Notes under the pieces: model-generated | The model's input: only the letters and a program-made list of their open reading frames with translations | The model's database searches: none | What the model was told of the DNA's origin: nothing | DNA from: Bacteroidales bacterium | GTDB lineage: Bacteria > Bacteroidota > Bacteroidia > Bacteroidales > WCHB1-69 | NCBI GenBank assembly: GCA_017964255.1 | Contig: JAGCSI010000003.1 | Location: forward strand, 1 to 34,818 | DNA length: 34,818 bases | Reading direction: 5' to 3' | Made by a program: the position numbers and the translations under genes | Shown here: piece by piece, positions 1-34,818 of the stretch | Layout: every line of letters begins with the position of its first letter | Position numbering within the stretch: position 1 is the first letter of the stretch

Positions 1-858
1 ATTGATGTGGTCAGCCAAAAGAATCCAAATCTCACGGTGAAAAAAGAATGTTTGCGTTATAAAGACCCATCGTTCTCCATTTTTAAGAAACCATTGACCG
101 AAGATGAAAAGTATCTGCTTTCAGAAGCATTGTCGTTGCTGGGTCAGTTTGAAGGACTTCCAAATCTTAACGGACTGGAGAAGCTAAAAGGAAGCTTAAA
201 TCTCAAAGAAAAGCGCCAAATAGTCTCCTTTACTAAGAATCCTTTGGAAAAATCTACTTTGTTTGGTGAGCTTTTTACTGCTATTTCTCAACAACAGGTG
301 CTGGAACTGCATTATCACACCTTTAATGACCTTGATAATGTGAAACAGGTGATTATTCATCCACACTTGTTGAAAGAGTACAATCGTAGATGGTATCTCT
401 TTGGTTCTGCAGAGGATACTGGTAGGTTGCTTAACTTCAGGTTGGATCAGATTGACCAATTCGATATGCTGTCAAGTCATCGATATATCCCATACCCAGG
501 AGACCTGAATGAGCGTTTTGAGGACATTATTGGTGTGTCCCTTTATGATGACAGGCCATTGCAAACCATTATCTTCTGGGTAAGTGATTATTCCAAGAAT
601 TATGTTATTACAAAACCAATACACGAATCTCAACCTACACGACCCTTTCATGATGAAAAAGAAGCTGAACTTCGTCGTCAGTATCCAATGTTAAAAGGAG
701 GGGCCTTCTTTTCCATTGAATGCATCGAGAATTATGAACTTATCAGGGAACTGACTTCATTTGGCAAAGACTTGATTGTTCTTTCTCCTACCAATATCCA
801 ACAAAAGGTGAAAGATTATGTGGCAGCACAACTTCAAGCATATCACTCCTTGAAATAG
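1..858 (+). CDS. WYL-domain transcriptional regulator (5' truncated by window edge)
   Basis: The reading frame is open from base 1, so the true start and the expected N-terminal helix-turn-helix lie upstream of the window. The visible ~285 residues match the middle and end of Bacteroidota WYL regulators. There is a linker containing FSIFKKPLTEDE, then a WYL-type beta domain around visible residues 95-160 (LELHYHTF, NRRWYLFGS, FRLDQI), then a C-terminal WCX-like extension ending in KVKDYVAAQL. WYL proteins bind small ligands or nucleic acids. Several (the BrxR and CapW types) repress defence operons by binding inverted repeats. Its place at the head of a defence-like region makes it a candidate regulator of the palindromic promoters at 2091 and 6022, but that is inference. 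The fold call is fairly sure; the ligand and targets are unknown. Confidence 0.8.
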   Translation: MDVVSQKNPNLTVKKECLRYKDPSFSIFKKPLTEDEKYLLSEALSLLGQFEGLPNLNGLEKLKGSLNLKEKRQIVSFTKNPLEKSTLFGELFTAISQQQVLELHYHTFNDLDNVKQVIIHPHLLKEYNRRWYLFGSAEDTGRLLNFRLDQIDQFDMLSSHRYIPYPGDLNERFEDIIGVSLYDDRPLQTIIFWVSDYSKNYVITKPIHESQPTRPFHDEKEAELRRQYPMLKGGAFFSIECIENYELIRELTSFGKDLIVLSPTNIQQKVKDYVAAQLQAYHSLK

Positions 859-868
859 AATTTATTTG

Positions 869-876
869 TATTTTTG
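869..876 (+). promoter_or_regulatory. -7 element of the YhcG gene promoter
   Basis: TATTTTTG followed by CA matches the Bacteroidota -7 consensus TAnnTTTG. It lies 11 bases after the WYL gene stop and about 22 bases before the ATG at 898. It rules out the TTG at 874 as a start, because that codon lies inside the promoter element. Confidence 0.6.
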
Positions 877-897
877 CACTTCACAAATTCTTTAATA

Positions 898-2100
898 ATG
901 ATGAATGAAAAACCAACATTTTTATTCCGAGAAGAAATGACCACCGACGAAGGTTACGTACAATGGATGGCTGACATCAAGCAGCGTTTTCGCCAAAGCC
1001 AAGTAAAAGCGGCGGTCCGTGTAAACACTGCCATGCTTGAGTTTTATTGGAGCTTAGGACGCGACATAGTTGAACTTCGTGCTGAAAGCAAATGGGGAAA
1101 TGGCTTCTTTAATCAGTTGTGTCTTGATTTGAAAACGGCATTTCCCAACGAAAAAGGTTTCTCTGTAACCAACCTCAAATACATGAAACGTTGGTATGCC
1201 TTTTATAATGAAAGAGTTGCAATTCGTCCCCAAGTTGGTGACGAATTTGGTATTGCTTTAGCATCCAAGACGGGTGATAATCAAGATGTTGAAATTCGTC
1301 AACAAGTTGTTGACGAATTAGAAACTGCAAATCGTCAACAAGCTGTTGACGAAAAAGGTCAACAAGTCGTTGGCCAATTGCAATTCCCTGATACATTTGG
1401 TCTTATACCATGGGGCTGTCATATTCTGATTATCTCCAAATGCCAGTCTCTTGATGAGGCTATGTTCTATATTAACAAGGTTGTGGAAGAGGGATGGAGT
1501 CGCAATAGGCTTGAAGCGCAAGTGGCAGCCAATCTATTCGGAAGTCAAGGTGCAGCACTTACTAACTTCGAGCATACACTACCTGCTCCACAGAGCCAAT
1601 TGGCCAAAGAGCTGCTGAAAGATCCCTACCATTTTGAATTTCTCTCCATGGGAGAAGAATACGAGGAACAGGACCTAGAAGATGCGTTGGTGTCCAATGT
1701 CACACGGTTTCTGATGGAGTTAGGCCAGGGCTTTTCGTATGTGGGCCGTCAGATGGAGTTGCAAATGCCTGGAGGACAGACTTTCTTTCCCGACTTACTG
1801 TTCTATCACATACCCCAGCACCGTTATGTGGTCATCGAATTGAAGGTGGTGAAATTCATTCCCGAATTTACCGGCAAATTGAATTTCTATGTGACCGCTA
1901 TTGACGAGCTAATGCGTGGCGAAGGCGACAACCCCACCGTGGGTTTGCTTATTTGCAAATCGACTGACAAAACTGTTGTGGAGTGGTCTCTGCGCGACAT
2001 CAACAAGCCCCTTGGCGTATCCACTTACCAGTTAGAAGAAGTGGTGGAGCGCACGGTGAAGGAGCTGGAGCAAAAGAAAAAAGAAGATTCGCGCAAATAA
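898..2100 (+). CDS. YhcG/DUF1016-family PD-(D/E)XK nuclease-like protein
   Basis: A 400-residue protein with the two-part DUF1016 layout. The N-terminal helical domain runs over about residues 1-100 (YVQWMADIKQRF, FYWSLGRDIVEL, FPNEKGFSVTNLKYMKRWY). A PWGCH-type segment follows near 170, and then the C-terminal nuclease domain. The catalytic pattern is visible: FPDLLFY with Asp299, then VIELK with Glu314 and Lys316. Members occur near type I restriction-modification and other defence genes in many bacteria; their role is not settled. The linker at residues ~109-160 contains four copies of an R/GQQVVDEL-like octapeptide, encoded by DNA palindromes. The start is ATG 898 (or the adjacent ATG 901), because the promoter excludes anything earlier. 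The last codons overlap the left arm of the operator that precedes the next gene. Confidence 0.85.
   Translation: MMNEKPTFLFREEMTTDEGYVQWMADIKQRFRQSQVKAAVRVNTAMLEFYWSLGRDIVELRAESKWGNGFFNQLCLDLKTAFPNEKGFSVTNLKYMKRWYAFYNERVAIRPQVGDEFGIALASKTGDNQDVEIRQQVVDELETANRQQAVDEKGQQVVGQLQFPDTFGLIPWGCHILIISKCQSLDEAMFYINKVVEEGWSRNRLEAQVAANLFGSQGAALTNFEHTLPAPQSQLAKELLKDPYHFEFLSMGEEYEEQDLEDALVSNVTRFLMELGQGFSYVGRQMELQMPGGQTFFPDLLFYHIPQHRYVVIELKVVKFIPEFTGKLNFYVTAIDELMRGEGDNPTVGLLICKSTDKTVVEWSLRDINKPLGVSTYQLEEVVERTVKELEQKKKEDSRK
1222..1375. repeat. Four palindromic repeats inside the YhcG coding sequence
   Basis: Four inverted repeats occur in 154 bases. 1222-1246 has 12-base arms with one mismatch around a central G. 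1294-1318 has perfect 12-base arms (ATTCGTCAACAA and its complement) around a central G. 1332-1352 has perfect 9-base arms around AGC. 1357-1375 has 7-base arms with one mismatch. All share a GTCAACAAG-like core and are read in frame as RPQVGDEF, RQQVVDEL, RQQAVDEK and GQQVVGQL. They sit in the linker just before the conserved DUF1016 PWG segment. Confidence 0.85.
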
Positions 2101-2139
2101 GTTGCGCAAGATGGTTGTATTTTTGCAAACGAAAACAAA
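2087..2139 (+). promoter_or_regulatory. Promoter with palindromic operator, copy A
   Basis: A perfect inverted repeat, GCGCAA (2091-2096), 5-base spacer, TTGCGC (2102-2107), sits just upstream of a -7 element TATTTTTG at 2118-2125. The palindrome covers the expected -33 region, where a bound protein would block the polymerase. The whole 53-base segment is 44/53 identical to 6018-6070, with the same 16-base distance from the right arm to the -7 box and a shared CGAAAACAAA around the expected transcription start. Its left edge overlaps the end of the YhcG gene. It drives the gene at 2164. Confidence 0.75.
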
Positions 2140-2163
2140 GAGAATAACACAAAAAAGGACACT

Positions 2164-4506
2164 ATGCAGAAAGCACAAAACAACTTCACGGTAGAGAGCC
2201 TTATCTCAAAGTATCGCAACTTTGTTAAAAATAGAAAAAAAGCAGATGAGCAATTACTTTTAGCTCTCTATAAAACTGTTGCTGGTGAGAGTGCAGACAC
2301 TCGGATCATTGATGCACTTTTGGAATATGCTGACACATTCCAGAAAGATGCTTTATCAGAAGAAGAATATACATACCTTTGTGAAAAATTTGTCGAGGTG
2401 GTCTCCTACGAATTCACTCATCGAAATGAGTGGTTTGATGATCCTGAACTTAATATTTCCGAGGAACGCATCAGGCTTGTGAAAGAACATGTGAAACCGC
2501 AAAAAGGAGCAAGAGTTTTTATTGCTGATGCGGAATACTGTGACCTTGCTGTTATGTTTCCAGATTGTATCATTTCAGGATTCACAGGGGATTATGACCA
2601 GCAGGAAGTTTGGGCACTTGGTCAAATCCGTTTGTATGCGGAAGGTATCAAGTCAGAGATAGTTTCTGGAGAAGGAATTGGTGAAAAATACAGCTACACA
2701 TTGCCCCCTAAAGGTAGTATAGATGTGGTTATTGTTGGAGCAAACGGAAATAAGTATTTTTCCCAGCAATTATTCGGAACTTCATGCAACGATATAGAGG
2801 CATTATATGATTTGCTGAAACCAGAAGGAAAAATGCTGTTTTTTGCGTATTCCATGTTGGAAATGGCAGGAAAAGTATCATATCATTCTGAAATTTTGCC
2901 TTTTCGTAATAGAATTGTTTCGGAAAAGAGCATTTCGTCTATCATCGAGTATGAAGATATAGATTTTGTCACAGATGCAAAAAAATCTTTTTTGCTTCTC
3001 ATTATGGAGAACAAACACAATAAGGAGGTTTTTTTTAAGGACGAAAAAAAGAAAAAAAACTTCTCTGTAAAATCAGAATCACTATGTGGGGATATTTTAT
3101 GGCCAAGCTTCTATAGCACAAAGCGACCTGAAAAAGGAATTCCCCTATCTGAAATAGCGACATTCGTGAATTTGAAAGAAAAAGAAAAGGAAGTCATCAA
3201 GGGGGATGAAAATTGGGTGTTAACAGAAGAAACGAAACAAAAGCCTGTTGTAGTTCCTGCAAAAATGGCTATGGAATACAGAGATGCCAATCTTTTAGCG
3301 CAAAATCTAGATTTGGCAGGAAACCCTGATTTTGAAAATGACAAATTTTGGATAAGATCCATTAAAGAACGCTGTATCCTCCTATACGGAAACAATACAA
3401 AAACTGTTGTTGGCTACATTAGCGAAATACCTAAAACAGGGATAGCAACTCTCTGTCCTATTGTGTGTATTGTACCCAAAGATGGCATTGACGTGCGATA
3501 TATTGCGGCACTGCTCCTAACTTCAGAAGTGAAAGACCAAATTGTTTCAATCTGTCAAGGTCACATAAATGCCGTAACTTTTCCGCTCATCATGGATAAA
3601 GTAATCGTACCTCATCACTCAGATAAGGAAAGGCTCGCTTTTTTATCCGAGGAAAATTATAAAGCGCTGCAATCCACTCAAAAAGAGATGAAGCGTGAGC
3701 ACAAAAATTACATTAAAGCTGTTCGAATGCGTAAACATGCTCTTACCCAGTCGCTATCATCAATAGAAGCTATGTTTTACGCCTTGAATGAATTTCGTAT
3801 CCGTCAAAATGGAAACTTAGTGAATGATGCTGTGATTTCAAGAGTAAAAGGAACTACTGTTCGTGAGGCTTTCGAATTTATATCAAAGAATTTGGAGAAC
3901 ATGATGCCTGCTTTGGAGCATATAGCAGCTGTAGATTATACTTTTAATAAGCCCGAATGGATTGACCCTGAGTTATTCATTGAGGAATATATTAAGAGAA
4001 ACGAGAATGGTTGGCTGAACTTTAAGTCTGTTACTATTTGGAAACAAGGACACAATCAGGCATCTGAAAACATCAAAGATCCTTTATCTGGAGACATTAT
4101 TGTTCCTAAGGGAACCTCAATTCATCAGTTTCTGTTTCCCAAAGACGCTTTAGAACATGTATTCAATAATATCATATCTAATGCTGAAGCACATGGTTTT
4201 GATAATAAAACACGTAATGACTATCAAATTAGATTTTCATGGCATATGGACGGAATAGCCTTGATTGTGGAGATTGATAATAATGGTTCACCTATCTCTA
4301 ATGAAATAGATACAGCGTCTTTATTAGAATATGGAGTTTCCACAGCCCTTCATCACGATGGTCATAATGGCATAGGATGCAATGAAATAGAAGACATCAT
4401 GCAAAGGTATGATGGAAAAGTTCAAATAGTTTCATCTCCAGAAGACGAGTTCCCGGTAAAATATATTCTAACTTTTAATCATTCAAATAATGTTGTGTCA
4501 TTATAA
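2164..4506 (+). CDS. Sensor kinase-like fusion: degenerate N6-methylase + HsdS-like domain + HATPase
   Basis: A 780-residue protein that I do not recognise as a named family; the domains can be read directly. Residues ~1-110 are helical. Residues ~110-290 resemble the HsdM/N6-adenine methylase fold (LKPEGKMLFFAYSML, then an fR..iv.e..i..ii segment, then SFLLLIM). However, the SAM motif is replaced by FIADAEYCD and the NPPY position reads IVGANGN, so methyl transfer looks lost. Residues ~320-500 resemble half a type I specificity subunit (PLSEIATFV, then CIVPKDGIDVRYIAALLLTS, SICQGH, MDKVIVP). A helix follows with a possible phosphoacceptor, His525 in RMRKHALTQSL. The C-terminus is a GHKL ATPase with an N box at 665-677 (HVFNNIISNAEAH), a G1 box DNNGSP at 705-710, and a G2 box GHNGIG at 733-738. 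The stop overlaps the start of the receiver gene. A DNA-sensing kinase is inferred, not shown. Confidence 0.8.
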   Translation: MQKAQNNFTVESLISKYRNFVKNRKKADEQLLLALYKTVAGESADTRIIDALLEYADTFQKDALSEEEYTYLCEKFVEVVSYEFTHRNEWFDDPELNISEERIRLVKEHVKPQKGARVFIADAEYCDLAVMFPDCIISGFTGDYDQQEVWALGQIRLYAEGIKSEIVSGEGIGEKYSYTLPPKGSIDVVIVGANGNKYFSQQLFGTSCNDIEALYDLLKPEGKMLFFAYSMLEMAGKVSYHSEILPFRNRIVSEKSISSIIEYEDIDFVTDAKKSFLLLIMENKHNKEVFFKDEKKKKNFSVKSESLCGDILWPSFYSTKRPEKGIPLSEIATFVNLKEKEKEVIKGDENWVLTEETKQKPVVVPAKMAMEYRDANLLAQNLDLAGNPDFENDKFWIRSIKERCILLYGNNTKTVVGYISEIPKTGIATLCPIVCIVPKDGIDVRYIAALLLTSEVKDQIVSICQGHINAVTFPLIMDKVIVPHHSDKERLAFLSEENYKALQSTQKEMKREHKNYIKAVRMRKHALTQSLSSIEAMFYALNEFRIRQNGNLVNDAVISRVKGTTVREAFEFISKNLENMMPALEHIAAVDYTFNKPEWIDPELFIEEYIKRNENGWLNFKSVTIWKQGHNQASENIKDPLSGDIIVPKGTSIHQFLFPKDALEHVFNNIISNAEAHGFDNKTRNDYQIRFSWHMDGIALIVEIDNNGSPISNEIDTASLLEYGVSTALHHDGHNGIGCNEIEDIMQRYDGKVQIVSSPEDEFPVKYILTFNHSNNVVSL

Positions 4507-5897
4507 TGCGAAGATATATGAAAGCATACGATTTAATACAAGTTCTTTGGGTAGAAGATGATCCAAATGTAATAAAAACATATCCGTTAAAAGCGGAATT
4601 CATGGATTTGGAATTAGTACCATATCCTTGTTGGGATGATGCAAAAGTAGCATTGGAGAATGATTATGATCGGTGGTCTGCAATTATTCTTGATGCAAAA
4701 TGTAAACAACATCGTGAAAGCACTGATAACGCAGTACGATTTCTTGGCGAAGCATTAAAGGATATTGCTGCACTCAGCATGGAAAAAAGGAGGATTATAC
4801 CATGGTATGTCCTTACGGGAGGTGCCGAATCAGAAGTATCGGACTCGATAACAGACGACCGTATGAAATGGGATGCTGATTGGACGAATTCAACAAAAAA
4901 GAAGTACTATTCAAAGAATGTGGACAACGAGATGTTGTACAGGAGGATTAGATACCATACAAAAAAGTCACCACGAGTCCAGATACGGGAAATGTACTAT
5001 GATAGTTACGAGGCTTTATCTACACTCAATCAAGAAGCAAGTGAAATAATCCTTGATATTTTTGAAGCGATGCATTATCCTGTTGATCATCCAGATTTTA
5101 ATCCTGTTTTGTATTACAACCAATTACGTCAAATTCTTGAGTGGAATTTTCGAAATGCAAACAAATACGCAATTATTCCAGATGAATGCATTGTTGACAA
5201 TAAGGTAAATCTTAATCAATGCTGCTGTTATTTGTGTGGTAAGAATGCTACAGCAACAAAAATACCTTTTCGATACGGGGAGTATCGAAACAAAAATGAT
5301 TATGACCGGATTGTTCCTCAGTACATCGAAAATATGATGTTTTTGATATTGAATTTTGGTAACATTAACTCACATACAACAGTGTTAACAAAAACAGATC
5401 AACAAAAATTGGGATCATTTATAAACGATAGTGTGAGAAACTCTAGATACCTTATTTTTAGTTTGGCCCTACAGGTGTGCGAAATAACTTTGTGGATGTA
5501 TAAGTATGTAGGTGAACATCAAGATATTGAGAGAAACAAAGCTATGTTCAGAACAATTGACAATTTAGAACAAGAGAGCGATAATAGAGAGCCCAAAAAA
5601 CAAGTACCCAAAGGTAATGACACTCCAATACAAGAATCATCTGGAATAACAGAGGAAGCTCTGCTATTGCAATGCAAAAAACTTGTGAATGGTAATTATT
5701 ACAAAGGAGTTATTGTTAAGGTCGGTAATCAGTTAAAAGTTAAGTGTGATTTGTATCGTTACCCACTTATGATTAAATCACAAAAAGAAAATATTTCTAA
5801 AGATGATGAGGTTGTGTTTATGGCAGGTCAAGAGCAAAACAATAAAGATCCAAATAAGATTTTTTGGTATGCTGATGATGTATCTTTAAAGAAATGA
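4506..5897 (+). CDS. Receiver-domain response regulator with unassigned C-terminal regions
   Basis: A 463-residue protein starting one base inside the stop of the kinase-like gene (TAATG), so the two are probably translationally coupled partners. Residues ~10-145 form a receiver domain: the acidic pair Asp18-Asp19 in LWVEDDP, phosphoacceptor Asp63 in AIILDAK, Thr104 in WYVLTGG, and Lys137 in YYSKN. All the phosphotransfer residues are present. The middle (~150-345) is helical. It has a Cys cluster (C239-C241, C244) and an LNFGNINSHT segment (His290) reminiscent of the GN..aH stretch in HEPN/DUF4145-like domains; that match is weak. A charged linker (~350-380) leads to a small beta-rich end (~385-463: YKGVIVKVGNQLKVKCDL, then WYADDVSL) that looks OB/cold-shock-like. 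No ordinary DNA-binding output domain is visible, so the C-terminal part may be an effector. An alternative start is Met5 (4518). Confidence 0.8.
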   Translation: MRRYMKAYDLIQVLWVEDDPNVIKTYPLKAEFMDLELVPYPCWDDAKVALENDYDRWSAIILDAKCKQHRESTDNAVRFLGEALKDIAALSMEKRRIIPWYVLTGGAESEVSDSITDDRMKWDADWTNSTKKKYYSKNVDNEMLYRRIRYHTKKSPRVQIREMYYDSYEALSTLNQEASEIILDIFEAMHYPVDHPDFNPVLYYNQLRQILEWNFRNANKYAIIPDECIVDNKVNLNQCCCYLCGKNATATKIPFRYGEYRNKNDYDRIVPQYIENMMFLILNFGNINSHTTVLTKTDQQKLGSFINDSVRNSRYLIFSLALQVCEITLWMYKYVGEHQDIERNKAMFRTIDNLEQESDNREPKKQVPKGNDTPIQESSGITEEALLLQCKKLVNGNYYKGVIVKVGNQLKVKCDLYRYPLMIKSQKENISKDDEVVFMAGQEQNNKDPNKIFWYADDVSLKK

Positions 5898-6017
5898 GAG
5901 CTTATTATAATTAAGTAAATTATAGTCTCACTCGCATATGATTATGTGGGGTTACTCGCAATGTATACCCTCTCCGTTTTTTTGTCATATAACAAGATTC
6001 CAGAATAAACTAATTTT
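5898..6017. other. AT-rich intergenic gap
   Basis: No gene is seen here. It holds a weak A/T hairpin (TATAATT at 5906-5912, AATTATA at 5918-5924, loop AAGTA) without a following T tract, so it is a doubtful terminator for the receiver gene. Confidence 0.3.
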
Positions 6018-6070
6018 ATTCGCGCAAATTGGTTGCGCATAGCGGTTGTACTTTTGCACCCGAAAACAAA
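6018..6070 (+). promoter_or_regulatory. Promoter with palindromic operator, copy B
   Basis: This is the second copy of the segment at 2087-2139. It has GCGCAA (6022-6027), a 5-base spacer of different sequence, TTGCGC (6033-6038), then the -7 element TACTTTTG at 6049-6056 and CGAAAACAAA near the expected start of transcription. The spacer differs while the arms are unchanged, as expected for a protein binding site. It drives the helicase gene. The stretch also excludes the upstream TTG at 6029 as a translation start. Confidence 0.75.
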
Positions 6071-6085
6071 ATACAACACGCCAAT

Positions 6086-8167
6086 ATGGAAAACAAAGAA
6101 ATAGCATTCGACAAAACCAACTTTGAGCAACAGAAAGCATACGACCTTGTGGCTTATACCAACATCAGTCTTTTCATCACAGGGAAGGCTGGTACGGGTA
6201 AAACCACTTTTGTGAAGAGAATCCAAAAGGAAATCAACAAGAACTTTTTGGTTCTTGCTCCCACAGGTATAGCTGCACTTAATGTTGGAGGTCAGACTAT
6301 GCATTCTTTCTTTGGTTTTCCATTGGAGATAATCGGTCCCACAACCCATATGGAAGTGTCGTTAGAGAAAAGACGCGTGCTGGAGAAAACAGATACCATT
6401 ATCATTGATGAGGCTTCGATGGTAAGAGCCGATATGGTGGACGGTATGGATAGATTTCTCAGGGCTTTGACTTATTCGCATTTACCTTTCGGGGGCAAGC
6501 AGGTTGTTTTTGTAGGCGACTTATTTCAATTGCCACCCGTATATAAGCAGGGTACGGCAGATGAAGATATGCTCCGAGACTTTTATGGAAATGGCACCCC
6601 TTATTTCTACAAAGCGTACGCATTGAAACGAATGAATCTGCCCAAGATAGAGTTTCAGAAGGTTTATCGTCAGAAAGATCAGCCTTTTTTGGATGTTTTA
6701 GACCGTATGCGTGTAGGAGAAAATATTCAAGAGGATTTTGAAATCATTAATGAACATGTGAGTTCTGATGACAAAGTTGGAGATTATTCAGTTACCCTGA
6801 CGGCTTATAATAGAATTGCTGAAAGCATTAATGAGATGAAGTTAGACGAGATAGAAGCAGAGGAATTCTGTTATGAGGGGGAGTTAGATGGAAAATTCAA
6901 GATGCAAGATGCGCCAGTGCCGGTTAAACTGCAGCTGAAAGTTGGTGCCCAGGTAATCTTCTGCCGCAACGATTATCCAAGAGGTGTGGTGAATGGAACC
7001 ATTGCCATTGTGACTAAATTGACCGATGACAAAATTGTTGTGGTTTTGGAAAATGGCAAAACACTCAAAGTGGAAAAGATGGTGTGGGAGAGTAAGGAAA
7101 GTGTATATAATGAGGATACCCGAAAGGTTGAATCGAAGGTTGTGGGAAGTTTTACACAATATCCTTTGAAACTGGCTTGGGCTATCACGATACATAAGTC
7201 GCAGGGAATGACTTTTGACCGTATGCATTTCGATTTGACTCGAGGAACATTTGCTCCTGGACAGGCGTATGTAGCCATCAGCCGTATGCGTTCGTTAGAT
7301 GGACTTACATTGAGCAACAAGTTGCGCTCATATCATATCAAACAGAATGCCGAGATCAGGGCTTTTGCCAACTCGTTTAACGATGTGCCCATGATAGATG
7401 AGGAGTACAAGTTTGGTAAGGATTTCTCCACATATTTTTATAAGCATGACTATGATGGTGCTGTTCAGGTGTGCATGAAACAAGTCGTTGCCAAAATCAA
7501 GAGCGGAGACTACAGAAATGCAGCTCTCGTTGCCAAACGGATGTTCGATGTGATGCTTGACGATGAATGTCTGCATGATGCCACAAAGAATGTCCCATTG
7601 CTGAAGGATTGCAGCATGACCTGTGACTTTCTGAATGCTGTGTTGTGCCTCTACAAAGGCAGATATGAGGAAGCTATAGGATATTCGGACATGGTATTTG
7701 ACAAAAAGACAGCACAAAAAAAGAATCCCTGTCTCGAAGCACTATTTGTCAAAGCAAAAGCACTGTATCGTTTGGAACGATACGAAGAAGCTGACAGTGT
7801 GGTCAAATTTATTCGTGAAATTTCGAACAATTCAGATGAGAAGATTGCTATCGATAAAAAACAATACCTGTTTGAAGCGCAACTCAATCAGAAACTTGGA
7901 TATTCAAATATTGAAACATGCCGTCATTTGGTAAAGCTATGTCCAGAGTATTTGCCCGCATACATGGTGATTCGTAAAGAAGCACTTACCAGTAACTTGC
8001 ATGTTGGGATGGATGAGGAAGAAGAGGGAAATGCTTTTGTTGTGGCTTTCAATGACAAAGCTGTTTCTGACAGCGATTTTGAAAAGATACTCAAAGAGGC
8101 AGACAAAAACAGTACAGAGTTTCAGATATTTAGCCGAAGGGTTCGAAGAATTAACACGACAGAATAG
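6086..8167 (+). CDS. Pif1/RecD-like superfamily 1 helicase with helical-repeat C-terminus
   Basis: A 693-residue ATP-dependent DNA helicase. Walker A is GKAGTGKTT with Lys39; Walker B is IIIDEAS with Asp108-Glu109; FVGDLFQLPPV is motif III, and YRQKD motif IV follows. The C-terminal core motifs are AITIHKSQGMTFD and AYVAISRMRSLDGL, typical of the Pif1/RecD2 group. The helicase core ends near residue 440. Residues ~450-640 look like tetratricopeptide-type helices (KGRYEEAIGYSDMVF, KAKALYRLERYEEAD). These would give a protein-docking surface. The start is ATG 6086, 30 bases after the -7 box. Shared promoter architecture links it to the kinase/receiver cassette upstream. Substrate and partners are unknown. 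Confidence 0.85.
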   Translation: MENKEIAFDKTNFEQQKAYDLVAYTNISLFITGKAGTGKTTFVKRIQKEINKNFLVLAPTGIAALNVGGQTMHSFFGFPLEIIGPTTHMEVSLEKRRVLEKTDTIIIDEASMVRADMVDGMDRFLRALTYSHLPFGGKQVVFVGDLFQLPPVYKQGTADEDMLRDFYGNGTPYFYKAYALKRMNLPKIEFQKVYRQKDQPFLDVLDRMRVGENIQEDFEIINEHVSSDDKVGDYSVTLTAYNRIAESINEMKLDEIEAEEFCYEGELDGKFKMQDAPVPVKLQLKVGAQVIFCRNDYPRGVVNGTIAIVTKLTDDKIVVVLENGKTLKVEKMVWESKESVYNEDTRKVESKVVGSFTQYPLKLAWAITIHKSQGMTFDRMHFDLTRGTFAPGQAYVAISRMRSLDGLTLSNKLRSYHIKQNAEIRAFANSFNDVPMIDEEYKFGKDFSTYFYKHDYDGAVQVCMKQVVAKIKSGDYRNAALVAKRMFDVMLDDECLHDATKNVPLLKDCSMTCDFLNAVLCLYKGRYEEAIGYSDMVFDKKTAQKKNPCLEALFVKAKALYRLERYEEADSVVKFIREISNNSDEKIAIDKKQYLFEAQLNQKLGYSNIETCRHLVKLCPEYLPAYMVIRKEALTSNLHVGMDEEEEGNAFVVAFNDKAVSDSDFEKILKEADKNSTEFQIFSRRVRRINTTE

Positions 8168-8230
8168 GTGCTATTTGTAGATTCATTGTATAGAACACAC
8201 ATAATTTATCAACCTTAAAAATACAAGTTT

Positions 8231-8383
8231 ATGAACATTTTCAATCAGATTAAACAGTTTCTAAATTCCCTAGTAGATGGGAAGCCTTGCGACACCGAAA
8301 ACTTATCAAACACAAAGAGTAATCAAGACCTGTTAGAAGAAATTCAAGAGAGAATCCGTGAACTTCAGAGAAGAGGGATATAA
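8231..8383 (+). CDS. Small hypothetical protein (50 aa)
   Basis: A 50-residue ORF, ATG 8231 to TAA 8381-8383. It begins MNIFNQIKQFLNSLVDGK and ends in a charged helix LLEEIQERIRELQRRGI that could form a short coiled coil. It lies in a 275-base gap between the helicase and the lipoprotein gene, on the same strand. No clear promoter or homologue is recognised. Codon use looks plausible for a gene, but a chance ORF cannot be excluded. Confidence 0.45.
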   Translation: MNIFNQIKQFLNSLVDGKPCDTENLSNTKSNQDLLEEIQERIRELQRRGI

Positions 8384-8442
8384 AAGTGTCTTGCTTGCGA
8401 TGATTCTTAATTAAATTTACTTCATTCTGCAAAAAAATAATT

Positions 8443-8712
8443 ATGAAACACGTTAAGTACAAACCTATTGCATTTTTCGTTTTTTGCACCATCGTGCTTT
8501 CCTCTTGCAACCCACACCAGACCTTATCGGAAGACAATAATCCAACACAACAGGAACAGAGCCATCATGAAGATCGTCGATTTGGACAACCCGTTAGGCA
8601 AGTTGTCAATCAAACCACTGGTGAAGTGTTTGAACTGGATTCAACTTGGTATCTTGACACAGTGTGGTCAGAGGAATATGGTACATACATCTTGGAGATA
8701 ACACAACGGTAA
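8443..8712 (+). CDS. Small putative lipoprotein (89 aa)
   Basis: An 89-residue protein with a lipoprotein signal: a positively charged start MKHVKYK, a hydrophobic stretch, and the lipobox LSSC (Cys22). The mature part is polar, with TGEVFELDSTWYLDTVW near the C-terminus. No family is recognised. It is probably anchored to a membrane on the periplasmic side. It sits between the small ORF and the HicBA pair and may be part of the accessory region's cargo. Confidence 0.6.
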   Translation: MKHVKYKPIAFFVFCTIVLSSCNPHQTLSEDNNPTQQEQSHHEDRRFGQPVRQVVNQTTGEVFELDSTWYLDTVWSEEYGTYILEITQR

Positions 8713-8756
8713 ATTATAATACCAATTTTTTCATTCTGGTGTGTTGGAAAATTTTG

Positions 8757-8764
8757 TACTTTTG
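8757..8764 (+). promoter_or_regulatory. -7 element of the hicBA promoter
   Basis: TACTTTTG followed by CA matches TAnnTTTG, 16 bases before the ATG at 8781. It shows that the open frame upstream of 8781 is not translated as part of HicB. Confidence 0.6.
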
Positions 8765-8780
8765 CATTGCAATAAATAGC

Positions 8781-9161
8781 ATGAAAATGAGAACGGCATT
8801 TATCACCAAAGACAAAAACGAATATATTATCAAGATCTCCGTTGTGCAGTTCAAAGAAGATAATACTTTCATTGTATATTGTCCCGCTTTGGATTTAACA
8901 GGTTATGGTCTGTCAGACGAAGAAGCAAAGCAGTCTTTTCAGACAGTTCTGCTCGAATACATTCGTTATGCCGACAACAAAGGCACATTGGATGCTGATT
9001 TGCAGGCCCATGGATGGACAAGGCTGAAATCAAAAAAGGCATCACTTGTACCGCCTTCTATGACTGAACTGTTGGCTACCAACGAGAATTTCAGCCAGAT
9101 ATTCAACACCCAGCCCTCATATCAGAAGTATGATATGCCACTCCAAGTAGCTTTAAGTTAG
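8781..9161 (+). CDS. hicB: HicB-type antitoxin
   Basis: A 126-residue protein with the HicB fold, a partial RNase H-like beta-alpha domain over residues ~15-75. Visible are YIIKISVVQFKEDNTFIVYCPALDLTGYG in two parts and the helix DEEAKQSFQTVLLEYIRY. HicB proteins neutralise the HicA mRNA interferase and often repress their own promoter. The C-terminal ~40 residues (LVPPSMTELLATNENF onward) contain no obvious DNA-binding helix-turn-helix. The start at 8781 is chosen because the -7 element lies just upstream. It ends five bases before the toxin gene, giving antitoxin-first order, as is common for hicBA in Bacteroidota. Confidence 0.8.
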   Translation: MKMRTAFITKDKNEYIIKISVVQFKEDNTFIVYCPALDLTGYGLSDEEAKQSFQTVLLEYIRYADNKGTLDADLQAHGWTRLKSKKASLVPPSMTELLATNENFSQIFNTQPSYQKYDMPLQVALS

Positions 9162-9166
9162 GTCAT

Positions 9167-9403
9167 ATGGGTCAAAATCCGTTAAAAAACATTCCGCTCA
9201 AAACATTTCGAGACTTCCTCACCTTTATGGGATTGAAGCCCATCCGAATTGAAAGTGGCCACGAAATATGGAGCCGGACAGATTTGCGGAGAACTGTTGT
9301 GATACAAACTCATATAGACCCTATTCTGGAATTCATCGTAAGAAACGCTTTGCGGACAATGAATGCAACAAAAGATGATTACATAGAGTTTCTGAAATCA
9401 TAA
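9167..9403 (+). CDS. hicA: HicA-type mRNA interferase toxin
   Basis: A 78-residue protein matching the HicA dsRBD-like fold in size and layout. An N-terminal helix (LKTFRDFLTFMGLKP) leads to a beta hairpin with the catalytic histidine in ESGHEIWSR (His32). A second strand (RRTVVIQTH) and a C-terminal helix (FIVRNALRTMNATKDDYIEFL) complete it. HicA cleaves mRNAs during translation. It lies directly after its antitoxin and is the last accessory gene before the pyrimidine block. Confidence 0.8.
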   Translation: MGQNPLKNIPLKTFRDFLTFMGLKPIRIESGHEIWSRTDLRRTVVIQTHIDPILEFIVRNALRTMNATKDDYIEFLKS

Positions 9404-9448
9404 CATCCCAAAATTATAATTCACATTTAAACGTTAAATCACAACGAC

Positions 9449-10312
9449 ATGATAATTGATAAACTTTTTGAACGTGTAGCCCGTAACGGCCATGTTTGTG
9501 TCGGCTTGGACACCGACTATTCCTACCTTCCCGAAGCATTTGCAGCACAATTCGCCACCAAAGGCGAAGCTGTTTTCCAGTATAACAAAACCTTGATTGA
9601 CGCCACCCTCGACGTGGTGGCTTGCTACAAGGTACAGATTGCCTATTACGAAGCGATGGGCTTGGAAGGCATGGACTGCTACCGCAAGACTTTGGCTTAC
9701 TTGCGCGAAAAAGACGCCATCATCATTGCCGATATCAAGCGCGGCGACATCGCCAAAACCGCCGAAATGTATGCCAAAGGTCATTTCACCGGCGATTTCG
9801 AGGCCGACTTCATCACCGTCAGTCCCTATATGGGCTTGGATAGCATTTCTCCATATCTTCCTTATGTTCAGAATAATAACAAAGGTTTATTCGTCCTGAT
9901 CAGAACCTCCAACGAGGGTGCGAAAGACATTGAATACATTGAAACCGCTGACGGCAGACACGTGTATAATATTGTGGGAGAGAAAATTAACGAATTAGGC
10001 AAGGATTACAAAGGCAATTGTGGCTTCTCCGCTATCGGAGGTGTGATGGGCTGCACCCATGCCGACGAGGCTGCGGAAGTGCGCCGCCAGCTGGACAGCA
10101 CCTTCTTCCTGATTCCCGGCTATGGTGCCCAAGGCGGCAAAGCCGAGGACATCGCCCTCTACCTGAAAGACGGCAACGGCGGTGTGGTCAACGCTTCCCG
10201 CTCCATCTTGCTGGCTTACCGCAAAGTGGAAAACGGCGCCGACAAATTCGCTGAATGCTCACGCAACGAAGCCATCAGGATGAGGGACGATATTCGTGGA
10301 GCAATAAAATAA
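9449..10312 (+). CDS. pyrF: Orotidine 5'-phosphate decarboxylase
   Basis: A 287-residue type 2 OMP decarboxylase that makes UMP from OMP, the last step of de novo pyrimidine synthesis. The catalytic motif is DIKRGDIAKTA with Asp95, Lys97 and Asp100. The N-terminal GLDTDYSYLPE and the phosphate-loop region GYGAQGGKAED also fit. Its length matches the longer class found in Bacteroidota and Actinobacteria. pyrK and pyrD follow on the same strand, so the three form a pathway cluster, though repeat-filled gaps separate them. Its GC content is clearly above that of the genes to its left, marking the start of core chromosome. No clear -7 box is seen in the 45-base gap upstream. Confidence 0.95.
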   Translation: MIIDKLFERVARNGHVCVGLDTDYSYLPEAFAAQFATKGEAVFQYNKTLIDATLDVVACYKVQIAYYEAMGLEGMDCYRKTLAYLREKDAIIIADIKRGDIAKTAEMYAKGHFTGDFEADFITVSPYMGLDSISPYLPYVQNNNKGLFVLIRTSNEGAKDIEYIETADGRHVYNIVGEKINELGKDYKGNCGFSAIGGVMGCTHADEAAEVRRQLDSTFFLIPGYGAQGGKAEDIALYLKDGNGGVVNASRSILLAYRKVENGADKFAECSRNEAIRMRDDIRGAIK

Positions 10313-10315
10313 GAA

Positions 10316-10410
10316 CTCCCCTCGAGCACGTAGTGCGAGACTCCCCCTCACCTTCTAACCTCCTAACCTCCTAACCATCCTAACCATTAAACACTAACCC
10401 CTAATCACTA
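10316..10410. repeat. Intergenic repeat region between pyrF and pyrK
   Basis: Positions 10316-10346 hold a 31-base unit with a GCAC-GTA-GTGC hairpin flanked by CTCCCC. It is 30/31 identical to 11191-11221. A run of CTAACC-type units follows (CCTTCTAACC, TCCTAACC, ATCCTAACC), then AAACACTAACCCCTAA just before the pyrK ATG. Confidence 0.8.
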
Positions 10411-11157
10411 ATGCAATACACCAAACAAACCATAATCACCAACAAACGACTGATAGGAGACATATTCCTCCTTCAGGTCACACGGCCCGAAGGGGAAATC
10501 CGTCCTGGGCAGTTTTTCATGTTGAAAAGCTGGAATGAAGAGCTGACACTCATGCGTCCCATCAGTGTTTATCGCTTTGACGAACAATCGGTATCGTTCA
10601 TGTACCGTGTGGCAGGCAAAGGCACCCGCTGGCTCAGCGAATGCAGCCAACGTGACCGCAACAAAGACATCATGCTCTTGGGCCCGCTGGGCAACGGCTT
10701 CCCTTGTGAGGAAGTACACGGTCATATTGCCCTCGTCGGCGGCGGCATCGGCATTCCCCCTCTCTACGAGACCGCCAAGAAACTGACAGCCTTGGGCAAC
10801 CAGGTAGACATGTATCTGGGATACAAGGATGTGCTTTTTGCCTTCGAAGAGTTCGAGGATGTTAGCGAGAACATTTTCATCTCCTCCGAAGCCGGCTTTG
10901 AAGGCTACAAAGGCTTCATCACCGACCTGCTGAAACCGGAACAATACGACGCCGTGTTCACCTGCGGTCCCCTGGTGATGATGCGCAAGATTGTGGAGAT
11001 GTGCCAACTGCATAATACCCCCATCTGGTGCTCGATGGAGAAACACATGGGCTGCGGCATCGGTGCCTGCCTCACTTGCAGCTGTAAGACCACCAACGGC
11101 ATGAAACGCACCTGCAAGGACGGCCCGGTATTCAAGGGAGAGGAGTTAGTGTTTTGA
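10411..11157 (+). CDS. pyrK: Dihydroorotate dehydrogenase B, electron transfer subunit
   Basis: A 248-residue iron-sulfur flavoprotein that passes electrons from the PyrD FMN to NAD+. The N-terminal ferredoxin-reductase-like FAD domain contains MRPISVYR. The NAD domain has GGGIGIPPLYE and TCGPLVMM. The C-terminal 2Fe-2S cluster ligands are Cys215, Cys220, Cys223 and Cys235 (GCGIGACLTCSC, then RTC). The partner pyrD follows 167 bases downstream. Length and motif order are typical for PyrK. Confidence 0.93.
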   Translation: MQYTKQTIITNKRLIGDIFLLQVTRPEGEIRPGQFFMLKSWNEELTLMRPISVYRFDEQSVSFMYRVAGKGTRWLSECSQRDRNKDIMLLGPLGNGFPCEEVHGHIALVGGGIGIPPLYETAKKLTALGNQVDMYLGYKDVLFAFEEFEDVSENIFISSEAGFEGYKGFITDLLKPEQYDAVFTCGPLVMMRKIVEMCQLHNTPIWCSMEKHMGCGIGACLTCSCKTTNGMKRTCKDGPVFKGEELVF

Positions 11158-11324
11158 GAGTTGACAATTGACAATTGACAATTCAACAAACTCCCCTCGA
11201 GCACGAAGTGCGAGACTCCCCTTTGGACGAAGTCCACTCCCCTTGAGCGAAGCGAAACTCCCCCTCACCTTCTAACCTTCTCACCTTCTAACCCCTAAAC
11301 ACTAAAACCTAACCCCTATAACCT
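11158..11324. repeat. Intergenic repeat region between pyrK and pyrD
   Basis: Three families occur in order. TTGACAA units (11159-11184) come first. Then a series of short hairpins separated by ACTCCCC-like spacers: GCAC-GAA-GTGC at 11201-11211, GGAC-GAA-GTCC at 11225-11235, and a weaker GC-GAA-GC at 11247-11253. Then CTAACC and AAACACTAA units lead to the pyrD ATG. The unit at 11191-11221 repeats 10316-10346. Confidence 0.8.
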
Positions 11325-12230
11325 ATGAAAAGCAGATTAAACATCACCCTTCACGATAAAGAATTCAAGAACCCCTTGATTGCGGCTTCGGGGTCCTTCG
11401 GTTTCGGTAAAGAATACAACGAGCTCTACCCCATCGACTGCTGGGGAGGCATCAGCAGCAAAGGACTAACCCTGCACGGACGCGAGGGCAATCCCGGCAT
11501 CCGCATCACCGAGACACCTGCGGGTATCATGAACAGTGTAGGACTGCAAAACCCTGGCGTGCGGGCTTTTATTGACGAGGAACTGCCCTGGATGAAGCAG
11601 CACGACACCGTCATCCTGGCCAATCTCGGAGGGCATAGCACCGAAGACTACCTGACCGGTGTGGAATGGCTGAACGACAGTGACATAGACATTCTGGAGC
11701 TGAATATCTCCTGCCCTAACGTGAAAAGCGGTGGCATGGCCTTTGGTTTGAAGGCGGAAGTGGCCCACGAGATTGTGAGCCAAGTGCGCAAAGTCTGCCG
11801 CAAACCCCTGATGGTGAAGCTCTCTCCCAATGCCGAAAACATCATCGACATGGCAAAAGCCTGCCAAGATGCCGGTGCAGACTCCATTTCTCTGGTCAAC
11901 ACCTTCAAAGCCATGGCCATCGACATCCGTCGTCGGAAGCCCGTCTTCGAAAACGTTTATGCCGGATTGTCGGGCAAAGCCATCAAACCCATCGCCCTGC
12001 GCATGGTGCACGAAGTATGTAAAAACGTCAGCATTCCCGTGGTTGGCATGGGAGGTATCACCACCGCCGAAGATGTCATTGAGTTTATGATGGCAGGCTG
12101 TACCGCCGTGCAAGTTGCCACCGGCAACTTCACTCACCCGATGCTCGGACAAGAACTACCCCTTCAGCTCATCCAACTGATGGACGAACTGAAAATCGAA
12201 CATATCAACGATATTAAGGGAATTATATAA
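11325..12230 (+). CDS. pyrD: Dihydroorotate dehydrogenase B, catalytic subunit
   Basis: A 301-residue class 1B enzyme that oxidises dihydroorotate to orotate using FMN. The active-site base Cys130 is in [12 protein letters not shown], the class 1 signature. The FMN phosphate region is [20 protein letters not shown], with NTFKAMAID before it. With PyrK it forms the NAD+-linked heterotetramer used in the cytoplasm. The first two residues of the downstream inverted repeat fall in its stop codon. Confidence 0.94.
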
Positions 12231-12304
12231 TTAGCAAATTAGCAAATTAGCAAATGTGCAAATTAGCAAATTCATCAATTAACTAATTTACTAATTTGCT
12301 AATT
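12229..12304. repeat. AAATTAGC tandem repeats forming an inverted repeat between convergent genes
   Basis: Direct units of AAATTAGC occupy 12229-12272, and their complement returns at 12279-12304. The outermost 14 bases are a perfect inverted pair (12229-12242 and 12291-12304). The position between the pyrD stop and the convergent minus-strand gene suggests a two-way terminator, although the stem is almost entirely A/T. The same units reappear at 22190-22235. Confidence 0.65.
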
Positions 12305-12305
12305 G

Positions 12306-13361
12306 TCATTCGTCCAGCAACTCTGTGTAAGGTCTGAAATTCAGATTCTTAGTCCATTGACCGTGCGCCAAGGAATCCTCATTGTGATTGATCACATCTA
12401 ATCTGAAAGTACGTTTATAATACGAACGTGAGGCAAAGAAACCCAACGCCATGTTATCATCAGCCTCAATATTAGTATAATTTATACGATCCTGTACAAT
12501 CGAAGAGGAAGGCTGAGCCGTTTTATAGTAAGTATAATAGACTTGGTCGCAGGCCCACAATTTTATATCGACACACTCATAAGTGTCCGGAAAACGCCAT
12601 ACATCGTCGTTGACTTCAATATTCTCCTGTAAAATCCGGTAAATCACATTCGGCTTGAAAGAAGTCTCATTACCCGGAGTGAATCCCGGAGTAACACAAA
12701 TATCCCTCACCGCTTTATGAACCGTATCGCCGGTCACCTTATCCTTTTCGATATAACGGAAAGTAACATATGCATCCACAGCATATGCGTTTTCGGGCCA
12801 TGAACCGGTCTTGAAACCCACCGACCATGGATCGTCCTTGTTCAGATTAATTGTGGAGATTGAGTGACTGGTACCCAACGGAATATTGAAGGCCATGTTA
12901 GCAATGGTGGTGGTTTCAGACGTTACCACTCGACCCGTGGCCTTATTTTCAATAACCAATCTGTATCGGTAACCCTCACGAATGGATTTCTTCATACGGT
13001 ATAGCACCTGCGTGGGACTTGCAAAAACACCATAATTCTTTGGAATAGACATCACCGTATCCAACACATAGGTATAACGAAGCTCTCCTCCTGCAGCTGC
13101 AGGAAAATATTCCTCCAATTTTACTATAATATCGTTGTAGTATGAAATATTATCCAAGTCCTGTGCCCACACCAGTGCATTTTCCTTGGTCAAATAGCCT
13201 TTGTATATTTTAATGTACTGATATTGATCCAAAGGATTCAGCAACCCATAAACCACCGTAACATCTTGATAATCGGAAGTAAGTTCAACGTCAGGTTTAC
13301 ACGACACCAAACTTGTTATCATTAACACAACACAGCAAAGAGATAGAAGTATTTTTTTCAT
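12306..13361 (-). CDS. DUF4249-like outer-membrane lipoprotein
   Basis: A 351-residue lipoprotein with the signal MKKILLSLCCVVLMITSLVSC (lipobox SLVSC, Cys21). The start of the mature part, VTVVYGLLNPLDQYQYIKIYK, and the end, EADDNMALGFFASRSYY, resemble DUF4249 proteins. Those are Bacteroidota lipoproteins that usually accompany TonB receptors or beta-barrels; no enzymatic role is known. It starts 34 bases after the PorT-like barrel gene on the same strand, so the two are probably co-transcribed. The family call is by resemblance only; the lipoprotein nature is clear. Confidence 0.65.
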   Translation of the reverse strand: MKKILLSLCCVVLMITSLVSCKPDVELTSDYQDVTVVYGLLNPLDQYQYIKIYKGYLTKENALVWAQDLDNISYYNDIIVKLEEYFPAAAGGELRYTYVLDTVMSIPKNYGVFASPTQVLYRMKKSIREGYRYRLVIENKATGRVVTSETTTIANMAFNIPLGTSHSISTINLNKDDPWSVGFKTGSWPENAYAVDAYVTFRYIEKDKVTGDTVHKAVRDICVTPGFTPGNETSFKPNVIYRILQENIEVNDDVWRFPDTYECVDIKLWACDQVYYTYYKTAQPSSSIVQDRINYTNIEADDNMALGFFASRSYYKRTFRLDVINHNEDSLAHGQWTKNLNFRPYTELLDE

Positions 13362-13395
13362 ATATAATTTTTCAGATATTCAATATTCTCTAATA

Positions 13396-14178
13396 TTATT
13401 CATTATAAATATCGGTCTTACGAACCCATTTTACACCTTGGCGTTGACCACGTTTGTTTTCATGTGTATTCTCCACAAATTTCTCATTGAATGAATAAAT
13501 CAAACGTATGGAAAAAAGATTGTTACGTTGTTTTTTATATTCTGTGGACTGAGCCACATTGCTATACTCAATCACAAAATTACGAATAGGCCGCAGTGAA
13601 TACTGCCAGCGCAGTTCCAGCTTCAAGCCCTTATAAATCATAAACTTAAGATCCGCGATAAAATTCCAGTCGCTGGTCCGGTACGTTCCGGAAGTGATGC
13701 TGGTATTTCTCTTGAAACCATTGTACCACTCTTTGGCACGCACCAAACGACCCCATGAGAAACCCAAGCCGATGGCACAACCAGTATGCCAATCCTCGAA
13801 ATGGAAGAGCACTGGCACCTCCACATAATCCAGATCCAAACGGCATTTGTACTTGGAAGACGGCATAAAGTCGGCGTTCCGGTCCACATCGAGGAACATC
13901 GCAGGCGCATAATTGGTAGTGTCAAAAGCTCTCGTTGTGGAAGAACGTGAACCTTTCTGAGTATATAACAACTCGACCGTGGCAAACCACTGCATCTTTT
14001 TGTCCAGAGCGATCATCACCGACGCACCGCCCACAAAACCCGCTTTCTTATAGCCTCGTACGTCATCTCCTTCCACCTGACAAGCGTTCGCTCCCGCAAT
14101 GACAGAACCGATAAAACGCTGGCTGTAACCCATTGAAACTGTAAGGCAGCAGAACAATATGAAAACAAGTTTCTTCAT
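13396..14178 (-). CDS. PorT-like outer-membrane beta-barrel protein
   Basis: A 260-residue exported protein with signal MKKLVFILFCCLTVSMGYSQ. Alternating hydrophobic strands follow (GASVMIAL, WFATVELLYTQKG, DLDYVEVPVLFHF, AIGLGFSWGRLV, DLKFMIYKGLKLELRWQYS, LFSIRLIYSF). This is the pattern of PorT/OmpW-like barrels; DYVEVPVLFHF is the typical PorT-family phrase. The start is placed at MKKLVF (14178) because the minus-strand -7 box at 14197-14204 lies between it and the longer open frame. A basic tail (NKRGQRQGVKWVRK) follows the last strand. The function is unknown. Confidence 0.75.
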   Translation of the reverse strand: MKKLVFILFCCLTVSMGYSQRFIGSVIAGANACQVEGDDVRGYKKAGFVGGASVMIALDKKMQWFATVELLYTQKGSRSSTTRAFDTTNYAPAMFLDVDRNADFMPSSKYKCRLDLDYVEVPVLFHFEDWHTGCAIGLGFSWGRLVRAKEWYNGFKRNTSITSGTYRTSDWNFIADLKFMIYKGLKLELRWQYSLRPIRNFVIEYSNVAQSTEYKKQRNNLFSIRLIYSFNEKFVENTHENKRGQRQGVKWVRKTDIYNE

Positions 14179-14196
14179 TCCTAAAAAATTGAAATG

Positions 14197-14204
14197 CAAA
14201 GGTA
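14197..14204 (-). promoter_or_regulatory. -7 element of the PorT-like gene
   Basis: Read on the minus strand this is TACCTTTG followed by CA, 18 bases upstream of the ATG at 14178. It forms one half of a divergent promoter region with 14249-14256. Confidence 0.6.
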
Positions 14205-14248
14205 CGTGAAATTTTTGGATTATTCGAGGATGATAACAATTTTTTCCG

Positions 14249-14256
14249 TAATTTTG
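14249..14256 (+). promoter_or_regulatory. -7 element of the His/Cys-rich protein gene
   Basis: TAATTTTG followed by CA, 19 bases upstream of the ATG at 14276. It is divergent from the minus-strand -7 at 14197-14204, with 44 bases between the two elements. Confidence 0.6.
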
Positions 14257-14275
14257 CACCATTGAATTTTAACTG

Positions 14276-14629
14276 ATGAAAAGAACGGTAAAAACAATAA
14301 TCACCCTGCTGACCCTGACGATGTTTCTGGTCTATTCGTCGGGTCTGAAAATTACCGTTCACCATTGCTGCCATAAACATCACCACAGTGCCAACGACCA
14401 TCGGCATTGCTCCGAAAACACATACATTTTCAAAATTACCGACCAGTACGACAGCGACCAAAACGTCAAAAAAAATATTCCGCTTCCTCAACTTTTATCC
14501 AACACGGAAGCATTCCACGAAGTATCTGTCATACCGCATTTTCATGAAATATGCACAGCGCACTGCCACTGTATGTTTCATGCGGTACACCGATGTATCT
14601 TCGACGTTATTTCCCAACTGATTTTATGA
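14276..14629 (+). CDS. His/Cys-rich small exported protein (HYC_CC_PP-like)
   Basis: A 117-residue protein with an N-terminal hydrophobic segment (IITLLTLTMFLVYSSGL). A dense metal-ligand stretch follows: HHCCHKHHHSANDHRHC near residues 27-43. Near the C-terminus come HFHEICTAHCHCMFHAVHRC. This resembles the small Bacteroidota proteins named for HYC and CC motifs, which sit beside TonB receptors and HMA proteins. Its downstream neighbours here are exactly those, which supports a role in periplasmic metal binding. The metal, perhaps copper, is inference. Codon bias is moderate and a promoter is present. Confidence 0.65.
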   Translation: MKRTVKTIITLLTLTMFLVYSSGLKITVHHCCHKHHHSANDHRHCSENTYIFKITDQYDSDQNVKKNIPLPQLLSNTEAFHEVSVIPHFHEICTAHCHCMFHAVHRCIFDVISQLIL

Positions 14630-14841
14630 TTTTTTGTTTCCCTCACTTTCGCGGCAGGCAAAGCATATCATCAAAGATGGCATGATCCGCGCCGCGAGGA
14701 GAGTTTGGTGACATCACATACCCTACACTTACCTGCGGGGTTACTGAGATTCAGCATCTTCGATGCTTTAATCAAACATCACTCTCAAAATTTAATACAA
14801 TTGATGTTGTATCAATAATTTAGGAACAAAAATCATTAACA
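14630..14841 (+). other. Structured leader of the TonB receptor gene
   Basis: A 212-base gap with no ORF. TCGCGGC (14649-14655) and GCCGCGA (14691-14697) can form a stem enclosing a smaller hairpin (CATC-AAA-GATG, 14669-14679). A second hairpin, AGCATC-TTC-GATGCT, lies at 14753-14767. It could be a regulatory leader or terminator/antiterminator. It does not match the cobalamin or TPP riboswitch consensus as far as I can see. No convincing -7 box is visible. Confidence 0.4.
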
Positions 14842-17175
14842 ATGAAAAAAATCATCAATTCAACCATATTGTGCTGCTTTATTATGATATCGCAAGCGCA
14901 ATCGCTGACGGGAACGGTCAAGGAGATTGGCGATGACGGCAAAGAGACTGCAGTAGTCGGAGCCATCTTGCAATGGATGGGAACCGATGTAGGCACATTA
15001 TCCGATGCCGAAGGGCATTTCACCCTGCCTCGCAGTTCCAAAACCGACATCTTGATTGTAGTGTATCAAGCCTACGACAATGACACTATCACCGTGCCCA
15101 AAACACAGACAGAACTCAACATTCTGCTTTCCAGTGCCCACAATCTGGAGGCGGTGAATGTTACGGCCCACGATGGTTCTTACGTGTCCATCAAGCCCAT
15201 TCTCACTACTGTCATCACTACGCAAGGCTTACGCAAAGCGGCCTGCTGCAACTTGGCAGAGAGCTTTGAAAACACAGTAGCCGTAGATGTGGAATACGCT
15301 GATGCCATCACCGGAGCCAAGCAAATCTCCATGCTCGGCTTGGCAGGCGTCTATTCACAGATTCTGTTAGAGAATGTGCCTTATATCCGTCTGCTTGCCA
15401 ACCAGTTCGGACTGGGATTTGTGCCAGGGACATGGATGGAAAGCATCAGTGTCTCGAAGGGCGTTGCCTCTGTGACTAACGGCTACGAGGCCATCACCGG
15501 CCAGATTGACGTAGAATACAAGAAGCCCGAAACCAACCGTGAGCGTCTGTTTATCAACCTGTTCGGCAGCACCATGGGCAAAGGCGAGCTCAACTTGAAC
15601 AGCCGCTTCGATGTGGGCAAGTCGGGACATGCCTCCTCCATGATTTTAGCACATGGTGAAGGCCAGTTTGCCAAGATGGACATGAACAAAGACGGCTTTT
15701 TGGATGTGCCCAAGAACTATCAAATCAACCTGATGAACCGATGGGATTATGATGTACCCGACAAAATGGAAGGCCGCACCTGGATTTCCTATTTATGGGA
15801 GGACCGTATCGGTGGCCAGATGACCTACAACCCCAGAGAATCCTTTGAACGGACGGTCAATGCCAACATTTGGGGGCTGCGTATCAAGACCCACAAACTG
15901 GATATTACCACCAAAAACGGCATCCTATTGCCCGGCGAGCACGAAAGCATCGGAACCATTGCCTCCTTCACCTTCCACGACAACCAATCGCAGTATGGCG
16001 ACCGTTTATACAATGCCCGCCAGTACAGTGGCTATATCAACATCTTGTATTCCAATCGTTTCGGAGCGAAAGAACGCAGCAAACTCACCGCCGGAGGCAG
16101 TTTTCAGATGGACTTTGTGAACGAACAACTGGGACAACACCTTCTCCAGATGCAATATATGAATCACCCTCTGGACGCGAATCCATACGCCGCTGACATC
16201 CGCCGCAAAGAACTGGTACCCGGTATCTTTGCAGAATACTCCTACTCTATCGATGAGAAATTCATTGTGATGGCAGGCATGAGACTGGACTACAACTTCG
16301 CCTACAGCCAGCTCTTCTGGACTCCCCGACTCCATCTCAAATGGCAGGCTGCGGAGAATACCTCCATAAGAGTTTCCGCAGGCAAAGGCTACCGCGTCTC
16401 CAATGTTCTCACCGAGAACCAGTCGCTGCTCATCAGCAACCGTGAATTTGTATTCGCCGACAATGTCTTCACGGATGGAGCTATGCCCATGAACCAAGGT
16501 CTTCGCCCCGAGGAGGCTTACAACACGGGCATCAGCTTTGTGCAAGGCTTCAAGATGCCCGGCGGCAAATCCACCTTCAGCGTGGACTACTACTACACCC
16601 ATTTCATCAACCAAACCATCATCGACATGGACCATGATATACATAGTATTTATGTATATAATCTCAACGGAAATTTCAACGGGTACAAAAACAAGGCATA
16701 CTCCCACTCCACCCAGGCGGAACTCATCCTAAACCCAGTGAAAGGTTTCGAAATTATCTTGGCCTACCGTTTCAACTACGTGATGCAGACTACCAACAGA
16801 ACCCTGCAGGAAAAAGCGCTGATCAGTCCGCACAAAGCCCTGCTCAGCTTGAGCTACGCCACCAAGTTCGACAAATGGAAATTCAACGTCAGCCTGCAGT
16901 ACCACAGCAAGATGCGCCTGCCCGACATGTCGTCCAATCCGCCGGAATATCAACCCTCGCCTTCCAAAGGCTATTTCATGCTGAATGCGCAAATCACCAA
17001 GAAATACAAAGGATGGGAATTCTACATCGGTGGCGAGAATCTGGCCAACCAGAAGCAGGTCAATCCAATTTTGTCGGCCGACCAGCCTTACGGAGAATAT
17101 TTTGACGCCTCGATTATACATAGCCCGATTACCGGAGTCATGGGTTATATTGGCTTCAGATATTCGATGAAATAA
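14842..17175 (+). CDS. TonB-dependent outer-membrane receptor, likely metal-linked
   Basis: A 777-residue receptor with a signal peptide (MKKIINSTILCCFIMISQAQ). A carboxypeptidase-regulatory-like domain spans ~22-95 (LTGTVKE, GTLSDAEGHFTL). A plug domain spans ~105-230 (ESFENTVAVDVEYADAITG, ISVSKGVASVTNGYEAITG). A 22-strand-type barrel ends in VMGYIGFRYSMK with an aromatic-rich last strand. Receptors with this plug type are found next to HMA proteins and HYC-type small proteins in Bacteroidota, as here. It presumably imports a metal or metal complex using TonB-ExbBD energy; the substrate is not determined. An AACC motif (KAACCNLAESF) in the plug is notable. Confidence 0.88.
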   Translation: MKKIINSTILCCFIMISQAQSLTGTVKEIGDDGKETAVVGAILQWMGTDVGTLSDAEGHFTLPRSSKTDILIVVYQAYDNDTITVPKTQTELNILLSSAHNLEAVNVTAHDGSYVSIKPILTTVITTQGLRKAACCNLAESFENTVAVDVEYADAITGAKQISMLGLAGVYSQILLENVPYIRLLANQFGLGFVPGTWMESISVSKGVASVTNGYEAITGQIDVEYKKPETNRERLFINLFGSTMGKGELNLNSRFDVGKSGHASSMILAHGEGQFAKMDMNKDGFLDVPKNYQINLMNRWDYDVPDKMEGRTWISYLWEDRIGGQMTYNPRESFERTVNANIWGLRIKTHKLDITTKNGILLPGEHESIGTIASFTFHDNQSQYGDRLYNARQYSGYINILYSNRFGAKERSKLTAGGSFQMDFVNEQLGQHLLQMQYMNHPLDANPYAADIRRKELVPGIFAEYSYSIDEKFIVMAGMRLDYNFAYSQLFWTPRLHLKWQAAENTSIRVSAGKGYRVSNVLTENQSLLISNREFVFADNVFTDGAMPMNQGLRPEEAYNTGISFVQGFKMPGGKSTFSVDYYYTHFINQTIIDMDHDIHSIYVYNLNGNFNGYKNKAYSHSTQAELILNPVKGFEIILAYRFNYVMQTTNRTLQEKALISPHKALLSLSYATKFDKWKFNVSLQYHSKMRLPDMSSNPPEYQPSPSKGYFMLNAQITKKYKGWEFYIGGENLANQKQVNPILSADQPYGEYFDASIIHSPITGVMGYIGFRYSMK

Positions 17176-17285
17176 AACAGGTTACAGGGATTAGGGGTTA
17201 GGTTTTAGGGGTTAGAATTCAAAATTCAAAATTCAGAATACAAATTACAAAATTCAATTTAATAATCATCAAAAAAAAAACAACA
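17176..17285. repeat. Intergenic repeats before the HMA gene
   Basis: TTAGGGGTTAG units appear here in the inverse orientation to the CTAACCCCTAA units elsewhere. AATTCAAA units (17216-17260) and an A-rich run before the ATG follow. Confidence 0.7.
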
Positions 17286-17765
17286 ATGAAAAAACTAGCA
17301 ATTTTAATTTTTGCGGCGCTGATAGGATTCAGTGCGACAGCTCAGAACGCCAAAGTAACGACGGCTCCTAGTTCTAACAGCAAAACGGCCACAGCAACCT
17401 CCACAACCAGCATCCAGAAAGTGGTGATCCAGACCAACGGAGTTTGCTCAAAATGCGAGGCTTTGTTCAAAGAGAATGTCCCCTTCTTCAAAGGTGTGAA
17501 AGATTACGCCTACGATCCAAAAACCTCCAAAATGACCATCACCTATGACAGCAAAAAAACCAATCCCGACCTTTTGCGCCAACAAATCAGCAAATTGGGA
17601 TACAATGCCGACAATGTAAAGGCAGACCCCGCTGCCAGAGCCAAACTGCCAGCATGCTGCCAAGTGGACAAGAAGCCCGGACAAGAAGCAGGTTGCAGTG
17701 GACACAGTGGTTGCAGCGGACATGGCAACAGCGGATGCGGTGGATGCAACGGACATAAGCACTAA
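17286..17765 (+). CDS. Exported heavy-metal-associated (HMA) protein with Cys/His tail
   Basis: A 159-residue protein with signal MKKLAILIFAALIGFSATAQ, a Ser/Thr-rich linker, and an HMA ferredoxin-like domain over ~45-115. The domain carries the metal site GVCSKCEALF (Cys54, Cys57). The C-terminus is an added low-complexity ligand tail of Cys, Gly, Ser and His (from ~C127 onward, for example GCSGHSGCSGHG and GCGGCNGHKH). It would act in the periplasm as a metal chaperone or scavenger. It follows the TonB receptor on the same strand, and a strong terminator ends the group, so receptor and HMA protein likely work together. The metal is unknown; copper is the usual guess. Confidence 0.85.
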   Translation: MKKLAILIFAALIGFSATAQNAKVTTAPSSNSKTATATSTTSIQKVVIQTNGVCSKCEALFKENVPFFKGVKDYAYDPKTSKMTITYDSKKTNPDLLRQQISKLGYNADNVKADPAARAKLPACCQVDKKPGQEAGCSGHSGCSGHGNSGCGGCNGHKH

Positions 17766-17860
17766 TAAAGCCAAAATGCTTATAATCAGTACATAGAAAA
17801 AGAACTGCCAAACAGCCCGAGTCATGTTAAATTGAGCTGTAAAATTATTTAAATAAATGC

Positions 17861-17896
17861 AAAAAGTGTTAAAAAGAAAAATTTTTAACACTTTTT
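17861..17896 (+). terminator. Rho-independent terminator after the HMA gene
   Basis: There are perfect 15-base arms (AAAAAGTGTTAAAAA at 17861-17875 and its complement at 17882-17896), a 6-base loop, and a T run ending at 17898. The A run on the left makes it potentially two-way. Confidence 0.85.
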
Positions 17897-17908
17897 TTCT
17901 TTAACCCC

Positions 17909-17938
17909 TTGCTATTATTACAAAAAATACTATCTTTG
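17909..17938 (+). promoter_or_regulatory. HU gene promoter
   Basis: A -33-like TTG at 17909-17911 and a -7 element TATCTTTG at 17931-17938 are separated by 19 bases, the spacing typical of Bacteroidota housekeeping promoters. The leader before the ATG at 17982 is about 37 bases. Confidence 0.75.
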
Positions 17939-17981
17939 CATTCAAATTTATAGTTCTTATAACCATTAAAAATTTTAGACT

Positions 17982-18245
17982 ATGAACAAAGCTGAATTAA
18001 TTAGCGCTATCGCTGAAAAAACTGGCTTGACAAAAGTTGACGCCGGTAAAGCATTGGAAGCTATGATGGAAACTACCGTTGAAACTTTGAAGAAAGGTGA
18101 AAAACTCACCCTGATCGGTTTCGGTACTTTCGCAGTTGTTGAACGTGCTGCCAGAAAAGGCCGCAATCCTCGTACCAACAAAACTATCAAGATTCCTGCA
18201 AAGAAAGTTGCTAAATTCAAAGCTGGTGCCGGTCTGGCTCTCTAA
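17982..18245 (+). CDS. hup: HU-family DNA-binding protein
   Basis: An 87-residue nucleoid protein of typical HU length. It begins MNKAELISAIAEKTGLTKVDA and carries the HU signature GFGTFAVVERAARKGRNPRT, with the DNA-bending arm RNPRTNKTIKIPA. It binds DNA as a dimer without strong sequence preference. The gene has its own promoter and its own terminator, so it is a single-gene unit. Lysine-rich codon use suggests high expression. Confidence 0.95.
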   Translation: MNKAELISAIAEKTGLTKVDAGKALEAMMETTVETLKKGEKLTLIGFGTFAVVERAARKGRNPRTNKTIKIPAKKVAKFKAGAGLAL

Positions 18246-18261
18246 TCCAGAGAATCACAAA

Positions 18262-18306
18262 GCACAAAAAAAAGAACTGCAAAATTGCAGTTCTTTTTTT
18301 TTGTGC
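18262..18306. terminator. Two-way terminator shared by HU and tRNA-Leu
   Basis: A long stem: GCAC, eight A, GAACTGCAA (18262-18282), an AA loop, then TTGCAGTTC, nine T, GTGC (18285-18306). It serves HU on the plus strand and the convergent tRNA on the minus strand. Its last three bases overlap the tRNA 3' end at 18304-18306. Confidence 0.85.
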
Positions 18307-18385
18307 CCAGAACAGGAATCGAACCTGCACATCTTTCGATATACGCACCTGAAACGTACGCGTCTACCAATTCCGCCATCTGGGC
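18304..18385 (-). tRNA. tRNA-Leu (anticodon CAG)
   Basis: On the minus strand the 82 bases begin GCCCAGATGGCGGAATTGG, with acceptor stem GCCCAGA/TCTGGGC and discriminator A. The D-loop contains GGTAGACGC, the anticodon stem is TACGT/GCGTA and the loop TTCAGGT gives anticodon CAG. The long variable arm typical of leucine tRNAs is present, as is the T arm GGTTCGATTCC. CCA is not encoded, so the cca enzyme at the right edge of the window would add it. Confidence 0.95.
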
Positions 18386-18400
18386 TTTCAAATGCGGTGG

Positions 18401-18408
18401 CAAAGATA
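18401..18408 (-). promoter_or_regulatory. -7 element of tRNA-Leu
   Basis: TATCTTTG on the minus strand, 15 bases upstream of the tRNA 5' end. Confidence 0.6.
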
Positions 18409-18611
18409 CAACTTTTTTCATTATCAACCAACAACCCTAAAAATTTTTATTTTATATTGATTTTCAATAAGATAATAACGGATTCGATGGAATTCAAAAC
18501 AAAGCTAATCCCTCTTTGAAAAATATTTCGGAAATACTCCCGAATTTTACAGCAGAAATTCCAATATACCTCCTCTTAGTTTTTCCTCTTCCTTATTTCA
18601 GAAATTAATAT
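18409..18611. other. AT-rich gap between tRNA-Leu and the YraN gene
   Basis: About 200 bases with no supported gene. The left end is the upstream promoter region of the tRNA; the rest shows no repeat or stem that I can see. Confidence 0.4.
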
Positions 18612-18619
18612 TATTTTTG
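18612..18619 (+). promoter_or_regulatory. -7 element of the YraN-family gene
   Basis: TATTTTTG followed by CA, 24 bases upstream of the ATG at 18644. It excludes the in-frame upstream codon at 18617. Confidence 0.6.
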
Positions 18620-18643
18620 CAGAAAATTTTAATATCATTAGCT

Positions 18644-19009
18644 ATGGAAACGGAAACACACAAAATTGGTCAAAGAGGAGAAGATTTAGCCGCGGACTTT
18701 TACCTGAATAACGGATACGCTATCCTTGAGCGAAATTGGAAATGCTACCACCTGGAAGTGGACTTGATTGCCCGAAACGAAGACACGCTGGTTATCTGCG
18801 AAGTGAAAACAAGAAGCAACATCACCTTCGGAGAACCAGAGACTTTCGTCACTCCCCAAAAACAGAAAAACCTCATCCGTGCCGCCAACATGTACCTCAC
18901 CCGAACCTGCCTCAATCTGGATGTCCGCTTTGATATTATTTCCGTTACACTATGCGGAAATGACTACCGATTGCACCATATTCCAGGCGCGTTTCAACCA
19001 AAATGGTAA
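18644..19009 (+). CDS. YraN/UPF0102-family endonuclease-like protein
   Basis: A 121-residue protein of the UPF0102 family, which has a Holliday-junction-resolvase-like PD-(D/E)XK fold. It contains GQRGEDLAADFYLNNGY, then ILERNW, EVDLIARN (the Asp/Glu of the metal site) and VICEVKTRS with the ExK motif. All active-site residues are present. The family's cellular role is poorly known. It lies just upstream of the YifB/ComM-type ATPase, each with its own -7 box. The start is ATG 18644 because of the promoter position. Confidence 0.88.
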   Translation: METETHKIGQRGEDLAADFYLNNGYAILERNWKCYHLEVDLIARNEDTLVICEVKTRSNITFGEPETFVTPQKQKNLIRAANMYLTRTCLNLDVRFDIISVTLCGNDYRLHHIPGAFQPKW

Positions 19010-19049
19010 ATATTTTTATTATTTTTGATTATCGTATTATTATTTTATG

Positions 19050-19057
19050 TATTTTTG
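19050..19057 (+). promoter_or_regulatory. -7 element of the YifB/ComM gene
   Basis: TATTTTTG followed by CA, 23 bases before the ATG at 19081. An ATG at 19062 is out of frame and too close to the likely transcription start. Confidence 0.6.
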
Positions 19058-19080
19058 CAGCATGAAAAATTTAACGAATC

Positions 19081-20622
19081 ATGCTCATAAAAACATATAG
19101 TTGCGCATTGATGGGTGTTAACGCGATTCCCGTCACCATCGAAGTGAATATCGGTCCCGGCATCAGCTTCTTTTTAGTCGGACTGGCCGACAGTGCCATC
19201 AAAGAGAGTCAGCAGCGTATTGACACAGCGCTGAAGAACAACGGCTACAAGATGCCCGGGAAAAAAATTGTTATCAACATGGCTCCCGCGGACATCCGCA
19301 AGGAAGGCAGCGCCTACGACCTTAACCTGGCAATAGCCATCCTCATCGCCTCCGAACAAATCAAAGGCCAAGAGAAAGTTGGAGACTACTATATTATGGG
19401 AGAGTTGTCTCTGGACGGTCATTTGCAACCCATCCGAGGAGTGCTTCCCATTGCCATAGAAGCACGAAAAAGAGGGATGAAAGGCATCATCCTGCCCGCG
19501 CAGAACGCCAGAGAGGCGGCCATTGTCAGCGACATTGAAGTGCTGGGAGCGCAAAACATACGACAAGTCATTGACTTTTTTGACAAAGACATCCCTCTAC
19601 CACGCACTGTTGTCAACACACGCGAAGAATTCCAACGCAGTCTGTGCAACTATGAATTCGACTTCACCGATGTAAAAGGACAACAAAACATCAAGCGTGC
19701 CATGGAGATTGCTGCTGCCGGCGGACACAATCTCGTCCTAATTGGACCTCCCGGTTCAGGCAAATCCATGTTGGCCAAGAGGTTGCCCTCTATCCTACCC
19801 CCTTTGACCCTTTCTGAGGCTCTCGAAACTACCAAAATCCATTCCGTTGCCGGAAAAATGAGTCGATATTCGTCGCTCATAGCGGTACGTCCCTTCCGCG
19901 CGCCACATCATACCATCAGTGATGTGGCGTTAGTCGGCGGGGGCTCCAATCCCCAACCCGGGGAGATATCGCTGGCCCACAACGGGGTTTTGTTTCTCGA
20001 TGAGCTGACCGAATATAAACGCCCCACCCTGGAAGTGTTGCGACAACCTCTGGAAGACCGCTACGTTACCGTCGCGCGTTCCAAATACAGCGTCACTTTT
20101 CCCGCTTCCTTCATGTTTGTAGCCGCCATGAACCCTTGTCCCTGCGGCAACTACAACCATCCCACCCTGCCATGCACCTGCGGCCAAGGCGTGGTACAGA
20201 AATACCTCAATAAAATATCTGGGCCACTGATGGACCGTATTGACTTGCATGTGGAAGTGCTGCCCTTGTCCACCGAGGAACTCACTACTGCTCCTCCCGG
20301 AGAGCCTTCCGCTGTCATCCGCGAGCGGGTGGTTCAGGCACGCAAAATCCAAGAAATAAGATACAGAAACTTTCCAGGCATCCATTGCAATGCCCAAATC
20401 AGCACCAAATTATTACGGCAATTCTGTGAAGTGGATACCGATGGACTGGAACTGCTGAAAAACGCCATGGACAGACTGGGTTTATCGGCCCGTGCCTACG
20501 ACCGCATCTTGAAAGTCGCCCGTACCATCGCCGACCTCGCCGGGGCCGATTATATCGACAACGAACACCTGTCTGAAGCCATCAACTTTCGAAGCCTGGA
20601 CCGGAACAGTTGGGGAAAATGA
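19081..20622 (+). CDS. comM: YifB/ComM-type Mg-chelatase-like AAA+ ATPase
   Basis: A 513-residue AAA+ protein. The N-terminal Lon-protease-like (ChlI) domain spans ~1-170 (INMAPADIRKEGSAYDLNLA). Walker A is GPPGSGKSMLAKR near residue 223 and Walker B is GVLFLDEL. A Cys-rich insert follows (NPCPCGNY, PCTCGQG), and the C-terminal Mg_chelatase_C helical domain (RAYDRILKVARTIADLAG) ends the protein. In Vibrio and Haemophilus ComM is a hexameric branch-migration helicase for natural transformation; the role in Bacteroidota is less clear. It ends nine bases from the convergent flippase gene. Confidence 0.93.
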   Translation: MLIKTYSCALMGVNAIPVTIEVNIGPGISFFLVGLADSAIKESQQRIDTALKNNGYKMPGKKIVINMAPADIRKEGSAYDLNLAIAILIASEQIKGQEKVGDYYIMGELSLDGHLQPIRGVLPIAIEARKRGMKGIILPAQNAREAAIVSDIEVLGAQNIRQVIDFFDKDIPLPRTVVNTREEFQRSLCNYEFDFTDVKGQQNIKRAMEIAAAGGHNLVLIGPPGSGKSMLAKRLPSILPPLTLSEALETTKIHSVAGKMSRYSSLIAVRPFRAPHHTISDVALVGGGSNPQPGEISLAHNGVLFLDELTEYKRPTLEVLRQPLEDRYVTVARSKYSVTFPASFMFVAAMNPCPCGNYNHPTLPCTCGQGVVQKYLNKISGPLMDRIDLHVEVLPLSTEELTTAPPGEPSAVIRERVVQARKIQEIRYRNFPGIHCNAQISTKLLRQFCEVDTDGLELLKNAMDRLGLSARAYDRILKVARTIADLAGADYIDNEHLSEAINFRSLDRNSWGK

Positions 20623-20631
20623 GGAGGCTGA

Positions 20632-22113
20632 TTATCGGATTTTATCAAGGATTTGTTTGACCAGCACGCGTTCGTCATAGAGCATCACAGCCACATAAAC
20701 CAAAACCAAAGCGGTGTTCAACACATACATCAAAATCCGGTTAGCGGGGCAGAAATAAACACTAAACTGCCAAAGAGCTACTGCCAATACGAAATAACCC
20801 AGTATGGACTTCATCGGATAAGGAATTGGGGATTTGACCTGACCGAAGATATAGGACAGTAACATACAGATGCCATAACCTGCAAAGCCTCCCCATGCAC
20901 AGGCAATATAACCATATTTCGGAACAAAAATGAAATTGATAGACAGCAATGCGGCACAACCAATGGCTGAAAAAATGGCGCCCCACCAAGTCTGTCCGTT
21001 CAGTTTGTACCAGAAAGAAAGGTTGAAATATACCCCCATGAATATCTCCGCCATCATCACAATCGGCACCACCTTAAGACCTTCCCAATAAGTGCTTGAA
21101 ATCAGATATTTGAAAATGTCAAGATACATCATCACCATCAAAAAAGCCAACAATGTTGTCATGACAAAATACTTCATCACCACCGCTTGCATTTCAGGAC
21201 TATTCTTATCACGTTGCCCTCCAAAGACAAACGGCTCGTATGCATACCTGAACGCCTGGGTGAAAATGGCTATAATCATGGCGATTTTCACACAAGCCCC
21301 ATAGATTCCCAACTGCACTTCACCTTCCTGTCCCGGCACAATAAACTTGTAACAGATCTTATCGGCCACTTGGTTCAAAATACCGATGATTCCGAAAAGC
21401 AAGAGCGGCCAGGTGTATTTCAGCATCTGTTTCAGCAACTGCCCATCAATACCTGGCTTCATGTTACGAATCTCAGGAATAAAACCAAAGGTCACCCCTG
21501 CCGTACAGATTAGATTCACTATAAAGATATAACCTACCTGATAGTCAGGATTATACCAATTCATAACAGACCATCCTTTGGCATACAAAACAGGTGCAAG
21601 GAGGAAAACGAACAAATTCAAGCCTATATTACTGAAAACGAAAGCCAGTTTCAGCGTAACGAATTTAATCGCCTTGTCTTGCTGACGCAAAGAGGCAAAA
21701 AGCACGGCTTGAAAAGCATCCAATGACACCACCGTCGCCATTATGGCGATGTACTCGGGATGGGTTTCATATCCCATAAAACTTGCTATCGGATTCAGGA
21801 ACACCAAGCAGAGCACCAGAAAAATCAACGCCACCACCCCGACAGCACCGGAAGCAGTGGAGAAAGCCTTACGGGCATCCACTTCTTCTCTGTTGGCAAA
21901 ATAAAAGAAAGTGGTCTCCATGCCAAATGTCAGCAGCACCAGCAAAAAAGCCGTGTAAGCATAGATGTTGGTCACAACCCCATAACCTCCCGAAGCGGCT
22001 GTAATCTTATAGGTGTACAATGGTACCAGCAAATAATTGAGAAAGCGTCCTACGATGCTACTCAAACCATAAATGGCAGTCTGTCCTGCTAATTTCTTAA
22101 GCGATAAAGCCAT
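20632..22113 (-). CDS. Polysaccharide flippase (Wzx/MATE-like)
   Basis: A 493-residue integral membrane protein with roughly 12-14 hydrophobic helices. It starts MALSLKKLAGQTAIYGLSSIVGRFLNY, which is typical of the polysaccharide biosynthesis / oligosaccharide flippase family (the first helix carries the conserved GR.LNYLLVPLYT stretch). It would move lipid-linked sugars across the inner membrane. No glycosyltransferases are next to it, so the substrate cannot be guessed. The gene runs toward comM and is preceded by a repeat-filled gap. Confidence 0.88.
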   Translation of the reverse strand: MALSLKKLAGQTAIYGLSSIVGRFLNYLLVPLYTYKITAASGGYGVVTNIYAYTAFLLVLLTFGMETTFFYFANREEVDARKAFSTASGAVGVVALIFLVLCLVFLNPIASFMGYETHPEYIAIMATVVSLDAFQAVLFASLRQQDKAIKFVTLKLAFVFSNIGLNLFVFLLAPVLYAKGWSVMNWYNPDYQVGYIFIVNLICTAGVTFGFIPEIRNMKPGIDGQLLKQMLKYTWPLLLFGIIGILNQVADKICYKFIVPGQEGEVQLGIYGACVKIAMIIAIFTQAFRYAYEPFVFGGQRDKNSPEMQAVVMKYFVMTTLLAFLMVMMYLDIFKYLISSTYWEGLKVVPIVMMAEIFMGVYFNLSFWYKLNGQTWWGAIFSAIGCAALLSINFIFVPKYGYIACAWGGFAGYGICMLLSYIFGQVKSPIPYPMKSILGYFVLAVALWQFSVYFCPANRILMYVLNTALVLVYVAVMLYDERVLVKQILDKIR

Positions 22114-22228
22114 ATAGTTGAAAGTTGAAAGCTGAAAGTTTAGTGTTTAATGTTAAGTGTTTAGAGTTTAGAACAATATACTCGTTATCACATTAACTAA
22201 TTTGCTAATTAACTAATTAACTAATTTG
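22114..22228. repeat. Intergenic repeats upstream of the flippase
   Basis: On the minus strand the 5' side of the flippase reads CTAAACACTTAACATTAAACA units, then CTTTCAACTTTCAACT. The far side (22190-22228) carries AACTAATTTGCTAATT units like those at 12229-12304, close to the stop of the protease gene. Confidence 0.7.
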
Positions 22229-25200
22229 CTAATTAAGTTTGCTGATTTTCGCTGTTCCTATCAGTTGGTTTTGCTGATACAATTGTAGCAAATACAAGCC
22301 TTGTGCATAGCGGCTGAGATCCATGACAGGATTATCCGTCTGCAGGAGTTGTCGTTGTAGCAACTTACCATACAGATCATACAATCTCGCTTCCACCGCT
22401 GACGCTGTCAAATCCTCAGGCAGTTTGATGCTGATAGTCCCCCTGCTCGGATTCGGATAAACCACAATCTGACTTTGTTTGCCATAACTTTCCACTGAAT
22501 TCACAATTTCCAAATGCAAAATCACCACTGAATCACAGCCAGCGGCATTCTCCCAGATAATGGTCGGTCCGTCAATACTTTCATAATAAGTAATACCATC
22601 ACGCCAAGTATAGGGTGCTTCCGCCTGCACAGAATCCACGTAGGATGTTGAATAATTCACCGTAAGGTTTAATTTCACAATAGAATCACAACCCTGACTA
22701 CTGGTGTATTCCATCCTGGGGAAATTGGTGCTTTCCGTATATTTCACACCATCTATCCAGATTAACGAATCACAAACAACCTGCTCATCAACGACCACAA
22801 CACTATGATACACTGTAAGATGCAATGTAACAACAGAGTCACATCCCACGGCATTCGTATAAACAATAGTAGGCGCATCTGTACTTTCCGTGTAAGTAAT
22901 GCCGTTTTGCCAAGTGTAAGAGTCACAGGCATAAACAGTATCTATCGAAGATGACGAGGACAAAACGGTAAGATTAAGGATCAGCGTGGCATTTTCGCAA
23001 CCCACCACATCCGTAAAATGAATGGTAGGACCATATATACTTTCGGTATAAGTATTGCCATCAAACCAAACCAAAGAATCGCAAACCGTCACAGAATCCA
23101 CTTCAACAGCGGAGTGCATAATGACAAGTCTCAGGGTCACAATTGAATCACATCCCACTGCATTGGTCAGCACCACCTCCGGTCCCCAAATACTTTCTGT
23201 ATAAGTCACCCCATCAATCCACTGGATACTGTCACAAGCCACAATCAAATCCGTATAACTGCTTGATTTTTTTACCGTCAGATATAAAGTATCCACATGC
23301 TCGCATTCCTCTTCATCATAATAATCATACAAGTAAACACCACTTTCCGTATACGTCACACTATCTCTCCAAACATAGCTATCGCAGGTTGTAACAGTGT
23401 CGGCCACATTTTGCACATGGCAGGGCTGTCTGAAATTCACCATCTGGGATGCTCCCCCCGAGCACAAGTCATTCCAAGTAGCACGCACTTCATACAAATA
23501 ATGGGCGTATTCCGGTGGATAATCCGCATAAACATATCCTGTTACCGGAACTGCAAGAGGAATGCTGTCTCTGTACACCTCATACTGTACAAACGGGTTG
23601 TCGATACGCGCTTTCATCACAAAATTCCGGTTATACGGATACCAGAAAACATCACCTTCATAATAGTAACCATAAATATTTCCTTTGAACTGCACGGATT
23701 CCAAACCGCCAGTCACCATAGCTGCCGAATTGGCCGGAGCGGAAACATACAGACCATACCACAATTCCTGGCTGGCATCAATGACCAAAGGAGATGTCAA
23801 TTCCACCGTATTCCATGCTCCAGGGGTTAAAGAAGCCATATCCACCGGTTGGTCAAGAATAAGTGTGCCCGGATTTATCACACGACCGTGATCGGAGATT
23901 CTTCCTCCGGTATATACCAGCAGTCGGTATTCTGTTGCCAATGAATCCGCGATAAACGACAGATGGGTCATACGATGTCTATGGAACGGATACAAATCCG
24001 ATATTGCCATTCGATGCATCTGAATGATGGTATAGTCAGCATTATCACCAAAAGAAGACTGCGGAATGGAATCCCACGAAGCGTAAACCACATCAGGCAC
24101 AGCTGGTTGCCACGTCAACAGCACCTGATTGGTATCTGTATCGATATCACCCTGCACAGCACTGAAATTCAAAGGGGTATTGCACTCCGGATAATAAGAC
24201 ACACCGACAAGGCGGACAGTATCCCAAGAAGACCCAGTACTCAAAGTGACATTACCAAGCTCATAATGAGCCTGTTGCAAGACAGGATTATATTTCATAT
24301 ACACGGTTCCTCCCGTGGCAGGCAAGGTCAGATAAGAGACAAAATGTGTGGCGTCTGTTGAGACCTTAAAATTACCCGTAACGGATACTCTGATGGCACT
24401 GTCAATATTAATGGTTTGTACTCCAAACTGTTGAATTTCGGCAGGGACACCCTCTTCCTCAAAAAAATTCAGTTCTTCATTTGACACCATCAAAGCTTGC
24501 GGTTCAATTTCTATATTGATAATAGCGGACTGTGACGTATTATAGCTATCCAAATCCGGATTCAGATTAGAAAGCATAAAATAACCATCAGCATATCCTC
24601 CCCATCCCCAGTTCATGTGGAAATAACCTTGGCTGTCATAGCCATCACAAACGAAAGCATGAATAGACGAGTTTCCGGCACCCGTGTAAAAGATGGGTCT
24701 CAGATGGTCCAACTCATTCCTCATCATATTTCTCCAACTGACGGATGAATAGACATTTCTATACACATGCATGGGTTGATAATAGGAAAAATAATCCTCC
24801 AAGGCATCCCTCACCAGGGCAAAAACCGCAGAACTGCTGGTAACTCCATAGGCCATATCCAAACTGACGCCACATTGATACAGCAACGTTGCCACTGCGT
24901 TAATCTGCGCGGATGTACTGTTGGCCGTCAACGAATCGGGCATATTATCATAGTCATAATAAGTGTTTTCAAAATCAGCGGACAAAGTTCCATAATCTCC
25001 GTAATCGCCACCCATAGAGCTGTTGTTAGCCACATAACTATGACTTCCCACACCATGTTCAGGATGACGCCAATAACGCATAATCTGACCCATGGCCACT
25101 GCCGTACAACCTGCCACAGCATGACCGGATTCACTTCTTGGATCGGCAGGACATAGCGCATTATAATACGGACTTTGCGACCACGTACTGCTGATCAGAG

Positions 25201-25687
25201 GTTCCACAATAACATTCCGACTATGATTCCTGGTCTGATGACGCAACGTTTCCCATTGGCCTGTCACCGAAGCAGGCGCCTCTATCTGCCGGCGTGCAAT
25301 TTCATCCATCTGCTCCTTATATTCTCCCAAGAGAAATGCCACATTCGAAGGCATCTGCTGACCATCAAACACAGAGGAGGTAGAATAGGCTAAAACTGGA
25401 GTCACACGACTATCGGCGGCCACAATCACAAAGCCCTCTTGTCCGATATTGACAATGTAATAATAGTCACGTTCCAGCCAACGTGTGCCTTCCTGACACA
25501 TACCCTGTCCTTTATAAACAATGACGGGTTCCCCCATTGAACGGGAAGTTTCAGCTGATATACCTCGGAAAAAATTGTAAGCCGCCATCTTGGCAGTTGT
25601 CGTATCCACCGGTTCCGCTTTCAAGGAATGAACAGCTATCGCCATGATCAATCCCAGCGCTACTAAATACTTTACTTTCAGTTTCAT
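22229..25687 (-). CDS. C10 family cysteine protease (streptopain/SpeB-like) with T9SS sorting domain
   Basis: A 1152-residue secreted protein. A signal peptide (MKLKVKYLVALGLIMAIAVHSLKA) leads to an inhibitory prodomain (~25-150). The C10 catalytic domain follows, with nucleophile Cys194 in HAVAGCTAVAMGQ, His343 in SSIHAFVCDGY, and the NWGWGGYADGYFML stretch. The middle part (~415-760) is a beta-rich extension. Six ~51-residue repeats, each beginning CDSxxW and containing TYTES and GCDS, then lead to a ~80-residue type A T9SS sorting domain (VYPNPSRGTISIKL, DLYGKLL, GLYLLQL). It should be exported through the type IX system and cell-attached or released. The start at 25687 is set by the minus-strand -7 box at 25713. 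Whether it acts on host or dietary protein is unknown. Confidence 0.92.
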   Translation of the reverse strand: MKLKVKYLVALGLIMAIAVHSLKAEPVDTTTAKMAAYNFFRGISAETSRSMGEPVIVYKGQGMCQEGTRWLERDYYYIVNIGQEGFVIVAADSRVTPVLAYSTSSVFDGQQMPSNVAFLLGEYKEQMDEIARRQIEAPASVTGQWETLRHQTRNHSRNVIVEPLISSTWSQSPYYNALCPADPRSESGHAVAGCTAVAMGQIMRYWRHPEHGVGSHSYVANNSSMGGDYGDYGTLSADFENTYYDYDNMPDSLTANSTSAQINAVATLLYQCGVSLDMAYGVTSSSAVFALVRDALEDYFSYYQPMHVYRNVYSSVSWRNMMRNELDHLRPIFYTGAGNSSIHAFVCDGYDSQGYFHMNWGWGGYADGYFMLSNLNPDLDSYNTSQSAIINIEIEPQALMVSNEELNFFEEEGVPAEIQQFGVQTINIDSAIRVSVTGNFKVSTDATHFVSYLTLPATGGTVYMKYNPVLQQAHYELGNVTLSTGSSWDTVRLVGVSYYPECNTPLNFSAVQGDIDTDTNQVLLTWQPAVPDVVYASWDSIPQSSFGDNADYTIIQMHRMAISDLYPFHRHRMTHLSFIADSLATEYRLLVYTGGRISDHGRVINPGTLILDQPVDMASLTPGAWNTVELTSPLVIDASQELWYGLYVSAPANSAAMVTGGLESVQFKGNIYGYYYEGDVFWYPYNRNFVMKARIDNPFVQYEVYRDSIPLAVPVTGYVYADYPPEYAHYLYEVRATWNDLCSGGASQMVNFRQPCHVQNVADTVTTCDSYVWRDSVTYTESGVYLYDYYDEEECEHVDTLYLTVKKSSSYTDLIVACDSIQWIDGVTYTESIWGPEVVLTNAVGCDSIVTLRLVIMHSAVEVDSVTVCDSLVWFDGNTYTESIYGPTIHFTDVVGCENATLILNLTVLSSSSSIDTVYACDSYTWQNGITYTESTDAPTIVYTNAVGCDSVVTLHLTVYHSVVVVDEQVVCDSLIWIDGVKYTESTNFPRMEYTSSQGCDSIVKLNLTVNYSTSYVDSVQAEAPYTWRDGITYYESIDGPTIIWENAAGCDSVVILHLEIVNSVESYGKQSQIVVYPNPSRGTISIKLPEDLTASAVEARLYDLYGKLLQRQLLQTDNPVMDLSRYAQGLYLLQLYQQNQLIGTAKISKLN
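22497..23386 (-). repeat. Six tandem ~51-residue repeats in the C10 protease
   Basis: Six units of about 150-153 bases. Each codes for a segment starting CDSxxW.(D/N)G.TYTES and ending GCDSxVxLxLTV. The first unit has a degenerate centre (DEEECEHVD) and the last lacks the leading CDS. The paired Cys residues suggest one disulfide per unit. Confidence 0.85.
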
Positions 25688-25712
25688 ATCTTTTATTTGA
25701 AAAAAATTCTTG

Positions 25713-25720
25713 CAAAGATA
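25713..25720 (-). promoter_or_regulatory. -7 element of the C10 protease gene
   Basis: TATCTTTG followed by CA on the minus strand, 25 bases upstream of the ATG at 25687. It almost abuts the divergent plus-strand -7 at 25734. Confidence 0.6.
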
Positions 25721-25733
25721 CAACATATTTTTG

Positions 25734-25741
25734 TATTTTTG
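25734..25741 (+). promoter_or_regulatory. -7 element of the FKBP gene
   Basis: TATTTTTG followed by CA, with a CTTG at 25709-25712 as a possible -33 element (21 bases apart). It implies a leader of about 150 bases before the FKBP start at 25900. Confidence 0.55.
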
Positions 25742-25899
25742 CAGCTTATAAAGCTCTGAACTATGAACAACTCAAGCGGAATAACTCTCAGGAAAGAACC
25801 ATACTCAAATGCAGTTTAAACCTTTCATTGACAATAGAATTCTATAACATTCGACCAAAACCTTTTATCAGATATCAACAAATAAAAAATAAACAAACA
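25742..25899 (+). other. Long leader of the FKBP gene with an 18-codon ORF
   Basis: The leader contains a short ORF (25763-25819, 18 codons, starting MNNSSG) and a segment AACTCTCAGGAAAGAACC that recalls the 3' part of glycine-type riboswitches. The matching 5' part is not seen. It could be a simple long leader. Confidence 0.25.
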
Positions 25900-26571
25900 A
25901 TGAAAAAGACCTTTATCGTATGCCTATTGGCAACATTTATCGGAATCAGTAGTAACATTAAAGCACAAGAGACTATGACACAAGAAGAAAAAATCAGCTA
26001 CGCATTGGGAGCCAATATCGGCGAAAGTTTCAAACAACAGGGAATAGAAGTTCAGAAAGACAAATTTTTCCAAGGATTTAACGACGGCATTGCCGGCAAA
26101 AACCAGTTCACCCAAGCGGAGATGCAGCAGATTTTCGAAGAATTTCAGAAAATGATGCAGCAAAAACAGAACAGCATGGTGGATGAAGAAAAAGCCAAGG
26201 GTGCTGCCTTTTTAGCTGAGAACAAGAAGAAAGACGGTGTGGTGGAAACCGCTTCCGGTCTGCAGTATAAAGTGGTGAAGATGGGAACCGGCGCCAAACC
26301 GAGTGCTACCGACAAAGTAAAAGTCCACTATCATGGCACTTTGATTGACGGTACAGTTTTCGACTCCTCTGTGGAACGTGGCGAACCTATCACTTTCGGT
26401 CTGAACCAAGTGATTGCCGGTTGGACAGAAGGCGTTCAGCTGATGCCCGTCGGCTCCAAGTTCATCTTCTACATCCCCTCTAACCTGGCATACGGCGACC
26501 GCGCCGCCGGTAGCATCAAACCAGGTTCAACCCTGATTTTCGAGGTAGAATTACTGGATATTGAAAAATAA
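25900..26571 (+). CDS. Exported FKBP-type peptidyl-prolyl isomerase
   Basis: A 223-residue protein with a signal peptide (MKKTFIVCLLATFIGISSNIKAQ). An FKBP_N dimerisation domain spans ~27-120 (EKISYALGANIGESFKQQG, long helix IFEEFQKMMQQKQ). An FKBP_C domain follows (KVHYHGTLIDGTVFDSS, VIAGWTEGVQLM, YIPSNLAYGDR, STLIFEVELLDI). It is the Mip/FkpA type, a periplasmic folding catalyst. The start at 25900 gives the signal peptide directly at the N-terminus. The TAA is followed after four codons in the same frame by the RNase R gene. Confidence 0.92.
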   Translation: MKKTFIVCLLATFIGISSNIKAQETMTQEEKISYALGANIGESFKQQGIEVQKDKFFQGFNDGIAGKNQFTQAEMQQIFEEFQKMMQQKQNSMVDEEKAKGAAFLAENKKKDGVVETASGLQYKVVKMGTGAKPSATDKVKVHYHGTLIDGTVFDSSVERGEPITFGLNQVIAGWTEGVQLMPVGSKFIFYIPSNLAYGDRAAGSIKPGSTLIFEVELLDIEK

Positions 26572-26583
26572 AATCATCGAAGA

Positions 26584-28740
26584 TTGAAATCTGACAATTT
26601 AGGCAATAAAATCATCGAAGTTCTCTCGCATGGCAACGCGGGAGCCAAATACAACTACAAGCAGATTTCCGCCAAAGCTGGTGTTTTTGACAAGCAGGGG
26701 CGGGAGAAAATCAAAGAAATCATCGAGGATTTCGTGGAGGCCCGCATCCTGCTGAAAGCTGGTCGCGGTCACTACAAAATCAACCCGAAATACCTGAGCA
26801 AAGAGACCACCGGCCGCAACTACGTCATTGGACGACTGGAGATGAAGGCTGGTGGTTCGGCTTTTGTCGTCAACGAAAATAGAGCTGCCGGGGCAAACTC
26901 TGAAGACGAGGATATATTCGTGGCCGATGGCAACTTGGGCAATGCCCTGCACAACGACCTGGTCAAGGTAATGGTCTTTCCTTCCCGCAAAGGAAAAAGA
27001 CCTGAGGGACAGGTGGTTGAAATCATCGAGCGCAGCCAGAAACAGATTGTGGGCAACCTGCACATCAACAAGGGTATCGCCTACTTTGTGGCCGATAACC
27101 CCAACTTCCGCCGCGATGTGCTCATCCCCGGCCGAAGCCTCAAAGGGGCTCGCAACGGCGACAAGGTGGTCATCCGCATCGTGGACTGGGAAGCCGGCAC
27201 CCGCAGCCCGCTGGGCGAGGTCATCCATGTTTTGGGCAAGCCCGGTGACAACGAGGTGGAGATGCAAGCCATCCTCGCCGACAACGACTTTCCACTCGGT
27301 TTCCCCGAAAATGTGGAGCAGGAAGCCGCCAAAATCGAAAGTCGCATCAGCGAGCAGGAAATCCTGCGCCGCCGCGACTTCCGCCAAGTCACCACCTTCA
27401 CCATCGACCCCGCCGACGCCAAGGATTTCGACGATGCCATCTCTTACGAGAAACTCGACAATGGGCTGCACCGCGTGGGCATCCATATCGCAGATGTTTC
27501 CTTCTACGTGAAGCCCGACAGCGACATTGACAAGGAGGCCTATCTTCGTGGCACTTCCGTATATCTGGTGGACCGCACCATCCCCATGTTGCCCGAAGTG
27601 CTGTGCAACAACCTCTGCTCACTGCGTCCTAACGAGGACAAACTATGTTTCAGCGCCGTCTTCGACCTCGATGACAACGCCAAGATACATAAGGAATGGT
27701 TCGGTCATACGGTCATCAACTCCGACCGCCGCTTCAACTATGACGAAGTGCAGGAGATTATTGAGCAGAAGCAAGGTGAAATGAGCGATGTCATTTTGCA
27801 GTTGCACCAGCTGGCACAGATACTGCGTAAGAAACGTTTCGACAACAACGCCATCAACTTCGAGACCGAAGAGGTGAAATTCAAACTGGACGAAAACAGT
27901 AAGCCCATAGGCGTGTATCTGAAAGTGCAGAAAGAAGCTAACTTCCTGATTGAAGAGATGATGCTTTTGGCCAACCGCCGTGTGGCGGAAAAAGCTGGCA
28001 AACGCACCGCACGCCAGCTGCCCCGCACCTTCGTGTTCCGTGTACACGACGAACCCATGAGCGACAAATTGGAAACCTTCAAAAACTTTGTCCAAAAACT
28101 GGGTTACGAGCTGAAGACCACCAGCCACAAGGCGTTCACCACTTCCATGAACCAGATGTTCGAGCAGGTGAAAGGCAGCAACGAGTACAACATGCTCAGC
28201 AAACTGTCAATACGCATTATGGCGAGAGCGGTCTATTCCACCGACAACATCGGGCACTACGGACTGGCCTTCCCCTACTACACCCACTTCACCTCCCCCA
28301 TCCGCCGTTACCCCGACCTGATGGTACACCGATTGCTCGACCTCTATCTGGCAGGCAAACCTTCGGTGAACAAAGCACAGTACGAGGAATACTGCCAGCA
28401 CTGCTCACAAATGGAGCAGAAAGCCTCTGATGCGGAACGTAAATCGGTGAAATTCAAGCAAGCCGAGTACTTGGCCGACAAAATCGGACAAGTTTTCGAT
28501 GCCACCGTTTCTGGCATCTCCAAATGGGGAGTTTATGCCGAGTTGGATGAGTCAAAATGCGAGGGCATGATTCCCATGCGTACCTTCGACGACGACTTCT
28601 ACTATATTGACGAAGATAACTACACCTTGGTGGGCCTGCATCACGGCCACGACATCCGCTTCGGCGACAGCATCAAAGTACGGGTGGTGGAAGTGGATCT
28701 GCTAAGGAAACAAATGACGTTTGAAAGAGTTGAAAGTTAA
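26584..28740 (+). CDS. rnr: Ribonuclease R
   Basis: A 718-residue 3'-to-5' exoribonuclease. A winged-helix-like N-terminus (~1-75) and two cold-shock domains lead to the RNB catalytic domain with DPADAKDFDD (Asp275, Asp281, Asp283, Asp284). The conserved HFTSPIRRYPDLMVHR stretch follows, and an S1 domain (FDATVSGISKWGVYAEL) is at the C-terminus. The start codon appears to be TTG at 26584: no in-frame ATG occurs until about codon 86, which would remove the N-terminal domain. It follows the FKBP stop by 12 bases in the same frame, so co-transcription is likely. It degrades structured RNA in the cytoplasm. Confidence 0.93.
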   Translation: MKSDNLGNKIIEVLSHGNAGAKYNYKQISAKAGVFDKQGREKIKEIIEDFVEARILLKAGRGHYKINPKYLSKETTGRNYVIGRLEMKAGGSAFVVNENRAAGANSEDEDIFVADGNLGNALHNDLVKVMVFPSRKGKRPEGQVVEIIERSQKQIVGNLHINKGIAYFVADNPNFRRDVLIPGRSLKGARNGDKVVIRIVDWEAGTRSPLGEVIHVLGKPGDNEVEMQAILADNDFPLGFPENVEQEAAKIESRISEQEILRRRDFRQVTTFTIDPADAKDFDDAISYEKLDNGLHRVGIHIADVSFYVKPDSDIDKEAYLRGTSVYLVDRTIPMLPEVLCNNLCSLRPNEDKLCFSAVFDLDDNAKIHKEWFGHTVINSDRRFNYDEVQEIIEQKQGEMSDVILQLHQLAQILRKKRFDNNAINFETEEVKFKLDENSKPIGVYLKVQKEANFLIEEMMLLANRRVAEKAGKRTARQLPRTFVFRVHDEPMSDKLETFKNFVQKLGYELKTTSHKAFTTSMNQMFEQVKGSNEYNMLSKLSIRIMARAVYSTDNIGHYGLAFPYYTHFTSPIRRYPDLMVHRLLDLYLAGKPSVNKAQYEEYCQHCSQMEQKASDAERKSVKFKQAEYLADKIGQVFDATVSGISKWGVYAELDESKCEGMIPMRTFDDDFYYIDEDNYTLVGLHHGHDIRFGDSIKVRVVEVDLLRKQMTFERVES

Positions 28741-28860
28741 AAATCCAAAATCCAAAATCCATAACCCCCTAACCTCCTAACCTTCTAACCTTCTAACCTT
28801 TCTAACCATTAAACTCTAAACACTAACCCCTAATCCCTAAAACCTAAAACCTCCCCCCTT
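28741..28860. repeat. Intergenic repeats before dtd
   Basis: AAATCCA units (28740-28762), CTAACC-type units (28766-28806), then AAACACTAACCCC and CCTAAAACC units up to the dtd ATG. Nothing else is seen. Confidence 0.8.
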
Positions 28861-29301
28861 ATGAAAATCATCCTCCAACGTTGCAGCAGAGCCGAAGTGC
28901 GAATCGACGGAGAAACCGTGGGTCGCATCGGCACAGGCTTTGTCGTTTTGGTGGGCATCACCCACAGCGACACCCGCGAGGACGCTGATTTTCTGGCCAA
29001 AAAAGTGGCAGGGATGCGTGTTTTCGAGGATGCGGAGGAGAAGATGAACCTGTCGCTGGCAGAAGTAGGCGGACAAATTCTCAGCATCTCACAATTCACC
29101 TTGTATGGCAACGCTCGCAAGGGCAACCGACCCAGTTTTATCGAGGCCGCCCGCCCCGAAGTGGCAGAACCGCTGTACGACTACTTCAACCAAGTGTTGC
29201 GCGAACAATACGGATTGCATGTGGAAACCGGCCGTTTCGGCGCCAACATGCAGGTGGACTTTATTAACGATGGGCCGGTGACGATAATAGTTGATAGTTG
29301 A
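28861..29301 (+). CDS. dtd: D-aminoacyl-tRNA deacylase
   Basis: A 146-residue enzyme that hydrolyses D-amino acids, and glycine from tRNA-Ala, for translation quality control. The catalytic SQFTLYG motif is at 77-83 (Thr80), and the C-terminal NDGPVTI motif with Gly138-Pro139 corresponds to the cross-subunit Gly-cisPro site. The start [13 protein letters not shown] is the family norm. Length is typical. Confidence 0.95.
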
Positions 29302-29515
29302 CAGTTGACAATTCAAAATTCAAAATCCAAAATTCAAAATTCAAAACCTCCTAACCATCCTAACCATCCTAACCTTCTAACCTTCTAAACTTCTAACCTT
29401 CTAAACACTAAACACTAAAACCTAAACACTAAACCCAGCTCACTAACTCACTAGCTCATAGCTCATAGCTCAATAGCACATTAAAAACCATAATCATAAA
29501 AAAAAACAAAAAACT
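29302..29515. repeat. 214-base low-complexity repeat region before glmS
   Basis: Successive blocks: TTGACA/TTGATA units, ATTCAAA units (29310-29345), CTAACCATC and CTAACCTT units, AAACACTAAACC units, then CTCACTAG and AGCTCATAG units, and a final A-rich run before the ATG. No promoter or stem-loop stands out. A glmS ribozyme is not seen. Confidence 0.8.
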
Positions 29516-31360
29516 ATGTGTGGAATCGTAGGTTATATCGGAAATCGGGAAGCATATCCCGTACTGATGAAAGGTTTACATCGCTTGGAATATCGAGGAT
29601 ATGACAGTGCAGGTGTAGCGCTCATCAACACCAATGGACAACTCAATGTCTATAAAGCCAAAGGAAAAGTGGCTGAATTGGAAGCTTTTGTCACCGACAA
29701 AGACGTTAGCGGCAATATCGGCATCGCCCATACCCGCTGGGCCACCCATGGCGAACCCAACCAGGTGAACGCCCATCCCCACTATTCAGAATCTGAACAG
29801 CTTGCGATTATCCACAACGGCATCATCGAGAACTACGCGGTGCTGAAAGAGGGCCTCATGAAACACGGCTACAATTTCCGTTCCACCACCGACACCGAAG
29901 TGCTGATTCAGCTTATAGAATACACCAAGCACACCTCACAGGTGGACTTGCCAACAGCTGTCCAATTGGCACTCAACCAGGTGGTTGGAGCATACGCTAT
30001 TGCTGTTTTAGACCGTCAGAACCCTGACATGATTGTGGCCGCCCGTAAAGGCAGTCCGCTGGTAGTGGGTGTTGGCGACGGCGAGTTTTTCTTAGCCTCT
30101 GACGCCACCCCTATCGTGGAATATACCGACAAAGTCATCTACGTAGGCGACGAAGAAGTGGTAGTTCTGGAACGCGGCAAAGAGCCGTCCATCACCACAA
30201 TCACCAATGTCAAGAAGACTCCTGAAATCAAAAAATTGGAGCTCACCTTGAACCAGCTGGAAAAAGGCGGATATCCGCATTTCATGCTGAAGGAAATCTT
30301 CGAGCAACCACAGACCCTGCGCACCTCTATGAAAGGACGTGTCAATGTGGATGCCAACAACATCGCTTTGTCCGGTTTTATCGACAACCGCGAACGTTTC
30401 CTGAACGCCAAGCGTATCATCATCACCGCCTGCGGTACTTCATGGCATGCCGGCCTGATCGCCATGTACGCCATTGAAGAGTTCGCCCGCATCCCCGTGG
30501 AAGTGGAATACAGCAGTGAGTTCCGTTACCGTAAACCAGTCATCCACAAGGACGACGTGGTGATTGCCATTTCGCAGTCCGGTGAGACCGCCGACACGCT
30601 GGCAGCCATTCAACTGGCGAAAGAAGCCGGTGCGTTCATCTTCTCCATCTGCAATGTGGTAGGTGCCTCTATCCCAAGACTTTCTGATAGTGGTTGCTAC
30701 ACTCACGTAGGTCCCGAAATCGGTGTGGCTTCTACCAAAGCCTTTACCGCTCAGGTTACCGCACTCACCATGCTGGCCCTGTGTATCGGTCGCGAAAAAG
30801 GCACTATCGCAGAAGAGCAATACCTCAGAATACTGAAAGAACTGGACAACATTCCGGAAAAAATTTCCAAAATCTTCCATCAGAACGACCGTATCGCCGA
30901 CTTCGCCAAGATCTTCACTTACGCCCAGAACTTCATCTATCTAGGTCGTGGATACAACCACCCCGTGGCCCTGGAAGGAGCACTTAAACTCAAGGAAATC
31001 AGCTATATTCACGCCGAAGGCTATCCCGCTGCCGAGATGAAACACGGTCCTATCGCCCTTATCTCACAGGAGATGCCCGTGGTAGTCATCGCACCCAACT
31101 GCGGAACCTATGAGAAGATTGTGAGCAACATCCAGGAAATCAAAGCCCGCGAAGGAAAAGTGATTGCCATCGTGACAGAAGGCGACACCATTGTGTCCAA
31201 CATGTCGAACTTCTGCATCACCGTGCCCGAGACCGAAGAGTGCCTCACTCCTCTGCTCACCGTCATCCCCTTGCAGTTGCTGGCTTACCATATCGCTGTG
31301 GCGAAAGACCGTGACGTGGACCAGCCGAGAAATTTGGCGAAATCGGTAACGGTGGAATAG
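29516..31360 (+). CDS. glmS: Glutamine-fructose-6-phosphate aminotransferase (isomerizing)
   Basis: A 614-residue cytoplasmic enzyme making glucosamine-6-phosphate for cell-wall precursors. The N-terminal glutaminase domain begins MCGIVGYIG with nucleophile Cys2. Two SIS sugar-isomerase domains follow (ITACGTSWHAG, ISQSGETADT, then LEGALKLKEISYIHAEGY), and the C-terminus DVDQPRNLAKSVTVE carries the catalytic tail. All family landmarks and the length fit. Confidence 0.96.
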   Translation: MCGIVGYIGNREAYPVLMKGLHRLEYRGYDSAGVALINTNGQLNVYKAKGKVAELEAFVTDKDVSGNIGIAHTRWATHGEPNQVNAHPHYSESEQLAIIHNGIIENYAVLKEGLMKHGYNFRSTTDTEVLIQLIEYTKHTSQVDLPTAVQLALNQVVGAYAIAVLDRQNPDMIVAARKGSPLVVGVGDGEFFLASDATPIVEYTDKVIYVGDEEVVVLERGKEPSITTITNVKKTPEIKKLELTLNQLEKGGYPHFMLKEIFEQPQTLRTSMKGRVNVDANNIALSGFIDNRERFLNAKRIIITACGTSWHAGLIAMYAIEEFARIPVEVEYSSEFRYRKPVIHKDDVVIAISQSGETADTLAAIQLAKEAGAFIFSICNVVGASIPRLSDSGCYTHVGPEIGVASTKAFTAQVTALTMLALCIGREKGTIAEEQYLRILKELDNIPEKISKIFHQNDRIADFAKIFTYAQNFIYLGRGYNHPVALEGALKLKEISYIHAEGYPAAEMKHGPIALISQEMPVVVIAPNCGTYEKIVSNIQEIKAREGKVIAIVTEGDTIVSNMSNFCITVPETEECLTPLLTVIPLQLLAYHIAVAKDRDVDQPRNLAKSVTVE

Positions 31361-31409
31361 TTGACAGTTGACAATTGATAATTGATAGTTGATAATTAAT
31401 AGTTGAAAT
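31361..31409. repeat. TTGACA/TTGATA tandem repeats between glmS and ddh
   Basis: The 49-base gap is almost entirely made of 7-10-base units such as TTGACAATTGATAATTGATAG, with no promoter seen. The two genes may be co-transcribed. Confidence 0.7.
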
Positions 31410-32267
31410 ATGACAAAAATCGCAATTATAGGATATGGCAATATCGGGAAAGCCGTTGAAGAAGCCGTAAAAGTATCACCCGACATGGAGTTGGCGGGAA
31501 TATATCACCACAACGACGATTTAAGCCAAATCAAAGCCGATGTGGCATTATTGTGCACTCCCACTCGTGAAGTGCCCGGTTTCGCAGAAAAAATGCTCCA
31601 ATTGGGCATCTCCACCGTCGATTCTTTTGACATCCACGGACAAATTTATGATTTGCGGCAACGGCTGACCCCGATAGCACAGGCCAACAAAGCTGTAAGT
31701 ATCATTGCCGCAGGCTGGGATCCAGGTTCCGACTCTGTGGTGCGCACCCTGTTGCAAGCCATTGCGCCGGGAGGCATCACCTATACCAATTTTGGACCTG
31801 GACGTTCCATGGGCCATACAGTGGCCGCCAAAGCCATCAAAGGGGTAAAGAATGCTCTTTCCATGACTATTCCTCTCGGCACAGGAATTCACCGCCGCAT
31901 GGTTTATGTGGAACTGGAAGAAGGCGTCGATTTCAAGACAGTTGAAAAGAACCTTCTTCAGGACGACTATTTCGCCCACGACGAAACCCATGTAATCCCT
32001 GTTCCCTCTGTGGACACACTAAATAACGTAGCTCATGGGGTGCATCTTGTCCGTTCCGGTGTCAGCGGCACTACCCACAACCAGCGTTTCGAATTCAACA
32101 TGAGCATCAACAATCCTGCCCTGACGGGACAAGTAATGGTAGCCTGCGCCCGTGCAGCTTGTCGCATGAAGGCCAAACAACAATATGGAGCCTTCACCCT
32201 CATAGAGGTTACTCCCATTGACCTTTTAGCTGGTGAGACAGAATCTAACATCAGGGCTTTGGTATAA
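31410..32267 (+). CDS. ddh: meso-Diaminopimelate D-dehydrogenase
   Basis: A 285-residue NADPH enzyme converting tetrahydrodipicolinate to meso-DAP in one step, for lysine and peptidoglycan synthesis. It has the Rossmann GYGNIGKAVEEA at residues 8-19, the signature AGWDPGSDSVVR, and the substrate region NFGPGRSMGHTVAAK. It is somewhat shorter than the Corynebacterium enzyme but close to other Bacteroidota versions. It stands beside glmS, another cell-wall precursor gene. A strong terminator follows. Confidence 0.92.
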   Translation: MTKIAIIGYGNIGKAVEEAVKVSPDMELAGIYHHNDDLSQIKADVALLCTPTREVPGFAEKMLQLGISTVDSFDIHGQIYDLRQRLTPIAQANKAVSIIAAGWDPGSDSVVRTLLQAIAPGGITYTNFGPGRSMGHTVAAKAIKGVKNALSMTIPLGTGIHRRMVYVELEEGVDFKTVEKNLLQDDYFAHDETHVIPVPSVDTLNNVAHGVHLVRSGVSGTTHNQRFEFNMSINNPALTGQVMVACARAACRMKAKQQYGAFTLIEVTPIDLLAGETESNIRALV

Positions 32268-32293
32268 GCTTATCCCCAAAATTTGGAAATAAA

Positions 32294-32326
32294 AAAGTCC
32301 CGTATTCAAGTAGAATACGGGACTTT
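32294..32326. terminator. Two-way terminator between ddh and the DUF4468-like gene
   Basis: Perfect 14-base arms (AAAGTCCCGTATTC, 32294-32307, and complement 32313-32326) around loop AAGTA, with A run on the left and a T-rich right side. It lies between convergent genes. Confidence 0.9.
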
Positions 32327-32345
32327 ATAATTTTTTCAGTGAAGA

Positions 32346-32960
32346 CTATCTGAACAAATTGGATTCCATCATTTTGATAAGATCTCTCAATGCAGTTTCG
32401 GCTTCCATCAAACTTTCCTCTTTGTCCTTGATAAACTCATCAGCTGCCTTGATTATGCTCTTCTGATCTTTCTTTGACAAAGTGGGATCATTCTTTGCAC
32501 TTTCCTTATTAGCATACGCTTTGACATATTCTATATACAAATCATCCATATTGGTCGTTTTTGTATTGGTGCCATAACCAGCGTACGTCTCACTCAATGT
32601 AGGTTTGTAAAGGGTGTACGTGATTTTGCCATCCGTCACATTGAATTTGATGATAAAAGTAACAAATTCTTGGAAATATCCGGCAAACGGATTATAGGCT
32701 GCTTTGGACTTCACCGTTCCATTCGCCATCAATTCACCTTTCTCCGCATCTTTGGAGAAAACCGCATCGCCAGATTTAAAAGTAGAAACAGCCCAAAGAT
32801 TGGCGGCTTCAAACAACTCGGCTTTACTTTGGTTGGTTTCATACTCATTAGTAAAATAGATATTACCTTTGCTATCTGTTGGGAAAACAACTTTTTGAGC
32901 TGATAAGCTACCTAAGGCAAAAACCAGCACAAGGGATACCATAAAGAAATTTTTTTTCAT
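32346..32960 (-). CDS. DUF4468-like exported protein
   Basis: A 204-residue exported protein with signal MKKNFFMVSLVLVFALGSLSAQ. The mature part has SKAELFEAANLWAVSTF and GTVKSKAAY, then EFVTFIIKFNVTDGKITYTLY, the pattern of the TBP-like DUF4468 fold. A Lys/Glu-rich helical tail (KKDQKSIIKAADEFIKDKEES) follows. The function is unknown; it is likely periplasmic. The -7 box at 33023-33030 supports expression as a single gene. Confidence 0.65.
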   Translation of the reverse strand: MKKNFFMVSLVLVFALGSLSAQKVVFPTDSKGNIYFTNEYETNQSKAELFEAANLWAVSTFKSGDAVFSKDAEKGELMANGTVKSKAAYNPFAGYFQEFVTFIIKFNVTDGKITYTLYKPTLSETYAGYGTNTKTTNMDDLYIEYVKAYANKESAKNDPTLSKKDQKSIIKAADEFIKDKEESLMEAETALRDLIKMMESNLFR

Positions 32961-33022
32961 AATTTTACAGTGTTTTAAAGATTAATACTTATTTAAAAAT
33001 TGATTCTCATCAATAATTTTTG

Positions 33023-33030
33023 CAAAGATA
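33023..33030 (-). promoter_or_regulatory. -7 element of the DUF4468-like gene
   Basis: TATCTTTG followed by CA on the minus strand, 62 bases upstream of the ATG at 32960. Confidence 0.6.
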
Positions 33031-33117
33031 CACTTTTTTTTTACATATTGAGATTCTCAAATTTTTTTTTTCATAAGATGATGAAAATCGCAAAAAGTTT
33101 AATTTCAAAAAAATTTG

Positions 33118-33125
33118 TATTTTTG
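33118..33125 (+). promoter_or_regulatory. -7 element of the DUF4296-like gene (leaderless)
   Basis: TATTTTTG followed by CA lies only five bases before the ATG at 33131. With transcription normally starting a few bases after this element, the mRNA should begin at or next to the start codon. Confidence 0.6.
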
Positions 33126-33130
33126 CAAGT

Positions 33131-33514
33131 ATGAAAAGAATATGTTTTTTACTGATTACTGTCTTCATCCTTCTGATGACAAGCTGCACCAATAAGAAAG
33201 AGTTGCGAGAAGAACCTGCGGATCTCATACCTCGCAATGAAATGATTGATATTATTGTGGATGCGTGGTTTATGGAGAGCGCCATCCACAATGTCGTCAC
33301 CGACGGAAGAAAACTGGAACCTACCACGGTAACCTTATACAAGAAATTTTTCGAGGATCATAACATCACTCGGGAACAGTTCATCCAATCCATAGAATAT
33401 TATACTAGTGAAAATAAAGCCTCGGAAAATTTCATTCGGGAATGTGTCCAGCGCTTGGAAGAACGGCAGGAGGAACTTACCGGGGTTGCAGCCCCAGCTT
33501 CGCAGCCTCAGTAA
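33131..33514 (+). CDS. DUF4296-like lipoprotein
   Basis: A 127-residue lipoprotein: signal [19 protein letters not shown] with lipobox MTSC (Cys19). The helical body carries the DUF4296 landmarks [34 protein letters not shown] and SIEYYTS, ending in a charged helix ([16 protein letters not shown]). The function is unknown. No later in-frame ATG would keep the signal peptide, so the start is firm even though the promoter almost touches it. Its last 38 bases overlap the end of the convergent cca gene. Confidence 0.75.
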
Positions 33515-34818
33515 GCATCAGCTGGTAGGCCTCTTCATGGTTATTGCCTATTACCCCATCCAGAATTGCCTCACGGATAGCGGTTTTGATTACACCGACC
33601 TCCCGTGACGGACCGATACCGAATGTTTCCATGATTTCCAAACCATCTACCGGCGGTTGCCAGTTGCGCAGACGGTCTTTTTCCTCAATATCTTCCAATT
33701 TCTTGCGGACCTTGGCAAAATTAGCCATAAAACGCTTCACCTTTTCAGGATTTTTGGAAGTGACATCCGCCTCACACAAGAGCATCAGGTCATCAATGTC
33801 ATCACCGGCGTCAAAAAGCAGACGACGGACCGCTGAATCTGTAATAATATCCTCCACCAAAGCGATAGGACGCAAGTGCAGCAAAACCAACTTCTGCACA
33901 TATTTCATTTTTTCGTTGGTAGGCATCTTCAAACGATTGAAAATTTTGCCCACCATTTTAGAACCGACAAATTCATGCGAGTGGAAGGTCCACCCTACTT
34001 TCTCATCATAGCGTTTGGTCACCGGCTTGGCGATATCGTGCAACATAGCTGCCCATATCAACCACAGATTATTGCTCACACGGGCAATTTTGTCCACAAC
34101 CTCCAGGGTGTGCAAGTAATTATCCTTGTGACCACGGCCATTGATTACCTCCACGCCCTGCAAGTTCAGCAATTCGGGCAGGAAATACTGCAACAAGCCG
34201 GCATCTTTCAGCATATTAAGCCCCCTTGAAGGTTGCGGTGAAAGCAAAATCTTGTTGAATTCGTCGATGATTCTCTCATTGGAGATAATCTCCAGACGGG
34301 CGGCATTCCGCTGGATAGCCTCGAAAATCTCAGGCACAATAGTGAAGCCTAACTGTGAGGCAAAACGCACCGCACGCATCATCCGCAACGGATCATCAGA
34401 AAAAGTCACATCCGGATCCAAGGGTGTGCGGATGAGCTTGGCTTCCATGTCCTTCAAACCACCGAAACAATCTATGATTTCACCTTTATGGGGACCATTG
34501 AGCGGAATGGCCAGCGCATTCACCGTGAAATCGCGACGGTTCAGGTCATCCTGCAAGGTTCCATCTTCCACAATGGGCTTGCGGGAATTGGCTCGGTACG
34601 ACTCCTTGCGGGCTCCCACAAACTCCACTTCCGTGTCGGCATAACGGAAACGGGCAGTGCCGAAGTTCTTGAAAACGCTCACCTCTATATGAGGCGAAAT
34701 CGCCTTGGCCACAGCATTGGCAAAGGCGATTCCGCTTCCCACGACAACAATGTCGATATCTTTTGACTTCCTGCCCAGCACCAAATCACGAACCACTCCG
34801 CCCACCGCATACGCGCTG
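33477..34818 (-). CDS. cca: CCA tRNA nucleotidyltransferase (5' truncated by window edge)
   Basis: The frame runs off the right edge; 447 residues are visible and a few N-terminal residues are missing. Nucleotidyltransferase motifs: [15 protein letters not shown], then [10 protein letters not shown] with the catalytic aspartates, and [10 protein letters not shown]. The tRNA-binding and neck regions follow ([19 protein letters not shown]). An HD domain with MLHDIAKP and [10 protein letters not shown] lies in the C-terminal half. It adds or repairs the 3' CCA of tRNAs, needed here because tRNA-Leu does not encode CCA. The GTG at 34803-34805 is internal, since AYA precedes it as in the family. 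Confidence 0.94.

Follow-up and report, generated by a model that had tools for sequence, protein, structure and literature searches.

Known stimuli of histidine kinases are small molecules, light, membranes and proteins, and the MADS defence system uses a protein Ser/Thr kinase together with a working methylase. Detocs consists of three genes and has a receiver-nucleoside-phosphorylase effector (PMC11249213); the Bacteroidota regulator PorX has a PglZ-type phosphodiesterase domain as output (PMC12839542). The gene pair described here lies in a 34,818-nucleotide stretch of a Bacteroidales contig (the window; Table 1). It resembles Detocs in combining a kinase with a receiver protein and in being placed in defence by its neighbours, but it has two genes, a restriction-derived sensor and no nucleoside-phosphorylase effector (no PNP match in the pair or its neighbours with Pfam, NCBIfam or PADLOC). 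Likeness to MADS was seen in divergent kinases, those of loci L050 and L007 (first copy), which match the PADLOC mad2 methylase at 2e-9 and 2.7e-5; at E ≤ 0.1 PADLOC matched neither protein of the window pair, to mad2 or to anything else. Membership of the window pair in Detocs or MADS was rejected by the Pfam, NCBIfam and PADLOC scans, which matched it to no named system, and no description of it was found in PADLOC or open-licence PMC text, in line with the original observation, which did not recognise the design as described. With the HsdM/HsdS complex of type I restriction-modification the pair shares the HsdM fold, a candidate HsdS-like region followed by a long helix, segment exchange and, in relatives, the operon setting; it differs in the missing NPPF/Y motif, the fused histidine kinase, the receiver partner and the lack of HsdR alongside (family scan of window ORFs up to 11157).

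We consider it probable that the pair is a two-component system in which a kinase with a predicted type I restriction head passes a DNA-triggered phosphorelay to a regulator acting on nucleic acid. The head, which likely reads DNA sequence and does not modify it, would meet its target on invading DNA, and the long helix after the HsdS-like part would relay the change to the kinase. His525 would then be phosphorylated and the phosphate transferred to D63 of the regulator, whose DUF4145/HEPN-like and OB-like domains would act on nucleic acid, stopping either the invader or the cell. The earlier proposal that a DNA-reading module may control phosphotransfer is supported in part, namely in the restriction origin of the head, the pairing and the defence setting.

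Table 1. Features of the pair and its cassette, in window positions.
Feature	Position	Strand	Remarks
WYL-domain regulator	1..858	+	Pfam WYL 9.6e-12; 5' end lost at contig start
DUF1016/YhcG PD-(D/E)xK nuclease gene, cassette cargo	874..2100	+	Pfam 5.4e-54 and 5.1e-33; PADLOC PDC-S02 1.2e-133
53-nt repeat, copy 1, with palindrome and promoter-like sequence	2087..2139	+	G008 homology stops at its end
Palindrome GCGCAA-N5-TTGCGC, putative WYL operator	2091..2107	.	
Sensor histidine kinase, HsdM/HsdS-like head, 780 aa	2164..4506	+	
Pseudo-HsdM domain, residues 5-323	2176..3132	+	neither GxG nor NPPF/Y in window kinase
HsdS-like target-recognition region, residues 324-486	3133..3621	+	exchanged as a block among kinases
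Long helix plus helical hairpin, residues 487-590	3622..3933	+	predicted helices 487-547 and 566-587
Candidate phosphoacceptor His525 codon	3736..3738	+	H in 119/119 (matches listed)
GHKL ATPase domain, residues 598-771	3955..4476	+	Pfam HATPase_c_5 5.5e-5; N box 669/673, G1 NNG 706-708, G2 733-738
Response regulator, 463 aa	4506..5897	+	one-base overlap with kinase gene
Receiver domain, residues 9-155	4530..4970	+	D63 codon 4692-4694
DUF4145/HEPN-like helical domain, residues 165-346	4998..5543	+	weak evidence
Five-strand beta-barrel, OB-like, residues 398-461	5697..5888	+	AlphaFold strands; structural matches weak
53-nt repeat, copy 2	6018..6070	+	83% identical; palindrome 6022-6038
PIF1/RecD-like helicase of cassette	6086..8167	+	Pfam PIF1 6.7e-34; ATG 6086, ORF listed from TTG 6029

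The kinase and its restriction-type head

The predicted order in the window kinase was HsdM fold, then HsdS-like region, then a helix bearing candidate His525, and last the GHKL kinase. Fold and profile comparisons bear out this arrangement, less firmly for the HsdS-like region. The predicted methylase fold was found in the head by VIA-align structural matching, and the origin of the sensor head in type I restriction is supported. Profile E-values for the head were modest, hhalign probabilities were low (47.7% and 11.3%), and neither Pfam nor PADLOC matched it. For the HsdS-like region the profile E-value was 0.0027, Foldseek returned M.TaqI and CamA, and VIA-align coverage was very sparse; Specificity_I was matched in L050 and L043.

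Methylase motifs were read in an alignment of 119 of the 120 listed homologues (952 matches in all; fragment P0012 excluded). NPPF/Y was present in none of these 119 listed kinases, whereas NPP sits in invariant columns of a comparison set of 11 HsdM proteins. Similarly, GxG is missing from 105 of the 119 listed kinases, including that of the window. It stands at the motif I place in the other 14, and a G-x-G occurs anywhere in residues 113-135 in 21 of the 119 listed. Because 14 keep GxG, some kinases have perhaps retained S-adenosylmethionine binding. The HsdM-type methylase of the window kinase is predicted to be inactive, and an active methylase was rejected on the absence of NPP from all 119 listed kinases. 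A type I methyltransferase, ordinary or modified, that has acquired an accessory ATPase and still methylates could draw on the HsdM fold, the 14 GxG-bearing kinases and an NPPL read in one divergent relative. It is highly improbable in view of the missing NPP, a complete kinase core with an invariant His and the strict partnering with a receiver.

The phosphoacceptor His, invariant among the listed matches, lies on a two-helix hairpin and aligns in 7/7 kinases of several lineages. The GHKL ATPase has N, G1 and G2 boxes; in the G1 box Asn replaces the usual Asp in 119/119 kinases listed. PDB sequence searches with the kinase and regulator profiles gave best values of 0.019 (a histidine kinase) and 0.033, respectively.

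The recognition region is only moderately more variable than the rest of the kinase (mean identity 0.59 vs 0.64 and 0.75 elsewhere, matches listed). Its segment has been swapped, in the fashion of HsdS, between kinases that are otherwise near-identical, among mosaic pairs that are mutually non-independent and of which some lie on single contigs, where assembly chimeras are possible. Natural variants of the P0027/P0065 type differ in residues 260-505 alone. These exchanges bear on whether the head is an integrated decoy, that is, a dead HsdM/HsdS head that baits the DNA-mimicking proteins with which phages counter restriction (of Ocr or ArdA type) and which bind type I methylases, so that the kinase signals blocked restriction. 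The head's structural matches do include HsdM/HsdS complexes with Ocr and ArdA (7eew, 7bst, 7bto), the fold is kept while the catalytic motif is lost, and relatives share an operon with an HsdM-HsdS pair. However, DNA sequence specificity accounts better for segment exchange, and the genome to which the window belongs (74% complete) yielded no HsdM/HsdS family match; we regard a decoy as rather unlikely and favour a DNA-reading head.

The regulator and its predicted output

The second gene was expected to encode a receiver partner that overlaps the kinase gene by one base and has all phosphotransfer residues, and this was confirmed: the receiver has the acidic pocket, Asp, Thr and Lys. The Lys fails to align in the divergent regulators of L050 and L043. 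VIA-align returned receivers only among the 50 matches listed, and residues beyond about 155 were barely covered. PorX tops the regulator's Foldseek list via its receiver; the regulator has no PglZ-type domain such as that of PorX.

Regulators were compared in an alignment of the query with 119 of 120 listed matches (574 in all; P0122, a partial copy of the query, excluded). The helical domain has the invariants R208, E212 and G285-N286-x-x-S289-H290 among the matches listed. This R-x-x-x-E helix and GN-x-x-S-H motif recall the HEPN DUF4145 family, and DUF4145 was matched in 5/24 regulators at E ≤ 0.1 (best E 0.0046). In contrast, the similarity is weak (hhalign E 0.18), and RX4-6H occurs in 0/120 window-family regulators listed; the divergent L043 regulator has R-x6-H. 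The C-terminal barrel appears OB-like in the AlphaFold model. Against a viral structure library the regulator gave nothing at E ≤ 0.001 and CSD- and S1-type matches at E 0.24-0.36, and Pfam and PDB sequence searches with the barrel alone returned nothing useful. The regulator's predicted target is nucleic acid.

An exchangeable module in a defence cassette

Kinase and regulator genes occur together, side by side, in 19/19 loci examined, and a PIF1/RecD-like helicase was found in 17 of these 19. The window pair has WYL, DUF1016 and PIF1 neighbours; AbiE, AbiL and AlbA_2 neighbours also occur. The pair lies among defence genes and is often ringed by defence cargo, which varies or is absent by locus while the pair stays constant. 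The pair is rare and patchy (1/295 genomes of the order). A full-length window-family kinase was found in 1/60 genomes, the window's own only, vs helicase homologues in 28/60. The window helicase has a weak PADLOC mad8 match (0.0014).

In genome G008, from the same genus and with flanking DNA 94-95% identical, an AAA ATPase module stands in the pair's place, and the boundary of the exchange is the 53-nt palindrome-bearing repeat. Near-identical helicase, WYL (intact there, 356 aa) and DUF1016 genes are present in G008 without the pair, and the helicase as core of the mechanism was rejected on this ground; its wide occurrence relative to the kinase also disfavours such a role. We conclude that kinase and regulator form a swappable unit within a cassette that brings its own WYL regulator.

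Palindromes were found upstream of the kinase in 18/18 testable loci, a count that is post hoc because the four types were defined after the sequences had been inspected; with the same four types, controls gave 0/119 and 22/4000. Palindrome type tracks the clade of the adjoining WYL regulator; the WYL proteins of group B do not form a single clade (2 changes). The cassette's WYL protein likely controls the module through the palindrome ahead of it. Together, the G008 swap and the palindrome-WYL correlation indicate how defence modules exchange and probably fall under one regulator.

The palindrome type that the pair has in common with the helicase module, the surrounding defence cargo and the OB-like barrel modelled at the regulator's C-terminus might be taken as a hint that the pair, sensing invading DNA or loss of methylation, only switches neighbouring defence modules, the OB-like domain binding nucleic acid in a regulator that is not an effector. 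However, the regulators have no helix-turn-helix family match, the WYL protein, whose clades the palindrome types follow, accounts for the palindromes in common, and cargo differs or is absent between loci where the pair stays. We hold this unlikely, though the least so of the alternatives, and prefer a regulator that would itself be the effector.

Divergent relatives in type I restriction operons

At three loci divergent relatives lie in WYL-kinase-regulator-HsdM-HsdS operons, one on a conjugative element and one on a plasmid. L050, where HsdR was also found, is assigned to a conjugative element because of its TraM, DUF4138 and T4SS coupling protein flanks, on which ground a phage origin was rejected. 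The Myroides plasmid gene is annotated 'N-6 DNA methylase'. Plasmid searches with the window kinase and with the L050 regulator gave 0 records each, and in the viral_contigs scan 19 stretches fit a pattern and none encodes a relative.

The mobile settings of these operons, the AbiE/AbiL/AlbA_2 neighbours, the patchy distribution and the fixed slot in which an AAA ATPase module can stand in the pair's place argue against a non-defence two-component system, for example a monitor of host methylation or replication in an incidental defence neighbourhood. The lack of a PADLOC match for the window pair would fit such a system, which we consider improbable. With roughly even odds, we suggest instead a class of DNA-reading histidine kinases, with non-methylating type I heads of exchangeable specificity and a His-Asp relay to a HEPN/OB regulator, which may have arisen in type I operons as an alarm and later become a free, swappable module in WYL-controlled defence cassettes. 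If so, a DNA-reading kinase with a retired restriction enzyme would link restriction-modification to signal transduction and suggest what is done by proteins that bear the annotation 'N-6 DNA methylase' but probably are no methylases. Defence specificity could then be traced by comparing natural segment exchanges, and the function of the pseudo-methylase becomes a directly testable question. In genome G054, a third relative match was seen at E 8.7e-4.

The kinase and regulator genes and their recurrence

The two genes of the pair, which share one base in the window (see table), lie downstream of a WYL regulator gene, whose 5' end is lost at the contig start, and a DUF1016/YhcG nuclease gene, and upstream of a PIF1/RecD-like helicase gene (all by Pfam). 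Pfam matched only the GHKL domain in the kinase and nothing in the regulator; NCBIfam gave weak histidine kinase matches for the pair, and PADLOC matched neither member. No named system in Pfam, NCBIfam or PADLOC 2023 fits the pair, and no description of it was found in searches of open PMC text. We rate the sensor design as categorically new, each half coming from a known family.

Coordinates of features in the window and at related loci
Feature	Position	Strand	Source
Window, kinase ORF	2164-4506	+	ORF listing
Window, regulator ORF	4506-5897	+	ORF listing
Window, short direct repeats (28-52 nt) within the DUF1016 gene	1205-1377		
L089 (window's own genome, G000), third palindrome copy	G000:C12:405-421		
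L004, further restriction system downstream of the cassette (genes for a C5 cytosine methylase and a large ResIII/Eco57I-type protein)	8543-14095		
L043, kinase gene (~780 additional N-terminal residues)	7101-11519		
L044, WYL-kinase-regulator, then HAD/phosphoribosyltransferase-like and DprA-like genes	6204-8537		

The pair is conserved in other genomes: the regulator adjoins the kinase in 19/19 loci, the window plus 18 from a pattern-based scan of 84,980 genomes (one per species; misses likely), at spacings of -41 to +15 nt. The family is rare: among 295 genomes from the order, one has it, namely the genome from which the window comes. Most records are Bacteroidales; misbinning may account for two outliers, L004 from Lachnospiraceae and L006, a contig of 3.5 kb that carries the label Erysipelothrix. 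Three loci (L007, L015 and L018) carry a second, divergent pair in tandem, and a palindrome precedes each of both pairs there.

Conserved residues suggest phosphotransfer, and weak domain evidence hints at the output of the regulator. The GHKL G1 box (window kinase residues 706-708), where Asp is usual, reads Asn-Asn-Gly in 119/119 aligned homologues and also in the aligned divergent lineages; ATP use or specificity may differ from that of usual GHKL domains.

A cargo slot between palindromes

WYL is present in 16/19 loci, missing at L006, L009 and L012, each where the contig begins, and the helicase in 17/19, missing at L006, where the contig ends, and outright at L016. The cargo between the two comprises AbiEi/AbiEii (L013, L018), an AbiL-type ATPase with RloB (L007), DUF4062 (L003), two DUF488 genes with DuOB (L005), Schlafen AlbA_2 (L008, L011) and DUF1016 (window, L017 and, by similarity, L001). 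It includes unnamed genes at L001, L009, L012 and L015, and no gene of at least 90 aa lies there at L002, L004, L010 or L014. The neighbourhood, together with patchiness and mobile carriers, suggests a role in defence.

A same-genus genome without the kinase, G008, encodes WYL, DUF1016 and helicase proteins 96.5%, 97.8% and 98.2% identical to those of the window, in cassette DNA 94-95% identical. Three genes stand in place of the pair at this locus (L079): one encodes an AAA_15 ATPase that matches the NsnB/AriA models of PADLOC, another a protein of 329 aa and the third a DUF2971 protein. This near-identical cassette with the pair replaced indicates a fixed cargo slot. Homology ends at 2139 and restarts at 6014, at two copies of a 53-nt repeat containing the palindrome GCGCAA-N5-TTGCGC and TTGTAnTTTTGC, the latter resembling Bacteroidota promoters. 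The whole G008 genome has two copies of the palindrome, both within the cassette, and that of the window three, two within it; the third lies close to the end of a contig, next to a DUF4062/RecG-like gene, and may mark a second cassette.

Palindromes were scored as four types with at most one mismatch. With types picked after inspecting the sequences, one precedes the kinase in 18/18 loci with upstream sequence, as against 0/119 control ORFs and 22/4000 random windows from nine control loci. One precedes the helicase in 11/17; at five of the other six, one sits farther upstream, where the preceding regulator gene ends. Mapped on the WYL tree, the types require three changes, the minimum possible, group B by itself not being one clade. 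The simplest reading is a WYL regulon with the palindromes as putative operators. That the pair itself only switches neighbouring defence modules is, we consider, unlikely.

Exchange of the recognition segment and divergent relatives

Kinase-part and head identities were compared over 7021 sequence pairs of the homologue alignment. Kinase parts at least 88% identical accompany heads below 65% in 25 pairs, and heads at least 88% identical accompany kinases below 78% in 15. In the clearest mosaics, P0027 versus P0065 and P0031 versus P0073, identity is 95-100% as far as about residue 250, drops to 25-60% over about residues 260-505 and returns to 93-100% from residue 512 onward. The recognition region thus appears to be swapped as a block, with its boundary just N-terminal of His525. 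Eight contigs represent P0065 and three P0031, evidence against a chimeric assembly of these two; P0027 and P0073 are each represented by a single contig. Fold and segment exchange together suggest that the head reads DNA; that it instead serves as bait for anti-restriction proteins, its HsdM/HsdS likeness being a decoy, seems unlikely.

Divergent pairs, each preceded by a WYL gene, occur in the relatives' genomes G005 (L043) and G004 (L044). The 1472-aa L043 kinase matches N6_Mtase (4.4e-19), MTase_I (2.5e-22) and Specificity_I (9.4e-7); its regulator and then a 340-aa gene follow. At L050 the pair sits in a complete type I restriction operon, in the order WYL-kinase-regulator-HsdM-HsdS-HsdR; this record (MT835483.1) is named Bacteriophage sp., yet has conjugation genes on its flanks and looks like a mislabelled conjugative element. 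The order through HsdS recurs in genome G469 and in Myroides odoratimimus plasmid pFM-G13 (three plasmid records listed, all of the same length), whose kinase is annotated as an N-6 DNA methylase.

The kinase His, N box and Asn-Asn-Gly motif are common to 7/7 aligned kinases and the regulator Asp to 8/8 aligned regulators, sets that exclude L118 (the Myroides locus) and L119; the receiver Lys has no aligned counterpart in the L050 and L043 regulators. The NPPF site reads CPPF (L050), TPPF (L119), IPPF (L043) and NPPL (L118). Of these four kinases, L050 retains GxG, as SGIGE, and the other three have FAGxA at that site. At L118 (12102-14951), a hypothetical gene and then a phospholipase-D-like gene follow HsdM-HsdS at the place expected for HsdR.
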